From assembly GCF_003416885.1 (NCBI RefSeq), contig NZ_QVPD01000008.1, positions 1 through 64,000 on the forward strand: a DNA stretch of 64,000 bases. The letters run 5' to 3'. Of the stretch, positions 1 through 64,000 are shown one piece after another. Position 1 is the first letter of the stretch. The number at the start of each line of letters is the position of its first letter. The position numbers and the translations under genes were made by a program. The notes beneath the pieces are model-generated. The model was not told the origin of the DNA. It saw only the letters and a list, made by a program, of their open reading frames with translations, and did no database searches. Origin of the DNA: Cognatiluteimonas weifangensis (GTDB lineage: Bacteria; Pseudomonadota; Gammaproteobacteria; Xanthomonadales; Xanthomonadaceae).

Positions 1-290
1 CCGGCCTGTGCGGGACCGTCGGCGGCATGGATGCCGCCGAGGAGCCTACAGGGACGTATTCACGGCGTGTCCCGCACAGGCCGGGCTACCGGCTTCCCCC
101 CACGGAAGCTTCCGTGCTTGAAACATGTATTCCCGTCGTGTCCCGCACAGGTTGGGGCCGTCGGTTTCTGCCTTCGTTTCACCCGCAGAAGCTTCCGCAC
201 TTGAAGGGATGTTTTCGCGCCGTGTCCCGCACAGGCTGAGCCACCGACTTCCCGGCAGAGGTCCTCTCGCATTTGTGGCGAATTTTTCTT
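1..290. repeat. Dispersed repeat cluster (GTCCCGCACAGG family)
   Basis: Noncoding repeat block upstream of the dinB terminus. The unit CGTGTCCCGCACAGG recurs near 66, 137 and 220, and its reverse complement CCTGTGCGGGAC lies at 5-16. It also contains the palindrome GGCGGCATGGATGCCGCC at 21-38. Bases 1-108 recur in inverted orientation at 20726-20833 with about two mismatches, so this is a dispersed family and not a local tandem. Short open frames here (for example 27-239) are low-complexity and look like chance frames. About 70 bases (291-358) between the block and the dinB stop hold nothing I recognise. Confidence 0.8.
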
Positions 291-358
291 TCCCGGCTTC
301 GAGGTTCGGCTTCCCGGCGGTGCAGCATTCGCGGGGATGGCCATGATTCGGGGTTTCC

Positions 359-1453
359 CTAGCCGGGTTCGAACAGTTCCGGCTGTGCGGCCAGGTCGTC
401 GGGGCCGGCGAATCCGGTCAGGCCCACGCCGACGAGGCGATAGCGCGTGCGCGAGGGCAGGCCGACGCGCTCGCGCAGGGCGCAAGCGATCTCGGCCAGC
501 GCCTGCGCCGAGGCCGGCGGCTGCGGCGGCGTCAGGCTGCGGGTCAGGATGCGGAAATCGCCGGTCTTGAGCTTGAGCACCACGGTGCGCGCGATGCGCT
601 CGGGATGCTGCATGCGCTCGCGCTGGTAGCCGGCCCAGTTGTGCTCGGCGAGGCGGCGGATGTGCGGCTCGGTTTCGGCCAGCAGCAGGTCGTGCTCGAA
701 GGTGTCCTCGCTGGAGATCTGCAGCGTCGGGCGTCCGGACACGACCGGATGCTCGTCGATGCCGTACGCGAGCTCGTGCAGGCGCCGGCCCCAGCGGCCG
801 AAGCGATGTTCCAGGTCCTCCGCCGCGAAACCGCGCAGGTCGGCGACCACGGCGACGCCGAGCGCGGCGAGCCTGCGTTCCATCACCTTGCCCACGCCCG
901 GCAGCCGACCGACCGGCAGCGGCGCCAGGAACGCCTCGACCTGGTGCGGGCGGACCACGAACAGACCGTCGGGTTTGCGGAAATCCGACGCGATCTTGGC
1001 CACGAACTTGTTCGGCGCCACGCCCGCGGAGGCGGTCAGCCGGGTTTCCTCGCGGATCGCCGCGCGGATCGCCTTGGCGGCGGCGGTCGCGGAGGGCAGG
1101 CCGCTGGCGTTGGCGCTGACGTCCAGGTAGGCCTCGTCCAGCGACAGCGGTTCGATCAGGTCGGTATGGCGCGCGAAAATCGCGTGCACCTGGCGCGACA
1201 CCGCCTTGTAGCGCACGAAGTCCGGCGGCACGAACACCGCCTGCGGGCACAGCCGTTCGGCGCGCAGCGCCGGCATCGCCGAGCGCACCCCGAACCGGCG
1301 CGCCTCGTAGGAGGCCGCGCATACCACCGAGCGCTTGCCGCGCCAGGCGACGACGACCGGGCGCCCGCGCAGCGCGGGATCGTCGCGCTGCTCCACCGAT
1401 GCGTAGAACGCATCCATGTCGACGTGGATGATCTTGCGCTGCGGCGGAGTCAC
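359..1453 (-). CDS. dinB: DNA polymerase IV (Y-family)
   Basis: Error-prone Y-family polymerase that extends primers past lesions. The 364-residue protein has the usual family length. The N-terminal motif HVDMDAFYASVE supplies metal ligand Asp12, and SLDEAYLDV supplies the Asp106-Glu107 pair, so the palm appears active. GVAPNKFVAKIASD matches the family, and the protein ends in QPELF (357-361), a good sliding-clamp binding pentapeptide. The start codon is GTG. It is chosen because the protein aligns with DinB from residue 7 (KIIHVDMD), and because a TAGAAT -10 box at 1460-1465 places transcription initiation on the GTG itself, implying a leaderless message. No LexA box was recognised, so SOS control cannot be claimed. 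Confidence 0.95.
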   Translation of the reverse strand: MTPPQRKIIHVDMDAFYASVEQRDDPALRGRPVVVAWRGKRSVVCAASYEARRFGVRSAMPALRAERLCPQAVFVPPDFVRYKAVSRQVHAIFARHTDLIEPLSLDEAYLDVSANASGLPSATAAAKAIRAAIREETRLTASAGVAPNKFVAKIASDFRKPDGLFVVRPHQVEAFLAPLPVGRLPGVGKVMERRLAALGVAVVADLRGFAAEDLEHRFGRWGRRLHELAYGIDEHPVVSGRPTLQISSEDTFEHDLLLAETEPHIRRLAEHNWAGYQRERMQHPERIARTVVLKLKTGDFRILTRSLTPPQPPASAQALAEIACALRERVGLPSRTRYRLVGVGLTGFAGPDDLAAQPELFEPG

Positions 1454-1465
1454 GCCACGATTCTA
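1453..1465 (-). promoter_or_regulatory. dinB -10 promoter element, leaderless
   Basis: On the minus strand GCTAGAAT gives a TAGAAT -10 hexamer at 1460-1465. Seven bases downstream of its last T is 1453, the first base of the GTG start codon. No consensus -35 is seen at 17 bp spacing. The leaderless reading is inferred from spacing, and the same arrangement recurs at 14336 and 37856. Confidence 0.5.
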
Positions 1466-1623
1466 GCGGTCGGGCGGCGCACCGGACCGACCGCGCCGCA
1501 TCGGCGCGCCCAGGACGGCATCGATCGTCGAGGGCCGTGGAACGACGCAGGCGGCGGCCATGTCGCCGGTGCGTTGCGCGACGACGGGCCCCGTGCCGCC
1601 GCGCCGGGCGCCGGCCGCGGCGC

Positions 1624-3027
1624 TCAGACCACGCCAGTCCCGTAGAACACGCCGATCACCACGAACACCGCCAGGGTCTTGATCAGGGTGATCGCGAACA
1701 CGTCCTTGTAGGCCTGGCGGTGGGTCAGGCCGGTGACCGCCAGCAGGGTGATCACCGCGCCGTTGTGCGGCAGCGTGTCCATGCCGCCGGAGGCCATCGC
1801 CGCGACCCGGTGGAAGACTTCCAGCGGGATCCCGGCGGCGTGCGCATTGGCGATGAAGGTCTCCGACATCGCCGCCAGCGCGATGCTCATGCCGCCCGAC
1901 GCCGAGCCGGTGATGCCGGCCAGCGCGGTCACGGTGACGGCCTCGTTGACCAGCGGGTTGGGGATCGCGCCGAGCGCGTTGGCCACGACCAGGAAGCCGG
2001 GCAGGGCGGCGATCACCGCGCCGAAGCCGTATTCGGACGCGGTGTTCATGGACGCCAGCAACGCGCCGCCGATCGCGGTCCGGGTGCCTTCGGCGAAGCT
2101 CCGCGTCACCGGCTTCCACGCGAACGCCAGCACGCAGGCGATGCCGAGCAGCAGCGCGCCCTCGACCGCCCAGATCGCGGCGACCTTGGACACCTCCTGC
2201 ACCACCGGCGCGGCGTTGCCGACCACCGCCGGCGCGAACGCATGGCTGCTGCCGTAGAAGGCCGGGATCGCGTCGGTGAGCAGTTTGTTGGCCACGCCCA
2301 CCAGCAGCAGTGGCGCGATCGCGACGGCCGGGTGCGCGAGCCGGCTGCCGGCGAACGGCGCCGGTTCGTTGACCAGCGCGGCCGGGTCGCCGTAGCCCTC
2401 GCCCTTGCGCAGCGCGACGCGGCGCCGCCAGTCGAGGTAGCTCATGCCCAGGATCAGGATGAACACCGCGCCGATCGTGCCCAGCCAGGGCGCCGCCCAG
2501 GCGTTGGTGCCGAAGAACGCCGCCGGGATGATGTTCTGGATCTGCGGCGTGCCCGGCAACGCGTCCATGGTGAAGGTGAAGGCGCCCAGCGCGATCGTGC
2601 CCGGGATCAGGCGCTTGGGGATGTCGCTCTGGCGGAACAGCTCGGCGGCGAACGGGTACACCGCGAACACCACCACGAACAGCGACACCCCGCCGTAGGT
2701 CAGCAGCGCGCACACCGCCACGATCGACAGCATCGCCCGCGAGGCGCCGAACAGGCGGATGGTCGCGGCCACGATCGACTTGGAGAAACCCGACAGCTCG
2801 ATCACCTTGCCGAACACCGCGCCCAGCAGGAACACCGGGAAATACAGCTTCAGGAAGCCGACCATCTTGTCCATGAACAGGCCGGTGAACATCGGCGCGA
2901 CCAGCGACGGGTCGGTCAACAGCACCGCGCCCAGCGCCGCGACCGGCGCGAACAGGATCACGCTGTGGCCGCGGTAGGCCACGTACATCAGGAAGCACAG
3001 CGCGGCCAGCACGATCACGAATGCCAT
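1624..3027 (-). CDS. GntP-family permease
   Basis: Inner-membrane secondary transporter of the GntP (gluconate:H+ symporter) type. The 467 residues are almost entirely hydrophobic segments with short loops (about 11-12 predicted helices), the usual length for GntP. The stretch with DALPGTPQIQNIIPAAFFGT near residues 154-175 and the C-terminal TLPHNGAVITLLAVTGL segment are typical of this superfamily. The substrate, probably a small organic or sugar acid, cannot be read from the sequence. It is divergent from the TonB-dependent receptor at 3195 across 167 bp, so the two may supply inner- and outer-membrane steps for one compound. That pairing is inference. Confidence 0.8.
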   Translation of the reverse strand: MAFVIVLAALCFLMYVAYRGHSVILFAPVAALGAVLLTDPSLVAPMFTGLFMDKMVGFLKLYFPVFLLGAVFGKVIELSGFSKSIVAATIRLFGASRAMLSIVAVCALLTYGGVSLFVVVFAVYPFAAELFRQSDIPKRLIPGTIALGAFTFTMDALPGTPQIQNIIPAAFFGTNAWAAPWLGTIGAVFILILGMSYLDWRRRVALRKGEGYGDPAALVNEPAPFAGSRLAHPAVAIAPLLLVGVANKLLTDAIPAFYGSSHAFAPAVVGNAAPVVQEVSKVAAIWAVEGALLLGIACVLAFAWKPVTRSFAEGTRTAIGGALLASMNTASEYGFGAVIAALPGFLVVANALGAIPNPLVNEAVTVTALAGITGSASGGMSIALAAMSETFIANAHAAGIPLEVFHRVAAMASGGMDTLPHNGAVITLLAVTGLTHRQAYKDVFAITLIKTLAVFVVIGVFYGTGVV

Positions 3028-3194
3028 CGGTTCGTTCCCCGGCCGCGACCGGCCTGTCCCGGGCTGGAAGTGTCGGCAACGCCGCCCGCACGGCCCATTG
3101 TCCGAAGGTACGATGCCGCGCCGCCGGCGCCCGCCCTAGGCTTGCGCCCCATCTGCGGCGCATGCCGTGCCTGCGATGTCCAAGGGGAGAGTCG
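3028..3194 (+). promoter_or_regulatory. Divergent intergenic region with TAGGCT -10 and Shine-Dalgarno
   Basis: Region between the GntP-type permease (minus) and the TonB-dependent receptor (plus). CCTAGGCT gives a TAGGCT -10 at 3137-3142 for the receptor. AAGGGGAGAG at 3182-3191 is a strong ribosome binding site five bases before ATG 3195, and decides that start over the in-frame ATG at 3021. No operator was recognised. Confidence 0.5.
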
Positions 3195-5534
3195 ATGAAG
3201 CGCAAGTATTTGAGCCTGGCGATCGGTGGCGTGCTGATGTCGTCGGTGCTGGCCTCGCCGCTGGCCGTGGCGCAGGACGCTCCGGCGGCCGCGATCACGC
3301 AGGACCAGACGCCCGCCCCTGCGGCACAGACCGAGGACAAGGCGCAGACGACGACGCTCGGCGCCGTCACCGTCACCGCGCGCCGCCGCGAGGAGTCGAT
3401 CCAGGACGTGCCGGTGGCGGTCAGCGCGTTCGGCGAGGACCAGCTCAAGGACCTGCAGGCCAGCGACATCTCCGGCCTGCAGGGCGCCGTGCCCAACATG
3501 AACATCGTCCAGGGCCGCGGCTCGTCCAACAGCGTCAACGTCTTCATCCGCGGCATCGGCCAGCCCGACGCGCTGCAGACCTTCGACCCCGGCGTGGGCA
3601 TGTACGTCGATGACGTCTATTACTCGCGCATCAACGGCGCGATGCTGTCGCTGTTCGACGTCGCCCAGGTGGAAGTGCTGCGCGGCCCGCAGGGCACGCT
3701 GTACGGCAAGAACTCCACCGGCGGCGCGATCAAGATCGCCACCAAGGATCCGTTCGATTATTCCGGCGGTTCGGTCGAAGCCACGGTCGGCAACTTCGGC
3801 CGCGTCGAGGGCCGCTTCTATTACGGCGACCGTTTCAGCGAGACGGTGGCGGGCAGCATCGCCGCGGCCTGGATCGGCAACGACGGCCACGTGCGCGACC
3901 CGGCCACCGGCCGGCGCTACAACGACGACGACACCCGCGCGGTGCGCGCCAAGCTGGCGTTCCGCCCCAGCGAGACGTTCGACGCCACCCTGTCGCTCGA
4001 TTACACCCGCCAGGACGCGGCGCTGACCCTGGGCCATCCGACCGCCCCGTTCCTGATCACCGACCTCGTCACTGGCGCGTACTTCACCCCGGCGCCGTCG
4101 GCCGATTACGACTTCGAGACCCGTACCTCGTTTTCGCCGGACAAGGGCCAGGAGATGACCCACAAGGGCGCCTCGCTCAACATGGCGTGGACGCTCAACG
4201 ACGCCTGGCTGCTGAAGAGCATCAGCGCCTGGCGCAAGCTCGACAGCGAGTCCTACATCGACATCGATGCCTCCGAATACGAACTCGGCGACGTGTTCGT
4301 CGGCTTCCACCAGGAACAGTGGAGCCAGGAGCTGCAGCTGCAGTACGACAACGGCAGCAACGTCAGGGCGATCTTCGGCGCCTACTACCTGGACGAGAAG
4401 GTGCCCTCGCACCAGGAAGCCTACGCCGACAGCCTGTTCACCAACGGCGGCGTCGCCGTGGACTTCCTGCGCACCATCGACGACGACCTGCACACCACCA
4501 GCAGCGCCCTGTTCGCCAGCGCCGACTGGGATTTCGCCCCGACCTGGACGCTCTCGGCCGGCGTGCGCCACACCCGCGAAAAGAAGGAATACTCGCGCAC
4601 GACCAGCATCTTCTGGGATTCCACCTCGCTGTTCCTCGGCTTCATCCCGTTCCCGGCGCTCAACCAGGATCCGCAGGCGGTGATCGACGGCGCGCACAAG
4701 ACCTGGAGCGCGACCACGCCGTCGATCAGCCTGAAGAAGGCCTTCAGCGACAACGTCACCGCCTACGCCTCGGCCAGCCGCGGCTTCAAGTCCGGCGGCT
4801 TCAACGGCCGCTCCAACACCCAGGCCGAGTCCGACAACCCCGAGTTCGATCCCGAGTTCGTCTGGACCTACGAGCTGGGCCTGAAGATGCAGTCGGCCAA
4901 CCGGCGCCTGTCGGCCAACATCGCCGCCTTCCACAGCGAGTACGAGGACTTCCAGGCGCGCGTCTCCGAGGTGCTGGAATCCGGCGGCATCCCGTCGTTC
5001 AACTTCCCGGTGCTCAACGCCGCCAAGATGACCATCGACGGCATCGAGTTCGAAGTCCTGGCGCAACTGGGCGAGCGCACCACGCTGTCGGCGCAGCTGG
5101 GCTGGATGGACGCCGGCTACGACAAGTTCGTCGATCTGCGCACCTCGGACCCGACGCGGGTGGACTACAACCCGAACCTGCACGACCACGTGCCGTTCTC
5201 GCCCGAGTTCACCGGCCGCATCGCGCTGCAGCACGGCTTCTCGCTGGGCGACAACGGCACCCTGACGATCGGCGGCGACGCCTCCTACCGCAGCAAGACC
5301 TGGCTGTCGGTGGACAACCGCGAGAACCTGAGCCAGGGCGCCTACACCCTGCTCGGCCTGTACGGCGTGTGGGACTCGCCCGACTACGCCTGGCAGGTCC
5401 GCGCCGGCGTGCGCAACCTGACCGACGAGACCTACAAGACCGAAGGCCAGGAGTTCTCCAGCGTCGGCAACATCCAGACCGCCTACTACGGCATGCCGCG
5501 CAACTACTACCTGTCGGTGCGCTACAACTTCTGA
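3195..5534 (+). CDS. TonB-dependent outer-membrane receptor
   Basis: Ligand-gated 22-strand outer-membrane transporter energised by TonB. It starts MKRKYLSLAIGGVLMSSVLA, a Sec signal peptide with likely cleavage after PLAVAQ (residue about 27). A low-complexity Ala/Pro/Gln stretch is followed by a TonB-box-like segment (TLGAVTVTARRREE). The plug domain includes NVFIRGIG, GVGMYVDDVYYSR and VEVLRGPQGTLYGKNSTGGAI, the hallmark of the plug-barrel junction. The C terminus YYLSVRYNF ends in Phe, as needed for BAM insertion. At 779 residues the length is normal. It resembles the broad iron/carbohydrate receptor group, but the substrate is unknown. The divergent GntP-type permease is the only contextual hint. 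Confidence 0.9.
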   Translation: MKRKYLSLAIGGVLMSSVLASPLAVAQDAPAAAITQDQTPAPAAQTEDKAQTTTLGAVTVTARRREESIQDVPVAVSAFGEDQLKDLQASDISGLQGAVPNMNIVQGRGSSNSVNVFIRGIGQPDALQTFDPGVGMYVDDVYYSRINGAMLSLFDVAQVEVLRGPQGTLYGKNSTGGAIKIATKDPFDYSGGSVEATVGNFGRVEGRFYYGDRFSETVAGSIAAAWIGNDGHVRDPATGRRYNDDDTRAVRAKLAFRPSETFDATLSLDYTRQDAALTLGHPTAPFLITDLVTGAYFTPAPSADYDFETRTSFSPDKGQEMTHKGASLNMAWTLNDAWLLKSISAWRKLDSESYIDIDASEYELGDVFVGFHQEQWSQELQLQYDNGSNVRAIFGAYYLDEKVPSHQEAYADSLFTNGGVAVDFLRTIDDDLHTTSSALFASADWDFAPTWTLSAGVRHTREKKEYSRTTSIFWDSTSLFLGFIPFPALNQDPQAVIDGAHKTWSATTPSISLKKAFSDNVTAYASASRGFKSGGFNGRSNTQAESDNPEFDPEFVWTYELGLKMQSANRRLSANIAAFHSEYEDFQARVSEVLESGGIPSFNFPVLNAAKMTIDGIEFEVLAQLGERTTLSAQLGWMDAGYDKFVDLRTSDPTRVDYNPNLHDHVPFSPEFTGRIALQHGFSLGDNGTLTIGGDASYRSKTWLSVDNRENLSQGAYTLLGLYGVWDSPDYAWQVRAGVRNLTDETYKTEGQEFSSVGNIQTAYYGMPRNYYLSVRYNF

Positions 5535-5604
5535 CGCCGCGGCAGCGTGCGAACCGTGCGGAAGATGGCGGCGGGCCCGGTCCCGTCGCCTTCTTTTTTG
5601 CCGG

Positions 5605-5610
5605 TAGGAT
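5605..5610 (+). promoter_or_regulatory. Candidate -10 for sensor kinase gene
   Basis: TAGGAT at 5605-5610 after a run of seven T (5593-5599). Transcription would start near 5617, about 20 bases before ATG 5637. No clear -35. Confidence 0.35.
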
Positions 5611-5636
5611 TGGCCCATGAGCCGGGGGCCTGACCG

Positions 5637-8600
5637 ATGCTGAGCGTTGCCGTGGTCGTGGCCGCGGCGACGCTGTGGCTGGGGCTGCTGTTCGCGGCCG
5701 GCCTCTACGGCGAACGCCGGCCGCAGGTGCTGGCCACGCACTGGCGCCATGTCTATGCGCTGTCGCTGGCGGTGCACTGCACCTCCTGGACTTTCTACGG
5801 CACGGTGACGCAGGCGGCGCGCTACGGCTGGCCGCTGCCGCCGACCTTCCTCGGCGCGATCGTGCTGTACGTGCTGGCGGCCGCATTCATGCTGCGGCTG
5901 GTGCAGCTGGCGCGCGAGACCAACGCCACCTCGATCGCCGACCTGATCGCCACTCGCCTGGGCAAGGACGCCTGGCTGGCGGCGACCGTCACCCTGGTCG
6001 CCGCGCTCGGCCTGATCCCGTACATCGCGCTGCAGCTCAAGGCGATGGCGATGAGCTTCGCGATGCTGACCACGCGCGGGGCGGGCGACGCCGCGCCCGC
6101 CTGGCAGGACAGCGCGCTGTACGTGGCGCTGGCGATGGCGGCGTTCGCGATGCTGTTCGGCACCCGCCGCGCCAGCGCCGCCGAGCACAACCGCGGGCTG
6201 GTGCTGGCGATGGCGGTGGAGTCGCTGTTCAAGCTGGCGGCGATGCTGGCGCTGGGCGCGTTCGTCTGGTTCGGGCTGGACGCGCTGCCGGCGGTGGCCG
6301 CGCGCGTGCCGGCGCCGCCCACGGCCGGCGGCTTCGCCCCGCTGGTGCTGCTGGGCGCGTTCGCAATGTTCATCCTGCCGCACCAGTTCCACATCGCCGT
6401 GGTCGAGTGCCGCGACGAGCGCCACGTGCGCACCGCGCGCTGGCAGTTCCCCCTGTACCTGCTGCTGATCGCGCTGCCGGTGCTGCCGCTGGCGCGCGCG
6501 GGCGAGGCGCTGCTGGGCGACAGCGTGCCGTCGGACCTGTACGTGCTGGCGCTGCCCTTGTCGCAGGGGCAGCACGGGCTGGCGCTGTTCGCGTTCCTCG
6601 GCGGACTGAGCGCGGCCACCGGCATGGTCGTGGTGAGCACGCTGACGCTGAGCCTGATGATCGGCAACCACTGGTTCGCGCCGGGGCTGCTGCGCGGGGC
6701 CTGGGCGCGCAACGACGGCAGCGACCTGCGCGGCAGCGTGCTGGCGCTGCGGCGTGCCGGCATCGTGGCGATCATGCTGCTGGCCTGGGGCTACAGCCGC
6801 GTGGTCGCCGGCAGCGAGGCGCTGGCCGACGTCGGCGCGGTGTCGTTCTCGGCGCTGGCGACGCTGGTGCCGGCGCTGGGCTTCGCGGTCTGGCGGCCGC
6901 AGACGCCGCCGCGCGCGGCGGTCGCCGGGGTGCTGGCGGGATTCGCGGTGTGGTGCTGGGTGCTGCTGCTGCCGATGGCGCTGGAACTGCGCGGGACGGC
7001 GCCGGACTGGCTGCTGCACGGGCCGTGGGGCTGGAGCTGGCTGTCGGCCGACGGCCTGTTCGGCCTGACCGGCTGGAGCCGGGTGGGGCGCGCGGTCGGC
7101 GCCAGCCTGTTCGTCGGCACCGCGAGCACGGTGCTGGTCGCGCTGTGGCGGCGCGAGGCCCCGCGGCGCGCGCGTCGCGGCCTGGATGCGCAGACCCTGC
7201 GCGACGCCGGCCAGCGTTTCCTGCCGCGCGAGCGGGTCGACGAGCTGCTTCGCGGGGCGCCGCCCGCCGGTGCGGTGCCGGTGTCGACCGAGGCGCGGAT
7301 CGAGCGCGAACTGGCCGCGGTGCTGGGCTCGGCCTCGGCGCGGGTGCTGCTGGATGCGGCCCGGCGCGAGGCCGGGCACCTGGACACGGTGGCGGCGATC
7401 GTCGGCGAGGCCTCGCGCGACCTGCGCTTCAACCAGCGCGTGCTGGAAGCCGCGCTGGAGAACATGAGCCAGGGCATCAGCGTGGTCGATGCGCAGCTGC
7501 GGCTGGTGGCGTGGAACCGCCGCTATGTCGAACTGTTCGGTTATCCCGAGGCGATGCTCAAGGTCGGCATGCCGATCGCCGACCTGGCCCGGCACGCGCT
7601 GCAACGCATGCCGCCGCAGGGCGACATCGAGCAGGCGCTGCAGCGGCGCCTGGCGCACATGCGCGCCGGCACCGCGCACCTGACCGAACGCGTGTTCCCC
7701 GACGGCAGCATCGTCGAAATCCGCGGCAACCCGATGCCCGGCGGCGGCTTCGTCGCCACCTTCACCGACGTCACCGCGTTCCGCAGCACCGAAGCCGAGC
7801 TGCTGCAGGCCAAGGGAACCCTGGAGCAGCGCGTGGAAGAGCGCACCGCCGCCGCCGAGGCCGCGCGCCGCGAAGCCGAGCGCGCCAACGACGCCAAGGG
7901 CCGCTTCCTCGCCGCCATCGGCCATGACCTGCTGCAGCCGCTGCATGCCGCGCACCTGTTCACCGACGCGCTGGCCGGGCAGGTGCCGGAGACCGCGCGC
8001 GAGTCCGTGCGCCAGGTGCGCGGCGCGCTGGATTCGACCACCGGATTGCTGACCGACCTGCTCGACCTGTCGCGGCTGGAAGCCGGCGGGCTGGATCCGC
8101 AGCCGCGCGACTTCGCCCTGGCCGAAGTGCTGGAACCGCTGGCCTCGGAGTTCCGCGTGCTGGCGGCCGAGCGTGGCTTGAAGTTCGACTACCTGCCCAC
8201 GCGCGCGTGGGTGCACAGCGACCCGCAGCTGTTGCGGCGCGTGCTGCAGAACTTCCTTGCCAATGCGGTGCGCTATACCGCCAGCGGCCGCGTGCTGCTG
8301 GGCGTGCGCCGCGCGGGCGACGCGGTGCGCATCGAGGTCCACGACACCGGCCCCGGCATCGACCCGCAGGTGCAGGCATCGCTGTTCGAGGAGTTCCGTC
8401 GCGGCGAGGGCGCGGCGGGGCAGGGCCTGGGCCTGGGGTTGGCGATTGCCGATCGCATGGCGCGGCTGCTGCATGCGCCCCTTGGCCTAGACAGCCGCCC
8501 CGGTGCCGGCACGGTGTTCGCGCTGACGCTGCCGCGCGCCGCCGCCCAGGCCGTGCCGCTGGCGACCACGCAGCCGCGCCACGGCCTGGCCGGTACGCGC

Positions 8601-8963
8601 GTGCTGGTGCTGGACAACGAACCCGTCGCCCGCGCCGGGCTGCGCCAGCTGCTCGAAGGCATGGGCTGCATCGTCGTGGATGCCGGCGATGGCGAGGGTG
8701 CGCGGCGACAACTGCAGGCCATGCCGGCCGACCTATGGCTGCTCGACTACCACCTCGACGACGGCGACACCGGCGTGCAGGTGCGCGCGCGATTGGCGAG
8801 CGAGTTTGGTGCCCGACCGGCAGTGATCCTCAGTGCTGATGCGGGGGTCGAGGTGCGTGCTGCGGTGCACGAGGCTGGCCTGCCGCTGCTGATGAAGCCG
8901 TTGAAGCCACTAGCACTGAAGTCGGTGCTGGATCGGTTGTTGGTGGCGCGGGGGATGGGGTAG
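5637..8963 (+). CDS. SSS-domain hybrid sensor histidine kinase/response regulator
   Basis: Membrane-bound hybrid kinase of 1108 residues. Residues 1 to about 520 are a multi-helix domain like sodium:solute symporters (SSS), as in PutP-fused sensors. A PAS domain follows (about 610-720, VLEAALENMSQGISVVDAQL), then a coiled coil (EQRVEERTAAAEAARREAE). The dimerisation/phosphoacceptor motif AAIGHDLLQPLHAAHLF has His763. The ATPase domain has N-box NFLANAVRYT and G-box GLGLGLAIADRMA. A C-terminal receiver has phosphoacceptor Asp1037 (WLLDYHL). The HD-LLQPL H-box is the variant seen in the NahK/ErcS-like group. A LuxR-type response regulator lies on the opposite strand at 12744-13403 and would be its convergent neighbour without the Argonaute insert, so it is a plausible partner. 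The signal is unknown. Confidence 0.92.
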   Translation: MLSVAVVVAAATLWLGLLFAAGLYGERRPQVLATHWRHVYALSLAVHCTSWTFYGTVTQAARYGWPLPPTFLGAIVLYVLAAAFMLRLVQLARETNATSIADLIATRLGKDAWLAATVTLVAALGLIPYIALQLKAMAMSFAMLTTRGAGDAAPAWQDSALYVALAMAAFAMLFGTRRASAAEHNRGLVLAMAVESLFKLAAMLALGAFVWFGLDALPAVAARVPAPPTAGGFAPLVLLGAFAMFILPHQFHIAVVECRDERHVRTARWQFPLYLLLIALPVLPLARAGEALLGDSVPSDLYVLALPLSQGQHGLALFAFLGGLSAATGMVVVSTLTLSLMIGNHWFAPGLLRGAWARNDGSDLRGSVLALRRAGIVAIMLLAWGYSRVVAGSEALADVGAVSFSALATLVPALGFAVWRPQTPPRAAVAGVLAGFAVWCWVLLLPMALELRGTAPDWLLHGPWGWSWLSADGLFGLTGWSRVGRAVGASLFVGTASTVLVALWRREAPRRARRGLDAQTLRDAGQRFLPRERVDELLRGAPPAGAVPVSTEARIERELAAVLGSASARVLLDAARREAGHLDTVAAIVGEASRDLRFNQRVLEAALENMSQGISVVDAQLRLVAWNRRYVELFGYPEAMLKVGMPIADLARHALQRMPPQGDIEQALQRRLAHMRAGTAHLTERVFPDGSIVEIRGNPMPGGGFVATFTDVTAFRSTEAELLQAKGTLEQRVEERTAAAEAARREAERANDAKGRFLAAIGHDLLQPLHAAHLFTDALAGQVPETARESVRQVRGALDSTTGLLTDLLDLSRLEAGGLDPQPRDFALAEVLEPLASEFRVLAAERGLKFDYLPTRAWVHSDPQLLRRVLQNFLANAVRYTASGRVLLGVRRAGDAVRIEVHDTGPGIDPQVQASLFEEFRRGEGAAGQGLGLGLAIADRMARLLHAPLGLDSRPGAGTVFALTLPRAAAQAVPLATTQPRHGLAGTRVLVLDNEPVARAGLRQLLEGMGCIVVDAGDGEGARRQLQAMPADLWLLDYHLDDGDTGVQVRARLASEFGARPAVILSADAGVEVRAAVHEAGLPLLMKPLKPLALKSVLDRLLVARGMG

Positions 8964-9296
8964 GGCTACTTTCGACCCAAAAGCCGACCGCCGGTTTCAT
9001 TCACAATAGCCCTTGGGGTAAGACATCGAGTGCCGCACGGCAGGCGCACTTTTCCACAGAACCTCGGGCATGAAAGCCAAATTTCCAGCGGGATCGAGGG
9101 GTTCTGTGAAGCACCCAAACCAGTTACGGCTGGCGGGAAGTCCGCCGCGGCTGGTGGGGCAGTACTTCAACCGGGTATTACTTCGGCCGCGCGACCTGAC
9201 TTGCTTAAGCGTCGTGTGGGCGCGACAGTGTCCCAAAGGCTATGTGCTCGCAACAACTGCGCGGTGGAAGCTTCACGGAGATAAAAGGGGTGGGTC
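8964..9296. other. Left flank of Argonaute insert, no gene seen
   Basis: This 333-bp stretch separates the kinase stop codon from the Argonaute start, and its GC content drops within it. Short frames (8997-9236 minus, 9070-9312 plus) resemble nothing I know. At 8968-8993 there is a motif (TTTCGACCCAAAAGCC) with weak inverted similarity to GGCTTCTGGCCGATTC at the other flank (about 12711-12726). It may mark the insert borders, but the match is poor. No integrase, transposase or perfect direct repeat is visible. AAAAGGGG at 9284-9291 is a likely ribosome binding site for the TTG start at 9297. Confidence 0.5.
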
Positions 9297-11489
9297 TTGT
9301 CGATTGTCCTGAACGCATTTCCGCTGAAAGTCCCTGAGTTAGAGATTGAAGTCCTCCAGATTCCGTACGGCAAGGAAACCTTGGAGGACCTTCGAGACCG
9401 TTACAGAGCGACACATGCCTTCCGCAGGCAGGGTGACAACATTCTGATTTTTTCGGGGGACGGCACGTTCCCGACCTCTGGCAGGCCGCAGACAATCGCG
9501 CTTAAGGAGAACTTCGGCATCTTCTGCTCGCTGGTCAAGGACGGGCTGATTCGGCATCTCGCCGGGCTGGGCCGTAACCCGTCTGGTTTCAATCCTATCG
9601 AGTTGGTGAGCGCCAAGTCGGAAGACAATCTTCTGGTCTCGATTCTTGGGGACGCGTACCCGTTCAAGGTCTGCGCCAAGTACTCAATTGACACCCGTAC
9701 AATCCAAGGCCGTCCATGCCTTGTTATTGATTGCACAACGCGCCGCGTGCTCAAAGAGAACGGCCTGTTCTTTCTGAATGCCGGATTCGATCTCATGGGC
9801 CGCTATGTCGTCATTGAGCAAGAGGATGGATACAGAAGGCTCTTGGGCTCGGTGAGCAGCTGCAAGGGTGGAACGCTCGATGTTGCGCAGCCCGACGGCC
9901 AAGTCGTTCAGACCGAAGCGAAAGACGTTTATCTGGAGGCTAGTCGGACAAACTTCGACGACTACATTTTTCACACGCACGGAGCGCAAAAAGACGTTAT
10001 CGTCGAGCGTATCCGGCAATCCGTTTCCGCATTCAATCGAGGCGAGAATAAGAAGGCGCGCATCGACACGCTCAAGAAGTACATCCAGTCGAGGGCTATC
10101 CCCCTGATCGGCGGAACGCGCATTGAGATCGAGGATTCACCCAATATCCAGAAGCATTGCGGGCAAATGCAGAAGCCGGTGTTCATCTTCAACGACAGTG
10201 TCGAAGCAGATTGGGCCGAGAAGGGTCTGACACAGAGTGGCCCCTATACGAAGCGCACCTTCGATAGGAACGATCCGTCGATCTGCGTGATCTGCGCCCA
10301 GCATGACAAGGGGCGTGTCGAGCAATTCGTTCGCAAGCTACTGAAGGGCATCTCCAGCAGCAAGTACTTCAGCAACGGCCTTGAAGGCAAATTCACGCTC
10401 GGAACCAGCCGCGTGGAGGTGTTCGCGACAGCCACCGATAGCGTGGAGGGATACAGGAACGCAATCGAGGCCGCGATCCGGAAGAAGGCGGATGATGGCG
10501 GGCGCTGGGACTTGGCCCTCGTGCAAGTCCGACAGTCCTTCAAGAAGCTCAAAGTCACGGAGAATCCGTATTATCTCGGTAAGAGCCTTTTCTTCCTGCA
10601 TCAAGTTCCGGTGCAGGATTTCACGATAGAGCTTCTTGCTCAGCCCGATTATTCGCTTGGGTACTCGCTCAACAATATGGCCTTGGCCTGCTACGCGAAG
10701 ATGGGTGGCGTCCCTTGGCTTTTAAAATCCTCACCGACTCTATCGCACGAACTCGTGATCGGTATCGGTAGTGCGAATATCGGACAGGAGCGGGGTGTCG
10801 ATAATCAGCGGATTATGGGCATCACCACCGTCTTCTCCGGCGACGGCAGCTACATCGTCTCGAACACCTCGAAGGCTGTCGTACCGGAAGCTTACTGCGA
10901 AGCGTTGACCACCGTTCTCGGAGAGACGATAGAAAAGATTCAGAAGCGGATGAACTGGCAGAAAGGCGACACGATCCGCCTGATCTTTCATGCGCAGGTC
11001 AAGAAGTTCAACAAAGAAGAGATCGAAGCCGTTCGCGCTGTGATCGACAAGTACCATGAATATCAGATCGAGTACGCCTTCCTGAAAATCTCGGAGGATC
11101 ACGGGCTGCATATGTTCGACTCCGCGACGGCCGGCGTGAAGAAGGGGCGACTGGCTCCGCCGCGTGGGAAGACGTTCAAGCTTTCCAAGCACCAGATGCT
11201 TGTCTACCTGATTGGCCAGCGCGAACTGCGTCAAGACACAGACGGACATCCGCGCGGCGTGATCCTTGATGTTCACAAGGACTCGAGCTTCAAAGACATC
11301 ACGTATTTGAGCGCCCAGCTATACAGCTTCGCATCGCATTCCTGGCGCAGCTACTTCCCCAACCCGATGCCGGTAACTGTCAGCTATTCTGACCTGATCG
11401 CCCGGAATCTTGGATGGCTGAACCAGCTTCCGGGCTGGAACGACTCGGTGATGATCGGAAAGATCGGGCAATCCCAATGGTTCCTGTAG
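9297..11489 (+). CDS. Prokaryotic Argonaute, catalytically inactive, long-B-like (PIWI domain)
   Basis: A 730-residue Argonaute that probably uses a guide strand to recognise invading nucleic acid. Residues 1-320 would hold the N and reduced PAZ-like regions. The MID domain begins near 325 (PSICVICAQHDKGRVEQFVRKLLKG), and the segment ENPYYLGKSLFFLHQVPVQ looks like a YK-type 5'-end pocket. The PIWI domain covers about 465-730. The first catalytic Asp is absent: HELVIGIGSANIG has Gly491 where active enzymes have Asp. The later RDG-like motif reads FHAQ (565-567), so cleavage is very unlikely. Size and inactivity fit long-B Argonautes, which act through a partner effector; the overlapping nuclease gene supplies one. 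The start is TTG behind AAAAGGGG, with no upstream ATG in frame. Lower GC and different codon use than both flanks indicate horizontal transfer. Confidence 0.88.
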   Translation: MSIVLNAFPLKVPELEIEVLQIPYGKETLEDLRDRYRATHAFRRQGDNILIFSGDGTFPTSGRPQTIALKENFGIFCSLVKDGLIRHLAGLGRNPSGFNPIELVSAKSEDNLLVSILGDAYPFKVCAKYSIDTRTIQGRPCLVIDCTTRRVLKENGLFFLNAGFDLMGRYVVIEQEDGYRRLLGSVSSCKGGTLDVAQPDGQVVQTEAKDVYLEASRTNFDDYIFHTHGAQKDVIVERIRQSVSAFNRGENKKARIDTLKKYIQSRAIPLIGGTRIEIEDSPNIQKHCGQMQKPVFIFNDSVEADWAEKGLTQSGPYTKRTFDRNDPSICVICAQHDKGRVEQFVRKLLKGISSSKYFSNGLEGKFTLGTSRVEVFATATDSVEGYRNAIEAAIRKKADDGGRWDLALVQVRQSFKKLKVTENPYYLGKSLFFLHQVPVQDFTIELLAQPDYSLGYSLNNMALACYAKMGGVPWLLKSSPTLSHELVIGIGSANIGQERGVDNQRIMGITTVFSGDGSYIVSNTSKAVVPEAYCEALTTVLGETIEKIQKRMNWQKGDTIRLIFHAQVKKFNKEEIEAVRAVIDKYHEYQIEYAFLKISEDHGLHMFDSATAGVKKGRLAPPRGKTFKLSKHQMLVYLIGQRELRQDTDGHPRGVILDVHKDSSFKDITYLSAQLYSFASHSWRSYFPNPMPVTVSYSDLIARNLGWLNQLPGWNDSVMIGKIGQSQWFL

Positions 11490-12643
11490 AGAAGGAAAAC
11501 GCGTACCAATTGCGCGAGTATTTGCATCGCAAGGTGAGCGAGAGTGCGCATGCTGATCCTTTCAAATCTTCTTTTCTGTGTTTTCTGGGGTTGTCGAGGG
11601 ATGGTGTTTCCTCCTTCGATTTTGCGATGCTCTCCTTGTATCAGCGGTGCTCAATTGCAGGTCTCGGCGTCCTGGACGAAACCGTTTCGACCCTGGATGT
11701 CTCTCGCCTGCTCGGCCAAGCCGCCAAGATCGACTCCACACCGCGCCCATGGGTCTCCGACATGTTCGGGGTCATGGCGGTGAAATGGCTGGTCGGACAG
11801 ATGAACAACGCACGCATCGCCCGCGAGTTCGAGAATTGGATTTCAGGGTTTTTGGCTCAGCAGATCAGCAGCGATCATCTCAATCTCTTCGAGAAGGATA
11901 TCGCTGCGTATATCCGCAGCAGCGATTCCGCGGTCTACGCGAGCGCATGTGTTCCGCTCTTTCTTCATTATCGGCGGATACGGCGAATCGACGATCACCA
12001 GCTCCGCCTTTCTCTAATCGGCTGTTTTATGGCTGAGTTCCGAGCGCAGGCGCAAGCGCAAGAAGACAATTCGACGGCACTGTTGAGCCTGATGGTTTAC
12101 GTCTTCGACCAGGTCAATCAGGACGTGGCCGTAGTGCCGCCGAAAGGCTGGAGTCTCAACGATCTTTTAGGATTTCTGGAGCATATCCCCGTCGGCCTCA
12201 AGCGGTGGACATGGGAAGACGCGGGGCGCACGAGAGGCGCGGAACCCGTCAAGTGGCAGGTAGAAAACGAATACCATGTCCAGAACTTGCTCTATGTCTT
12301 GCTTGCGCCGATCTTCAACGACATCGCGGACGAAGTGAACCTTCAGCCTGTCGGGCAGAAGAACCCGCGCATTGATCTCTACCTACCCTCGCTGCATACG
12401 ATCATCGAGGTCAAATACCGGAAAGACGAGAAGAAGTCCTTTCAGGCTCTCATTGGCGAGATCGCCGAAGATGCGTCTCTCTATCGTGCCGACACGAATT
12501 ACAAGGGCGCGCGGATCGTCATCTTCCTGTGGGACTGCACACGCGCGACACAGGAGCATGCAAAATTCAAGGAAGGTGTCTCCAAAATCGATGGAATTGA
12601 TGGGTGCGTTATAACTAGCGCACCCTCCACAATGAGTTGGTAG
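11477..12643 (+). CDS. PD-(D/E)XK nuclease, Argonaute-associated effector
   Basis: 388-residue protein read from ATG 11477, which overlaps the Argonaute stop by 13 bp; an in-frame ATG at 11414 would add 21 residues. Residues 1 to about 245 are mostly helical, with no motif I recognise. The C-terminal domain has the PD-(D/E)XK core: Asp300 in PRIDLYLP, then Glu311 and Lys313 in IIEVKYRK, followed by a helix with a conserved-looking acidic/aromatic pattern (GEIAEDASLY). The protein fits the restriction-endonuclease-like partners encoded beside inactive long-B Argonautes (called BPAN in the literature), which degrade DNA once the Argonaute detects an invader and cause abortive infection. Pairing, overlap and shared low GC support one operon. 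Function is inferred; the nuclease motif is seen. Confidence 0.85.
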   Translation: MVPVEKENAYQLREYLHRKVSESAHADPFKSSFLCFLGLSRDGVSSFDFAMLSLYQRCSIAGLGVLDETVSTLDVSRLLGQAAKIDSTPRPWVSDMFGVMAVKWLVGQMNNARIAREFENWISGFLAQQISSDHLNLFEKDIAAYIRSSDSAVYASACVPLFLHYRRIRRIDDHQLRLSLIGCFMAEFRAQAQAQEDNSTALLSLMVYVFDQVNQDVAVVPPKGWSLNDLLGFLEHIPVGLKRWTWEDAGRTRGAEPVKWQVENEYHVQNLLYVLLAPIFNDIADEVNLQPVGQKNPRIDLYLPSLHTIIEVKYRKDEKKSFQALIGEIAEDASLYRADTNYKGARIVIFLWDCTRATQEHAKFKEGVSKIDGIDGCVITSAPSTMSW

Positions 12644-12743
12644 GCGCCGTGCGCTAGTGGCGGGGCTGCGTATTCCTAATGGCCGCAAGGGGACATCCCC
12701 TGGATGGCGGCTTCTGGCCGATTCCGGCCCTTGCAGCGCCCGG
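12644..12743. other. Right flank of Argonaute insert
   Basis: 100 bp between the nuclease stop and the end of the convergent response regulator gene. GC rises back to the chromosomal level here. A small palindrome GGGACATCCC lies at 12690-12699. No terminator with a T-run is evident. Confidence 0.3.
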
Positions 12744-13403
12744 CTATAACTGCCTAGCCGGATCACTCAACTCCAGCTCCCGCAACACCACGCTGGCCTG
12801 CGTCCGGTTCCGCACCCCGAGCCGCTCGAAGATCGCCGTCAGGTGCGCCTTGACCGTCCGCTCCTGCACGCCGAGCCGGTCGGCGATCTGCTTGTTGAGC
12901 AGGCCTTCGGCCACCAGCGCCAGCACCCGGAACTGTTGCGGCGACAAACTCGCCAAGCGCGCCGCCAGCTCCGCATCGCCGGGCAGGGACCGGGCGCCAT
13001 CGACTGCATTGCGCAGCGACGGCGGCAGCCATTGCTGCAGCCCCAGCACGGCGCGGATCGCCTCGCGCAGGTCTTCCAGCCCGGTGCTCTTGGGCAGGTA
13101 ACCGGCGGCGCCGTGGTCCAGCGCGCGGCGGATCACCCGCGGGTCGTCGTTCGCGGACACCACCACCACGGCCACGCCGGGATGTTGCGCGCGGATCGCG
13201 GCCAGGCCGGCAAGGCCGTGGTTGCCGGGCATGTGCAGGTCCAGCAGCACCAGGTCGATGCCGGGTTCGGCCTCGAGCGCGGCGAGCACGCCGTCCAGCG
13301 AATCGGCTTCGCGCACCTGCAGGTCGGCGACCGCATCGGCGGCGGCGCCGCGCAGCGCGGCGCGGAACAGCGGATGGTCGTCGGCGATCAGCAGGGTCGG
13401 CAT
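12744..13403 (-). CDS. LuxR/NarL-type response regulator
   Basis: 219-residue two-component regulator. The N-terminal receiver has the acidic pair in LLIADDHPLF and phosphoacceptor Asp55 in VLLDLHMPG. The C-terminal LuxR/FixJ helix-turn-helix is at about 153-210 (LSPQQFRVLALVAEGLLNKQIADRLGV, then ERTVKAHLTAIFERLGV). It presumably binds DNA as a dimer after phosphotransfer. It faces the SSS-type hybrid kinase at 5637-8963, from which it is separated only by the Argonaute insert, so that kinase is the obvious candidate partner. This is contextual inference. Targets are unknown; the next gene on the same strand, 3-hydroxybutyrate dehydrogenase at 13463, is only 59 bp upstream of this one and could be co-transcribed. 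Confidence 0.9.
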   Translation of the reverse strand: MPTLLIADDHPLFRAALRGAAADAVADLQVREADSLDGVLAALEAEPGIDLVLLDLHMPGNHGLAGLAAIRAQHPGVAVVVVSANDDPRVIRRALDHGAAGYLPKSTGLEDLREAIRAVLGLQQWLPPSLRNAVDGARSLPGDAELAARLASLSPQQFRVLALVAEGLLNKQIADRLGVQERTVKAHLTAIFERLGVRNRTQASVVLRELELSDPARQL

Positions 13404-13462
13404 GGCAGCGGCCGGTTACGCGGGCGGGCCGGACGGCACGGCGCGACCGTCGCCCCGTCCCC

Positions 13463-14227
13463 TCATTGAACCGTCCAGCCGCCGTCCACTTCCAGGGTGT
13501 GGCCGGTGATGTTGCGCGCCGGCGGCGAGATCAGGAATGCGGCGATCCCGGCCAGTTCGTCGAAGCCGATGAACACGCCCTTGGGCATCGGCTTGAGCAT
13601 CACCTCGCTGACCACCTGCGCCTCCGGGATGCCGCGGGTGCGCGCCTGGTCGGCGATCTGCTTGTCCACCAGCGGGGTCTTCACGTAGGTCGGGCAGATG
13701 GTGTTGATGGTGATGTCGGTGTCGGCGGTTTCCAGCGCGATCACCTTGGAGAACCCGAGCAGGCCGTGCTTGGCGGCGACATAGGCGCTCTTGTACGGGC
13801 TGGCCACCAGCGAGTGGATCGAGCCGATGTTGACGATGCGGCCGAAGCCGCGCTCGCGCATCCCCGGCAGCAGCGCGCGGGTGAGGCGGGCGACGCCGAC
13901 CAGCATCACCTGCACCAGGAAGTCCCACTTGGCGATCGGGAATTCCTCCAGCGGCGCGACGTGCTGCAGGCCGGCGTTGTTGACCAGCACCTCGACCGGG
14001 CGCGAGACCGCGGCCAGGGCGGCGGCAACGCTGTCGTCTGAGGTGACATCCAGCACCAGCGCTTCGGCCGAACCGCCGGTGCCGCGGATCTGCGCGGCGA
14101 CCGCTTGCGCGGCCTCGCGGTTGACGTCGGTCACGACCAGGTGGTGGCCGGCTGCGGCCAGTTCGGTGGCGATGCCGGCGCCGATGCCGCTGCCGGCGCC
14201 GGTGATCAGGATGCAGCGCGTGGCCAT
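13463..14227 (-). CDS. hbdH: 3-hydroxybutyrate dehydrogenase (SDR family)
   Basis: NAD-dependent oxidation of (R)-3-hydroxybutyrate to acetoacetate, the last step in using polyhydroxybutyrate. The 254-residue protein has the SDR nucleotide motif TGAGSGIG at 9-16, NNAG at 83-86, and catalytic Ser136, Tyr149 and Lys153 (NIGSIHSL, SAYVAAKHG). The segment CPTYVKTPLVDKQI is typical of bacterial 3-hydroxybutyrate dehydrogenases and separates it from generic acetoacetyl-CoA reductases. It is divergent from the oligomer hydrolase at 14336, whose product is its substrate. The pair shares a 108-bp intergenic region with a possible minus-strand TAGGCT -10 near 14255, which suggests joint control. Confidence 0.88.
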   Translation of the reverse strand: MATRCILITGAGSGIGAGIATELAAAGHHLVVTDVNREAAQAVAAQIRGTGGSAEALVLDVTSDDSVAAALAAVSRPVEVLVNNAGLQHVAPLEEFPIAKWDFLVQVMLVGVARLTRALLPGMRERGFGRIVNIGSIHSLVASPYKSAYVAAKHGLLGFSKVIALETADTDITINTICPTYVKTPLVDKQIADQARTRGIPEAQVVSEVMLKPMPKGVFIGFDELAGIAAFLISPPARNITGHTLEVDGGWTVQ

Positions 14228-14323
14228 GGGCCGCCTCGCGGAGTGGGGAGATCGCTAGCCTAGCAGGGGGCGGCCGGCGGCGAGGTCGGACCAAAGTACG
14301 ATGCCGCGGTCATCGCGGCTTGC

Positions 14324-14336
14324 TAGGGTTGCGGCA
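14324..14336 (+). promoter_or_regulatory. -10 element giving a leaderless start for oligomer hydrolase
   Basis: TTGCTAGGGT carries a TAGGGT -10 at 14324-14329. The position seven bases after its last T is 14336, the A of the ATG. There is no room for a ribosome binding site, so a leaderless transcript is inferred. Confidence 0.5.
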
Positions 14337-16201
14337 TGAACGCCTCCCGCCCTGCCGTCGCTGCCGCGATGCTGCTCGTCCTTGCGGGTTGCGCATCGGC
14401 GCCGCGTGCCGACGCACCCATCGCCGTAGCGGACGCCCACATGTCGACTCCCGCCGCCTTCACCGCATCGCACGCCAGCACGCATCGCGACGGCGACGAC
14501 CTGCTGACCGCGGGCCTGGGCCTGGCCGGATTGCAGTCCGCGCTGCCGCCGGCCTTTGCCGATGCGACGCGCCCGACCGCCGCCGAGGCGCGCCGCCGGG
14601 CGATCTGGAGCAACTGGCGCGGGATCGCCGACCTGGCGCCCGGCGGCGGCTACGGCAGCGTGTACGGCAGCACCGCGACGGTGCCCGGGCGCGAGTTCTC
14701 GGCGCTGGCCACGTTGCCCGGCGCGCGCCAGCCGCACCGGGTGCTGGTGCAGGTGCCCGATGGCTTCGACCGCGCCCGGCGCTGCCTCGTGGTGGCGCCG
14801 GCTTCCGGCTCGCGCGGCATCTACGGGGCGATCGCCGTCGCCGGCGCCTGGGGCCTGCCCCGGGGCTGCGCGGTGGCCTATACCGACAAGGGCGCGGGCA
14901 GCGACTATTTCGATCTGGACGCGGGCATCGGCGTGCGCGTGGATGGCACCCCGGGCGCCGCGGCCGATGGCGGGCTGGCCTTCGTCCCGGAGGCGCCTGT
15001 CGGGGCAAAGGGCGTCGCCTTCCGCCACGCGCATTCGCAGGACAATCCGGAAGCCGACTGGGGCCGCCATGTGCGCCAGGCCGCGCAGTACGCGCTGCAG
15101 GTGCTGGCCGAGGCGCTGCCCGACGCCGCGCCCTTCACCTTCGACAACACCCGGGTGATCGCGGTCGGCATCTCCAACGGCGGCGGCGCGGTGCTGCGCG
15201 CGGCCGAGCTTGCGGACAGCGGCACCGACGGCGACTGGCTGGATGCGGTGGTCGCCGGTGAGCCGAACATCTACGTCGAGGCCGGCGGCCGCGCGCTCTA
15301 CGACTACGCCACCGAAGCGGCGCTGCTGCAACCCTGCGCGTTGCTGCATCTGGATCCGGCGTCGATGGCGCAACCGCCGATGCGGGCCACGGTCGAGCGG
15401 TGGTGGACGCTGCGTTGCGCGTCGTTGCAGGCCGCCGGCCTGGTTTCCGGCACGACCGTCGCCGCACAGGCGCAGTCGGCTTACGACGCGCTGCGCGCCA
15501 GCGGCTGGACCGACGCCGCGCTGCGCTCCGGCGCCGCGTCCAGCGGCTTCGACCTGTGGCGGTCGGTGGCGGCGACCTACGCGTCGGCCTATGGCCGCTA
15601 CGGCGTCGGCGAGCATCCCTGCGGCTACGGCTTCGCCGCGCAGGCCCCGGACACGAGCCTGCGCCCGGCCACCGATGTCGAGCGCGCCGCGTGGTGGTCC
15701 GACGCTGCCGGCATTCCGCCGGGCAACGGCGTGAACCTCGTCGACAGCAAGCTCGCGCCGCCGGACTTCACCCTCGCCGGCCTGCAATGCCTGCGCGCTT
15801 TGTGGGACGGGCAGGGCGCCGATGCCGACCGCGTGCGCGCAGGCATCGCCGAAACCCGCGCCGCGCTGCCGCGCACCGGCCTGCCGGTGGTGGTGGTGCA
15901 CGGCCTCGACGACGGCCTGGTGCCGCCGGCCTTCAGCAGCGCGCCCTACGTCGCCGCCGCGCAGGCGGCCGCGCGCGAGGTGCGCTACTGGCAGGTGCGC
16001 AACGCCGAGCACTTCGACGCCTTCCTCGGCTTTCCGGACTACGCCGCGCGCTACGTGCCGATGCTGCCGTACGTGTATGCGGCGCTGGATCGTGTCGATG
16101 CCTTCCTCGATGGCACGGGTGCCTTGCCGGCCGATGCGGTGATCGCGACGAAGCCGCGCGGGAGTGCCGCCTTGACTGCCGACGATCTCGCTATCCCGTA
16201 G
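14336..16201 (+). CDS. 3-hydroxybutyrate oligomer hydrolase, lipoprotein
   Basis: 621-residue hydrolase that releases (R)-3-hydroxybutyrate from short oligomers made by PHB depolymerases. The N terminus has a lipoprotein signal (MLLVLAGCASAP, lipobox LAGC), which predicts membrane anchoring on the periplasmic side. The nucleophile is Ser280 in VGISNGGG, a GxSxG-type elbow. VVVHGLDDGLVPPAFSS near 520-537 likely supplies the acid, and NAEHFDAFLGFP the His. Length and motifs fit the 3HB-oligomer hydrolase family (about 600-700 residues) better than short alpha/beta hydrolases. It is divergent from hbdH and upstream of the PhaE-PhaC genes, forming a polyester metabolism group. A periplasmic anchor would suggest use of external oligomers. 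That is inference. Confidence 0.85.
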   Translation: MNASRPAVAAAMLLVLAGCASAPRADAPIAVADAHMSTPAAFTASHASTHRDGDDLLTAGLGLAGLQSALPPAFADATRPTAAEARRRAIWSNWRGIADLAPGGGYGSVYGSTATVPGREFSALATLPGARQPHRVLVQVPDGFDRARRCLVVAPASGSRGIYGAIAVAGAWGLPRGCAVAYTDKGAGSDYFDLDAGIGVRVDGTPGAAADGGLAFVPEAPVGAKGVAFRHAHSQDNPEADWGRHVRQAAQYALQVLAEALPDAAPFTFDNTRVIAVGISNGGGAVLRAAELADSGTDGDWLDAVVAGEPNIYVEAGGRALYDYATEAALLQPCALLHLDPASMAQPPMRATVERWWTLRCASLQAAGLVSGTTVAAQAQSAYDALRASGWTDAALRSGAASSGFDLWRSVAATYASAYGRYGVGEHPCGYGFAAQAPDTSLRPATDVERAAWWSDAAGIPPGNGVNLVDSKLAPPDFTLAGLQCLRALWDGQGADADRVRAGIAETRAALPRTGLPVVVVHGLDDGLVPPAFSSAPYVAAAQAAAREVRYWQVRNAEHFDAFLGFPDYAARYVPMLPYVYAALDRVDAFLDGTGALPADAVIATKPRGSAALTADDLAIP

Positions 16202-16252
16202 CCGCCGTCACCCTCGCCCCGCATCACGGCCCACCCTTGCCCCGCGGCCCGG

Positions 16253-16313
16253 CTCACCCTCGCCCCGATTGCGGGGAGAGGGACAGGTTCGCGCAGCGAA
16301 CCAGGGTGAGGGG
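16253..16313. repeat. Palindromic dispersed element (CTCACCCTCGCCCC family)
   Basis: The left arm CTCACCCTCGCCCCGATTG and right arm with CAGGGTGAGGGG enclose GGTTCGCGCAGCGAACC. The whole folds as a branched hairpin. A partial copy (TCACCCTCGCCCCGC) lies just upstream at 16208-16222. It sits between the hydrolase stop and pssA. This layout is typical of intergenic REP-like elements in Xanthomonadaceae. Confidence 0.65.
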
Positions 16314-16390
16314 TGCGTCCTGGCAACCCATGCCGCGGAACTCCGCAGTTGCCGATTTCACGCCGGCTTTGGCACCCTGTCGCCGTCGTC

Positions 16391-17023
16391 ATGCCCGGAC
16401 CGCCGATGCCCAAGCGCCATTTCTCGATGCTGCGCGAGTTCCAGCTCGCCGACTGGTTCACCCTGGGCAACGCTTTCTGCGGCACCGGCGCGATCTTCGC
16501 GGCGATGCGCTTTTTGCAGGAGGGCATCGTCGCCGATTTGCTGTGGGGGATGGCGCTGATCCCGCTGGCGTTCGTGTTCGACGCGCTCGACGGCCGCATC
16601 GCGCGCTGGCGCAAGGTCGCCTCTACGCTGGGGCGCGAGCTGGACTCGCTGGCCGACGTGATCTCCTTCGGCGTCGCCCCGGCGGCGCTGGGTTACGCCT
16701 GCGGCCTGCAGGGCGGCTGGGACTGGGTGGTGCTGTCGTACTTCGTCGGCTGCGGCGTCAGCCGGCTGGCGCGCTACAACGTCACCGCCGAGTCGCTCTC
16801 GGGCGAGGAAGGCAAGGTGAAGTATTTCGAGGGCACGCCGATCCCCACCAGTGTGGTGATCGTCGGCTTGCTGGCGCTGGCGGCTTTCTCCGGCCGCCTC
16901 GGCGCCGACCTGTGGTTCGGCGAATTCCGGCTCGGGCCGTGGCTGCTGCATCCGCTGGTGCTGGTGTACGCGCTGTCGGGCTCGCTGATGATCAGCAAGA
17001 CCCTGCGCATCCCGAAACCGTAG
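16391..17023 (+). CDS. pssA: CDP-diacylglycerol-serine O-phosphatidyltransferase
   Basis: Inner-membrane enzyme making phosphatidylserine, the precursor of phosphatidylethanolamine. The CDP-alcohol phosphotransferase signature is complete: DALDGRIARW, then 8 residues to GRELDSLAD, giving the D-x2-DG-x2-AR-x8-G-x3-D-x3-D pattern. Several hydrophobic helices follow. From ATG 16391 it has 210 residues, short for the family but with all core elements. ATG 16406 (MPKRHFSML) is an alternative start, and the upstream in-frame ATG 16313 would overlap the repeat. It stands between polyester genes without obvious functional linkage. Confidence 0.88.
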   Translation: MPGPPMPKRHFSMLREFQLADWFTLGNAFCGTGAIFAAMRFLQEGIVADLLWGMALIPLAFVFDALDGRIARWRKVASTLGRELDSLADVISFGVAPAALGYACGLQGGWDWVVLSYFVGCGVSRLARYNVTAESLSGEEGKVKYFEGTPIPTSVVIVGLLALAAFSGRLGADLWFGEFRLGPWLLHPLVLVYALSGSLMISKTLRIPKP

Positions 17024-17182
17024 GGCGGGTTGCGGGCGGCCGTCCGGCCCGCGAGGCGGTCGGATCCGCAGGCCCCGGGCGGGCCTGATCGACCAGCGAA
17101 CGCATCGACACGGATCGGGTCCTGCATCCCGCAGCCCCGCGCCGATCCGGCCTGCGACGTGGCAGTGCAACAGACGCGGCGC

Positions 17183-17188
17183 TAGCAT
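17183..17188 (+). promoter_or_regulatory. Candidate -10 for phaE-phaC
   Basis: GCGCTAGCAT gives a TAGCAT -10 at 17183-17188. Initiation would be near 17195, with CAGGAGGA at 17199-17206 as a strong ribosome binding site before ATG 17210. Confidence 0.45.
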
Positions 17189-17209
17189 GGGCGCAACCCA
17201 GGAGGATGC

Positions 17210-18448
17210 ATGGCGAACACGCAGGGACCGGGCGATTTCGAAGCCCTGGCACGGCAGTACTGGAATGCCTGGGGCGAGGCGATGCGTCGCGGCCTGCCCG
17301 GCGCCCATGCCGACGCCGCCGGCGTGCCCGGCTGGCAGGACGCGATCGACTGGTGGAGCCAGCTCGCGCACGGCGGCCGCACCGAGGCCAACGCCGCGGT
17401 CGAGCGCTTCAACGCGCAGGCACGGAGCTGGTTCGGGCAGATGCAGCAGCTGACGGCGCAGTTCGCCGGCCAGCCGGCCGGCGCCGCCGACATCGCCGCG
17501 GAATGGAAGCGGGCCCTGGGCGCGATCGGCGACAACCCGTTCCCGGAGCTGTTCCGCGCCATGCGCGGGCGCGGCGCGCAGGGCCTGGAGCAGTGGATCG
17601 AGGACGCCACGCCGTACCTGGAAGCGATGCGCCGCGAGGCCGGCAGCTGGCTCGGGCTGCCGGCCTTCGGCCTCGGCCGCGAGCACCAGGAGCGGCGGCA
17701 GCAGCTGCTGCAGGCGCAGCTCGATTACCAGCAGCGCAACGCCGCCTACAACGCGCTGATGTTCAAGGCGCTGCAGCGCGCCTTCGAAGTGTTCGAAAGC
17801 AAGCTCGCCGAGCACGAGGAACCTGGGCGGCAGCTGAGCTCGGCGCGCGCATTGTTCGACCTGTGGATCGACGCCGCCGAGGAGGCCTATGCCGGGATCG
17901 CGCTGTCGCCGGAGTTCCGCGAGGTCTACGGCGCCCTGGCCAACGCGCAGATGCGCCTGCGCCAGGGCGTGCAGCGCGAGGTCGAGCAGGCCGGCGCGCT
18001 GCTGGGCATGCCCACGCGCAGCGAGGTCGATGCCGCGCATCGCAAGATCGCCGAACTGGAGCGGGTGGTGCGACGGCTGCGCGCTGCGGCCGCGGACCCG
18101 CAAGCGTCCGCCGCAGCGCAGGCGGCCGGCCGCGGCCGTCGTGCCGACAGCTCCGGGTCCGGCGGTGAGAGTGCCGTGGCTGCGGTCGCTCCGCCGGCCG
18201 GTCGCGCAGATGCCAAGCCGGCAAGTCGTGCAGGTGCCAAGTCGGCAAGTCGCGCAGATGCCAAGCCGGCAAGTCGCACCGGCGCCAGATCGGCAAATCA
18301 CGCGGATGCCAAGCCGGCCGGGCACGCGCGTGCGACACCGGCCGCGGCCAGCGCCGCGACAGGCGCGGCGCGCAAGGTCACGGCGAAGAAAGCCTCGGCG
18401 AAGAAAGTGCCGGCGACGAAGACGCCGTCCAAGAGGACCCCGCGATGA
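17210..18448 (+). CDS. phaE: Class III PHA synthase subunit PhaE
   Basis: Non-catalytic subunit of the heterodimeric class III polyhydroxyalkanoate synthase; it activates PhaC at the granule surface. It has 412 residues. The first 310 are alpha-helical with family-typical content (WMSQ-like N-terminal helices, then QQRNAAYNALMFKALQRAFEVFESKL). Residues about 310-412 are an unusual Ala/Lys/Arg-rich tail with five copies of an eight-residue unit (R-A-D-A-K-P-A-S), ending in a histone-H1-like stretch (KKASAKKVPATKTPSKRTPR). Such basic tails recall phasin/PhaF-type DNA-binding tails, so it might tether granules to the nucleoid. That is inference. The stop overlaps the phaC ATG by 4 bp (ATGA), implying coupled translation. 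Confidence 0.9.
   Translation: MANTQGPGDFEALARQYWNAWGEAMRRGLPGAHADAAGVPGWQDAIDWWSQLAHGGRTEANAAVERFNAQARSWFGQMQQLTAQFAGQPAGAADIAAEWKRALGAIGDNPFPELFRAMRGRGAQGLEQWIEDATPYLEAMRREAGSWLGLPAFGLGREHQERRQQLLQAQLDYQQRNAAYNALMFKALQRAFEVFESKLAEHEEPGRQLSSARALFDLWIDAAEEAYAGIALSPEFREVYGALANAQMRLRQGVQREVEQAGALLGMPTRSEVDAAHRKIAELERVVRRLRAAAADPQASAAAQAAGRGRRADSSGSGGESAVAAVAPPAGRADAKPASRAGAKSASRADAKPASRTGARSANHADAKPAGHARATPAAASAATGAARKVTAKKASAKKVPATKTPSKRTPR
18203..18322. repeat. Five tandem 24-bp repeats inside phaE
   Basis: Units start at 18203, 18227, 18251, 18275 and 18299. Each encodes the eight residues R-A-D-A-K-P-A-S or a close variant. The first and third units are nearly identical and the others diverged. 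The repeat stays in frame, so copy number could vary without disrupting the gene. Confidence 0.85.
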
Positions 18449-19515
18449 CCGGCCCGCTCGACATCACCCCGCAGACGCTCGCCCGCGAAGCGCTGCAACT
18501 GCAGGCCAAGCTCGGCGCCGGCCTGGGCACCCTGCGCGAGGTCGAGGGCGTGGACTACGGCGCCACCGTGCGCGAGGAGGTCTGGCGCGACGGCAAGGTC
18601 GTGCTGTACCGCTTCCGCGGCGACGGCAAGCCGACCGCCAGGATCCCGCTGCTGATCAGCTACGCGCTGGTCAACCGCCCGTACATGGTCGACCTGCAGG
18701 CCGACCGCTCGATCGTCAAGGGCCTGCTGGCGCGCGGCGAAGACGTGTACATCATCGACTGGGGCTACCCGGACCGCTCCGACCGCTACCTGACGCTGGA
18801 GGACTACATCGAGCGCTTCCTCGGCGGCGCGGTCGATCACCTGCGCCAGGCCTTCGGCCTGGATGCGATCAACCTGCTGGGTATCTGCCAGGGCGGCGCG
18901 TTCTCGCTGTGCTACGCGGCGCTGCACCCGGACAAGATCGCCAACCTGATCACCATGGTCACGCCGGTGGATTTCCAGACCCCGGACAACATGCTGTCCA
19001 ACTGGGTGCGGGAGCTGGACGTGGACCTGTTCGTCGACACGCTGGGCAACGTGCCGGCGGACCTGATGAACTACAGCTACCTGATGCTCAAGCCGTTCCG
19101 GCTGAACCTGCAGAAGTACGTCGGCCTGATCGACATCCTCGACGACAAGCGCGCGGTCGAGGACTTCCTGCGCATGGAGAAGTGGATCTTCGATTCGCCC
19201 GACCAGGCCGGCGAGGCGTTCCGCGAGTTCATCAAGCAGTTCTACCAGGGCAACGGCTTCGTCAACGACGACATCGCCATCGGCGAGCGCCGGGTGCACC
19301 TGCGCGCGGTCGCGATGCCGGTGCTCAACATCTACGCCGAGCAGGACCACCTGGTGCCGCCGGCGGCGTCGCAGGCGCTCAAGGGCCTGATCGGCAGCCG
19401 CGACTACACCGAGCTGTCGTTCCGCGGCGGCCACATCGGCATCTACGTCTCCAGCCGCGCCCAGACCCAGGTGCCGCAGACCATCCACGACTGGCTGGCG
19501 CAGCGCGCGCGCTGA
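18445..19515 (+). CDS. phaC: Class III PHA synthase catalytic subunit PhaC
   Basis: Polymerises (R)-3-hydroxyacyl-CoA into polyester. The 356-residue length is diagnostic of class III (classes I and II are near 560-600). Lipase-like box LGICQGG gives catalytic Cys148. Asp301 (AEQDHLVPP) and His330 (GGHIGIYVSS) complete the triad. The N-terminal region (PLLISYALVNRPYMVDLQADRSIVKGLL) is strongly conserved in PhaC. Coupled to phaE by a 4-bp overlap. With hbdH and the oligomer hydrolase nearby, both synthesis and use of polyhydroxybutyrate are represented; no phaA or phaB is in the window. Confidence 0.95.
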   Translation: MTGPLDITPQTLAREALQLQAKLGAGLGTLREVEGVDYGATVREEVWRDGKVVLYRFRGDGKPTARIPLLISYALVNRPYMVDLQADRSIVKGLLARGEDVYIIDWGYPDRSDRYLTLEDYIERFLGGAVDHLRQAFGLDAINLLGICQGGAFSLCYAALHPDKIANLITMVTPVDFQTPDNMLSNWVRELDVDLFVDTLGNVPADLMNYSYLMLKPFRLNLQKYVGLIDILDDKRAVEDFLRMEKWIFDSPDQAGEAFREFIKQFYQGNGFVNDDIAIGERRVHLRAVAMPVLNIYAEQDHLVPPAASQALKGLIGSRDYTELSFRGGHIGIYVSSRAQTQVPQTIHDWLAQRAR

Positions 19516-19665
19516 GCGCGCCCTGCGCGGCCGAACCGCGATGCCGTGTGCCCGCCGGGAGCGACGCCGGCCGCCGCAACGCAGGCGCAGCAATGTGGCG
19601 CGCAGCCGCAGGCGGCGTCAGCCCTGTGGCTTGTCGGGCGGACGGTCCGGCCCGCCGGACCGCGC

Positions 19666-19671
19666 TAGACT
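19666..19671 (+). promoter_or_regulatory. Candidate -10 for PspC-domain gene
   Basis: CGCGCTAGACT gives TAGACT at 19666-19671, 32 bases before ATG 19703. No -35 at standard spacing. Confidence 0.35.
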
Positions 19672-19702
19672 GGCGCCGCGTCCCGATGCGGAACCCTCGC
19701 GC

Positions 19703-19897
19703 ATGAGCCCTTCGCGTCCCTTCACCCGCTCCCGTACCGACCGCGTCCTGGCCGGCGTGATGGGCGGCATCGCCCAGCGCTTCGGCTGGAACTCGACCCT
19801 GCTGCGCGTGATCTACGTGATCGTCTCGATCGCGTCGGCCGCATTCCCCGGCATCCTCGTGTACCTGATCCTGTGGCTGCTGATGCCCGAGGAATGA
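19703..19897 (+). CDS. PspC-domain membrane protein
   Basis: 64-residue protein made of one PspC domain: DRVLAGVMGGIAQRFGWNSTLLRVIYV, followed by a transmembrane helix (about 35-60, VIVSIASAAFPGILVYLILWLLMP). PspC in enterobacteria is an inner-membrane sensor of the phage-shock response. Single-domain relatives like this one are common and mostly uncharacterised. No pspA or pspF is nearby, so a role in membrane stress is only suggested by family. The stop overlaps the ATG of the next gene (ATGA at 19894-19897), so the two are probably translated together. Confidence 0.8.
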   Translation: MSPSRPFTRSRTDRVLAGVMGGIAQRFGWNSTLLRVIYVIVSIASAAFPGILVYLILWLLMPEE

Positions 19898-20367
19898 ATC
19901 CGCTGTGGCGGGCGCTGCGCGTGCTCGGCGTGCTGTGGACCGCGCCCAACACCGCGCTCGGCCTGGTCGCCGGCGCCCTCGGCCTCGCGTTCGGCGCACA
20001 CGCGCATCTGCGTCCGCACGACCTGGCGCTCGTGTTCCACCGCATGCCGTGGGGTCCCGGCGGCGCGCTGACCCTGGGCAACGTCATCCTGCACACCGGC
20101 GACACGCTGGACTCGCCGTGCGCGACCTACGCGCACCGCGACGGGCACGCGCAGGAGGCGCCGATCGTGCTCGCCGACCACGAGCGCGCGCACGTGCTGC
20201 AGTACATGGCGCTGGGGCCGCTGTTCCTGCCGCTGTACCTGCTCAGCGGCGGCATCAGCGCGCGCAACCGCTTCGAGCGCGCGGCCGACCGCTACGCGCA
20301 GTCCGGCCGCGGCTGGTGGCCCTGGAGCGGCCGCGACCACCGGCCGACGAACGGTCGTTGCTCTTGA
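19894..20367 (+). CDS. Hypothetical protein with HERAH motif
   Basis: 157-residue protein coupled to the PspC-domain gene by a 4-bp overlap. The N terminus carries a hydrophobic helix (LRVLGVLWTAPNTALGLVAGALGLAFG), and a second hydrophobic stretch follows at about 105-125 (YMALGPLFLPLYLLSGGI). Between them VLADHERAHVLQYMALG resembles a degenerate zinc-peptidase helix (HExxH-like, HERAH), followed by an acidic/aromatic segment FERAADRYA that could hold a third ligand. I do not recognise a named family, and metallopeptidase activity is speculative. The TGA at 20365 overlaps the possible -35 of the RNA candidate downstream. Confidence 0.65.
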   Translation: MNPLWRALRVLGVLWTAPNTALGLVAGALGLAFGAHAHLRPHDLALVFHRMPWGPGGALTLGNVILHTGDTLDSPCATYAHRDGHAQEAPIVLADHERAHVLQYMALGPLFLPLYLLSGGISARNRFERAADRYAQSGRGWWPWSGRDHRPTNGRCS

Positions 20368-20396
20368 CGCGGGAATAACAGGCACCGCGCTAGGGT
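20364..20396 (+). promoter_or_regulatory. Candidate promoter for structured RNA
   Basis: TTGACG at 20364-20369 is a good -35. The -10 is likely within GCGCTAGGGT (20387-20396), matching the GCTAGNNT pattern seen elsewhere in the window. Exact hexamer alignment is unclear because the best TAGGGT gives a 21-bp spacer. Transcription would start near 20400. Confidence 0.4.
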
Positions 20397-20402
20397 GCGG
20401 CC

Positions 20403-20550
20403 GTCGGAGAAAAAGAGGTCAGCAAAGGCGGACCAACGGCGCAAGCCGGAGAAAAGCCGGCGCAGGTCTCAACAGCTCCGACACGAAGGCTCAGCCGACC
20501 GAGGGAAACCTCGGGAGACTGGGCCTTCACTTTTGTGGGGGAACCCAACG
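20403..20550 (+). ncRNA. Candidate structured noncoding RNA
   Basis: No convincing open frame, but nested complementary segments are visible. GTCGGAG (20403-20409) pairs perfectly with CTCCGAC (20476-20482). Inside lies GCCGG-loop-CCGGC near 20443-20459. The next domain pairs AAGGCTCAG (20486-20494) with CTGGGCCTT (20519-20527) through one G-U. Within that, CCGAGG-GAAA-CCTCGG (20499-20514) is a six-bp stem with a GNRA tetraloop. CAC-TTTT-GTG follows. A promoter-like sequence lies just upstream. I cannot assign it to 6S, tmRNA, RNase P, SRP or a riboswitch by eye. It could be an orphan mobile-element RNA, and the 3' end is a guess. Confidence 0.5.
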
Positions 20551-20725
20551 CTATCGGGCTTGCGTGCGGGCGGCGCACACGATGACATCGTGGCTGATCG
20601 CATCACAGCGCGGCATGCCTTCCCGCAGTCGAGTCAGCAGCATGACGGCGCGGGATTTGCATTCGCAACTCGGTGCGTTGCGGGATCGACGTGGACAGAA
20701 ACGAGGCTTCTCCCGCGAGCGGGAA

Positions 20726-20870
20726 CTTCCGCGGGGGGAAGCCGGTAGCCCGGCCTGTGCGGGACACGCCGTGAATACATCCCTGTAGGCTCCTCGGCGG
20801 CATCCATGCCGCCGACGGTCCCGCACAGGCCGGGCCACCGGCTTCCGGGCAAGTGAGTCGGCGCTTGTAG
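20726..20870. repeat. Inverted second copy of the dispersed repeat
   Basis: Bases 20726-20833 are the reverse complement of 1-108 with about two mismatches, including the palindrome GGCGGCATCCATGCCGCC. Beyond 20833 the unit GTCCCGCACAGGCCGGGCCACCGGCTTCC continues in the direct orientation, similar to the copy near 220. The element abuts the terminase-like fragment, whose upstream part is missing. Confidence 0.8.
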
Positions 20871-21107
20871 AAATACCCGAAGCGACAAACCTCCAACCTC
20901 GCGCAGTCGCCGGCCGGCGGGCTGGGGGGCCCAGTGCTGCTGAGGGAGCTGCAGGACTTCCGCGTGCGGTTCACCGACTCGGGCAATGCCACGTTCAACG
21001 CTCGGGAGGGCGCTCACGATGACCTGGTCTTGGCGTTGGCCCTTGCGGTCTTTGGGCTGAGTCGGCCGGAGACTGTGCGGGAGCTAGATGTGGTATGGGT
21101 CCGATAA
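20871..21107 (+). pseudogene. Fragment of phage terminase-like protein (C terminus)
   Basis: Open frame without a start codon (an in-frame TAG is at 20868-20870) that ends at TAA 21105-21107. The translation reads KYPKRQ at the 5' end, then GPVLLRELQDFRVRF, TDSGNATFNAREGAHDDLV and LALALAVFGLSR. The REG-x-HDDLVLALALA ending is characteristic of the nuclease end of large terminase subunits and related phage/island proteins. About 78 codons remain, so over three quarters of a normal gene is missing, replaced upstream by the dispersed repeat. It is a relic of a prophage or island. Confidence 0.6.
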
Positions 21108-21471
21108 GTAATTTTGGACGTATAGGTAACGTCACAAGTTAGGGAATAAGAAGATTCATAAGTCATTGATACATAAGGGCATCAAAGTGCGACTGAGGAC
21201 ACATAAAGTGTAGAAGCAAGTTGTCTAAACATAGGACGCAGGGTTCGGCATACGTCTCGTAACGCCAAGATAGATAGGAATTCCTAAGTACCTATGTAGT
21301 CTCAAAGCATGAGAATTGGCGCTAAACAAGGTGTTTACACTTCACGTGGAACATCTATGTTTCACGTGAAGTCGTTTTTGGCGTATTGACAAACGCGCCG
21401 CCCCGGTTGACACCGGACGACGCGGCCCTCATGATCCACACCGTAGGCATCCCCGCCTTCGGAGATATGTC
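21108..21471. other. AT-rich noncoding block in island
   Basis: 364 bp with no credible gene and much lower GC than the surroundings. It holds several ATAAG direct repeats (21146, 21158, 21173), the perfect palindrome TAGGAATTCCTA (21275-21286), and two parS-like palindromes (21338-21373, annotated separately). TTGACA occurs at 21386 and 21407; the latter with CATGAT at 21430 (17-bp spacer) is a usable promoter for the gene at 21472. Composition and repeats suggest a control or maintenance region of a mobile element, but no replication gene is adjacent. Confidence 0.5.
21338..21373. promoter_or_regulatory. Pair of parS-like palindromes, back to back
   Basis: The plus-strand site TGTTTCACGTGAAGTC (21358-21373) and the minus-strand site TGTTCCACGTGAAGTG (21353 down to 21338) each match the ParB-binding consensus TGTTNCACGTGAAACA at 13 of 16 positions, differing only in the last three. 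They are four bases apart and form one 36-bp near-palindrome. No parA or parB is in the window. It may be bound by host ParB, by a ParB-like or Noc-like protein, or act as an operator for 21472. Confidence 0.5.
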
Positions 21472-22302
21472 ATGGAAACAGGGTCCCTGGTCCCCGTTAA
21501 GCCGAAGAAAACTGCGCGCCCTCGCAGCGCGGTGTCCTTCCCTTACTACAGTCTCGACTCGGCTATCGAAGTCGCTGAAGTAATCCACCAGAAGGCGGGC
21601 GGTAGCTGCACGCGCGAGCAACTGGCTCCGATGCTGGGGTACAGCGGCGTGAAGAATGGCGGCTTCCTTTCAAAGCTCGGCGCTGCACGTATGTTCGGGC
21701 TCGTGGAAGAGATGGGGGGAATGCTCCGGCCTACGCAGCTCGCGTCGAGCATCTATGCACCGGTACACGCGTCAGACGCGCAGCGCGCGAAGGCGCAAGC
21801 GTTCCTGAATGTCGAGTTGTTCGAGAAGGTCTACGAACGGTTCAAGGGGCAGCCGCTGCCGACCAACGAAGGCCTGGAAAATCTCCTTCGGGTCGGCTTC
21901 AAGGTGGTGCCCGCGCAGGTCAAGAACGCAATCCGCACAATGCAGGAGTCGGCCGAAAGCGCTGGATTCTTCGACGCAGCCGGGCGCGGGCGCTTAGTTC
22001 TGCCTCTGGCAGCGAATGCCAAGTCGTCGACTTCTTCACCGGCTCAGGGGGCATCGGCCACTGGTGATCACGCTAATAGTGCGCTCCCTCCGCTCCCTCC
22101 GCTTCCGGTGGTCACTTATGCTGGAGGCGGGCGACCTGCGGAAGACGCAGAGATTCCACCTGCAATCTACGGGCTGATTCGCGACCTGCCCCCTGAAGGG
22201 ACGGGCATGACTGCTGCGAAGCGCCAGCGGCTGATCAAGGCGTTCGAGGCGAGTATCAACTGGCTTTACCCGGATGACAGCGAGGAGGTCGCCAATGAAT
22301 AG
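21472..22302 (+). CDS. Unknown island protein, winged-helix-like
   Basis: 276 residues from ATG 21472, behind GGAGAT (21461-21466). I do not recognise a named family with certainty. Residues 20-150 look like tandem winged-helix folds (SLDSAIEVAEVIHQKAGGSC, REQLAPMLGYSGVKNGGFLSKL, then ARMFGLVEEMGGMLRPTQLA), a pattern seen in DUF5343-like and phage-associated regulatory proteins. Residues about 180-215 are a Ser/Ala/Pro-rich linker, and the C terminus is acidic (YPDDSEEVANE). GC and codon use are below the chromosomal average. The closest upstream feature is the parS-like palindrome pair, so a DNA-binding role at that site is a reasonable but untested idea. Confidence 0.65.
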   Translation: METGSLVPVKPKKTARPRSAVSFPYYSLDSAIEVAEVIHQKAGGSCTREQLAPMLGYSGVKNGGFLSKLGAARMFGLVEEMGGMLRPTQLASSIYAPVHASDAQRAKAQAFLNVELFEKVYERFKGQPLPTNEGLENLLRVGFKVVPAQVKNAIRTMQESAESAGFFDAAGRGRLVLPLAANAKSSTSSPAQGASATGDHANSALPPLPPLPVVTYAGGGRPAEDAEIPPAIYGLIRDLPPEGTGMTAAKRQRLIKAFEASINWLYPDDSEEVANE

Positions 22303-22545
22303 GAGGGTTCACGGCCCCTGATTTCGCCATCTGCCCGAACGGGGGCCGGCTGAACGAAGAAGGCCACAACAGCGGCGACTCCTGGACAGAGAACGCTGTT
22401 GTGGCCGTGGTAGATACCACTGTGGCCTAGGGCGTAAGCCTTGTAAGCCCGCCCTAGACCACTCCTATATTACCTCAAGCGTTTACGGGGCGTGTTAACG
22501 CCAACCCCCGTGGCGCCAGCGGCTATGCCGTGTAGGAGAAAGAAG
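22303..22545. other. Noncoding region with two perfect inverted repeats
   Basis: GGCCACAACAGCG (22362-22374) and CGCTGTTGTGGCC (22394-22406) form a perfect 13-bp stem with a 19-nt loop. CTAGGGCG (22427-22434) and CGCCCTAG (22450-22457) form an 8-bp stem whose loop holds a TAAGCC direct repeat. TATATT at 22466-22471 with TTGTAA at 22441-22446 may be the promoter for the DUF1508 gene. No T-run follows either stem, so these are not simple terminators. Confidence 0.55.
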
Positions 22546-22737
22546 ATGGCTACTGTTACGTACCCGTGTTACTGGCAAAAGAAAGACTCTAGCGGTCAGT
22601 GGTATTGGATCTACTACGCGTCGAATGGGAAGGCCATCGCGCGGAGTAGCGAGTCCTATGTCGCTCGTAGTGACTGTACGCGTTCGATCCAGATTATGAA
22701 GGGATCTAGCGGCGGTCCGGAGTTCTACGACCTGTAG
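22546..22737 (+). CDS. DUF1508 (YegP-like) small protein
   Basis: 63-residue protein starting MATVTYPCYWQKKDSSGQWY, chosen because TAGGAGAAAGAAG precedes ATG 22546 at good distance; the upstream ATG 22492 adds a low-complexity leader. It matches the DUF1508/YegP fold: an aromatic strand (QWYWIYYASNGKAIARSSESY) followed by a helix with regularly spaced residues (SDCTRSIQIMKGSS). The domain occurs singly or doubled in bacteria and on mobile elements, and its function is unknown. A strong hairpin terminator follows, shared with the convergent gene. Confidence 0.75.
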   Translation: MATVTYPCYWQKKDSSGQWYWIYYASNGKAIARSSESYVARSDCTRSIQIMKGSSGGPEFYDL

Positions 22738-22755
22738 CTGCGAGAGTCGTCTCAC

Positions 22756-22781
22756 CCTCCAACCCGGTTTCGGGTTGGAGG
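22756..22781. terminator. Bidirectional hairpin between convergent genes
   Basis: CCTCCAACCCG-GTTT-CGGGTTGGAGG is a perfect 11-bp stem with a 4-nt loop at 22756-22781. It sits between the DUF1508 stop (22737) and the convergent small-gene stop (22783). The downstream T-run is short (GTTTAC), so efficiency is uncertain. Confidence 0.6.
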
Positions 22782-22782
22782 T

Positions 22783-22992
22783 TTACGGGTGATCTGCCAC
22801 CACTCGCAATCGATCAAGTCGAATGCACCCCCCGCCGTAGCGTTCTAGTTCTACGACCTCCCAATCACCCCACAGACGAAGCAGGCCCTTAGTCCTTGCT
22901 ACGTAAGTAGATCCGTCGGCTCGGTTCACCTCTACCAGAGTGCCGACAGGGTGCGCCGCGTTCCAGGCATCAACTTCGGACGGGGTCATCAT
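22783..22992 (-). CDS. Small unknown island protein
   Basis: 69 residues, starting MMTPSEVDAWNAAHPVGTLVEV. I recognise no named family with certainty. The pattern WNAAHPVGTLVEV followed by charged beta strands (RTKGLLRLWGDWEVVELERYGGGCIRLDRLRVV) is like small beta-barrel proteins found in prophages and islands. Two adjacent ATG codons (22992, 22989) make the start uncertain by one residue. It is convergent with DUF1508 and divergent from the CsrA paralogue. Confidence 0.55.
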   Translation of the reverse strand: MMTPSEVDAWNAAHPVGTLVEVNRADGSTYVARTKGLLRLWGDWEVVELERYGGGCIRLDRLRVVADHP

Positions 22993-23093
22993 TGGGCCAG
23001 CATCGGCCAGCTAGATCGCACGGACGGAGACCACAGGTAGCGGCCCGCGCCAGCGGAGTACGATGCCCGACAAGGCCACACAGGGAGCGTGGA

Positions 23094-23279
23094 ATGCTGC
23101 TGCTAACTCGCAAGTCGGGTAGGGCGCTGGTCATCGGGGGCGACGTAACGGTCACGGTCGTCAGCGTCGAAGGGGGCCGGGTGGTGCTAGGGGTGCAAGC
23201 GCCGCGCGCTGTGGCCGTGCGCCGCGACGACGCCCGCAAGGTACCCCGCAGGGCCAGCGAGGCCCGTAGCACCCTATAG
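23094..23279 (+). CDS. CsrA/RsmA paralogue
   Basis: 61-residue homologue of the carbon storage regulator, which binds GGA motifs in mRNA leaders and alters translation. The start MLLLTRKSGRALVIGGDVTVTV aligns end to end with CsrA ([22 protein letters not shown]). Leu4 and Arg6 are kept, Arg7 is Lys, and Arg44, the key RNA contact, is present in AVAVRRDDA. The tail is basic and divergent. GGGAG lies nine bases upstream of ATG 23094. Location in an island beside tRNA-Leu suggests a mobile paralogue rather than the core csrA, which is normally beside alaS/recX. It could reprogramme host regulation or only island genes. Confidence 0.85.
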   Translation: MLLLTRKSGRALVIGGDVTVTVVSVEGGRVVLGVQAPRAVAVRRDDARKVPRRASEARSTL

Positions 23280-23327
23280 CGCGCCCTACGGGCCGTGTAC
23301 GGGCCGCAGGCCGACAAGCTAAAGGCA

Positions 23328-23364
23328 AAGGGCCTGCGATTGCTCGCAAGCCCTTGTTTTTATT
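23328..23364. terminator. Terminator after csrA-like gene and tRNA-Leu
   Basis: AAGGGCCTGCGA (23328-23339) and TCGCAAGCCCTT (23344-23355) form a 12-bp stem with one C-A mismatch on the plus strand (a G-U on the minus strand), loop TTGC. On the plus strand TGTTTTTATT follows, giving a good intrinsic terminator for the CsrA-like gene. On the minus strand it ends the tRNA transcript with a short T-run. Confidence 0.65.
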
Positions 23365-23450
23365 GGTGCCGGAGGAGGGACTCGAACCCTCACGGTGTTG
23401 CCACCGGCGGATTTTGAGTCCGCTGCGTCTACCGATTCCGCCACTCCGGC
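23364..23450 (-). tRNA. tRNA-Leu (CAA)
   Basis: On the minus strand the sequence begins GCCGGAGTGGCGGAATCGG and ends with the TCTCC-type acceptor partner CTCCGGC plus ACCA, 87 nt including the encoded CCA. The anticodon stem GCGGA/TCCGC holds the loop CTCAAAA, anticodon CAA, reading UUG. The T arm is GAGGG-TTCGAGT-CCCTC. The long variable arm (CCGGTGGCAACACCGTG) is typical of class II tRNA-Leu. Its 3' end points at the island, as expected for a tRNA-integrated element, but no duplicated att fragment was found. Confidence 0.95.
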
Positions 23451-23460
23451 GCGGCGGCAA

Positions 23461-23466
23461 AGTATA
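23461..23466 (-). promoter_or_regulatory. tRNA-Leu -10 element
   Basis: On the minus strand GGCTATACTTTG gives TATACT at 23461-23466, 11 bases before the tRNA 5' end. Confidence 0.55.
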
Positions 23467-23612
23467 GCCGAGCAGTCGTCGGGCACGCCGGGCAGGGGGC
23501 GCGCGGCCACGCCATCAGCTTGCGCGCGGGCTGCAATCAGCTTGCCTGGGGGCGCGATTGTGGCCGTCGCCGGCAGGCGCGGCCGCGCCGGCCGCGCCGG
23601 GGCACCGCGGCA

Positions 23613-24263
23613 CTAGCCTTGTTCGTCGGCGTCGTTGCGGTGGAAGCGGAAGCGGCAGACGTTGCCGCCGCGGGCCATGCATTCCTGGTGGTCGACGCGG
23701 CGGCCGGTGTAGGCCGACAGCATCGCCAGGTCGAACTGGCAGATGTCCGGGTCCTTCATCGCCAGGGTGTGGAAGATGCAGTTGCTGGCTTCGATCGTCG
23801 GGGTGTCGGCGTCGGTCCCGGTATCCCTGGCGCTGTAGCCGAGCCCTTCCATGATCCCGGTCAGGGCCGCGACCGCCTGTTGCGGGGTCTTCGACTCCGC
23901 CCCCTGGCCGCGCAGGCGCCGGCCGACCCGGGCCCCCAGCGCCTGCAGGCGTTGGCGCAGGCCGGGGGCGCCGGCGTCCTGCTTGATCGAGTCCACGATC
24001 AGTTCCGCCAGCCAGGCATAGCCGCGGGGGAACTGCTCCTTGCCGGCTTCCGACAACACGTAGAGCTGCTGCGGGCGACCGCCGGAGGCGCGGTGGGGGC
24101 CGGTGGCGACCAGCCCGCCGCTGCCGAGCGCCGCCAGGTGCTGGCGCACGGCGGTGCGGGTGATCCCCAGCTGCGTCGCGAGCTCTTCCGTGGTCAGCCC
24201 GGCCTTGTGTTCCAGCAACAATCGGAGCAGGGCCTGCTGGCGGGTTCCGAGGGTGCCCAGCAT
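23613..24263 (-). CDS. SufR-like Fe-S transcriptional regulator
   Basis: 216-residue DNA-binding protein. The N-terminal winged helix (about 8-75) has TTEELATQLGITRTAVRQHLAAL and the wing GGRPQQLYVLS. The C-terminal domain has Cys162, Cys175, Cys195 and Cys203, spaced like the cluster ligands of SufR regulators (NCIFHT, DICQFDLAML, ECMARGGNVC). Members sense Fe-S or redox state and repress or activate operons accordingly. No suf genes are nearby. It is divergent from the di-heme cytochrome lipoprotein at 24400, so that gene is the likely target. The shared 136-bp intergenic region contains an AT-rich tract consistent with an operator. Confidence 0.82.
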   Translation of the reverse strand: MLGTLGTRQQALLRLLLEHKAGLTTEELATQLGITRTAVRQHLAALGSGGLVATGPHRASGGRPQQLYVLSEAGKEQFPRGYAWLAELIVDSIKQDAGAPGLRQRLQALGARVGRRLRGQGAESKTPQQAVAALTGIMEGLGYSARDTGTDADTPTIEASNCIFHTLAMKDPDICQFDLAMLSAYTGRRVDHQECMARGGNVCRFRFHRNDADEQG

Positions 24264-24399
24264 CGGATTCCTTGGTCATGCCGGCGGCGGAGAGCCGGGC
24301 GGACCGGGACAGGGTAGCGCAGGTCCCCCCTTTAGACATAAAGCAATTTCATATATTTCGCGGGTGCCCTAGCGTCCAGTCTCCGACGGAGGAGGGCGT
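24264..24399. promoter_or_regulatory. Divergent control region with AT-rich tract
   Basis: The tract 24332-24360 (TTTAGACATAAAGCAATTTC then ATATATTTCG) is strikingly AT-rich for this genome. CCTAGCGT at 24368-24375 may be the plus-strand -10. The tract probably includes the operator of the SufR-like regulator. No exact palindrome is obvious. Confidence 0.4.
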
Positions 24400-26028
24400 A
24401 TGAGCACACACAGCAGGGTTTCGAGTTCGATTTCCACAGCGTGCGATGCCGGTGGTGGGGGCATCCAGGCACGCGGCGCGGGCCAGCCGCGCGGGCGCGG
24501 TGCGGTCCGCTGGTTACTGCCCCTGGCGGCGGGCGCGCTGCTGGCCGGCTGCGGCGGCGATGGCAATGGATTGGGCGGGCTCGTCACCCCGCCGGCCCCG
24601 CCGACGGTCACCGCGACCGTGCCGGCGGCCGATTCCAGCGACGCGTTGAACACGGCGGCTATCAGCGTGAGCTTCGACCGCTCGATGGACGCGGCCTCGC
24701 TGACCGCGACCAGCTTCACCCTGGCCTGTCCGGAGGGCACGCCGGTGACCGGCACGGTGACCTACACCGACGCCAGCCACACCGCGACCCTGACTCCGGA
24801 CGCGATGCTGCCGGCCGCCACCACCTGCACCGCGACGGTCACCACTGCGGCCAAGGACAGCATGGGCGTCCCCCTGGCCGGCAACTTCAGCTGGAGCTTC
24901 AGCACCACCGTCGATCCGGCCGTGGCCGCCGAAGGCCAGCAGATCTTCCGCTACGACACTTTCGGCGACGAGACGCAGTGGAGCGACACCCTGCGCATGC
25001 ACGAGGTGATCGCCGCGGCGGTCGATCCGACCACGGCGCTGAGCGTCGGCCTGAAAGTCGACGCCGAGGCGCTGCCGGCGGCGGTCGTCGCGGGCATCCA
25101 GGACGGCAGCATCAGCCTGACCAGCACCGACACCACCATCGCGTTGCTCAAGCTCAACGCCGTGGTCGGCGTCAAGGGCACGGTCGAGAGCGTCAACGGC
25201 AAGGACACGCTGACCCGCGTCGGCATCACCTGCGCGCTGTGCCATTCCACCGTCGACGACTCGTTCGCGCCGGGCATCGGCAAGCGCCTGGACGGCTGGC
25301 CCAACCGCGACCTCGATCCGGGCCTGATCATCTCGCTGTCGCCGGCGCTGACGCCCGCACAGAAGGCGGTCTATGCCTCCTGGGGCAAGGGCAAGTACGA
25401 CCCGCGCTTCAACTTCGACGGCATCAACGGCCCGCAGGTGATCTCGCCGGCCTTCGGCCTGGCCGGGATCCACAAGGTCACCGCCACCGGCGACGGCGAC
25501 GAGATCGCCTACTGGAACCGCTACGTCGGCGTCACCCAGATGGGCGGGCACGGCACCTTCACAGAGCCGCGTCTGGGCATCAGCGTCACCAACGGCACCG
25601 ACGACCTGATCAGCAGCAAGCTGCCGGCCCTGCAGGCTTACCAGCTGACGCTGCTGGCGCCGCCGCCGCCCGCGGGCAGCTTCGACATGGCGGCCGCGGC
25701 ACGCGGCGAGGCGCTGTTCAACGGCAAGGCCGGTTGCGTGGGTTGCCACAGCGGCCCGGAGTTCACCGACGCCAACGAGCGCCTGCACGACCCGAGCGAA
25801 GTGGCCAGCGAGCCGGAAGCTGCCGGTGTGCCGAGCTATGCCTCGCGCACCGCGACCAAGCAGTACCGGACCGCGCCGCTGCGCGGCGTCTGGCAGCACC
25901 CGCCGTACTTCCACAACGGCTCGGCGGCGACGCTGGCCGATGTGGTGGCGGCCTACAACAGCAAGAAGTCGCTCGGCCTGACCAGTGCCGAGATCCAGGA
26001 TGTGGCGCAGTACCTGAAGTCCCTGTAG
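24400..26028 (+). CDS. Di-heme cytochrome c lipoprotein with Ig-like domain
   Basis: 542 residues. A 37-residue leader precedes a lipobox (LLPLAAGALLAGC), so the protein is probably membrane-anchored in the periplasm or outer membrane. Residues about 65-170 form an SbsA/Big_5-like Ig domain (TVTATVPAADSSDALNTAAISVSFDRSMD). Two heme motifs follow: CALCH at 278-282 and CVGCH at 446-450. The C-terminal part resembles the di-heme peroxidase/MauG fold (RTAPLRGVWQHPPYFHNGSAATLADVVAAYN, ending EIQDVAQYLKSL). An electron-transfer or peroxidase-like role is likely. It needs the Ccm system encoded at 39284-47480. An alternative later start inside the leader is possible. Divergent from the SufR-like regulator. 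Confidence 0.82.
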   Translation: MSTHSRVSSSISTACDAGGGGIQARGAGQPRGRGAVRWLLPLAAGALLAGCGGDGNGLGGLVTPPAPPTVTATVPAADSSDALNTAAISVSFDRSMDAASLTATSFTLACPEGTPVTGTVTYTDASHTATLTPDAMLPAATTCTATVTTAAKDSMGVPLAGNFSWSFSTTVDPAVAAEGQQIFRYDTFGDETQWSDTLRMHEVIAAAVDPTTALSVGLKVDAEALPAAVVAGIQDGSISLTSTDTTIALLKLNAVVGVKGTVESVNGKDTLTRVGITCALCHSTVDDSFAPGIGKRLDGWPNRDLDPGLIISLSPALTPAQKAVYASWGKGKYDPRFNFDGINGPQVISPAFGLAGIHKVTATGDGDEIAYWNRYVGVTQMGGHGTFTEPRLGISVTNGTDDLISSKLPALQAYQLTLLAPPPPAGSFDMAAAARGEALFNGKAGCVGCHSGPEFTDANERLHDPSEVASEPEAAGVPSYASRTATKQYRTAPLRGVWQHPPYFHNGSAATLADVVAAYNSKKSLGLTSAEIQDVAQYLKSL

Positions 26029-26326
26029 TTGCGGTGGTGGTTGTGGTTGATGTTGTTGTTGCGTTTGTTGCAAGTCGTTGTGGTTGCAGGCAGGCACGCA
26101 CGGATCGCGGCAGCGGTCCGTGCGTGCGGTTCGATCCACCCGCCCCGGTATCCCCGCGGGGCAGGTGGGGCCTTTCCCGGACCGGGTTGCGGTCCGGGAG
26201 AGGTCGCTGCATTCGCCATGCCGGTGCGTGCGGGGCGTGCTGCGGATGGCGCAAGCCCCGCGCGCCGCGCGCCCTGCCGCACGGGCGGCATCCATCCATC
26301 GCAGACGTCCGCACGGACCCGAGGCC
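26029..26326. other. Intergenic region before T2SS operon
   Basis: 298 bp. 26029-26090 is a G/T-rich low-complexity strand (GTTGTGG-type repeats). A hairpin CCCGGACC/GGTCCGGG lies at 26176-26198 without a T-run. No clear promoter was found for gspC. The in-frame extension upstream of gspC through this region is low-complexity and was not called. Confidence 0.4.
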
Positions 26327-27193
26327 ATGATCCGTCCCATCGACTCCCTGCAGCGCCTGCCGCAATCCCCGGTCGCCGCGCTCTGGGCGCTGCGCCTCGC
26401 CGCCGCGCTGGTGGTGGTGTTGCTGGCGCGGCTGCTGGTGCTGGCGGTCAGCGAGGCGCAACTCCCCCTCGTCGACGCGCCGGGCGCGACGATCGCGGTC
26501 GCGAGCGCGCCCGAACCGCTCGCCAGCTGGCATCTGTTCGGCGTGTCCGGCGGCGACGGGCAGATCGCGGCGACGACGCTGGCGCTGACCTTGCGCGGCA
26601 TCGTCGGCAGCACGGTTCCCGGCCTGGCCACCGCGGTGATCGCCGGCCAGGAGCAGCAGGATGTCGGTTACCACGTCGGCGACACCTTGCCCGGCGGCGG
26701 CGTGCTGGACGCGATCCATGCCGACCATGTGGTGATCCGCAATCAGGGCCGGCGCGAGTCGCTGGCGCTCAGCGACAAGCGTGCCGCGGCCGCGGATGCC
26801 ACCGGCGCGCTGGCGCCGTCGCAGCCGGCATCCGGACCATCGTCGGCGGCAGCGGCGCTGTCCGCGCCGGCAGCCGTACCTGCGCCGGCCGCTACGCCCG
26901 CGCTGGCGGCGCCGGGCACGGCGGCGGTCGGGATGGCGCTGCTGGCCAGCCAGGCCAACATCCTGCCGGTGCTCGAGAACGGCCGCGTCGTCGGAGCGCG
27001 GATTTCGGCGCCCGACGTGGCCCTGCTCGAACGCGTGGGCCTGCGGCGCGACGATGTCGTCACCGCGGTCGACGGCCACCCGGTCGACGGCCCCGGCTTC
27101 GATGCCGCGCTCCAGGCTGGCCTGCGCGACGGCGGCGCCACCCTGGTGCTGCGCCGCGACGGTCGCGAGCAGACCGTGCGTGTGGGCCGGTGA
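26327..27193 (+). CDS. gspC: Type II secretion protein GspC
   Basis: 288-residue inner-membrane protein that links the platform to the secretin. A transmembrane helix lies at about 18-42 (ALWALRLAAALVVVLLARLLVLAV). A periplasmic homology region follows (LTLRGIVGSTVPGLATAVIAG, then QEQQDVGYHVGDTLPGGGVLDAIHADHVVI). An Ala/Pro linker leads to a C-terminal PDZ domain (about 195-288, GARISAPDVALLERVGLRRDDVVTAVDGHPV). ATG 26327 is chosen because the membrane segment then starts properly. First gene of a complete C-to-N operon; gspD starts seven bases after its stop codon. Confidence 0.9.
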   Translation: MIRPIDSLQRLPQSPVAALWALRLAAALVVVLLARLLVLAVSEAQLPLVDAPGATIAVASAPEPLASWHLFGVSGGDGQIAATTLALTLRGIVGSTVPGLATAVIAGQEQQDVGYHVGDTLPGGGVLDAIHADHVVIRNQGRRESLALSDKRAAAADATGALAPSQPASGPSSAAAALSAPAAVPAPAATPALAAPGTAAVGMALLASQANILPVLENGRVVGARISAPDVALLERVGLRRDDVVTAVDGHPVDGPGFDAALQAGLRDGGATLVLRRDGREQTVRVGR

Positions 27194-27200
27194 GCGCGCG

Positions 27201-29249
27201 ATGAGGCGCTTGCTGTCCGGCGGGTTGCTGGCCCTGGCGCTGGCCCTGGGCATGCTCGCGGCGGGCGTGCCGGGGACGCTGCACGCGGCGGAGCCGACCC
27301 GGGCGACGCTCAACCTCAAGGACGTCGACATCAATGTCCTGGTGCAGGCGGTCAGCGAGATGACCGGCCGCGGCTTCATCGTCGATCCCAAGGTCCAGGG
27401 CAAGGTCACCGTGGTCGCCGCCAGGCCGATGTCGCAGGACGAGATCTGGAGCGTGTTCACGTCCGTGCTGAACGTGCATGGCTATGCGGTGGTGCCTTCC
27501 GGCGGCATGTGGAAGGTGCTGCCGGAAGCGGCCGCCGCCGTCGACGGGCGCGCCGCGCTGTCCGCGGGGCCGGACGCGATCGTGACCCGGGTGGTCGAGC
27601 TGCGCGAGGTGTCGGCGACCGAGCTGGCGGCGTTGCTGCAGCGGTTGATCTCGCCCGGCGGGCGCATTTCCGCGCAGGGCAACCGGCTGCTGGTCACCGA
27701 GCGCGCGGCCAACGTCGAGCGCCTCGCGCGGCTGATTGCGCGCATCGACACGCCGTCCGGCAACGAGGTCGAGGTCATCACCCTGGAGCACGCCAATGCC
27801 GCGGACATCGCGCGCACGCTCGCGCAGCTGGAGGCGCCGGCCGCGGCCGGCGGCGGCGACGGCGCGCCTCGGCTGGTCGCCGACGCGCGCAGCAATTCGG
27901 TGCTGCTGTCGGGCAACCCGGGCCAGCGACTGCGCCTGCGGACCCTGGTCGCGCACCTGGACACGCCGATCACCGACGGCGACTACACCCAGGTGATCTA
28001 CCTGCACAACGCCAAGGCGGCCGAGCTGGCGCCGCTGCTGGAAACGGTCGCGGCCACGCTGACCGCCGGCGGCGACAAGGACGGCGCCAAGGCCGCGACG
28101 ATCGGCTTCCACAGCGAGACCAATGCGCTGGTGATCGCCGCGCCGCCGGCGGTGTTCCGCGATCTCGCCTCGGTGGTGCGGCAGCTCGATGTGCGCCGCG
28201 CGCAGGTGATGGTGGAGGCGGTGATCGCCGAGGTCTCCGACGAGCTGGCCGACGAGCTGGGCGTGCAGTGGCAGGCGACCTCGGCCGACAACGCCGACGG
28301 CAGCCTCGGCGAGGGCGCGATCGGCGGCACCAACTTCCCCGGCCGCGGCGGCGTCGGCGGCATCCTCGGGGCGATGGTCAATCCGCTGAACGTCGGCCCG
28401 GGACTGAACCTGGGCTACGTTGGCGGCACGCTGAAGATCCCCGGCCCCAACGGCACCACGCTGGACGTGCTGCAGATCGGCGCGCTGGTCCGCGCGCTGC
28501 GCGGCGATGGCCGCGCCAACATCCTGTCGCAGCCCAGCGTCATCACCCTGGACAACCAGCCGGCCGAGTTCAAGGTCGCGCAGGAAGTGCCGTTCCTGAC
28601 CGGCGCCTACGCCAGCACCACCGCCCCCGGCGCCGGCAACAACGTCCCCACGCCGTTCCAGACGATCGAGCGCAAGGACGTCGGCCTGATCCTCAAGGTG
28701 ACGCCGCACGTGGACGCCGGCGGCAGCGTGCGCATGGAGATCGTGCAGGAAGTTTCGTCGCTGTCGCCGACGCAGTCGGCCGGCGCGGTCGATCTGATCA
28801 CCAACAAGCGCGAGATCAGCACCACCGTGCAGGTCGCCGACGGCAGCCTGCTGGTGCTCGGCGGCCTGTCCTCCGACGAGGTCACCGAGTCGGTGCAGGG
28901 CGTGCCGGGCCTGTCGCGGATCCCGCTGCTGGGCGGATTGTTCAAGTCGCGCCAGGCCAGCCGCAGCAAGCGCAACCTGATGATCTTCCTGCGCCCGATC
29001 ATCCTGCGCGACGACGCGGCGGGGGCGGCGTTGTCCAGCGCCCGCTACGACGGCTTGCGCCTGCAGCAGCTGCAGGGCCGCGCGCGCTACGACGGCCGTG
29101 TGCGCGGCGGCGCCTTGCCGTTGCTGCCGCCGCTGCCGGCCGCGGCCGCCGCGATCCCGGCAGCCGCGCCGCAGGCCGCGCCCGCACCGACCGCGGCCTC
29201 CACGGCCGCAAATGCGCCCGCAGCCGCAGCCACGCCGGCGGCGCCATGA
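27201..29249 (+). CDS. gspD: Type II secretion secretin GspD
   Basis: Outer-membrane channel, 682 residues. It has a Sec signal peptide (LLALALALGMLAAGVPGTLHAA). The N0 domain follows (TLNLKDVDINVLVQAVSEMTGRGFIVDPKVQGKVTV), then N1-N3 repeats and the secretin core with QEVPFLTGAY and ERKDVGLILKVTPHV. The VPGLSRIPLLGGLFKSRQ motif is diagnostic of secretins. The C terminus ends in a long Ala/Pro-rich tail (about 635-682). No pilotin gene is adjacent. The stop overlaps the gspE ATG by four bases. Confidence 0.95.
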   Translation: MRRLLSGGLLALALALGMLAAGVPGTLHAAEPTRATLNLKDVDINVLVQAVSEMTGRGFIVDPKVQGKVTVVAARPMSQDEIWSVFTSVLNVHGYAVVPSGGMWKVLPEAAAAVDGRAALSAGPDAIVTRVVELREVSATELAALLQRLISPGGRISAQGNRLLVTERAANVERLARLIARIDTPSGNEVEVITLEHANAADIARTLAQLEAPAAAGGGDGAPRLVADARSNSVLLSGNPGQRLRLRTLVAHLDTPITDGDYTQVIYLHNAKAAELAPLLETVAATLTAGGDKDGAKAATIGFHSETNALVIAAPPAVFRDLASVVRQLDVRRAQVMVEAVIAEVSDELADELGVQWQATSADNADGSLGEGAIGGTNFPGRGGVGGILGAMVNPLNVGPGLNLGYVGGTLKIPGPNGTTLDVLQIGALVRALRGDGRANILSQPSVITLDNQPAEFKVAQEVPFLTGAYASTTAPGAGNNVPTPFQTIERKDVGLILKVTPHVDAGGSVRMEIVQEVSSLSPTQSAGAVDLITNKREISTTVQVADGSLLVLGGLSSDEVTESVQGVPGLSRIPLLGGLFKSRQASRSKRNLMIFLRPIILRDDAAGAALSSARYDGLRLQQLQGRARYDGRVRGGALPLLPPLPAAAAAIPAAAPQAAPAPTAASTAANAPAAAATPAAP

Positions 29250-30721
29250 CCGACGCACTGCCGCCGCGGCCGGGGTTCGCCTTCGCCAAGCGCCACGGCG
29301 CCACGCTCGCCGGCTGGGAGGAGGGCGCGGCGCGGATCGCGCACCGGCCGGGGGTGGCGCCGGAAGTGTTCGCCGAGTTGCGCCGGCATTGCGGCGTGCC
29401 CCTGCGGCTGGACGGCCGTTCCGCCGACGCCTACGAGACCCTGCTGCGCGAGCTCTACGGCGACGGCGACGACGCCCGCGCGATCGCCGTGGACATGGAT
29501 GCCGCCGGGCTCGGCGCACTCTCCGACCACCTGCCCGAGCCGCAGGACCTGCTCGAGAGCGAGGACGACGCGCCGATCATCCGCCTGCTCAACGCGCTGT
29601 TCACCGAGGCGATCCGGCAGAACGCGTCCGACATCCACATCGAGCCGTTCGAGAGCCGGCTGGCGGTGCGCTTCCGCGTCGACGGCGTGCTGCGCGAGGT
29701 GCTGGCGCCGCAGAAGGCGATCGCGCCGGCGGTGGTGTCCCGGGTCAAGGTCATGGCCCGGCTCGACATCGCCGAGAAGCGGCTGCCGCAGGACGGGCGC
29801 ATCTCGCTGCGCGTGGCCGGGCGCCCGGTCGACGTGCGCGTCAGCACGATCCCGGTCGGCGCCGGCGGCGAGCGCGTGGTGCTGCGCCTGCTCGACAAGC
29901 AGGCCGGGCGCCTGGATGTGGATGCGTTGGGCCTACCGGCGCAGCTGCGCGCGCAACTGGACGGATTGATCCACCGTCCGCACGGGATCCTGCTGGTGAC
30001 CGGCCCGACCGGCTCGGGCAAGACCACGACCCTGTACGCCGCGCTGCAGCGGCTCAACGACGCCAGCCGCAACATCCTCACGGTCGAGGATCCGATCGAG
30101 TACTACCTCGACGGCATCGGCCAGACCCAGGTCAACCCGCGCGTGGACATGAGCTTCGCCCGCGGCCTGCGCGCGATCCTGCGCCAGGACCCGGACGTGG
30201 TGATGATCGGCGAGATCCGCGACCTGGAAACCGCGCAGATCGCGATCCAGGCGGCGCTGACCGGCCACCTGGTGCTGTCCACGCTGCACACCAATTCCGC
30301 GGTCGGCGCGGTGACCCGCTTGCGCGACATGGGGGTGGAGCCGTTCCTGGTGTCGGCGGCGTTGCTGGGGGTGCTGTCGCAGCGCCTGGTGCGCACGCTC
30401 GACCCGGCGCAGTCGCAGGCGTATCCGCCGACGCCGGCCGAGTGCGCCTGTTTCGGCAAGCCCTGGAGCGCCGAGCTGCGCTTCCGCCGGCCGCTGCCGG
30501 GAGCCGAACGCGGCGCCGGTTACCGCGGCCGCACCGGCCTGTACGAGATGCTGGTCGTCGACGACGCCTTCCGCCGCGGCATCCACGAAGGCGCCGACGA
30601 GGTCGCCCTGACCGCGCTGGCGCGCCAGCGCGCGCCGGGGCTGGTCGAGGACGGCTGGAACAAGCTGCGCGCCGGCCTGACCTCGGTCGAGGAAGTGCTG
30701 CGCGTCACCCGCGAGGAATGA
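29246..30721 (+). CDS. gspE: Type II secretion ATPase GspE
   Basis: Cytoplasmic secretion ATPase, 491 residues. It has an N1E-like region, then an N2 domain (DAPIIRLLNALFTEAIRQNASDIHIEPFE), Walker A GPTGSGKT at 253-260, Asp box ILTVEDPIEYYLDGIGQTQVN, Walker B-type LRQDPDVVMIGEIRD and His box LVLSTLHTNSAVGAVTRL. The usual tetracysteine zinc module near the C terminus is lost: only ECACFG remains before GYRGRTGLYEML, so zinc binding is unlikely. Overlaps gspD by 4 bp and is followed 4 bp later by gspF. Confidence 0.95.
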   Translation: MTDALPPRPGFAFAKRHGATLAGWEEGAARIAHRPGVAPEVFAELRRHCGVPLRLDGRSADAYETLLRELYGDGDDARAIAVDMDAAGLGALSDHLPEPQDLLESEDDAPIIRLLNALFTEAIRQNASDIHIEPFESRLAVRFRVDGVLREVLAPQKAIAPAVVSRVKVMARLDIAEKRLPQDGRISLRVAGRPVDVRVSTIPVGAGGERVVLRLLDKQAGRLDVDALGLPAQLRAQLDGLIHRPHGILLVTGPTGSGKTTTLYAALQRLNDASRNILTVEDPIEYYLDGIGQTQVNPRVDMSFARGLRAILRQDPDVVMIGEIRDLETAQIAIQAALTGHLVLSTLHTNSAVGAVTRLRDMGVEPFLVSAALLGVLSQRLVRTLDPAQSQAYPPTPAECACFGKPWSAELRFRRPLPGAERGAGYRGRTGLYEMLVVDDAFRRGIHEGADEVALTALARQRAPGLVEDGWNKLRAGLTSVEEVLRVTREE

Positions 30722-30725
30722 GCGC

Positions 30726-31922
30726 ATGCCCGCCTACGAATTCCAGGCGCTGGATGCCGACGGTCGGGTACGCAAGGGTGTGCTGCAGGCCGACACCGCG
30801 CGCGGCGCGCGGGTGCAGTTGCGCGAGCGCGCGCTGGCGGCGCTGGCCGTGCACGAGGTCGACGGCGCCGCGGCGGGGCGCCGGCAGCCGCGGCTCGGCG
30901 CCAGCGGCCGGGTGCTGCTGACCCGCCAGCTGGCGACCCTGGTCGGCGCCGGCTTGCCGCTGGACGAGGCGCTGGCGGCGCTCGCCGACGGCGTCGAAGG
31001 TCGCGCCCGGGTGCTGGCGATGGCGTTGCGGGCGCGGGTGCGCGAGGGCGCGACGCTGGCGTTGGCGCTGGGCGACTTCCCGGGCACGTTCGATGCGCTG
31101 TACCGCGGCTCGGTCGCCGCCGGCGAGCAGTCCGGGCATCTGGCGCCGGTGCTGCTGCGCCTGGCGCAGCACCTGGAGAGCCGCGAGGCGCTGCGCCGGC
31201 GGCTGCTCGGCGCGCTCGCCTATCCGGCGCTGCTGTTGCTGGTCGCGTTGCTGGTCGTGGCCGGCCTGCTGCTGTACGTGGTGCCGGAGGTGACCGCGGT
31301 GTTCCTGCGCAGCGGGCAGGCGCTGCCGTTGCCCACGCGGCTGCTGCTCGGTGCCAGCCGCGTGCTCGGCACGCAGGCGTACTGGGCGGGGCCGTTGCTG
31401 CTGCTTGGGGTGGCGGCAGTGGCCGGCGGCTGGCGGCGCCCCGGGTTCCGGCGCTGGCGCGATGCGCGTTTGCTGGCGTTGCCGTGGCTGGGGCGGTTGC
31501 TCATCGCGATCGACTGCGCGCGCTTCGCGCGCACCCTGGCGATGCTGGCCGCCAGCGCGGTGCCGCTGCTGCAGGCGCTGCGGCTGGCCACCGACACGGT
31601 CGGCAACAGCCTGATCCGCGCCTCGCTGGAGCGCGTCGCGGTGCAGGTCCGCGCCGGCGCGCCGCTGGCGCAGGCGCTGTCGCGCGACACGCGCTTCCCG
31701 CCGGTGGCGCTGCGCATGATCGCCAGCGGCGAACGCGTGGGACGCGTGGATTCGATGCTGGACGAGGCCGCCGCGCAGCTGGAGCGCGAACTCGACCTGA
31801 CCGCTTCGGTGGCGATGGCCACGCTGGGGCCGGCGGTGATCCTGCTGGTGGGCGCGCTGGTGCTGTTCATCGTGCTGGCGATCCTGCTGCCGGTCTTCGA
31901 AATGAACCAACTCGTCGCATGA
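30726..31922 (+). CDS. gspF: Type II secretion platform protein GspF
   Basis: 398-residue polytopic inner-membrane protein. It contains two T2SSF domains (about 65-188 and 268-390; LTRQLATLVGAGLPLDEALAAL and FARTLAMLAASAVPLLQAL). Three membrane helices are seen near 168-190, 215-235 and 365-390. It couples GspE to pseudopilus assembly. ATG 30726 follows GAGGAATGAGC, which gives a weak ribosome binding site overlapping the gspE stop. Normal length. Confidence 0.95.
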   Translation: MPAYEFQALDADGRVRKGVLQADTARGARVQLRERALAALAVHEVDGAAAGRRQPRLGASGRVLLTRQLATLVGAGLPLDEALAALADGVEGRARVLAMALRARVREGATLALALGDFPGTFDALYRGSVAAGEQSGHLAPVLLRLAQHLESREALRRRLLGALAYPALLLLVALLVVAGLLLYVVPEVTAVFLRSGQALPLPTRLLLGASRVLGTQAYWAGPLLLLGVAAVAGGWRRPGFRRWRDARLLALPWLGRLLIAIDCARFARTLAMLAASAVPLLQALRLATDTVGNSLIRASLERVAVQVRAGAPLAQALSRDTRFPPVALRMIASGERVGRVDSMLDEAAAQLERELDLTASVAMATLGPAVILLVGALVLFIVLAILLPVFEMNQLVA

Positions 31923-31935
31923 GGTGCGCACAGCC

Positions 31936-32364
31936 ATGAACAAGACAACCGAGTCGCCGGCGGCCGGCTTCACCCTGGTCGAGGTGCTGGTGGTGGTGGT
32001 GATCCTGGGCATCCTCGCCGCGGTGGTGGTGCCGCGGGTGATGAGCCGCCCGGACGATGCGCGCGCGGTGCGCGCGGCCCAGGACGTGGCCGCGATCGTC
32101 GCCGCGCTGGACATGTACCGGCTCGACAACTACGCCTACCCGAGCAGCGAGCAGGGCCTGGCGGCGCTGGTGACGCGGCCGTCCGCGGCCTCCGGCTGGC
32201 GCGAAGGCGGTTACCTGGCGACGCTGCCGCGCGATCCGTGGGACCGCGAATACCAGTACCTCAATCCGGGCCGGCACGGCGAGATCGACGTCTGGACCCA
32301 GGGCGCGGACGGCAAACCCGGCGGCGAGGGCATCGATGGCGATGTCGGCAACTGGCAGCGGTAA
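31936..32364 (+). CDS. gspG: Major pseudopilin GspG
   Basis: 142-residue major pseudopilin. The prepilin peptidase site is AAG|FTLVEVLVVVVILGILAAVVVP, with Gly11 before the cut and Glu at mature position 5. The C-terminal calcium-site region is present (SEQGLAALVTRP, LPRDPWDREYQYLNPGRHGEIDVWTQGADG). ATG 31936 is preferred to 31924. The gene runs 29 bp past the gspH start (32336), so the two overlap. No prepilin peptidase gene is in the window. Confidence 0.95.
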   Translation: MNKTTESPAAGFTLVEVLVVVVILGILAAVVVPRVMSRPDDARAVRAAQDVAAIVAALDMYRLDNYAYPSSEQGLAALVTRPSAASGWREGGYLATLPRDPWDREYQYLNPGRHGEIDVWTQGADGKPGGEGIDGDVGNWQR

Positions 32365-32872
32365 CCGCGCGCGCGGCGGTGCGCGCGGCAGCACCCTGAT
32401 CGAACTGCTGGTCGGGCTGGCGATCGCCTCGGTGCTGCTGGGGGCGGCGACACTGGCGTTTCCGCGGACCGATGCGCGTCGCGCCGAGCAGGCCGCGGCG
32501 CGCGCGCAGGCGCTGGTCGCGCTCGCCTGCGAGCGCGCCGAGCTGAGCGGCGAGGACATCGGCATCGCGGTGGAGCAGGACCGGCTCGTGTTCGGCCGCT
32601 ACGGCGACGGCGCCTGGCGGGCGTTCGCGGACGCGCCGCACGAAGCGCTGCGGCCGCGGCGGCTGGATCCGGAGGTGACGCTGGAACTGCGCGTCGAGGC
32701 GCCGCTGCCGGCGCTGCCGGAGGATGGCGCGACCGGCGCACAGGCGCTGTGCCTGGCCGGCGGCGGACTGACGCCGTTCGTGCTCGAACTGCACGGGCCT
32801 GCACGCCGGCACTGGTCGCTGCACGGCGACAGCGCCGGGGACTTGCGGCTGGAGAGCGACGATGCGCGCTGA
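32336..32872 (+). CDS. gspH: Minor pseudopilin GspH
   Basis: 178 residues with a class III leader: RGG-A-R-G|STLIELLVGLAIASVLLGAATLAF. The +1 residue is Ser instead of the common Phe, and Glu is kept at mature +5. The C-terminal part is the GspH/FimT fold with beta strands. An alternative ATG is 32342. Overlaps both gspG and gspI, consistent with coupled translation. Confidence 0.88.
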   Translation: MAMSATGSGNRARGGARGSTLIELLVGLAIASVLLGAATLAFPRTDARRAEQAAARAQALVALACERAELSGEDIGIAVEQDRLVFGRYGDGAWRAFADAPHEALRPRRLDPEVTLELRVEAPLPALPEDGATGAQALCLAGGGLTPFVLELHGPARRHWSLHGDSAGDLRLESDDAR

Positions 32873-33224
32873 GGTGTCCGGCTTCTCGCTGCTGGAAGTG
32901 CTGGTGGCGCTGGCGGTGCTGGCGCTGGCGATGGCGGCGCTGATCCGTACCGCGGGCCTGCAGGGCGCCGGCCTGGTCGATGCGCGCCAGCGCAGCTGCG
33001 CGCAGTGGGTGGCGGCGAACGTGATTGCCGACGCGCGCCTGGCCGGCGCGGTACCGATCGAGGGCACGCGCAATGGCGAGATGGAGATGGGCCGCGTGCG
33101 CTGGCGCTGGCGGCTGACAGTGACGCCGACCCCGGTGCCGGGCGTGCGCCGGCTCGCGGTCGAGGTCGCCCATCCGCAGGGCCGCCGGGTGCTGACGCTC
33201 GACGGTTTTTCGGGGGCGCCGTGA
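32862..33224 (+). CDS. gspI: Minor pseudopilin GspI
   Basis: 120-residue minor pseudopilin. Short leader MRAEVSG|FSLLEVLVALAVLALAMAALI with Glu at mature +5. The C terminus (NGEMEMGRVRWRWRLTVTPTP, GVRRLAVEV) is the T2SSI beta domain. It forms the tip complex with GspJ and GspK. Overlaps gspH by 11 bp, and its TGA overlaps the gspJ ATG by one base. Confidence 0.92.
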   Translation: MRAEVSGFSLLEVLVALAVLALAMAALIRTAGLQGAGLVDARQRSCAQWVAANVIADARLAGAVPIEGTRNGEMEMGRVRWRWRLTVTPTPVPGVRRLAVEVAHPQGRRVLTLDGFSGAP

Positions 33225-33859
33225 TGCCGGCCATATCGCTCGCCAGGGGCGTTGCAGCGCGCGCGAACCGGGGCTTCACCCTGCTGGAGCTGCTCGTGGC
33301 CGTGGCGATCTTCGCCGTGGTGGCGTCGCTGGCCTGGGGCGGGCTGGATGCGATCGTCCGTGTCCGCCGCACGTTCGACGTGCAGGCCGCGCAGCTGGCG
33401 CGGCTGCAGCGCGCGATGGCGCGTTTCGAACGCGATCTGGGCGCGGCCCTGCCGCGATCGATCCGCGACGAGCGCAACCGGCGGCAACCGGCGCTGGCAG
33501 GCAGTGCGGAGCGGCTGGAGGTCAGCGCCTGGTTGCCGGCGCCGGGCATGCCCGCCGCCGCGCCGACGCCGCAGCGCCTGGCCTGGACCTGCGCCGACGG
33601 CCAGTTGCGACGCACGCGCTGGGCTGCGCCGGACCGCACCGCTGCGACCGCGCGCGAGGACGCTGTCGTGCTGGAGCAGGTCAGCGATTGCCGCCTGCGT
33701 TATCTCATGGGCGACGGCACCACCACGGCGCGCTGGCCGCTGCCGGAAATGCCGGCGGACGCGTTGCCGCGCGGGGTCGAGCTCGACTTCCGGCTGCAGG
33801 GGCAGGGCCGCTTCCGGCGCGTGATCGAGCTGGCGCAGGCCGCGGGGACCGCGCCATGA
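33224..33859 (+). CDS. gspJ: Minor pseudopilin GspJ
   Basis: 211-residue tip pseudopilin. Leader ARANRG|FTLLELLVAVAIFAVVASLAWGGL with Glu at mature +5. The body has the GspJ signature RRTFDVQAAQLARLQRAMARFERDL. ATG 33224 lies in a TGATG overlap with gspI. The upstream in-frame ATG at 33005 is inside gspI and not credible. The stop overlaps gspK by four bases. Confidence 0.92.
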   Translation: MPAISLARGVAARANRGFTLLELLVAVAIFAVVASLAWGGLDAIVRVRRTFDVQAAQLARLQRAMARFERDLGAALPRSIRDERNRRQPALAGSAERLEVSAWLPAPGMPAAAPTPQRLAWTCADGQLRRTRWAAPDRTAATAREDAVVLEQVSDCRLRYLMGDGTTTARWPLPEMPADALPRGVELDFRLQGQGRFRRVIELAQAAGTAP

Positions 33860-34779
33860 GGCGGCAACGCGGCGTGGCCCTGGTAGTCGCCTTGCTGGTG
33901 GTGGCGCTGGCGATGCTGCTGGTGGCGGCGCTGCTGGATGCCGGGGAACTCACCCGGGCGCGGTTGCGCAATGGCTGGCGCGCGGAACAAAGCCGGCAAT
34001 TGCTGGGCGGGCTGGAAGCCTGGGCCGCCGCGGGCCTGCTCGCCGACCTGCGCGCGAGCGGGCCGGTGGACGGCTTCGGCGAAGCCTGGGCGCGGCCGAT
34101 GCCGCCGCTGGAACTCCCCGGCGCGCGCATCGAGGGCCGCCTGCGCGATCTGGGCGGCTGTTTCAACGTCAATGCGCTGGCGCCCGGCGGCAGCACCGAT
34201 CCTCGGGCGCTGCGCCGCTTCGCGCGGCTGTTGCGGGCGTTGCAGTTGCCGCGCGCGCTGGCGTCGCAGGCCGCCGACTACATCGATGCCGACGCCAGCG
34301 TGCAGGACGGCGGCGCGGAAGACGACGCCTACGCTGGCGCCCGCACCGCCAATGCCGCGCTGCTGGACGCCGGCGAACTGCGGCGCCTGCCGGCGATGAC
34401 CGGCGACGCCTGGCAGGCGTTGGCGCCTCTGCTCTGCGCGCTGCCGACGGACCAGCGGCTCAACCTCAATACCGCCCCGGCAGTGCTGTGGCTGACCCTG
34501 GACGATGCGATCACGCCGGCGATGGCGCAGCGGCTGGCGCGCGGCGACGGCGCCATGTATCCGGACCTGGCGGCGGTGCGCCGGGCGCTGCAGCGCGAAG
34601 GCGCGCCGGTGCCGGACCTGTCCGCCTGCGCGGTCGGCAGCCGCTACTTCCAGGCCGAGGCGACGATCGTGGCCGACGGCATCGCCTTTGGCTACCGTAG
34701 CCAGTTGCAGCGCCTGCCGGACCGGGTGCGAGTGATCGCGCGTACGCGCGGCGGCCTGCGCCGGGAGCCGCGGCCATGA
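33856..34779 (+). CDS. gspK: Minor pseudopilin GspK
   Basis: 307-residue tip pseudopilin. Leader MRRQRG|VALVVALLVVALAMLLVAALL; as usual for GspK, position +5 is not Glu. The helical insertion domain includes GGCFNVNALAPGG, DYIDADASVQDGGAEDDAY and LNLNTAPAVLWLTL, all typical of the family. The Asp-rich segment is a likely calcium site. Overlaps gspJ and gspL by four bases each. Confidence 0.93.
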   Translation: MRRQRGVALVVALLVVALAMLLVAALLDAGELTRARLRNGWRAEQSRQLLGGLEAWAAAGLLADLRASGPVDGFGEAWARPMPPLELPGARIEGRLRDLGGCFNVNALAPGGSTDPRALRRFARLLRALQLPRALASQAADYIDADASVQDGGAEDDAYAGARTANAALLDAGELRRLPAMTGDAWQALAPLLCALPTDQRLNLNTAPAVLWLTLDDAITPAMAQRLARGDGAMYPDLAAVRRALQREGAPVPDLSACAVGSRYFQAEATIVADGIAFGYRSQLQRLPDRVRVIARTRGGLRREPRP

Positions 34780-35909
34780 GCCGGCTCCTGCTGCGGCTGC
34801 GGGCCGACGGCGGCAGCGAATGGCTGGATGCCGACGGCGTCGTCCACGCCGGTTGGCCGGCGCCGCGACGCGAGGATCGCGTGCTCGTGCTGGTGCCGGC
34901 CCCAGCCGTGCTGCTGCTGGACCTCGCGCCGCCCGCCGGCAACGAACGCCAGTGGGCGCAGGCGTTGCCGTTCCTGATCGAGGAGCAGCTGGTGGCGCCG
35001 ATCGAGTCGCAGCACGTGGCCTGGGCGCGCAGCCACGACGGCACGCGGCTGTGCGTGGCGGTGGTCGCGCGCGCGCAACTGGACGACTGGCTGGCGCAGC
35101 TGCGCGAAGCCGGGATCGAGCCGGACGCGCTGTCGTCCGAAGCGCTGGCCTTGCCCTGGCAGCCGCCGCGACCGGCGCTGCTGGTCGATGGCGGGCAATG
35201 CGTGCTGCGCCGCGCGGAAGCCGGCGCGCTGGCCGGGGAGGGCGACGAAATCGCTGCGCTGGCCGCGCTGGACGCCAGCCTGGCGGACGTGGAGACCTGG
35301 CTGGTGGGCGACAGCCGATCGCCCGTGCCGGCGCAGACGTCGCACGTCGTGACGCATGCCCTGCAGGCCTTCGCCGCGCAGGCAACTGTGCCGCAACCGA
35401 ATCTGCTGCAGGGCGCGTACGCCCCGCGCCGGCGCACCGACGGCCTGGTCAGGCGCTGGCGCAGGGCCGCCGTGCTGGCGGCGGCGGCGTTGCTGCTGGC
35501 AGGATTGCATCCGCTGCTGGATCGCCACAAGCTGGCGACCCGGGTCGCCGCGCAGCGCGCCGAAATGGCGCAGCTCTATCGTCGCGCGGTGCCGTCGGCG
35601 GGCGCGGTCGAGGATCCGGCGCGGCAACTGCAGGCGGCGCTGGCGGCCCGCGGCCTGGGGCCTGGCGATGGCGTCCTCGGCCTGCTGACGCGTCTGGCGC
35701 CGGCGCTCGCGGCCGACGCCGGCCTGTCGCTCGAATCGCTCGAGTACCGCGAACGCCGCCTGGAGCTGGTCGTGCAGGCCGGCAGCGTCGCTGATCTCGA
35801 TGCGCTGCGGCAGCGACTGGCGCGCGCCGGGCTGAGCGCGGAGATCGCCGGCACCACGCCGGGATCGCGCGGTGTGCAGGGCCGCCTGCGGCTGGGAGCG
35901 GCGCCGTGA
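34776..35909 (+). CDS. gspL: Type II secretion protein GspL
   Basis: 377-residue bitopic inner-membrane protein that recruits GspE to the platform. The cytoplasmic domain is an actin-like fold (ERQWAQALPFLIEEQLVAPIESQHVAW). One membrane helix is at about 229-247 (RAAVLAAAALLLAGLHPLL), and the periplasmic ferredoxin-like domain follows (LSLESLEYRERRLELVVQAGSVADLDALRQRL). Normal length for family. Overlaps gspM by four bases. Confidence 0.9.
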   Translation: MSRLLLRLRADGGSEWLDADGVVHAGWPAPRREDRVLVLVPAPAVLLLDLAPPAGNERQWAQALPFLIEEQLVAPIESQHVAWARSHDGTRLCVAVVARAQLDDWLAQLREAGIEPDALSSEALALPWQPPRPALLVDGGQCVLRRAEAGALAGEGDEIAALAALDASLADVETWLVGDSRSPVPAQTSHVVTHALQAFAAQATVPQPNLLQGAYAPRRRTDGLVRRWRRAAVLAAAALLLAGLHPLLDRHKLATRVAAQRAEMAQLYRRAVPSAGAVEDPARQLQAALAARGLGPGDGVLGLLTRLAPALAADAGLSLESLEYRERRLELVVQAGSVADLDALRQRLARAGLSAEIAGTTPGSRGVQGRLRLGAAP

Positions 35910-36385
35910 CCGCGCGCTGGCGTGGACTGTCGCCGCGCGACCGCCGGGTCGCGGCGGTCGGCACCGTGGTGGCCGCCGGCTTGCTCGGCTGGGCGCTGCT
36001 GTGGGTGCCGCTGGCCGCCTCGCGCACGGCACTGCGCGAGGAGGCGATGGCGAACGCGGCGGCGCTGGCGTGGATGCGTCCGGCCTCGGCGCGGTTGGCG
36101 GCGCTCGGTGGCGCGCCGGCGCGGGTGCGGGACACGCGTTCGCTGCTGGCGCGGGTGGATGCCAGCGCGCGCGAGGCCGGCCTCGGCGGCAGCCTGGTCG
36201 CGATCCAGCCGCAGGGCCCGCAGCGGGTCAGCGCGCAATTCAGCGGGGCCGATTTCGATGTCCTGGCCGGCTGGTTGCAGCAGCGCGCGGCCGAAGGCCT
36301 GCGCATCGAGGAGCTTTCGCTGCAGCGCGCCTCCGGCGCCGGGCGCGTGGATGCGCGGGTGGCGTTGCTCGCAGGCGACGCATGA
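35906..36385 (+). CDS. gspM: Type II secretion protein GspM
   Basis: 159-residue partner of GspL. A short cytoplasmic N terminus (ARWRGLSPRDRRVAAVG) precedes a membrane helix (about 17-40, TVVAAGLLGWALLWVPLAA). The periplasmic part ends in VSAQFSGADFDVLAGWLQQ, typical of the T2SSM domain. Stabilises GspL. Overlaps gspL and gspN by four bases. Confidence 0.88.
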   Translation: MTARWRGLSPRDRRVAAVGTVVAAGLLGWALLWVPLAASRTALREEAMANAAALAWMRPASARLAALGGAPARVRDTRSLLARVDASAREAGLGGSLVAIQPQGPQRVSAQFSGADFDVLAGWLQQRAAEGLRIEELSLQRASGAGRVDARVALLAGDA

Positions 36386-37254
36386 CGCGCTGGCTGTGGT
36401 TCGCGGCAGCCTGCGCGCTGTTCGCCGGCACGGTGCTGGCGACGCTGCCGGCTTCGTCGCTGCTGGCCTGGGGGCGACCCGGGGGGGCTGCGCTGGCGCT
36501 GGAAGACGTGCGCGGGACCTGGTGGCATGGCCGCGTGGCGCAGGTGCGCTGGCGCGGACGCGAGCTCGGGGCGCTGACCTGGACGTTGCGGCCGGCGGCG
36601 CTGCTGCGCGGCCGGCTCGCGTTCGACCTGCGGCTGAGCGGCGCGGGGACGGCCACGGTGCGGTTGCTGCGCGGCCCGCGGCGGACCGAGCTGCGCGACC
36701 TGCGCGCCACGCTGCCGGCCTACTGGTTTCGCGGCCGGGTCGGAGTGCTGCAACCGCAGGGGCGGGTGCGGATAACGATCCCGCGGGCCGTGTTCGCCGA
36801 TGGCCGCATGACCGCGCTCGCCGGCGAACTGGCCTGGCAGGAGGCGGCGCTGCGCGGCGCGACCGCGCTGGCCCTGGGAGAACTGCATGCGAGCTTCGCG
36901 CTGGCCGACGATCGGCGGGTGCATGGCCGTGTCCGCGATCAGAGCGGCCCGCTGTCGGTGTCCGGCGATTTCGTGATCGATGGGCCGCGTCATCGCGTCC
37001 GTCTGTTGCTGGGCGCGCGCAGTGCCGCGGCCGTGCCCCTGCTGCAAATGCTGGGCGACCCGCTGCCCGACGGTCGCCGGGTACTGGTTCTGCGCGGCGG
37101 GGGGCCGGGTCTCGTTCCGCTCGGCCGGCACGCGGCGGACGCTGGCACGGGCGGCGATGAGCGGCGCGGCGCCGGCGGGCGCCGGGGGCAGGACGCGGGC
37201 GGTCGGCTTGCCGGGCGCGGCGGGATGCCGTCGGCTAGGGGACGCGGGGATTGA
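36382..37254 (+). CDS. gspN: Type II secretion protein GspN
   Basis: 290-residue protein with one N-terminal membrane anchor (LWFAAACALFAGTVLATLPASSLL), then a T2SSN domain rich in beta strands (LEDVRGTWWHGRVAQVRWRGRELGALTWTLRP). GspN is not found in all T2SS and has an auxiliary role. Residues about 250-290 are Gly/Arg-rich and low-complexity, suggesting a drifted C terminus. Last gene of the operon; its stop is six bases from the convergent cysteine dioxygenase stop. No gspO was found. Confidence 0.85.
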   Translation: MTRWLWFAAACALFAGTVLATLPASSLLAWGRPGGAALALEDVRGTWWHGRVAQVRWRGRELGALTWTLRPAALLRGRLAFDLRLSGAGTATVRLLRGPRRTELRDLRATLPAYWFRGRVGVLQPQGRVRITIPRAVFADGRMTALAGELAWQEAALRGATALALGELHASFALADDRRVHGRVRDQSGPLSVSGDFVIDGPRHRVRLLLGARSAAAVPLLQMLGDPLPDGRRVLVLRGGGPGLVPLGRHAADAGTGGDERRGAGGRRGQDAGGRLAGRGGMPSARGRGD

Positions 37255-37259
37255 CGCCG

Positions 37260-37856
37260 TTACGCCGCGGCGTCGGTCGCCAGTGTCTTGGGAGCGCGCA
37301 GGTGCCACTCGCCCTGCTGCGGCAGGAACATCGAGCAGCACGCCATCTCCGCCTGGTAGATGTGCAGCGAGATCGCGATGGCGTCGGCGCTGGGGTTGCC
37401 GATGGCGTGGTATTCGTGCGGCGGGATCAGGCTGCCGGCGCTGCCGGGGCCGGCGTGGATGCCGCCGGCGGCGCGGAAGCGGAAACGCTCGCCGTCGCGC
37501 TCCAGCAGCTCGTACTGGGTGATCTCCAGCTCGCCGGCCCACACCCCTTCCACGCACCACAGGCCGCTGTGGTCGTGGATCGGCGTGCCCTGGCCCGGCC
37601 CCCAGGTCATGGCGACCACGCTGTAGCCGTGCGCGGGGCTGCGGTACAGCTCGCGGCGGGCGTAGTGGTCGGCGACCGGCTCGTGCACGCAGGCGGGCAG
37701 TCGCACGTCGCGGTCGCCGATCAGCTCGCACAGGGCGATGCGCAGCGCCGCGGTGACCGCGTGCAAGTCGTCGCTGCCGGCGACGGCGGCATCGAGGGCC
37801 TGGACCAGCTTGTCGCGGCCGGGGAAATCGAGGTCGGGTCGGCTGGCGTCGTTCAT
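37260..37856 (-). CDS. Cysteine dioxygenase family protein
   Basis: 198-residue cupin. It likely oxidises L-cysteine, or a related thiol such as 3-mercaptopropionate, with O2 and Fe(II). Iron ligands His94 and His96 are in TPIHDHSGLWCVEG, and the third is probably His150 (PPHEYHAIGN). Cys101 sits just after the HxH motif. Substrate choice cannot be settled by eye. Upstream, a TAGAAT -10 suggests a leaderless message. Neighbouring MetX-type acyltransferase is also in sulphur amino acid metabolism. Convergent with gspN with only five bases between. Confidence 0.85.
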   Translation of the reverse strand: MNDASRPDLDFPGRDKLVQALDAAVAGSDDLHAVTAALRIALCELIGDRDVRLPACVHEPVADHYARRELYRSPAHGYSVVAMTWGPGQGTPIHDHSGLWCVEGVWAGELEITQYELLERDGERFRFRAAGGIHAGPGSAGSLIPPHEYHAIGNPSADAIAISLHIYQAEMACCSMFLPQQGEWHLRAPKTLATDAAA

Positions 37857-37868
37857 GCCCGGATTCTA
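37856..37868 (-). promoter_or_regulatory. -10 element giving a leaderless start
   Basis: Minus-strand GAGCTAGAATCC contains TAGAAT at 37863-37868. The predicted start is 37856, the A of the ATG of the cysteine dioxygenase gene. Confidence 0.5.
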
Positions 37869-37956
37869 GCTCGGGCCGGCGTACCCCGGCCGCCGCCGCC
37901 TTGCGGGCCCGGATTTCCCCCGCCCGGGCGGCACAACGGACCGCCCGGAAGCGCCA

Positions 37957-39093
37957 CTACAGCGTGGCGAGGAACTCGCCGACCGCCGGTCCGAAGCGGG
38001 CCATGTCCACCAGGAAGGCATCGTGGCCCTGCGGCGAGTCCAGCGGCAGGAAGCGGGCGTCGGCGCCGCCGGCGCGCAGGCCGTCGGCGATCTGCTGCTG
38101 TTGTTGCAGCGGGAACAGGATGTCGGTGGTCACGCCGATCGCCAGCGCCTGGTCGACCCGGATCCGCGCCAGCACCTGCAGCACGTCGTTGCCGCGGTCG
38201 CCGCAGGGCGTGCCGCAGTATTCGGCCAGGTCGAACCAGTCCATCGAGCGGCTGAGGTAGAGGTAGCAGTTGGGGTCGAACTTGCGCACGAAGCGGCGCG
38301 CGTGCGCCTCCAGGTAGCTTTCGACCTCGAACTCGAGCCCGAACGGGTCCTCGTCGTCGCGGCGGTCCGAATCCAGGCGCACGCGGCCGAAACGGCCGTC
38401 CCATTCCAGCGCCGAGCGGTAGGTGATCACGCCGAGCTTGCGCGCCATGCGCATGCCGGACTCGGGGTAGTGTTGCTCGTCGTAGTCGCCGTGGTTCCAG
38501 TCCGGATCCAGGCGGATGGCCTCGCGCTGCAGCGAGCGGATCGCGATCGAGAACGGCAGTGCGTGCGCGGCGCCGGAAATGTTGATGTGCGCGCGGGCGG
38601 CGCCCGGGTGCAGCAGCAGGTAGGCGAGCGCGGCCATGGCGCCCATCGAGTTGCCGATCACGCACGCCAGCCGCGCGATGCCCAGCGCCTGCATCACGTG
38701 GAAGGCGGCGTTGGCGCCGTCCTCGAGCGAGAGCTCGGGAAAGTCCAGGCGATAGGGGCGGCCGCAGGCCGGGTCGATCGAGGCCGGGCCGGTCGAACCC
38801 TTGCAGCTGCCCAGCGAATTGACGCAGACCACGAACCAGCGCGTGGTGTCGATCGGCTTGCCCGGGCCGAGCATCGCCTCCCACCAGCCGGGCGCGGGAT
38901 TGTCCGCGCTGGCGGCGGCGTGGGCGTCGGGCGACAGCCCGGTGAGGATCAGGATCGCGTTGCCGCGCGCGGCGTCGAGCGTGCCCCAGGTCTCGTAGGC
39001 GATGCGCGCGCCGTGCAGCACGCCGCCGCGCTTCATCGCGAACGGCGAGGGCAGGTCGAGGAAGCGCGTGCCGGGTGGAATGAATTCGGTCAT
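37957..39093 (-). CDS. metX: Homoserine/serine O-acyltransferase, MetX family
   Basis: 378-residue alpha/beta-hydrolase-fold acyltransferase. Nucleophile Ser149 is in VIGNSMGAMAAL, with oxyanion-side motif VNSLGSCKGSTGP and the C-terminal Asp and His in TTDILFPL and SPQGHDAFLVD. MetX enzymes acylate homoserine, starting methionine synthesis. Xanthomonadales members have been reported to be L-serine O-succinyltransferases serving cysteine synthesis, and the GNSMGAM form (not GGSMGGMQ) fits that subgroup. Substrate is therefore uncertain. No sulphydrylase gene is adjacent. The message may be nearly leaderless (TAAACT at 39101-39106). Confidence 0.85.
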   Translation of the reverse strand: MTEFIPPGTRFLDLPSPFAMKRGGVLHGARIAYETWGTLDAARGNAILILTGLSPDAHAAASADNPAPGWWEAMLGPGKPIDTTRWFVVCVNSLGSCKGSTGPASIDPACGRPYRLDFPELSLEDGANAAFHVMQALGIARLACVIGNSMGAMAALAYLLLHPGAARAHINISGAAHALPFSIAIRSLQREAIRLDPDWNHGDYDEQHYPESGMRMARKLGVITYRSALEWDGRFGRVRLDSDRRDDEDPFGLEFEVESYLEAHARRFVRKFDPNCYLYLSRSMDWFDLAEYCGTPCGDRGNDVLQVLARIRVDQALAIGVTTDILFPLQQQQQIADGLRAGGADARFLPLDSPQGHDAFLVDMARFGPAVGEFLATL

Positions 39094-39100
39094 GGCGCAC

Positions 39101-39106
39101 AGTTTA
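39101..39106 (-). promoter_or_regulatory. metX -10 element
   Basis: Minus-strand CGTTAAACTGTG contains TAAACT at 39101-39106; predicted initiation at 39094 is one base upstream of the ATG at 39093. Confidence 0.45.
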
Positions 39107-39283
39107 ACGGGCGGCGGCCGCCGGTCCGGGAAGGCGTGCGTGGAGTCCAGGCGCCGCCGGCTGTCCGGCGCCTCTGTCGGTCCGCCGAAAACCGTTGCGC
39201 AAATGCGGCGTCAGCCGCGACTGTCTTGCGGTATCCGGTCCCGAAGCATCGGGGCTCGCGTGGCGCCTACGACCGGCGCGGGC

Positions 39284-40309
39284 TCACGGCGGATCCTGGC
39301 CGATGACCAGTTCGACCGGCGCGGTCGCCGGCAGGCGCACGCGCACCGGTGCGGACAGCAGATCACCGTCCTGCGCGCTGGCGTCGCCGCTTTGCGACAG
39401 CCGCGCCAGCACTTCCACTTCCGCCAGCGCTGACAACTTCTGCGTCGGCATCAGGCTGTCGGCGTCGTCGAGGGTGGTGGTGAAGGGCAGTTCGGCGATG
39501 CCGTGCTTCTCGGCCGCGACCGGCATCGGCGGGCCGTCGGGCGCACGCGCGATCACGAACACGCTGGCGTCGCCGCGCAGACGCAGGCGCGCGGCGAGCG
39601 CAGGGTCGAGCCGTACCCGCACCTGCAGGCCGGGGCCGGCCGCAGCCGCGGGCGCGGCCGGCAACGGCGCCAGGCCGGCCTCGACGCGGGCCGCGTCGAT
39701 CTGCGCGCGCAGCGAGGCCGCGGTGGCTGCGTCGACCTGCGCCAGCAACGGTTCCCAGGTCTGCGCCGCGTCCGCCGGGTGGCCCTGCTGGCGCTGGCTG
39801 ATGCCCAGGAACCAGCGCGCGCGCTGGTGTTGCGGCTGCAGCTGCAGCGCACGCTGCAGCAGGGCCAGGCCTTGCGCATCGAAGCGGTGCTGCGGGTCGG
39901 CCAGCGCCCGCGCCTCGGCGGCCTCGACCAGCACGTCGGGATCTTCCGGCGCCAGTTGTGCGGCGCGGGCGAAGGCCTCGCGCGCCTTCTGCAGCTGTTG
40001 CCGGGCGGCGTAGGCGCGTCCGAGCAGGCGCCAGCCGTCGCGTTGTTGCGGCTCGCGCTGCAGTTGCGCTTCCAGCTGCGCGACCGCGTCCTCCAGCGTG
40101 GCCGGCGCGCGGCGTGCGGCCGGATCCAGCGCGGCCGGCGTGCCGACCAGCCGGTACAGGCCGAACGCCGCCAGTGCCAGCGCCGCGACGATGGCGACCA
40201 CGGCCAGGCGCGCGGAACGCTCGCGCCACAGCGGCCGCAGCACGTATGCCAGCACCAGCAGCGTCAGGGCGCCGGCGAGGGCGACGAAAACAGCATCGTT
40301 GCCGGTCAT
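39284..40309 (-). CDS. ccmI: Cytochrome c maturation protein CcmI (TPR)
   Basis: 341 residues. Two N-terminal membrane helices (about 5-25 and 36-57; VFVALAGALTLLVLAYVLRPL and LAVVAIVAALALAAFGLYRLV), then TPR-type helices (about 100-210, WRLLGRAYAARQQLQKAREAF), and a C-terminal beta domain. CcmI chaperones apocytochrome c to the CcmFH heme ligation complex. Start ATG 40309 overlaps the ccmH stop (ATGA). Last gene of the ccm operon. The region 39094-39283 downstream contains small hairpins (CCCGA-AGCA-TCGGG at 39240-39253) without T-runs. Confidence 0.9.
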   Translation of the reverse strand: MTGNDAVFVALAGALTLLVLAYVLRPLWRERSARLAVVAIVAALALAAFGLYRLVGTPAALDPAARRAPATLEDAVAQLEAQLQREPQQRDGWRLLGRAYAARQQLQKAREAFARAAQLAPEDPDVLVEAAEARALADPQHRFDAQGLALLQRALQLQPQHQRARWFLGISQRQQGHPADAAQTWEPLLAQVDAATAASLRAQIDAARVEAGLAPLPAAPAAAAGPGLQVRVRLDPALAARLRLRGDASVFVIARAPDGPPMPVAAEKHGIAELPFTTTLDDADSLMPTQKLSALAEVEVLARLSQSGDASAQDGDLLSAPVRVRLPATAPVELVIGQDPP

Positions 40310-40779
40310 CACCACTCCTGCTTGCGGTCGTCGTCGGCAGCGTCGGCGGTGGTCTGGCCCGCCGCGGCCGCGGGAGCACTGCCGGCGTGCCGGCGCACCA
40401 CGCGCGCGACCGCCAGCCCGCCCAGCAGCAGCAGCAGCGCCGGCCCGAACCACAGCAGCCAGGTCTTCGACTCGACCCGCGGCTGGTACAGCACGAACTC
40501 GCCGTAGCGCGCCACCAGGAATTGCTTGACCTGGGCGTCGGTCTTGCCCTGGCGCATCAGCGTCAGCACCTCGCGGCGCAGGTCGTGGGCGATCTGCGCG
40601 TTGGAGTCGGCCAGCGACTGGTTCTGGCACATCACGCAGCGCAGATCGCTGGCCAGTGCGTGGAAGCGCGCTTCCTCGGCGCGGTCGTGGAACTGCAGCG
40701 GCGCCGGGTCGCCTCCCGCCTGCGCCAGGGCGGCCAGCGGCGTCAGCGCGAGCAGCAATGCGAGCAGCCAGCGCGTCAT
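40309..40779 (-). CDS. ccmH: Cytochrome c maturation protein CcmH
   Basis: 156 residues. Signal peptide MTRWLLALLLALTPLAALAQ. The thiol-redox motif LRCVMCQNQS places Cys48 and Cys51 for reducing the apocytochrome CXXCH site. A membrane helix is at about 103-122 (WLLWFGPALLLLLGGLAVARVV). The short C-terminal tail is disordered, so this is the single-domain CcmH with CcmI encoded separately. Overlaps both neighbours by four bases. Confidence 0.93.
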   Translation of the reverse strand: MTRWLLALLLALTPLAALAQAGGDPAPLQFHDRAEEARFHALASDLRCVMCQNQSLADSNAQIAHDLRREVLTLMRQGKTDAQVKQFLVARYGEFVLYQPRVESKTWLLWFGPALLLLLGGLAVARVVRRHAGSAPAAAAGQTTADAADDDRKQEW

Positions 40780-41330
40780 CGGCCGGCCTCCGCGCGGGCC
40801 AGCGCCGGCAACAGCTCGTCGCGCACGGTGGCGTCGGTCAGCGGGCCCACGTGCTTCCAGCGGATGATGCCGGCGGCGTCCACCAGGTAGGTTTCCGGTG
40901 CGCCGTAGATGCCCCAGTCGATCGCGTAGCGGCCTTCGTAGTCGGTCAGCACCATCCAGAACGGATTGCCGAACCGCTCCAGCCAGCGCTTGGCGTCGGC
41001 GGGCTCGTCCTTCCAGTTGTAGCCGATCACGCGCACCCGCTTGCTTTCGGCGAAGCGGGTCAGCACCGGGTGTTCCTCGCGGCAGGACGCGCACCAGCTG
41101 CCCCAGACGTTGAGCACGAACGGCGCACCCTTGAGTTCGTCGCGCGTGACCAGGCGCCCGGGCTCGTGCAGCAGCGGCAGCGCGAACGCCGGCGCCGGCT
41201 TGCCGATCAGCGGCGAGGGCAGCGCCTCGCGGTTGGGCTTGCGGCTCAGCCACACGCCCGCGCCCAGCAGCAGCACCAGCGCCGCGAACGCCGCCAGCGG
41301 CAACCAGCGACCGGCCCGGGCAGCGTTCAT
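40776..41330 (-). CDS. ccmG: Thiol:disulfide oxidoreductase CcmG/DsbE
   Basis: 184-residue membrane-anchored thioredoxin. N-terminal anchor at about 10-28. Active site WCASC with Cys80 and Cys83, followed by EEHPVLTRFAE. GAPETYLVDAAGIIRWKHVGPL carries the cis-Pro loop typical of DsbE/CcmG. Reduces CcmH or apocytochrome thiols using electrons from DsbD. Overlaps ccmF and ccmH by four bases. Confidence 0.94.
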   Translation of the reverse strand: MNAARAGRWLPLAAFAALVLLLGAGVWLSRKPNREALPSPLIGKPAPAFALPLLHEPGRLVTRDELKGAPFVLNVWGSWCASCREEHPVLTRFAESKRVRVIGYNWKDEPADAKRWLERFGNPFWMVLTDYEGRYAIDWGIYGAPETYLVDAAGIIRWKHVGPLTDATVRDELLPALARAEAGR

Positions 41331-43264
41331 GCGGCCGGCTCCCGGCGCCGGAAACGGCGGTCGGTGGCGGCGACCAGGCCGCCCAGCGCCATCAGCGCCG
41401 CGCCCAGCCAGATCCAGCGCACGAACGGCTTGACGTGCACGCGCACCGCCCAGGCGCCGTCGCCCAGCGGCTCGCCGAGGGCGACATAGAGGTCGCGCAG
41501 GAAACCGGCGTCGATCGCCGCCTCGGTCATGATCTGGCCGCCGGCGGCGTAGCTGCGTTTTTCCGGATGCAGCGTGTTGACGGCGCGTCCCTCACGCAGC
41601 ACCTGCACGGTGCCGTGGTCGGCGATGTAGTTGGGGCCTGGGCGACGCTGGACGCCATCGAACCGGAAGTCGTGTCCGGCCAGCGTCACCGACTGCCCGG
41701 GCGCCAGCGCCAGCTCGCGCTGCACGCTCAGGCCTTCGGTCAGCAACGCGCCGACCAGGAACACACCGACGCCGGCGTGCGCCAGGGTCATGCCCAGCAT
41801 TTCGGCGGTGTAGCGGCTGCCCGCGCCGCCGCGCAGCCGGGTCCAGACGAAGCGCGCGGTGCCGGCCAGCACCCAGGCGGCGCCGGTCAGCCCGGCCGCG
41901 GCCTTCCAGGCGCCCTGCGGCGCGAGGAAGAACGCGGCGACGCCGATTCCCAGCGCCAGCCCGGCCCACGGCAGCAGCAGCGCCAGCGGGCGCGAGGCCT
42001 GCTCGCGCTGCCAGCGCGTCAGCGGGCCGAACGGCAGCAGCAGCACCATCGGCGCCATCAGCAGCACGAACAGCAGCGCGAAATACGGCGGGCCGACCGA
42101 GATCTTGCCCAGCTCCAGCGCATCGGCCAGCAGCGGGTACAGCGTACCCAGCAGCACCATCGCGCAGGCCGAGGTCAGCAGCAGGTTGTTGAGCAGCAGC
42201 AGGGTCTCGCGCGAGGCGACGGCGAAGTACTGCTTCGGGTCGGGCGTCTGCGCCGCGGTGCCCGGCGCGCGCAGCGCGTACAGCAGCAGCGAGCCGCCGA
42301 TGACGATGCCCAGGAAGATCAGGATGAACAGCCCGCGTGCGGGGTCGGCGGCGAAGGCGTGCACGCTGGTCAGCACCCCCGAGCGCACCAGGAAGGTGCC
42401 CAGCAGCGACAGCGAGAACGCGGCGATCGCCAGCAGCAACGTCCAGCCGCGGAAAGACCCGCGCTTCTCGGTCACCGCCTGCGAGTGCAGCAGCGCGGCG
42501 CCGGCCAGCCACGGCATGAAGCTGGCGTTCTCCACCGGGTCCCAGAACCACCAGCCGCCCCAGCCGAGCTCGTAGTAGGCCCACCAGGAGCCGATCGCGA
42601 TGCCGCAGGTGAGGAACGCCCAGGCCACGTTGGTCCACGGCCGCGTCCAGCGCAGCCAGCGGGCATCGATGTTGCCGTCCAGCAACGCCGCGATCGCGAA
42701 CGCGAACGGCACGCTGAAGCCGACGTAGCCCAGGTACAGCATCGGCGGATGCGCGATCATCCCCGGGTCCTGCAGCAGCGGGTTGAGGTCGTGGCCTTCG
42801 GCCGCGGCCGGCAGCAGGCGCTCGAACGGGTTGCTGGTGAAGAGCAGGAACGCGAGGAAGCCGACCGCGACCAGTCCCATCACCCCGAGCACGCGCGCCA
42901 CCACCACATCCGGCAACCGCCGCGAGAAGCGCGCCACCGCGCCGGTCCACAGCGCCAGGATCAGCGCCCACAGCAGCAGCGAGCCCTCGTGCGCGCCCCA
43001 CACCGCGGTGTAGCGGTAGAACCAGGGCAGCAGCGAGTTGGAGTTCTGGGCGACGTAGCGCAGCGAGAAGTCCTGCGCCACGAAGCCGTAGGTGAGGATG
43101 GCGAAGGCGCCCGCCACCAGCAGCAGCTGCGCATACGCCGCCGGGCGCGCGACCGCCATCCACGCCCGGTTGCCGCGCTGCGCGCCGACCAGCGGCAGCA
43201 GCCCCTGCAGCGCCGCGACCAGCAGCGCCAGAAGCAGCGCGACCTGTCCGAGTTCGGGTAGCAC
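41327..43264 (-). CDS. ccmF: Heme lyase subunit CcmF
   Basis: 645-residue polytopic protein, normal length. The heme-handling WWD motif is present (GWGGWWFWDPVENASFMPWL) with flanking His residues. It ligates heme to apocytochrome c together with CcmH and CcmI. The start is GTG (43264), directly abutting the ccmE stop codon (TAA at 43267-43265 on the minus strand), so no better upstream start exists. Overlaps ccmG by four bases. Confidence 0.95.
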   Translation of the reverse strand: MLPELGQVALLLALLVAALQGLLPLVGAQRGNRAWMAVARPAAYAQLLLVAGAFAILTYGFVAQDFSLRYVAQNSNSLLPWFYRYTAVWGAHEGSLLLWALILALWTGAVARFSRRLPDVVVARVLGVMGLVAVGFLAFLLFTSNPFERLLPAAAEGHDLNPLLQDPGMIAHPPMLYLGYVGFSVPFAFAIAALLDGNIDARWLRWTRPWTNVAWAFLTCGIAIGSWWAYYELGWGGWWFWDPVENASFMPWLAGAALLHSQAVTEKRGSFRGWTLLLAIAAFSLSLLGTFLVRSGVLTSVHAFAADPARGLFILIFLGIVIGGSLLLYALRAPGTAAQTPDPKQYFAVASRETLLLLNNLLLTSACAMVLLGTLYPLLADALELGKISVGPPYFALLFVLLMAPMVLLLPFGPLTRWQREQASRPLALLLPWAGLALGIGVAAFFLAPQGAWKAAAGLTGAAWVLAGTARFVWTRLRGGAGSRYTAEMLGMTLAHAGVGVFLVGALLTEGLSVQRELALAPGQSVTLAGHDFRFDGVQRRPGPNYIADHGTVQVLREGRAVNTLHPEKRSYAAGGQIMTEAAIDAGFLRDLYVALGEPLGDGAWAVRVHVKPFVRWIWLGAALMALGGLVAATDRRFRRREPAA

Positions 43265-43735
43265 TTACTGCGCGTCCGTCGGGGTGTCGGCGGACGCCGG
43301 CACGTCGTGCTTGCGGTGCGCGGCCTGCATCTTGTCGGCGACTTCCTTGGGCATGTAGGTCTCGTCGTGCTTGGCCAGCACCTGTTCGGCGACGAAGGTA
43401 TCGCCGCGCATGCGGCCGGTAGCGACCACCGCCTGCTGCTCGCGGAACAGGTCGGGCAGGATCCCGGAGTACACGACCGGCAGCCGCGCGTCGCCGTCGT
43501 CGACCTCGAAGTGCGCCTCCATCGAACCCGGTGCGCGCCGGAACGAGCCGGCCGCGACCATGCCGCCGAGGCGGAAGCGCGCGTGCGCGCCGGCTTCTCC
43601 GCGCAGCACCTCCGAGGGCGTGTACAGATAGGCGACGTTGCGCTGCAGGGCCAGCGCCACCAGCGTGGTGGCGATCGCGGCGGCGGCGATCAGCGCCAGG
43701 ATCAGCAGCAGGCGGCGTTTGCGGGTCGGGTTCAT
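43265..43735 (-). CDS. ccmE: Heme chaperone CcmE
   Basis: 156 residues. N-terminal membrane anchor ([23 protein letters not shown]), then a soluble OB-fold. The covalent heme-binding His123 is in [11 protein letters not shown], the typical HxxxY arrangement. It carries heme from CcmABCD to CcmF. The C-terminal tail is disordered. Overlaps ccmD by four bases. Confidence 0.95.
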
Positions 43736-43917
43736 CGGGGCGTCTCCGGATCGACGTTGGCGGACGCGTCGCCGCGGCGGCCGGCCTGCAGGCGCGCCGC
43801 CCGCAGGCGCGCGGCGCGCAGCTGCTGGCGGACGGCCAGGCGCGGGGCGACGAAGTCCCACAGCAGTACCGCGGCGAACACGAGGTAGGCGGCGAGCACA
43901 TAGTTCTGGTAGCTCAT
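43732..43917 (-). CDS. ccmD: Heme exporter protein CcmD
   Basis: 61-residue membrane protein starting [22 protein letters not shown], one helix followed by a basic tail ([15 protein letters not shown]). It is needed to release holo-CcmE from CcmABC. Short and poorly conserved, but position between ccmC and ccmE and four-base overlaps with both support it. Confidence 0.88.
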
Positions 43918-44663
43918 GGCGCGGCCTCCGCCTGCCGGCGGACCCAGTCCTTGGCGGCCTCGCGACGCAGGTTGTCGGCGCGCGCGCGCGCCAGCAGCGA
44001 GCCGACGAACCAGGCGTGGGTGCCCAGCGCCATCCACCACAGCGGCGGCAGCATGCTCGGGTCCATCGCCGACTCGCCGAGCAGCCGGATCGTCTGGCCC
44101 TGGTGCAGCGAATTCCACCACACCACCGACCAGCGGATCACCGGCAGCAGCGCCACGCCGACGATCGCCAGCAGGCCGGCGGCGCGCGCGGCGGCGCGGC
44201 GGTCGTCGATCGCGTGGTACAGGCCGATCACGCCCAGGTACAGGAACAGCAGGATCAGCTCGGTGGTCAGGCGCGGATCCCAATCCCACCACGTACCCCA
44301 CATCGGCTTGCCCCAGATCGCGCCGGTCGCCAGGGTGATCAGGGTGAAGGCGGCGCCGATCGGCGCGCAGGCCATCGCCAGGATCTCGCACAGCTTGATC
44401 CGCCAGATCAGGGCGATCGCGGCGTAGGCGGCCATCAAGGCGTATATCGCCGTGCTCATCCAGGCGCTGGGCACGTGGATGTAGAGGATGCGGAAACTGT
44501 CGCCCTGCTGGTAGTCGGCCGGCACCAGGAACAGCGCGCCGTACAGGCCCCAGGCCATCGTCGCGAGCGCCAGCAGGTAGGCCCACGGGGCCCAGCGCGC
44601 GGCGAAGCGGTCGAAGTAGGGAGGCGAGCCGAGTTGGTGGAACCAGCGGACGACGGGATTCAT
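43914..44663 (-). CDS. ccmC: Heme exporter protein CcmC
   Basis: 249-residue six-helix membrane protein. The WWD-type motif is [22 protein letters not shown], and conserved His residues are in [10 protein letters not shown] and [10 protein letters not shown]. It attaches heme to CcmE. ATG 44663 ([12 protein letters not shown]) fits the family start; ATG 44687 adds eight residues. In this genome an azurin gene separates it from ccmB. Confidence 0.93.
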
Positions 44664-44928
44664 GCGTGAACGCGCGCCCTCGGGCACGAATGCAGGGGCG
44701 CCATTGTCTCATGCGCCGCGGCGCGACAGGTGCGGCATGTCTTAAGGGAGTGCGGATCGGACCTGCGGCTGCTGCGGTCCGGCCGGGATCGGGTCGCGGT
44801 GCGGTTGCGCCCGGACGGCGGCGCGCGACGGCACGACTGCACGCGCTGCCATGTACCTGAATGCCGCAGGGCACGCGAGCGCCCGCCGTGGCGGACGTCC
44901 GCGTGCCGGATTGCCGCGGCAAGCGCCG
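44664..44928. other. Gap between azurin and ccmC
   Basis: 265 bp, GC-rich. A plus-strand frame contains CTRCH, but it is an isolated coincidence without signal peptide or family resemblance. No clear terminator after azurin or promoter before ccmC was found. Confidence 0.3.
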
Positions 44929-45507
44929 TTACTGGACGGCGATGCTGCCCTTCATCATGGCCGAGTGGCCGGGGAAGGAGCAGAAGAACTCGAACGGACC
45001 CGCACCCTGCAGCTTGGCCACCGGGAAGGTGACCGAGGTGCTTTCGCCGCCGCCGATCAGCTTGGTGTGCGCGATCACGCGCGCGTCGTCGGCCTTGACG
45101 TAGTCGCTGGCCGCGCCGGCGGCGACGCCGTCGGCGAGCACGCCGGCCATGTCGGCCTGGCTGGAGATCACCAGGTTGTGGCCCATCGCCCCGACCGGCA
45201 TCGTGCCGGTGTGCTTGAGGTTGATGGTGAACTCGGTGCAGGAGGCCGGGACCGCGATCGAAGCGGCGTTGTACTGCATGGCGTCGGTGCTTTCGATCGT
45301 GGTGCTGCAGTCGGCGACGACCGCGGCGGCGCCGGCGGCGGGCGCCTCGGCTGCGGCCGGCGCTTCGGCGGCAGGCGCTTCGGCCGCTGCGGCCGGGGCT
45401 TCGGTCGCGGGGGCGGCGGCCGGTGCGGCCGGCGCTTCGGACTTGTCGGCGCAGCCCGCCAGCGCAAGTGCGCAGGCCGCAGTCAGCATGGTCAGTCGGA
45501 TGTTCAT
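44929..45507 (-). CDS. Azurin, lipoprotein form
   Basis: 192-residue type 1 copper protein for periplasmic electron transfer. Lipobox LALAGC gives Cys19 as the lipidation site. Residues 20-65 are an Ala/Pro/Glu linker. The azurin domain has copper ligands His110 (MGHNLVI), Cys176, His181 and Met185 (FFCSFPGHSAMMKG), with the exact Cys+5 His, +9 Met spacing of azurin. Cys67 and Cys90 match the conserved disulfide. The lipid anchor and linker resemble the H.8 and Laz type azurins of Neisseria. It interrupts the ccm operon between ccmB and ccmC, with its own FNR/Anr-like site upstream, so expression under low oxygen is likely. Confidence 0.93.
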   Translation of the reverse strand: MNIRLTMLTAACALALAGCADKSEAPAAPAAAPATEAPAAAAEAPAAEAPAAAEAPAAGAAAVVADCSTTIESTDAMQYNAASIAVPASCTEFTINLKHTGTMPVGAMGHNLVISSQADMAGVLADGVAAGAASDYVKADDARVIAHTKLIGGGESTSVTFPVAKLQGAGPFEFFCSFPGHSAMMKGSIAVQ

Positions 45508-45599
45508 CGATGAACCTCGTCGAAAAAATGGGAATGAGAAAGGGTAAGGTCGCGGTCGCGGCGGCATCACGCGTCGCCGGGTCGGACGGCCTCGTGCGA

Positions 45600-45641
45600 A
45601 TTTTGCGCCTATTGACCTGCCGGATGCATGATCTGGCTCAA
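45600..45641 (-). promoter_or_regulatory. FNR/Anr-like class II promoter for azurin
   Basis: Minus-strand TTGAGCCAGATCAT (45641 to 45628) matches the FNR/Anr consensus TTGAT-N4-ATCAA at 8 of 10 positions. A -10-like CAAAAT lies at 45600-45605, giving a predicted start near 45593. The box centre (45634.5) is then at -41.5, exactly the class II activator position. It overlaps the end of ccmB. Confidence 0.5.
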
Positions 45642-46324
45642 GTGCTGGCGATCCGGATCGCGGCCGCGGCCGCCAATGGTGCCAGCACCAGCGCCAGCGC
45701 CAGCCCGGCGCCCAGCAGTAGCAGCGCACCGGTCGGGTCCAGGCCTTGGGCCGCGGCGGCGACGCTGCCGGCACCGAACACCAGCACCGGCACGTACAGC
45801 GGCAGCGCCAGCAGCGCGACCAGGATGCCGGAGCGGCGCATGCCCACCGTCAACGCGGCGACCACCGCGCCGAGCAGGCTCAGCAGTGGCGTGCCCAGCG
45901 CCAGCGAGGTCAGCAGCACCGGCAGTTGCGCGCGCGGCAGGTGCAGCAACTCGGCCAGGAACGGCGTGGCCAGCAGCAGCGGCAGCGCGGTACTCGCCCA
46001 GTGCATGCCGGTGCGCACCAGCACCAGCCAGGCCAGCGGCACCGGCGCCAGCATCCATTGCTCCAGCGAGCCATCCTCGGCATCGCCGCGGAACAGCGTG
46101 TCCAGCGCCAGCAACCCGGCCAGCAGCACCGCCAGCCACAGCACCGCCGCGGCTGCCCGCGCCAGCGCCTGCGCCTCGGCGCCCAGCGCCAGCGCGAACA
46201 GCACCACCACCAGCAGCGCGAACAGCGCCGGCTGCAGCGCGTCGCCGCGCCGCCGCCACAGCAGCCGCGCGTCGCGCGCCAGCAGCGCGCGCCCGGCCTG
46301 GGCCAATCCCGGATCGGCGTCCAC
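45638..46324 (-). CDS. ccmB: Heme exporter permease CcmB
   Basis: 228-residue six-helix ABC permease. The family motif is recognisable: GRALLARDARLLWRRRGDALQPALFALLVVVLFALALG, then DGSLEQWMLAPVPLAWLVLVR and LGTPLLSLLGAVVAALTVG. The start is GTG 46324, two bases after the ccmA stop; no ATG is suitably placed. With CcmA it forms the ATPase complex that drives release of holo-CcmE. Confidence 0.92.
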   Translation of the reverse strand: MDADPGLAQAGRALLARDARLLWRRRGDALQPALFALLVVVLFALALGAEAQALARAAAAVLWLAVLLAGLLALDTLFRGDAEDGSLEQWMLAPVPLAWLVLVRTGMHWASTALPLLLATPFLAELLHLPRAQLPVLLTSLALGTPLLSLLGAVVAALTVGMRRSGILVALLALPLYVPVLVFGAGSVAAAAQGLDPTGALLLLGAGLALALVLAPLAAAAAIRIAST

Positions 46325-46326
46325 GG

Positions 46327-46992
46327 CTAGCCCGGCTCCGGCAGTGCGGCCGTCTGCGCGCCGCCGCCCAGGGTCAGCATCCGCGTGCGCACCGGCGGCG
46401 CCGCATAGGCGCCGTGGGTGGTCAGCAGGGCCGCGCCGCCGCCGCGCAGATGCGCCTGCACCATGCGGTTGACCAGGGTGATGCCGTCCAGGTCGAGGTT
46501 GGCGTAGGGCTCGTCCAGCAACCACAGCGGCGTCGGCATCAGCCACAGCCGTGCCAGCGACAGGCGCCGCTTCTGCCCGGCCGACAGTTGCCGGACCAGG
46601 GTGTCCTCGTATCCGGCCAGGCCAACCATGCCCAGCGCGTTGCCCGGCAGCTGGCCGCGGCGACGGCCGAACAGGCCGCAGGAAAAGTGCAGGTTCTCCA
46701 GTGCGGTCAGGTCGGCCTTGAGCGCCGGCAGGTGGCCCAGGTAGGCGATCGCGCGGGCCCGCAGCGAGGCGCCGGCGGGCTGGCCCTCGATCGCGATCTC
46801 GCCGGCATCGGCCGGCAGCAGGCCGGCCAGCACCCGCAGCAGGGTGGTCTTGCCGGCGCCGTTGTCGCCCTGCACCAGCAGCGCCTCGCCGGCGTCGACG
46901 CTGAAATCCAGCGGGCCGAACACCGGGATCTCGTTGCGGGCGAAGCTCAGGCCGCGGACGGCGAGCAGCGGTGGCGGCGCGGCGCCGGGCAT
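46327..46992 (-). CDS. ccmA: Heme exporter ATPase CcmA
   Basis: 221-residue ABC ATPase. Walker A GDNGAGKT at 42-49, signature [16 protein letters not shown] (the family's LSAGQ form), Walker [14 protein letters not shown], and switch His in [11 protein letters not shown] 46992 overlaps the stop of the upstream DUF3293 gene (ATGA). A lead ATPase of the ccm operon. Confidence 0.94.
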
Positions 46993-47480
46993 CAGCCTGC
47001 GACCGCCGGCAGCCAGTCGACGAAGGCCGCTTCCAGCGCCAGCGGACGGGCGTGGTACATGCGCAGCCGCAGCGGCTCGCCACGCCGGCAGTACAGGTTG
47101 GCGAGCTGCCCGAAGCGGCGGCCGAGCGCGTCCAGCTCGGCCAGCGGCAGGTCCACCGTCAGCCAGCTGGGCTCGCGCCAGCTGCGGTTGCGGGCCGAGG
47201 AGAACGCAGGCCGGTAGACGGCGCCGCTGGCGCGCAGCGCGGCGTGCAGCGCGGTGTCGGCGCTGCGGTTGGCTTCCTCGGGCTGCACCATCGAATGCGG
47301 ATTCCAGGCCGAGACCAGGCCGAACTCGCGGCCGTCGGGGAAGGTCGCCTCCAGGTCCGGCACCGGCGCCCCGGCCCGCAGCGGATACCACTCCCCGCCC
47401 CATTCCCAGCGGTACTCGGCATCCAGATAGGCCCGCATCAGGGCAATGACGCGGACATCGTCCAACGCGAACCTGCTCAC
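46992..47480 (-). CDS. DUF3293 protein
   Basis: 162-residue soluble protein matching the DUF3293 pattern ([35 protein letters not shown], then [32 protein letters not shown]). Function unknown. The start codon is GTG. A minus-strand TACAAT at 47516-47521 is a good -10 for it, making it probably the first gene of the ccm transcript; it overlaps ccmA by one codon edge. Confidence 0.8.
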
Positions 47481-47539
47481 CGGCGACGACCTGCAACCGT
47501 GCTACAAAGGCCGGCATTGTAACGACTCCGTCATCGCCG

Positions 47540-48718
47540 ATGCCCGACGCCATGCCTTTTCCCCCGACCAAGCTGCCCAGGGTCGGCACCACCATCTTCA
47601 GCGTGATGTCGCAGCTGGCGACCGAGCACCGGGCGGTCAACCTCGGCCAGGGGTTCCCCGATTTCGCGGTCCCGCCGCGGCTGGTCGAGGAGCTGGACCG
47701 CGCCATGCGCGCCGGCCACAACCAGTACCCGCCGATGACCGGAATTCCGGCCCTGCGCCGGGCGATCGCGGCCAAGACCGAGCGCTGCTACGGCTGGCGT
47801 CCGGACGCGGACGCGGAAGTCACGGTCACTTCCGGCGCCTCCGAGGCGATCTTCGACGCGGTCCACGCCGTGGTCCGGGCGGGCGAGGAAGTGATCGTGC
47901 TGGACCCGTGCTACGACTGCTACGAGCCGGCGATCGAACTGGCCGGGGCGACGGCCGTGCACGTGCCGCTGGGAGCGCCGGGCGGCGGTCCGGCGAGTTT
48001 CGCGCCCGACTGGGACAGGGTGCGCGCCACGATCACGCCGAGGACGCGGATGCTGATGATCAACAGCCCGCACAACCCGTCCGGCGCGACGCTCGGCGCC
48101 GGCGACATGGCCGCCATCGCCGGGCTGCTGGCGGGCACGGACATCGTGCTGCTGGCCGACGAGGTCTACGAGCACATCGTGTTCGACGGCGCGCGCCACG
48201 AAACCGTGTTGCGGTACCCGGAACTGCGCGAACGCGCGTTCGTCGTCTCCAGTTTCGGCAAGACCTACCACTGCACCGGCTGGAAGCTCGGCTACTGCAT
48301 CGCGCCGCCGGCGCTGAGCGCGGAGTTCCGCAAGGTCCACCAGTACAACACCTTCTGCAGTTTCGCGCCGGCGCAGCACGCGTTCGCGGCGATGATCGAC
48401 GCCGAGCCGGAGCACTACGAGCGCCTGGGCACGTTCTACGAGGCCAAGCGCGACCGTTTCCGCGCGCAGCTGCTGACGACGAAGCTGCAGCCGCTGCCGG
48501 TGCCGGGCGGCTATTTCCAGCTGGTGGACTATTCGGCGGTCAGCGATCTGGACGACCTCGCGTTCTGCCGCTGGCTGACCGTGGAGCACGGCGTCGCCGC
48601 GATCCCGCTGTCGCCGTTCTACCGGACCCCGCCCGCCGGCCAGCGGCTGGCGCGGCTATGCTTCGCCAAGAACGAGGCCACCCTGGATGCGGCGATCGAG
48701 CGCCTGCAGAAGCTGTAG
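47540..48718 (+). CDS. Class I/II PLP aminotransferase (methionine/glutamine type)
   Basis: 392-residue fold-type I aminotransferase. The N-terminal segment [21 protein letters not shown] and [17 protein letters not shown] fit the YbdL/glutamine transaminase K group. Asn of [10 protein letters not shown] and Asp of [12 protein letters not shown] bind PLP; the Schiff-base lysine is Lys241 in [17 protein letters not shown]. Enzymes of this type transaminate 2-oxo-4-methylthiobutyrate or phenylpyruvate, often from glutamine. The next gene is an omega-amidase, which would remove the 2-oxoglutaramate product, supporting a glutamine-dependent methionine salvage step. That link is inference. Confidence 0.88.
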
Positions 48719-48734
48719 CCGCCCGGCGCGAGCG

Positions 48735-48818
48735 GCTGCGGCGGACGGCTTTGCAGGAGTCGCTTTGCCGGAGCCGCTTTGCAGGAGCGGCCTTGCAGGA
48801 GCGACGTGAGCCGCGATG
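48735..48818. repeat. REP-like repeats (TTTGCAGGAGCGGC family)
   Basis: Between the aminotransferase and omega-amidase genes, units of the form GGCTTTGCAGGAGTCGC, GCTTTGCAGGAGCGGC and CTTGCAGGAGCGACGTGAG follow one another at about 17-nt steps. They resemble the GGAGCGACGTGAGTCGCGA elements common in pseudomonads and xanthomonads. The region separates two genes of likely shared function. Confidence 0.7.
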
Positions 48819-48881
48819 GATTCCCCCGCGCAGCGCGCCCTGGCCGCGCCTGCGCCCGACAAGAAGGCAACGAGGCGACAC

Positions 48882-49679
48882 ATGCAGGACCTGCGCATCT
48901 CCCTGGTCCAGGGCAACACCCGTTGGCACGACCCGGCGGGCAATCGCGAGTACTACGCCCGCCTGATGGCGCCGCTGCGCGGCAGCACCGACCTGGTACT
49001 GCTGCCGGAAACCTTCACCAGCGGCTTCAGCAACGAGGCCATCCACGACGCGGAAACCATGGACGGCCCCACCGTCGCCTGGTTGCGCGAGCAGGCGCAC
49101 CGGCTGGATGCGGCGATCACCGGCAGTGTGCAGATCCGCGCCGACGGCGGCGTGTTCAACCGCCTGTTCTTCGCCACTCCCGATGGCGAGCTGCGCCACT
49201 ACGACAAGCGCCACCTGTTCCGTTATGCGCGCGAGCACGAGCGTTACGCCGCCGGCCGCGCGCGCCTGACCCTGGAGTGGCGCGGCTGGCGCATCTGCCC
49301 GCTGGTCTGCTACGACTTGCGCTTCCCGGTGTTCTCGCGCAACCGCTACGACGTCGAGCGCCCGGGCCAGCCGGACTACGACCTGCTGCTGTACGTCGCC
49401 AACTGGCCGTCGGCGCGCAACCACGCGTGGAAGACGCTGCTGCGCGCGCGCGCGATCGAGAACCTGTGCTTCGTCGCTGGGCTCAACCGCGTCGGCACCG
49501 ACGGCAACGGCCATCATTACTCCGGCGACAGCGCGGTGGTCGACTTCCTCGGCCAGCCGCTGGACGAATGCGCCGACCGGGAAGTCGTGGTCACCACCAC
49601 ACTGCCGGCCGCGGAACTGCGGGCCCACCGCGAACGCTTCCCGGCGATGCTCGACGCCGACGCCTTCGCCCTGCGCTGA
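48882..49679 (+). CDS. Omega-amidase, nitrilase family (YafV-like)
   Basis: 265 residues from ATG 48882; an in-frame ATG 48816 lies in the repeat region and adds a low-complexity leader. The nitrilase triad is Glu43 (LLPETFTSGFSNE), Lys109 (YDKRHLF) and Cys143 (PLVCYDLRFPVFSRN). The LPETF and YDLRFPVFSRN strings are characteristic of YafV-type omega-amidases, which hydrolyse 2-oxoglutaramate and 2-oxosuccinamate. Follows the aminotransferase at 47540, consistent with the glutaminase II pathway. Confidence 0.88.
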   Translation: MQDLRISLVQGNTRWHDPAGNREYYARLMAPLRGSTDLVLLPETFTSGFSNEAIHDAETMDGPTVAWLREQAHRLDAAITGSVQIRADGGVFNRLFFATPDGELRHYDKRHLFRYAREHERYAAGRARLTLEWRGWRICPLVCYDLRFPVFSRNRYDVERPGQPDYDLLLYVANWPSARNHAWKTLLRARAIENLCFVAGLNRVGTDGNGHHYSGDSAVVDFLGQPLDECADREVVVTTTLPAAELRAHRERFPAMLDADAFALR

Positions 49680-49804
49680 GCACCCGGCACCGGGGCCTGT
49701 GGCCCGCCAGCGTACGGCCGGGTGCTGGCTGCTGCGCGTGCCGCCGCGCGGCAGGGCGGGATGCGGGGCAAACCCGCACGCCGCGCGCGCCGTCGCGGAC
49801 GCGC

Positions 49805-50548
49805 TCAGAACGCCACCGTCGCCAGCAGCGGCGCGTGGTCGGACAGGCGGGACCACGGCGGCGCCGACAGCACCCGCGGCTGACGCGCGCTGGCGTTGCG
49901 CAGGTAGATGCGGTCCAGCGGCAGCAGCGGCCAGCGCGCGGGAAAGCTCGCCGCCAGGCGGCCGTGGGCCTGGACGAAGGCTTCGCGCAGGCCGCTGTCG
50001 CGCAGCAGCGCGTGGCCGCGGCCGCGCCAGTCGTTGAAATCGCCGGCCACGATCAGGGGCGCGGTTGCCGGCACTTCCTCGTGCATCAGCGCGCGCAGCA
50101 GCTGCAACTGGCGCCGGCGGTGCGCTTCGCGCAGCCCCAGATGCACGCAGACCGCATGCAGCGCCGGTCCATCGCCGGGGACATCGAGCACGCAATGCAG
50201 CAGTCCGCGCTGCTCGTGTCCGCGGACCGAGACGTCGTGGTTCGCGTAGTGCAGGATCGGGTAACGCGACAGCAGCGCGTTGCCGTGGTGGCCGTGCGGG
50301 TAGACCGCGTTGCGGCCGTAGGCGTATTGCGGCCAGAGGCTGTCGGCGAGGTATTCGTATTGCGGGGCGGCGGGCCAGCCGGGATGGCGCCGGGCATGCC
50401 GCGCGTGCGCGCCCAGGACTTCCTGCAGGAACACCAGCTCCGCCGATTCGGCGGCGATCGCATGGCGCAATTGCGGCAGCACGAAGCGCCGGTTCGCCAG
50501 GTCGAACCCCATGTGGATGTTGAGGGTCAGGACGGTGATCGCCGGCAT
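49805..50548 (-). CDS. Endonuclease/exonuclease/phosphatase-family hydrolase
   Basis: 247-residue metal-dependent phosphodiesterase-fold protein. Motifs: TLNIHMGF (Asn), ELVFLQEVLG (Glu metal ligand), HVCVHLGL-like AVCVHLGLREAHRRRQL, APLIVAGDFNDWRG (Asp/Asn pair) and LSDHAPLLATV (Asp-His). All catalytic elements are present, but the substrate (nucleic acid, phosphoinositide or other) cannot be inferred. It lies downstream of rluB after a strong terminator, so it is probably a separate unit. Confidence 0.85.
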   Translation of the reverse strand: MPAITVLTLNIHMGFDLANRRFVLPQLRHAIAAESAELVFLQEVLGAHARHARRHPGWPAAPQYEYLADSLWPQYAYGRNAVYPHGHHGNALLSRYPILHYANHDVSVRGHEQRGLLHCVLDVPGDGPALHAVCVHLGLREAHRRRQLQLLRALMHEEVPATAPLIVAGDFNDWRGRGHALLRDSGLREAFVQAHGRLAASFPARWPLLPLDRIYLRNASARQPRVLSAPPWSRLSDHAPLLATVAF

Positions 50549-50679
50549 GCGCGTGCGGGGTGGCCGAGTGGGGGATCCTCCATCGGCGGGATCCGGCGCG
50601 GCGTGAGGGCCGGGGATCCCGGGCGGGGCGGGGTTGCGGCGCGCGCCCGCGGCCGGGATGACGCCGCCGGCCCGGCGCC

Positions 50680-50710
50680 GAAAAACACGAAGGGGGCGAT
50701 CGCCCCCTTC
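50680..50710 (-). terminator. Intrinsic terminator after rluB
   Basis: The self-complementary hairpin GAAGGGGGCGATCGCCCCCT at 50689-50710 is followed on the minus strand by GTGTTTTTCGG (T-run at 50681-50685). It begins six bases after the rluB stop codon. Confidence 0.8.
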
Positions 50711-50715
50711 ACGTC

Positions 50716-52311
50716 TCAGCGATGGCCGCCCTGCGGGTTGCGATTGCCGCCGCCCGGGCGACCACCGCCGCGCGGGCCTCCCGCACGCGGGCCGCCCGGA
50801 CGCGGACCGCCCGGGCGCGGACCACCGGGCCGGGGCCCGCGCTTGCCGGCGCCGGGGCGCGGGCTGCCGGGGCGCTCGCCGTAAGGGTTGTAGCTGCCCG
50901 GGTTGGCGTGGTCGGAGGGGAAGCTCGGTGCATTGCCGGGATGCCCGTACAGGTACGGAGCACGTTGCCCGCGGCCGGGGCCGCCGCCGTTGGCGCGCTC
51001 GCCGCGCCCGCCCTGGGGTCGGTTGCCGCCGCCGGGACCGCGGCTTGCCGGCTTGCCGGCGTAGGGTTTGCGGGCGCGGCCGCCCTCGGGGTTGCGATGG
51101 CCGGCCGGGCCGGTGTCCACGCCCTCGGGCACGTACCAGGTACGGAAGGCACCCGGGGTGCCGGCATCGCGCTGCTCGCCCGGTCGCATGCGCTGGCCCT
51201 GCTGGCGCGGCCCCTTCGGCTTGAAGCCCTTGCGCGCCTGCTTGGCCGCGGCTTCGCCGCTGACGGTCAGGGCGCCGGGCTTGCGCGGGCCGCCGCGGCC
51301 GCGGCCGCGGTCCTCGCGGACGTTGTCGAAGCGGCGCAACTCGCGGCCTTCGTCGGCGAGGTTGTGGCCGCCGACGTAGCCGGGCGCGCGCGGCTGGCCG
51401 CCGACGTGCACGGTCGCCCTGGCCGCCTTGCGCTGGCCGATCACCGGCTGCAGCGTCAGCGCCGACGGCGCGCCGTCCTCCAGCCCGAGCTGCTTGCGCA
51501 GCGCCTCGACCCGGTCGGCCGGCAGTTCCTGCGACTGTCCGCGCAGCAGCGGCTGCGGCAGCACGATATCGCCGTAACGGGTGCGCTTGAGCCGGCTGAC
51601 CTGGCAACCCTGCGACTCCCACAGCCGGCGTACCTCGCGGTTGCGGCCTTCCTTGACCACCACGCGGAACCAGTCGTGCCGGCCCTTGTCGGGCGTGTCG
51701 GTGCCGCCGATGCGCTCGACCTCGTCGAACTTCGCCGGGCCGTCCTCCAGCGCGACGCCGCGGCGCAGGCGGTCGACCAGCTTGTCGGACACCGCGTCCT
51801 CGCCCTCGGGCGCGCGCACGCGGCAGACGTACTCGCGCTCGACTTCGTGGCTGGGGTGCATCAGCGCGTTGGCCAGCTCGCCGTCGGTGGTCAGCAGCAG
51901 CAGGCCGGTGGTGTTGATGTCCAGGCGCCCGATCGCGATCCAGCGCGCGCCCTTGAGCGCGGGCAGGGCCTCGAAGATCGTCGGCCGGCCTTCGGGATCC
52001 TCGCGGGTGGTGACCTCGCCCTCGGGCTTGTTGTACATCAGTACCCGCGCCGGTTCGGTCAGCGCGGTGGCGACGAAGGTGCGGCCGTCGATCTCGATGC
52101 GGTCGCCGCCCTTGACGCTGGAGCCCAGCTGCGCGGTGTCGCCGTTGACCTTGACCAGGCCGTCGGCGATGCGCTGCTCCAGCGCGCGCCGCGAGCCCAG
52201 CCCGGCCTGCGCCAGCACCTTGTGCAGGCGTTCCTCCAGGCGCGGGGTTTCGGCGCTCTGGCCGCGTTTGAGCGACAGCTTGCGGCTGCCGGGGGTGGAT
52301 TGTTCGCTCAT
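50716..52311 (-). CDS. rluB: 23S rRNA pseudouridine synthase RluB, long-tailed
   Basis: Converts U2605 of 23S rRNA to pseudouridine. 531 residues, against about 290 in E. coli. An S4 RNA-binding domain (about 24-85, RLEERLHKVLAQAGLGSRRALEQRIADG) is followed by the catalytic domain with Asp131 in AIGRLDINTTGLLLLT and the family strings KPEGEVTTREDPEGRPTIF and REVRRLWESQG. Residues about 310-531 are a disordered tail very rich in Gly, Arg and Pro with repeated RPGG units near the end. Such RGG-like tails often bind RNA; here the role is unknown. Last gene of the scpA-scpB-rluB cluster, overlapping scpB by four bases. Confidence 0.93.
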   Translation of the reverse strand: MSEQSTPGSRKLSLKRGQSAETPRLEERLHKVLAQAGLGSRRALEQRIADGLVKVNGDTAQLGSSVKGGDRIEIDGRTFVATALTEPARVLMYNKPEGEVTTREDPEGRPTIFEALPALKGARWIAIGRLDINTTGLLLLTTDGELANALMHPSHEVEREYVCRVRAPEGEDAVSDKLVDRLRRGVALEDGPAKFDEVERIGGTDTPDKGRHDWFRVVVKEGRNREVRRLWESQGCQVSRLKRTRYGDIVLPQPLLRGQSQELPADRVEALRKQLGLEDGAPSALTLQPVIGQRKAARATVHVGGQPRAPGYVGGHNLADEGRELRRFDNVREDRGRGRGGPRKPGALTVSGEAAAKQARKGFKPKGPRQQGQRMRPGEQRDAGTPGAFRTWYVPEGVDTGPAGHRNPEGGRARKPYAGKPASRGPGGGNRPQGGRGERANGGGPGRGQRAPYLYGHPGNAPSFPSDHANPGSYNPYGERPGSPRPGAGKRGPRPGGPRPGGPRPGGPRAGGPRGGGRPGGGNRNPQGGHR

Positions 52312-53072
52312 TCCGTCTGCTCCGACGAGACCCGCTCCGGCTGCAACGCCGTGGCCTCGTCCTGGGGTTGTGTCGGGTCCGCAACATCGGGGGCGGAGTC
52401 GGCTCCGGCCCCGGTCGATCCGGATTCCGTGGTGGGCGGGCCGGACATCGACTCCGATCCCGGTGCCGCCGGCATTGCGAGGTCGCCGACCGGCAGCGCG
52501 TCGCCGGCGGCGTCGGCGGCGAATGTCAGTTGCGGCTCCAGCTCGCCGATGTCCTTGAGTTCGGACAGCGGCGGCAGCTCGTCCAGGCGCTTGAGGCCGA
52601 AATAGTCGAGGAAGGCCTTGGTGGTGGCCAGCAGCTCGGGCTTGCCGGGCACGTCGCGATGGCCGACGACGCGGATCCAGTCGCGCTCCTCCAGCGCCTT
52701 GATGATGTTGCTGTTGACCGCGACCCCGCGCACCTGCTCGATCTCGCCGCGGGTGATCGGCTGGCGGTAGGCGATCAGCGCCAGCGTCTCCAGGGTGGCG
52801 CGGGTGTACTTGGTCTGGCGTTCGGTCCACAGCCGCGCCACCCACGGGTGGACGTCGGCCTTGACCTGGAAGCGGAAGCCGGAGGCCAGTTCCACCAGTT
52901 CCACGCCGCGCTCGGCGCAGCCCTCGCGCAGCGCCTCCAGCGCGCGTTCGACGCTGCCGTCGGGCGCCGGTTCGTCCAGCGGGAACAGGCCGTGCAGCTG
53001 TGCCAGCGTCAGCGGCTGGTTGGCCGCCAGCAGGGCGGCTTCCACGATCCGGGTGATCAGTTGTTGGTCCAT
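52308..53072 (-). CDS. scpB: Segregation and condensation protein ScpB
   Basis: 254-residue winged-helix dimer that, with ScpA, binds SMC. Core motifs: IVEAALLAANQPLTLAQLHGLF, GFRFQVKADVHPWVARLW and TRATLETLALIAYRQPITRGEIEQVRGVAVN, all typical. The C-terminal 60 residues are acidic and low-complexity. Lies 44 bp after scpA and overlaps rluB by four bases. The smc partner is at 58463 in the same window. Confidence 0.94.
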   Translation of the reverse strand: MDQQLITRIVEAALLAANQPLTLAQLHGLFPLDEPAPDGSVERALEALREGCAERGVELVELASGFRFQVKADVHPWVARLWTERQTKYTRATLETLALIAYRQPITRGEIEQVRGVAVNSNIIKALEERDWIRVVGHRDVPGKPELLATTKAFLDYFGLKRLDELPPLSELKDIGELEPQLTFAADAAGDALPVGDLAMPAAPGSESMSGPPTTESGSTGAGADSAPDVADPTQPQDEATALQPERVSSEQTE

Positions 53073-53116
53073 GCGGGATCTGTCGGATGGGCGGCGGGGC
53101 GGGGCCCCGGCCGCGG

Positions 53117-54055
53117 TCAGTCGGGTTCGTTGGCGGCGTCGGGTTCGTCGTCGAATTCGCTGGACAGCTCCAGCGCGCGGGCGCCGCCCTCGTCGGCGGC
53201 CAGCGACTTGACGTAGATGGGCGCCAGCGGTGCCTCCTGCACGATGTCGAGCAGGCGCTCCTTGGTCAGTTCCAGGATGCCGAGGAAGGTGACCACCACC
53301 CCGAGCCGGCCTTCGCGCAGCTCGAACAGCGACTCGAAGCGATGGAAGGCGCCGTCGCCCAGCCGCGCCAGCAGCTCGCCCATGCGCTGGCGCACGCTGA
53401 GCGCGTCGCGCTTGATCGCATGCTGGGTGTACAGCTCGGCGCGCTTGAGCACGTCGTGCAGCGCCAGCAGCATCTCGCGCAGGTCCACCGGCGGCGGCAG
53501 CCGCACCGCGGCGCGGTCGGGGACGAAGGCGCTCGCGGGGCTGGTGTCGCGGTCCTGGCGGGGCAGGGAATCCAGGTCCTCGGCCGCCTGCTTGAAGCGT
53601 TCGTATTCCTGCAGCCGGCGCACCAGCTCGGCGCGCGGGTCGCCCTCGGCGTCCTCCTCCATCTCCGAGCGCGGCAGCAGCATCCGCGACTTGATCTCGG
53701 CCAGGATCGCGGCCATCACCAGGTACTCGGCGGCCAGCTCGAAGCGCATCTCGTGCATGGCCTGGATGTAGTCGACGTACTGGCGGGTGATCTCGGCCAC
53801 CGGGATGTCGAGGATGTCCAGGTTCTGCCGGCGGATCAGGTACAGCAGCAGGTCCAGCGGCCCCTCGAACGCATCGAGGATGATCTCCAGCGCGTCCGGC
53901 GGGATGTACAGGTCCTTCGGAATCTCCACCACGGGCTGGCCGAGCACCATCGCCAGCGGCATCTCATGCTGTTGCGGAGCATGCTGCTGCGGGTGGGCGC
54001 TGGTGCTGTGGTCGACGGTCGCGTCGGACACGGGGCCGCTAGGGGTTTGGGTCAT
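53117..54055 (-). CDS. scpA: Segregation and condensation protein ScpA (kleisin)
   Basis: 312-residue kleisin bridging SMC heads. FEGPLDLLLYLIRRQNLDILDIPVAEITRQYVDYI is the conserved N-terminal SMC-neck binding helix, and YLVMAAILAEIKSRMLLPR follows. The C-terminal winged helix is RLGVVVTFLGILELTKERLLDIVQ. ATG 54055 (MTQTPSGPV) is chosen; ATG 54109 gives a basic leader not seen in the family. The first 45 residues are low-complexity with a His/Gln patch. Confidence 0.94.
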   Translation of the reverse strand: MTQTPSGPVSDATVDHSTSAHPQQHAPQQHEMPLAMVLGQPVVEIPKDLYIPPDALEIILDAFEGPLDLLLYLIRRQNLDILDIPVAEITRQYVDYIQAMHEMRFELAAEYLVMAAILAEIKSRMLLPRSEMEEDAEGDPRAELVRRLQEYERFKQAAEDLDSLPRQDRDTSPASAFVPDRAAVRLPPPVDLREMLLALHDVLKRAELYTQHAIKRDALSVRQRMGELLARLGDGAFHRFESLFELREGRLGVVVTFLGILELTKERLLDIVQEAPLAPIYVKSLAADEGGARALELSSEFDDEPDAANEPD

Positions 54056-54426
54056 CGGGATCACTTGGCAGCCCCTCCCGGGGCCGCGCGGTCTTGCGGG
54101 GGCGCGCACCGGAGGTGCGGCCGGGACACTCTGTGCAACGTCGGGTACGGCGATCTGGCGGGCGAAGCATGTTCCGGACGCCGCAGGCGGAGCGCGCCTC
54201 GCGTGCTGCGGGGCGGACGAACGGAGAGGTCGTCGGGTGCGGGCTCAGGGAGCGGCGGAGCGGCCGCGGCGGTGGCGCGGGCAGCGTCCCGCCAGGACAT
54301 CTGCAGCATTCGCCGCCGCTGCATCCGGCCTCGGCAATGGCGCACAGGTTACGGGCTGTGCCGGAGCCTGTCCAGCATCCGGGCTGAACGGCCGCGGCGG
54401 CTACAATCCCGGCAACGACAACGTGG
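54056..54426. other. Intergenic region scpA / yciI
   Basis: 371 bp between divergent genes. TACAAT at 54402-54407 is a good -10 for the YciI gene, with initiation near 54414. No RNA gene, repeat or convincing small ORF was identified in the rest, which is very GC-rich. Confidence 0.4.
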
Positions 54427-54735
54427 ATGCGGGCGATGTGGTACGCGATCGAGGGACACGACGGCGCCGACGTGCTGGCGCGACGGCAGGCCGCCCGCGC
54501 CGGGCATCTGGCGCGATTGCATGCGCTGCGCGATGCCGGGCGCCTGTTGCTGGCCGGGCCATGCCCGGCGATCGATGCCGAGGATCCGGGTCCGGCGGGG
54601 TTTTCCGGCAGCATCGTGATCGCCGAGTTCGCGTCGCTGGAGCAGGCGCGTGCCTGGGCCGAGGCCGATCCCTACGTGTCCGCCGGGGTCTACGTCCGGG
54701 TCGACGTGCGGCCGTTCAAGCCGGTGCTGCCGTGA
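54427..54735 (+). CDS. YciI-family protein
   Basis: 102-residue small dimeric alpha/beta ferredoxin-like protein. The family pattern is clear: [42 protein letters not shown], with the His-Asp containing core, then [42 protein letters not shown]. Biochemical role is poorly known, although some members are dehydrochlorinase-like. ATG 54436 is an alternative start. Its stop overlaps the GTG of the BolA gene by three bases; the YciI-BolA pairing is widespread. Confidence 0.9.
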
Positions 54736-55019
54736 GCGTGCCGGCCGCCAACGCGCAGCGCATCGCGCGCATGCGGCAGCTGCTGACCCAGGCGTTCGCC
54801 CCGGCCGCGCTGGAGGTGAGCGACGACAGCCACCGGCATGTCGGCCACGCCGGCGCGCGCGACGGGCGCGGGCATTTCACCGTGCACATCGTCAGCGCCG
54901 CGTTCGCCGGGATGGCGCCGCTGGCCCGGCACCGCGCGGTCTATGCGGCGCTGGGCGCGATGATGCAAAGCGACATCCACGCGCTGGTGATCCAGGCGCG
55001 GACGCCCGACCGGGGCTGA
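54732..55019 (+). CDS. BolA-family protein
   Basis: 95 residues from a GTG at 54732, overlapping the YciI stop (GTGA). The BolA fold is clear: [62 protein letters not shown]. The conserved His residues in SHRHVGH can ligate an Fe-S cluster shared with a monothiol glutaredoxin. Likely roles are Fe-S trafficking or regulation; no grxD is adjacent. Confidence 0.9.
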
Positions 55020-55137
55020 GCCGGACCGGCGGATGGCTGCTGCGATGCAGCATGCGGAGCCGCAAGACCCAATCCGCGAGCCGCGCAAAAACGCGGAAAA
55101 CAAGCCACAACGGCCATCGGGATCCCGCCACGGTCCG

Positions 55138-55150
55138 GGAAACGGTTTAC
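55138..55150. promoter_or_regulatory. Possible LacI-type operator
   Basis: GGAAACGGTTTAC resembles the AAAC-core half-palindromes of LacI-family operators and lies 43 bp before the proposed start of the regulator gene. Autoregulation is a guess. Confidence 0.25.
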
Positions 55151-55192
55151 GGACGTCCGCGGACCCGTTACTTTCGGCACCCTGCTCCGGCC

Positions 55193-56269
55193 TTGCCCTT
55201 GGCTCCGTTGAACGGTCCCGGTGTCACCATCAAGGATGTCGCGCGCCTCGCCAACGTGTCGGTGGCGACGGTGTCGCGCGCGCTCAACGGCCACGAGAAC
55301 GTCGCCGCGGCGGTGCGCGAGCGGGTGCTGGCGATCGCCAGCTCGCTCGACTACTGCCCGCACCACGCCGCCCGCGTGCTCAGCAGCCGCCGCACCCGGA
55401 CCGTGGGCGTGGTCCTGCCGGACCTGCCTTGCGAGTACTACGCGCGGCTGATGTGCGGGATCGACCTGGCCGCCCGCGAACGCGGCCTGCAGTTGCTGGT
55501 CTCCGGCCACCACCAGTCGGAGCAGGCGCAGGGCGCCGCATTGCGGAGCATGCGCGGGCGGGTCGACGGCATCATCGTGATGTCGCCGCATGCCGGGGTC
55601 GACGTGCTGGCGGCGCACCTGCCGGAGGCGCTGCCGGTGCTGCTGCTGGACAGCGACGCGCAGTTGCCGAACGTCCGCAGCCTGCGGATCGACAACTACG
55701 GCGCCGCCCGCACGCTGCTGCGGCACCTGCTGGATCGCGGCTACCGGCGGATCGCCTTCATCGCCGGGCGCGAATCCCATTTCAACGCCGACGAGCGCCT
55801 GCGCGGCTACCGCGACGGGCTGGCCGAATGGCTGCCGCAGGCGCAGCCGTGGGTGCTCGCCGGCGATTTCGACGTCGCCTCCGGGCATCGGGCGGGCAAG
55901 GCGCTGCTCGCCGCGCCGCAGCTGCCGGACGCGGTTTTCGCCGCCAACGACACGATGGCGCTGGGCTGCATGCTCGCCTTCGGCGCGGCGGGAGTGCGGG
56001 TCCCGGGCGACATCGCGCTGGCGGGCTTCAACGACATCCCGCTGGCGCAGTACATGCATCCGGCCCTGACCACCATGCGGGTCGACATCGCCGGTTTCGG
56101 CGCGCGCGCCCTGCACCTGCTGCTGGAGGACGCCGACGCCGCAGCCGTGCCGCAGTGCCTGCCGGCCGAACTGGTGGTGCGCGAGTCGACCGTCGGCAAC
56201 GGCCCGGGACGTCGGGACGATACCCTCACGGACACCAGTGCACTTGCAGGGTCGCTCCCGGGGTGGTGA
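55193..56269 (+). CDS. LacI-family transcriptional regulator
   Basis: 358 residues from TTG 55193; TTG 55199 and 55208 are equally possible, and no ATG or GTG is close. The helix-turn-helix is VTIKDVARLANVSVATVSRALNGHENVAAAVRERVLAIASSLDY, with the hinge ARVLSSRRTRTVGVVLPDL. The periplasmic-binding-like effector domain contains GVDVLAAHLPEALPVLLLDSD, and the C-terminal segment is GDIALAGFNDIPLAQYMHPALTT. Neighbouring 6-phosphogluconolactonase and glucokinase (convergent) suggest a sugar-responsive role, perhaps for glucose entry into the Entner-Doudoroff pathway. Its last 44 bases overlap the end of pgl on the other strand. Confidence 0.88.
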   Translation: MPLAPLNGPGVTIKDVARLANVSVATVSRALNGHENVAAAVRERVLAIASSLDYCPHHAARVLSSRRTRTVGVVLPDLPCEYYARLMCGIDLAARERGLQLLVSGHHQSEQAQGAALRSMRGRVDGIIVMSPHAGVDVLAAHLPEALPVLLLDSDAQLPNVRSLRIDNYGAARTLLRHLLDRGYRRIAFIAGRESHFNADERLRGYRDGLAEWLPQAQPWVLAGDFDVASGHRAGKALLAAPQLPDAVFAANDTMALGCMLAFGAAGVRVPGDIALAGFNDIPLAQYMHPALTTMRVDIAGFGARALHLLLEDADAAAVPQCLPAELVVRESTVGNGPGRRDDTLTDTSALAGSLPGW

Positions 56270-56948
56270 AGGCGATGCGCACCGGCAGCGGCCGCGGGTC
56301 GCTGCCGGCGAGGGCGCGCTCGAACACGCCGCGCTTGTGCTGCCCGCGCAGCAGCAATAGCCGGGTATGCGCCGGAGCCAGGCCCGTGGGCGTCAGGCTG
56401 ATCCGACGCGGCCACGGGCCGGCGCCCGGGCAGCCGCCGGCATCCACGGCGACATAGGCGTTGTCGCTCGCCAGCGCGGCGTCCAGGCCGCGCATGTACG
56501 GAAACAGCGAGGCGACATGGCCGTCCTCGCCCATCCCCAGCAGGACGATCCCGGGCGCACGGCGCGCATGCAGGTTGGCGTCGGCGACGGCCGCCTCGAT
56601 GCTGCGCCCGGGGCGGGTCAGGGTTTCGAAGCGCGCTGCCGCGGCGTGGCCGCGCAGCAGGTGCTCCCGCACCAGGTACGCGTTGCTGTCCATGTCGTCC
56701 GGGCGCAGCCAGCGCTCGTCGACCAGGGCGATGTCGACCCGCTCCCAGTCCAGCGGCGCCTGCGCCAGGGCGCGGAACACCGGTGCGGGAGTGCGGCCGC
56801 CGGACACCAGCAGCCGCGCGCGCCCGGGGTCTTGCAGGTCGCGGCGCAGCGCGGCCGCGACCGCGACCGCGATCGCCCAGGCCCACTGGTCGTCGTTGCG
56901 GTAGGAGTGGAACTCCACCGGCCACGGGCGTTGCTGCGGCGCGCCCAT
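56226..56948 (-). CDS. pgl: 6-phosphogluconolactonase
   Basis: 240-residue enzyme hydrolysing 6-phosphogluconolactone after glucose-6-phosphate dehydrogenase. DevB-type features: LLVSGGRTPAPVFRALAQAPLDWERVDIALVDERWL, then NLHARRAPGIVLLGMGEDGHVASLFP with the catalytic GxGxDGH-like segment, and RISLTPTGLAPAHTRLLLLRG. Overlaps glk by one base pair of codons (ATGA), so it is translated with glucokinase. Its 3' end overlaps the LacI gene by 44 bp. Confidence 0.92.
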   Translation of the reverse strand: MGAPQQRPWPVEFHSYRNDDQWAWAIAVAVAAALRRDLQDPGRARLLVSGGRTPAPVFRALAQAPLDWERVDIALVDERWLRPDDMDSNAYLVREHLLRGHAAAARFETLTRPGRSIEAAVADANLHARRAPGIVLLGMGEDGHVASLFPYMRGLDAALASDNAYVAVDAGGCPGAGPWPRRISLTPTGLAPAHTRLLLLRGQHKRGVFERALAGSDPRPLPVRIAFTTPGATLQVHWCP

Positions 56949-57937
56949 CAGCCGCTTCCCGCCGCTGCCTGGTCTGCGGCCAGCACCGCGGCGCCGAGCA
57001 GGCCCGGGTTCGGGTGCAGCACCGCCAGCGTCGGCACCCGGGCCATCGCCGGGGCGTAGCGGCCCTTGCTCTCGAAGCGCTGGCGGAAGCCCGAGCGCTG
57101 CAGCGCCGGCAGCAGCAGCGGCACCATGCCGCCGCTGAGGTAGACGCCGTCCCAGGCGCCGAGCGTGAGCACCAGGTCGCCGGCAATCGCGCCGAACACC
57201 GCGCAGAACACGTCGATCGCGCGCAGGCAGCGGCGATCGCCGGCGGCCGCGCGGGCGGTGATGTCCTCGGCTTGCAGCGGGCCCGGGTCGACCCCGGCGA
57301 TCTCGCTCAGGGCGCGATGGATGTTGACCAGCCCGCCGCCGCTGACCAGGCGTTCGTTGGAGACCCGGCCGTAATAGGTCGACAGCCGCTCCAGGATCGC
57401 GATTTCCTCCGGCGTGCCGGGGGCGAAGCTGGCATGCCCGCCTTCGCTGGCCAGCGGGTAATGGCGGCCATCGCGCACGATCAGCGCGCCGATGCCCAGG
57501 CCGGTGCCGGGCCCCAGCACGGCGTACGTGCGCGCGCCGCCGCCGGATGCGGCCGGCTCGGGCGCGCCGATCGCGAGCACGTCGCCTGCGCCGAGCGAGC
57601 GCAGCGCCATCGACTGCGCCACGAAGTCGTTGACCAGGGTGACCGTCTCCAGTTCCAGGGCCTGGCGCACCCGCGTGCGCGACACCACCCAGGGATGGTT
57701 GGTCATGCGCGCGATGTCGCCGTCCACGCGCCCGGCGACCGCGAACACGCCGCTGCCGGCTTGGGTCCGGGTCGCGTTGAGATAGTGCTGCGCGGCCTCG
57801 GCCAGCGATACGAACGCCTCGACCGCGTAACTGCGGATGCTGTCGCCCAGCAGCGGCATGGGTGCGGCGGGATCGGCCAGCGCGAAGCGGGCATTGGTGC
57901 CGCCGATATCGGCGAGCAGGACGCGGTTGCCGCTCAT
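56948..57937 (-). CDS. glk: Glucokinase
   Basis: 329 residues; phosphorylates glucose with ATP. The Glk-type phosphate loop is LLADIGGTNARFAL at about 7-20; TLVNDFVAQSM carries the catalytic Asp, PGTGLGIGALI the second phosphate loop, and SEGGHASFAP the sugar-binding Glu/His. A family member closer to E. coli Glk than to ROK kinases. First gene of a two-gene transcript with pgl. Start ATG 57937 follows CCGGAG eight bases upstream. Confidence 0.93.
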   Translation of the reverse strand: MSGNRVLLADIGGTNARFALADPAAPMPLLGDSIRSYAVEAFVSLAEAAQHYLNATRTQAGSGVFAVAGRVDGDIARMTNHPWVVSRTRVRQALELETVTLVNDFVAQSMALRSLGAGDVLAIGAPEPAASGGGARTYAVLGPGTGLGIGALIVRDGRHYPLASEGGHASFAPGTPEEIAILERLSTYYGRVSNERLVSGGGLVNIHRALSEIAGVDPGPLQAEDITARAAAGDRRCLRAIDVFCAVFGAIAGDLVLTLGAWDGVYLSGGMVPLLLPALQRSGFRQRFESKGRYAPAMARVPTLAVLHPNPGLLGAAVLAADQAAAGSG

Positions 57938-58462
57938 GCGCGACTCCGGCGGCGTCGCGGCGCGTCCGGGACGGCGTTCGCTGGTGGGGACAGGCGCTGC
58001 ACAGGTCCTCGCTCCCGGGTCGGCCGACGCGATTCGTCCAGGCAGCGTCCGTGCGTGGCGATCGCGATCCAGCGGGCGCCGTCCCTGGGCGGGCGCTGGG
58101 TCAGGCGCTGCAGGCGGGCCTGCATCGGCCCGCGACCATACCAGTTTCCCGGGCAGCGCCGCGTCGGCGCGGGAGAAACGTCCGGCCCGACGCGGCGGCG
58201 ACGACGCGGCGGCGACGGCGTGGTGGCGATGTGGCCGTACGCGCGGGCGCTGCGCTTGCGGCCGCAGGCCTGGCGCGCGGCCCGCCCCGGCGCGGACGCT
58301 GCCGGGGCAGCCCGCTATACTCGCGAAGGGGGCCGCCGCCGGCGCCGCCATGCCGCAAGCCGGATTCGAAACGGATCAATGGCTTGCCGGTCACAACTCA
58401 TCCATCTTCACTGACTGCGACGCGGGCCCGGAGCCCCGTTGCCGGGGCCCGACGACCGCCGC
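57938..58462. promoter_or_regulatory. Divergent region glk / smc with TATACT promoter
   Basis: 525 bp with no convincing gene. TATACT at 58316-58321 is a near-consensus -10, giving smc a leader of about 135 nt from 58328. The minus-strand frame 57934-58125 (63 codons) has a plausible start but no recognisable homology. GGCGGCGACGACGCGGCGGC-type triplet repeats run from 58190 to 58220. Near 58134 a minus-strand GGTATGGT could be a -10 for glk. Confidence 0.45.
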
Positions 58463-61400
58463 ATGCGCCTGTCCACGATCAAGCTGTCCGGTTTCAAGTC
58501 CTTCGTCGATCCGACCACGCTGCACTTGCCGACCAACATGACCGGCATCGTCGGTCCCAACGGCTGCGGCAAGTCCAACATCATCGACGCGATCCGCTGG
58601 GTGATGGGCGAGAGCGCGGCCAGTCGCCTGCGCGGCGATTCGCTCACCGACGTGATCTTTTCCGGCTCGTCGGCGCGCAAGCCGGTGTCGCAGGCGACGG
58701 TCGAGCTGATCTTCGACAACTCCGACCACACCATCACCGGCGAGTACGGCGCCTTCGACGAGATCTCGGTCAAGCGCAGCGTCGGCCGCGACGGCCAGTC
58801 CAGCTATTCCCTCAACGGCGGCAAATGCCGCCGCCGCGACATCACCGACCTGTTCCTGGGCACCGGCCTGGGCCCGCGCAGCTACTCGATCATCGAGCAG
58901 GGCATGATCAGCCAGATCATCGAGGCCCGGCCCGAGGATCTGCGCGTGTACCTGGAGGAAGCCGCCGGCATCTCCAAGTACAAGGAGCGCCGGCGCGAGA
59001 CCGAGAGCCGGATCCGGCACACCCGCGAGAACCTCGACCGCCTCACCGACCTGCGCGAGGAAGTCGGCAAGCAGCTCGAGCACCTCAAGCGCCAGGCGCG
59101 CCAGGCCGAGCAGTACCAGACGATCCAGGCCGAGCGCCGGGTCAAGGACGCGCAGTGGAAGGCGCTGGAGTTCCGCGGCCTCGACGCGCAGTTGCAGACC
59201 TTGCGCGAGGCGATGGCACAGGACGAGACCCGGCTGCAGCAACTGGTCGCCGAGCAGCGCGAGGCCGAACGCAGGATCGAGGAGGACCGCGGCCGCCGCG
59301 AGCAGGCCAGCGAAGCGCTGAACCGGGCGCAGGCCGAGGTCTACCAGGTTGGCGGCACGCTGGCGCGGATCGAGCAGCAGATCGCGCACCAGCGCGAGCT
59401 GGCGCAGCGGCTGCAGCGCGCGCGCGAGGAGGCGCAGGCGCAGCTGGCCGAGATCGGCACCCACATCAGCGGCGACGAGGCGCGGCTGGCCGCATTGCGC
59501 GAGGCGGTCGCCCAGGCCGAACCGGAACTGGCCCGACTGCAGGCGCACGACCAGGCCGCCCAGGACGCGTTGCGCGAGGCCGAGATGCGGCTGGCGGACT
59601 GGCAGCAACGCTGGGACGCACACACCCGGGCGCAGGCCGAAGCTGCGCGCGCCGGCGACGTCGAGCGCACCCGGGTCGATTATCTCGACCGCCAGGCGCT
59701 GGACGCCGAGCGCCGCCGCGAGCAGCTCGCCGGCGAACGCAGCGGCCTGGACCTGGCCGCCCTGGCCGAGGCCTTCGCCGCCATCCAGACGCAGCACGAC
59801 GCGCAGAAGGCCGCGCTCGACGGCCTGGCCGCCGAGGTCGAGAGCCGCAAGCTCGCGCTGACGGCCTTGCAGGATCAGCAGCGCAGCGCGCAGTCGGAAC
59901 TGGCCGAAGTGCGCAAACAGGCGCAGGAGAAACGTGGCCGCCTGGCCTCGCTGGAAACCCTGCAGCATGCCGCGCTCGGGCAGGAACAGGGCGCCGCGGT
60001 GGCATGGCTGCGCCAGCGTGGGCTGGATTCGGCCGCGCGCGTGGGCGAGACGCTGGTGGTCGAGCCGGGCTGGGAGAACGCGGTCGAGGCCGCGCTCGGA
60101 CAGCTGATCGAAGGCGTGCTGGTGGAGGCGCCGGAAACGCTGGTCGACGCGCTGGGCGAACTCGGCGAAGGTCGGCTGACGCTGGTCGCGCCGCAGACCG
60201 CGGACATCGCGGCCGCTCCGACCTCGCTGGCGGCCAAGGTGCGGGGACCGGCCGCCATCCTCCGCATCCTGGCCCGACTGCACGCCGCCGAAACCCTCGC
60301 CGACGCGCGCGCGCTGCTGTCGCGGCTGGGGGAAGGCGAGTCGGTCATCACCCGCCACGGCGAGCGTCTCGGCGCGGGCTGGGTGCGGGTGCTGCGCTCC
60401 GGCGCCGCCAAGCAGGGCGCGCTGCTGCGCGAACGCGAGATCCAGGCGCTGCGCGGCGAGATCAAGGACCTGCAGCAGCGCGAGACCGAACTCGAGCGCG
60501 GCCTGGCCGCCTGGCGCGACCGCGCGCTGGTCGCCGAACAGCAGCGCGAGGACGCGCAACGTGCGCTGTACCTCGCCCACCGCGGCGTCTCGGAACTCGC
60601 CGGCCAGCTGCAGAGCCAGCAGGGCCGGCTGGATTCGGCGCGCGGCCGGATCGAGAAGATCGACGCCGATACCGCGCAACTGCTGGAAACCCTGGACGCC
60701 AGCCGCGGCCAGGCGCGCGAAGCGCGCGCCCGGCTGGAACAGGCGGTGGCCAGCATGGCCGAGCTGGAAACCGCGCGGCGCACGCTGGATACCGAACGTG
60801 CCAGCCTGCATGCGGCCCGCGATGCCGCCCGTACCGCCGCGCGCGAGGCGGCCGCCGCTACCCACGCGCTGGCGTTGACGGTACAGACCCAGCGCGCGCA
60901 ACTGGCGGCCCTGACGCAGGCGCTGGAGCGCATGGGTGGCCAGCGCGGCCAGCTCGACGCCCGCCTGGGCGAGCTCGCCGCGCAGCTGGCCGACGGCGAT
61001 TCGCCGGTGATGGCGCTGGAAGCCGAACGCCAGGCGGCGCTGGAAGAACGCGTCCGCGCCGAGAAGGCGCTGGCCGCCGCGCGCGCGGCGCTGGAAGGTG
61101 TCGACGACGCGCTGCGCGGGTACGAACAGACCCGGCATCAGCGCGACGAGCAGGCGCTGGCGCAGCGCGAGAAGATCGGCCAGCGCAAGCTCGACCAGCA
61201 GGCGCTGGCGATCAAGGCCGGGCAGCTGTCGGGCGCCGTGGTCGAGGCCGGCTTCGTCCTTGCCGAGGTGCTCGACACGCTGCCGGAAGGCGCCGACGTC
61301 GCCGCCTGGGAAAAAGCCGTCGCCGACTTCGACGCCAGGCTGCGACGGCTGGAGCCGGTCAACCTGGCCGCGATCGCCGAGCACGCCGAGGCCGCGCAGC

Positions 61401-61966
61401 GCAAGGAATACCTCGACGCGCAGGACGCCGACCTGACCGCCGCGCTGGAAACGCTGGAGGACGCGATCCGCAAGATCGACCGCGAGACCCGCGGCCGCTT
61501 CAAGGACACCTTCGACCGCGTCAACGCCGGCGTGCAGGAGCTGTACCCGCGCCTGTTCGGCGGCGGCCACGCCTACCTGGAACTCACCGGCGAGGACCTG
61601 CTGGATACCGGCGTCGCGATCATGGCGCGGCCGCCCGGCAAGCGCGTGTCCAACATCTCGCTGCTGTCCGGCGGCGAAAAGGCGATGACCGCGGTGGCGC
61701 TGGTGTTCGCGATCTTCCGCCTGAACCCGGCGCCGTTCTGCCTGCTGGACGAGGTCGACGCGCCGCTGGACGAAGCCAACGTCGGCCGCTTCACCGCGAT
61801 GGTCGCCGAGATGAGCGAGCAGGTGCAGTTCCTGTTCGTCACCCACAACAAGTCGACGATGGAAGCCGCGCAGCAGCTGTCCGGCGTTACCATGCGCGAG
61901 CCCGGCGTCAGCCGCCTGGTCTCGGTCGACCTCGCCGAGGCCGCACGCCTGGCCGGCGCCGCCTGA
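58463..61966 (+). CDS. smc: Chromosome segregation protein SMC
   Basis: 1167-residue condensin ATPase. N-terminal head: MRLSTIKLSGFKSFVDPTTL with Walker A GPNGCGKS at 31-38 and the DVIFSGS segment. Two long coiled coils flank a hinge at about 510-640. The C-terminal head has signature LLSGGEKAM starting at residue 1067 and Walker B PFCLLDEVDAPLDEANV. ATG 58463 is preferred to 58439 because the protein then begins at the conserved MRL. Its partners scpA and scpB are encoded 4.4 kb upstream on the other strand. zipA follows after 27 bp. Confidence 0.97.
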   Translation: MRLSTIKLSGFKSFVDPTTLHLPTNMTGIVGPNGCGKSNIIDAIRWVMGESAASRLRGDSLTDVIFSGSSARKPVSQATVELIFDNSDHTITGEYGAFDEISVKRSVGRDGQSSYSLNGGKCRRRDITDLFLGTGLGPRSYSIIEQGMISQIIEARPEDLRVYLEEAAGISKYKERRRETESRIRHTRENLDRLTDLREEVGKQLEHLKRQARQAEQYQTIQAERRVKDAQWKALEFRGLDAQLQTLREAMAQDETRLQQLVAEQREAERRIEEDRGRREQASEALNRAQAEVYQVGGTLARIEQQIAHQRELAQRLQRAREEAQAQLAEIGTHISGDEARLAALREAVAQAEPELARLQAHDQAAQDALREAEMRLADWQQRWDAHTRAQAEAARAGDVERTRVDYLDRQALDAERRREQLAGERSGLDLAALAEAFAAIQTQHDAQKAALDGLAAEVESRKLALTALQDQQRSAQSELAEVRKQAQEKRGRLASLETLQHAALGQEQGAAVAWLRQRGLDSAARVGETLVVEPGWENAVEAALGQLIEGVLVEAPETLVDALGELGEGRLTLVAPQTADIAAAPTSLAAKVRGPAAILRILARLHAAETLADARALLSRLGEGESVITRHGERLGAGWVRVLRSGAAKQGALLREREIQALRGEIKDLQQRETELERGLAAWRDRALVAEQQREDAQRALYLAHRGVSELAGQLQSQQGRLDSARGRIEKIDADTAQLLETLDASRGQAREARARLEQAVASMAELETARRTLDTERASLHAARDAARTAAREAAAATHALALTVQTQRAQLAALTQALERMGGQRGQLDARLGELAAQLADGDSPVMALEAERQAALEERVRAEKALAAARAALEGVDDALRGYEQTRHQRDEQALAQREKIGQRKLDQQALAIKAGQLSGAVVEAGFVLAEVLDTLPEGADVAAWEKAVADFDARLRRLEPVNLAAIAEHAEAAQRKEYLDAQDADLTAALETLEDAIRKIDRETRGRFKDTFDRVNAGVQELYPRLFGGGHAYLELTGEDLLDTGVAIMARPPGKRVSNISLLSGGEKAMTAVALVFAIFRLNPAPFCLLDEVDAPLDEANVGRFTAMVAEMSEQVQFLFVTHNKSTMEAAQQLSGVTMREPGVSRLVSVDLAEAARLAGAA

Positions 61967-61993
61967 CGGACCGGACGCAGAGGAGACGTAACG

Positions 61994-62719
61994 ATGACCG
62001 ACGTGTGGATGCTGCGTACCGGGATCCTGATCGCCGGCCTGTTGCTGATCGCCGCGATCTACTTCTTCGGCCGCCCGCGCAAGGCGGGGCAGGGACGCCG
62101 CGTGGAGGGCGGCCGCGGCGACGAGGGGCGGCGGGTCGAGCCGACCCTGGGCGAACAGCTGGAACGCGGCCTCGCCGGCGATGCGGCGCAAGGCGAGGCG
62201 GTGCAGGCGGAAATGGAACTGGCGGACGCGGCGCCGGGCAGCGACCTGGGGCGCCGCACCAGCGAGGAATTCGACAAGATCGTCACCCTGTACATCGCCG
62301 CGCGCGCGGGCCAGGTGCTGCGTGGTCCCGACATCGTGGTGGCCGCGGAGAAGACCGGCCTGACCTACGGCCACATGAACGTGTTCCACCGCCTGGTCGA
62401 CGGCCGTCCCGAACGCGGGCCGATCTTCAGCGTCGCCAACATCATGAAGCCGGGCAGTTTCGACATGGCCACGATCCAGGCGCTGGAGACGCCGGCGATC
62501 GCCTTCTTCCTGACCCTGCCGGCGCCGGTGCCGGCGCTGGACGCCTGGGAGATGATGCTGCCCACCGCCGAGCGCATGACCGAGTTGCTGGACGGCGTGC
62601 TGCTGGACGAGCAGCGCAACGCGATCGGCCGCCAGCGCATCCAGTACCTGCGCGACGAGCTGCGCGCCTACGACCGCCAGCACGAGGCGCCGCCGCTCAC
62701 CCGCCCGCCGCGCTGGTAG
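61994..62719 (+). CDS. zipA: Cell division protein ZipA
   Basis: 241-residue bitopic protein anchoring FtsZ to the membrane. N-terminal helix MLRTGILIAGLLLIAAIYFFGR at about 6-27, a short charged linker (about 30-95, shorter than the Pro/Gln-rich linker of E. coli), then the FtsZ-binding domain (about 95-230; IVTLYIAARAGQVLRGPDIVVAAEKTGLTYGHMNVFHR, SVANIMKPGSFD). The GAGACG before ATG 61994 is a weak ribosome binding site. Order smc-zipA-ligA is conserved in gammaproteobacteria. Confidence 0.94.
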   Translation: MTDVWMLRTGILIAGLLLIAAIYFFGRPRKAGQGRRVEGGRGDEGRRVEPTLGEQLERGLAGDAAQGEAVQAEMELADAAPGSDLGRRTSEEFDKIVTLYIAARAGQVLRGPDIVVAAEKTGLTYGHMNVFHRLVDGRPERGPIFSVANIMKPGSFDMATIQALETPAIAFFLTLPAPVPALDAWEMMLPTAERMTELLDGVLLDEQRNAIGRQRIQYLRDELRAYDRQHEAPPLTRPPRW

Positions 62720-62740
62720 CCCGCGCCTCGGCTTCATTCC

Positions 62741-64000
<1,260 letters not shown>

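Follow-up and report, generated by a model that had tools for sequence, protein, structure and literature searches.

What lies between the end of the gene that we call 'up' and the phage-like DNA behind it in Cognatiluteimonas weifangensis (genome size 2.76 Mb)? A preliminary description of the 64,000-nucleotide stretch analysed here (the window) had proposed an unassigned structured RNA with its own promoter-like sequence. We found homologues, covariation and a conserved promoter, and no Rfam match, all of which agree with that proposal. The stretch 20403-20535 appears to be a genuine gene for a small folded RNA, and comparison among relatives indicates a stand-alone noncoding RNA gene whose structure is backed by covariation. 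Its parts and its upstream region are as follows (percentages and pair changes refer to alignment A3, see below).

19894..20367, + strand: 'up', the syntenic upstream gene, a neighbour outside the RNA, with an HERAH motif seen by eye
20343..20357, + strand: upstream element GCCGACGAACGGTCG, inverted repeat CGAC-GAACG-GTCG
20365..20379, + strand: putative activator box TGAC-N7-TAAC, a direct repeat with 11-bp period (promoter pattern test, 71 rows)
20391..20396, + strand: -10 element TAGGGT, 11 nt past the repeat
20403..20535, + strand: noncoding RNA gene, its start placed from the -10 element and its end from the terminator-like hairpin
20403..20409, + strand: 5' arm of P1, GTCGGAG (95.8% of cells paired; two-sided changes in 4 of 7 pairs)
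20410..20475, + strand: A-rich internal loop, AAAAA opposite CAACAG, with the variable P2 hairpin, here in its long form
20476..20482, + strand: 3' arm of P1, CTCCGAC (same A3 covariation test); P1 has 7 bp
20485..20494, + strand: 5' arm of P3, GAAGGCTCAG (99.9% of cells paired; two-sided changes in 3 of 10 pairs, 4 of 10 invariant)
20499..20514, + strand: P4 hairpin CCGAGG-GAAA-CCTCGG (two-sided changes in 6 of 6 pairs; only 68% of cells paired on A3)
20519..20528, + strand: 3' arm of P3, CTGGGCCTTC, pairing with GAAGGCTCAG; P3 has 10 bp
20529..20535, + strand: short T tract ACTTTTG, terminator-like

The 7-bp closing stem (P1) and the GAAA-capped 6-bp hairpin (P4) were recovered as previously described, while the second stem (P3) is present but comprises 10 bp instead of the reported 9. 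The predicted fold of 20397-20560 reached -77.3 kcal/mol. Shuffled versions averaged -57.0 (z = -4.9), and none of the 200 did as well. A terminator scan listed a terminator-like site at 20510-20523. A covariance model built from 71 sequences (R2) matched the window at 20382-20536 with 89.7 bits. The RNA is about 130 nt long; its P1-P3 span ranges from 89 to 141 nt among 71 relatives, and P2 takes the long form in this genus.

Covariation over homologues, a check already suggested in the preliminary description, was analysed in A3, a MAFFT alignment of 71 rows that was not fitted to any structure. The rows were drawn from 101 places. Left out were 24 places scoring below 49.7 bits, three duplicates or near-duplicates (L089, L067, L120:9609) and three places where P1 fitted only in part (L131, L024, L134), so that row selection somewhat favours the structure. 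The named structure was paired in 90.4% of cells with two-sided changes in 13 of 23 pairs, and none of 500 shuffles came up to the real alignment on any of the five measures. When the 3' partners were displaced by 1-3 columns, pairing fell to 25-60%, and these slid controls, too, all stayed below the observed value. The P1 pair 27-142, for example, is GC in 37 rows and AU in 26. RNAalifold, unaided, found 17 pairs, 8 of them with two-sided changes. In addition, every one of the 71 aligned relatives had a P1-P3 fold with z < -2; the median was -5.7, with 60 shuffles per sequence.

Single parts differed in their conservation. P3 is conserved in sequence as well as in pairing, with four of its ten pairs never varying among the 71 relatives, and AGAAAAA or AGAACAA occupies the A-rich loop in 54 of 71. 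P2 loops are variable: by motif count 42 of 71 are GNRA-like, and six read CYGAGG or CTGAAAA. In constrained folds, all 71 relatives had a hairpin enclosed by the P1 arms, a count of little weight by itself, and four of them (L020, L125, L127, L130) did not hold the aligned P1. The longest T run after P3 has at least four Ts in 20 relatives and one to three in the other 51.

A conserved protein frame was not found in this region. P1-P3 lengths are spread evenly over the three phases (22, 23 and 26 of 71 relatives), which makes a protein frame unlikely, and we rejected a coding reading on this ground, although every forward frame is open through P1-P3 in 50-56 of 71, as expected for short GC-rich DNA. 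A mechanical 117-aa ORF spans 20395-20748 in the window.

How widely is the RNA distributed? With blastn, 31 of the 149 genomes of the family, counting the own one, gave matches; in three of the 31 (L035, L037, L038) the match lies away from the RNA. R1, a covariance model from 25 sequences, matched 109 of 395 Lysobacteraceae genomes, more than one in four, in 22 of 54 genera; we regard the RNA as a well-supported gene family. With R2, 120 of the 395 (29 of 54 genera) were matched at E<=0.001; a hand count of this table gave at least 35 bits at 115 places in 110 genomes, the remainder being weak or antisense. A pattern scan hit 29 contigs, mainly of Luteimonas and Lysobacter. Judged by sequence, the RNA is conserved within the Luteimonas/Lysobacter part of the Lysobacteraceae, usually in single copy per genome (blastn, R1). 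Extra copies were seen at L148, L152, L120:2531-2653 and L142, in genomes G074, G038 and G254. L148 and L152 seemingly share a common context, promoter-like boxes occur at L148, L152 and L120, and the P2 loops of the extra copies read CCGAGG or CTGAGG.

Beyond the family, R1 matched one of 200 order genomes (G494) and, besides the own genome, one among 274 class genomes (G638); on reading, both were spurious. R2 matched six genomes of other families among 397 order genomes. Two of these matches are weak (G533 and G551, 22-23 bits), and those in G494, G429 and G543 look spurious on reading, as does one inside the family (G060). The sixth, G928, belongs to another family of the order and is, at 41 bits, a possible member. 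Genomes of group g39 carry a diverged version at the equivalent place (L175, L178), and G039 was matched by R2. In genomes lacking an R1 match at this place, no such RNA was found within 360 nt past 'up' (20 loci read). Two genomes of that set, G003 and G093, have an R2 match farther off, and L211, a locus without the RNA, retains a promoter-like remnant.

We then turned to known RNA families. Across the 64-kb window, only tRNA-Leu reached the gathering level of Rfam 15. The comparison with Rfam that had been proposed for 20350-20750 was run on 20200-21450, where nothing lay over 20403-20535 at E<=10; likewise, a search of 20 homologous loci at E<=0.5 gave no match covering the RNA. The RNA family, absent from Rfam 15, is probably new. 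Nor was this RNA found in literature on small RNAs of Xanthomonas, Lysobacter and Luteimonas or on new family RNA motifs, sources covered in part, which leaves its absence there unproven.

The genomic neighbourhood was compared in a synteny scan of 100 loci, mostly one per genome, with same-genome repeats left out. The scan did not include L041, L043, L051, L052, L060, L133, L150, L158 and L160, nor the second copies L142, L148 and L152. It gave 114 matches. Since the hairpin is palindromic, 13 of them overlapped a better match on the opposite strand, and 101 places remained, among which a few genes were fetched twice (L018/L120, L024/L134, L064/L089). The gene order phaE-phaC-pspC-'up'-RNA, in which pha denotes bioplastic-synthesis genes, recurs among relatives, and 'up' lies upstream on the same strand as the RNA at 91 of the 101 places. 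'up' itself has no Pfam or NCBIfam family match and is present in 94 of 119 family genomes. It is separated from the RNA by less than 200 nt in 83 of the 91 places; the distances, however, reach 2275 nt, indicating that the RNA has its own promoter. Five of the ten places without 'up' have no more than 1.5 kb of upstream DNA, and in three exceptions (G005, G057, G074) 'up' lies 1.5-2.9 kb upstream by coordinates. Twelve further loci showed 'up' upstream on the same strand in seven cases and on the opposite strand in L060. In four it was not found nearby (L142, L148, L152, L158), three of these being second copies. L060 is a Luteimonas MAG contig and differs in this respect from the other loci having 'up'; an inversion or an assembly effect may lie behind this.

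Downstream, the genes are variable. The commonest is convergent (33 of 69 flanks) and, on our reading of the protein, NRDE/TANGO2-like. We read several co-directional ORF clusters, present at 29-34 flanks, as probable antisense shadows of this convergent gene; the next co-directional cluster is found at only 12 of 69 flanks. In the window, 2.8 kb of phage-like DNA follow the RNA up to tRNA-Leu, whereas in a relative of the same genus (L012) tRNA-Leu stands close behind the RNA, which suggests an insertion between the two in the window. The RNA had been placed at the edge of a mobile island. It does border phage-like DNA, but its position downstream of 'up', beside phaC and pspC, at 91 of 101 places marks it as chromosomal and not as part of that DNA. 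The dispersed repeat noted close by is real, an inverted repeat at 20737-20846, and the RNA lies outside it.

TTGACG (20364-20369) and TAGGGT (20391-20396), formerly described as promoter-like, are both present in a conserved layout, but not as a sigma-70 promoter: their distance of 21 nt is too wide for a -35/-10 pair, and a promoter scan found none. An activator repeat followed by a -10 element is the better reading. In the window, the first TGA of the activator box doubles as the stop codon of 'up'. Allowing an unfixed spacer in T[GT]A[CT]-N-TAAC, we obtained a spacer of 7 in 63 of 71 rows and other spacers of 3-15 in three rows. A looser half-site pattern, in which the regular expression fixed T, T and A of the half-sites before the spacer was freed in the later test, aligned 69 of 71 rows. 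Relative to the repeat, TAnnnT/C follows at exactly 11 nt in 67 of these 69 (offsets 10-12 tried), and P1 starts 23-25 nt past it in 69 of 69 (distances 21-26 allowed). With its 11-bp period and its place roughly one helix turn before the -10, this direct repeat matches the layout of promoters of response-regulator-driven small RNAs.

Ten carrier genomes, chosen from six genera, together contain the full promoter pattern at 11 places, of which 10 belong to this RNA or a paralogue in G074 (reversed control, 0). The remaining one (L227, G123 C1:2097472-2097504, - strand) precedes a secreted-protein-like ORF without such an RNA and is possibly a second regulon member. G138 gave no full match because its box reads TTGAT. 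Once one mismatch is allowed, the pattern loses its specificity (24 matches, nine of them perfect, versus 17 in the reversed control, eight genomes). Read by eye, the two diverged loci of g39 still have such an arrangement, L175 as TTGAC-N6-TTGAC-N11-TACCTT and L178 as TTGAC-N7-TCAC-N11-TAGCTT, and the paralogues in G074 and G038 carry their own boxes. The RNA probably has a dedicated promoter that responds to a signal. Given the specificity of this promoter, one signalling system may work largely through the RNA, which opens the regulator and the signal to direct tests in soil and biocontrol bacteria.

Farther upstream, GCCGACGAACGGTCG is a possible second regulator site. In 30 of 71 aligned relatives, the 85 nt before the RNA contain CCGAC[GA][AG]ACGG or the reversed form, and in G000 the only exact copy of GCCGACGAACGGTCG is the one at the RNA, with one 1-mismatch copy elsewhere. 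As a regulon marker the element was rejected: six genomes gave 16 matches versus 14 for the reversed control, at least four of the 16 sitting at this RNA.

Known systems offer several points of comparison. We take the P3 arms to closely resemble the stem of the E. coli rrnB T1 terminator, with a U-G pair at the matching place; here, in contrast, the stem holds an additional covarying P4 and belongs to a larger RNA. The Xanthomonas small RNA sX13 is, like the RNA here, a small multi-hairpin RNA, and it has C-rich loops. A conserved C-rich loop was not found in A3, and no Rfam family matched the RNA in 20 loci; as far as the accessible part of the sX13 report goes, the two have in common that they are small RNA genes from one order (PMC3771888). 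By promoter layout, the csRNAs of Streptococcus are the closest regulatory analogue. In the accessible part of that report, they are driven by the two-component regulator CiaR from a direct repeat TTTAAG-N5-TTTAAG of 11-bp period with the -10 ten nt downstream and a terminator, and were predicted from this repeat/-10/terminator layout (PMC3091779). The likeness concerns the layout (11-bp period, about 10 nt to the -10, terminator); the half-sites here are TKAC/TAAC and the phylum is different. Similarly, architecture I of the Salmonella PhoP box has one direct-orientation repeat at the -35 place, 11-12 nt or one helix turn before the -10, but its half-site is (T/G)GTTTA and its promoters serve protein genes, according to the available part of the source (PMC3335776). 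Within the same partial coverage, 11-bp-period direct repeats near -35 mark OmpR/PhoB-type regulators, namely CiaR (PMC3091779), PhoP (PMC3335776) and HP1043 (PMC5253667), and the response-regulator-box literature held analogues, but no regulator matching TKAC-N7-TAAC.

We consider it somewhat probable that the RNA founds a new family of small RNAs that are induced by an OmpR/PhoB-type regulator and act in trans. Sequence comparison shows the structure with its covariation, the preferred position behind phaC-pspC-'up' and the distinctive layout of the promoter; the regulator class is suggested by analogy of that layout, and the action in trans we only infer. In the proposed working, a signal would lead a dimer of a candidate OmpR/PhoB-type response regulator to the TKAC-N7-TAAC repeat, which would replace a -35 box, and the bound dimer would bring RNA polymerase to the -10, TAnnnT. 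Transcription would begin flush with P1 and end at P3, and the RNA would act in trans as a regulatory small RNA. As stems hold both ends, the conserved A-rich internal loop and the P2 and P4 loops would most likely be the parts that touch a target RNA or protein. Several findings run counter to parts of this model: a perfect promoter copy exists in G123 without the RNA, the promoter pattern is unspecific once one mismatch is allowed, the RNA in L060 lies on the strand opposite to 'up', and usual Hfq base pairing would fit less well with T runs of only one to three in 51 of 71 relatives and few free bases. A poor U tract is unusual among Hfq-bound base-pairing small RNAs.

The main rival to base pairing is a protein platform: a structural or protein-sequestering RNA in the style of 6S or CsrB, in which P1, the A-rich loop and P3 titrate or guide a protein and no mRNA is paired. 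We regard it as a tentative possibility. Stems at both ends with few bases free, a P3 sequence conserved beyond the needs of pairing (the four invariant pairs) and an A-rich loop that is conserved while P2 varies would all suit such a role. The known examples, however, do not fit. 6S RNA was rejected, as its RF00013 gene lies elsewhere in 8 of 8 carriers tested and RF00013 does not match at the RNA. So was a CsrA sponge of the CsrB/RsmZ type: CsrA-type sites are not conserved, as 21 of 71 relatives lack GGA between the P1 arms, 32 have one and 18 at least two, and ANGGA occurs in only 13 of 71. A bolder version, which we think rather unlikely, sees here a lineage-specific RNA and takes its P1/A-rich-loop module and the sequence-conserved P3/P4 as a dedicated protein platform with a new mode of action, induced by a regulator that has this RNA as its main or only output; the latter is drawn from the perfect box being almost unique in each genome tested.

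That the RNA is the 3' UTR or terminator of a phaC-pspC-'up' transcript, possibly processed to a stable fragment, would account for its strand and its closeness to 'up' in 83 of 91 places; we hold this to be improbable in view of the fixed activator and -10 layout immediately before P1, the distances of as much as 2275 nt in some relatives, the paralogues at other loci and the opposite strand of the RNA in L060. Less credible still is a cis-acting leader, a riboswitch or attenuator of a downstream gene: a structured RNA with a terminator-like hairpin at its end is what such a leader would look like, but the commonest downstream gene is convergent, the next co-directional cluster accounts for only 12 of 69 flanks, and in the window phage-like DNA follows. 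The preliminary description had also raised a mobile-element RNA such as HEARO or omega RNA, which the adjoining phage-like DNA and dispersed palindromic repeat might suggest. As no Rfam family covers the RNA, its synteny is fixed and one copy per genome is usual, we give this origin practically no credence.

Several features were observed in the DNA behind the RNA. The repeat at 20737-20846 is palindromic and REP-like, with 29-nt arms that are 97% complementary; its first part has at least 56 further short matches in the genome, 40 of the 151 candidates having been scored. A phage-protein-like fragment (phrog_27743, 5.5e-11; weak terminase match, 0.035) is encoded at 20937-21104 (+ strand), between the RNA and tRNA-Leu. 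Directly upstream of an ORF at 21472, the inverted 16-mers ACTTCACGTGGAACAT and ATGTTTCACGTGAAGT (21339-21372) come near what we take to be the ParB parS consensus. Adjoining tRNA-Leu, a short phage-type CsrA-like protein is encoded at 23094-23276 (+ strand); it lies under the NCBIfam csrA cut-off and matches Pfam CsrA at 1.3e-15 and a PHROG CsrA-like regulator at 9.2e-16.
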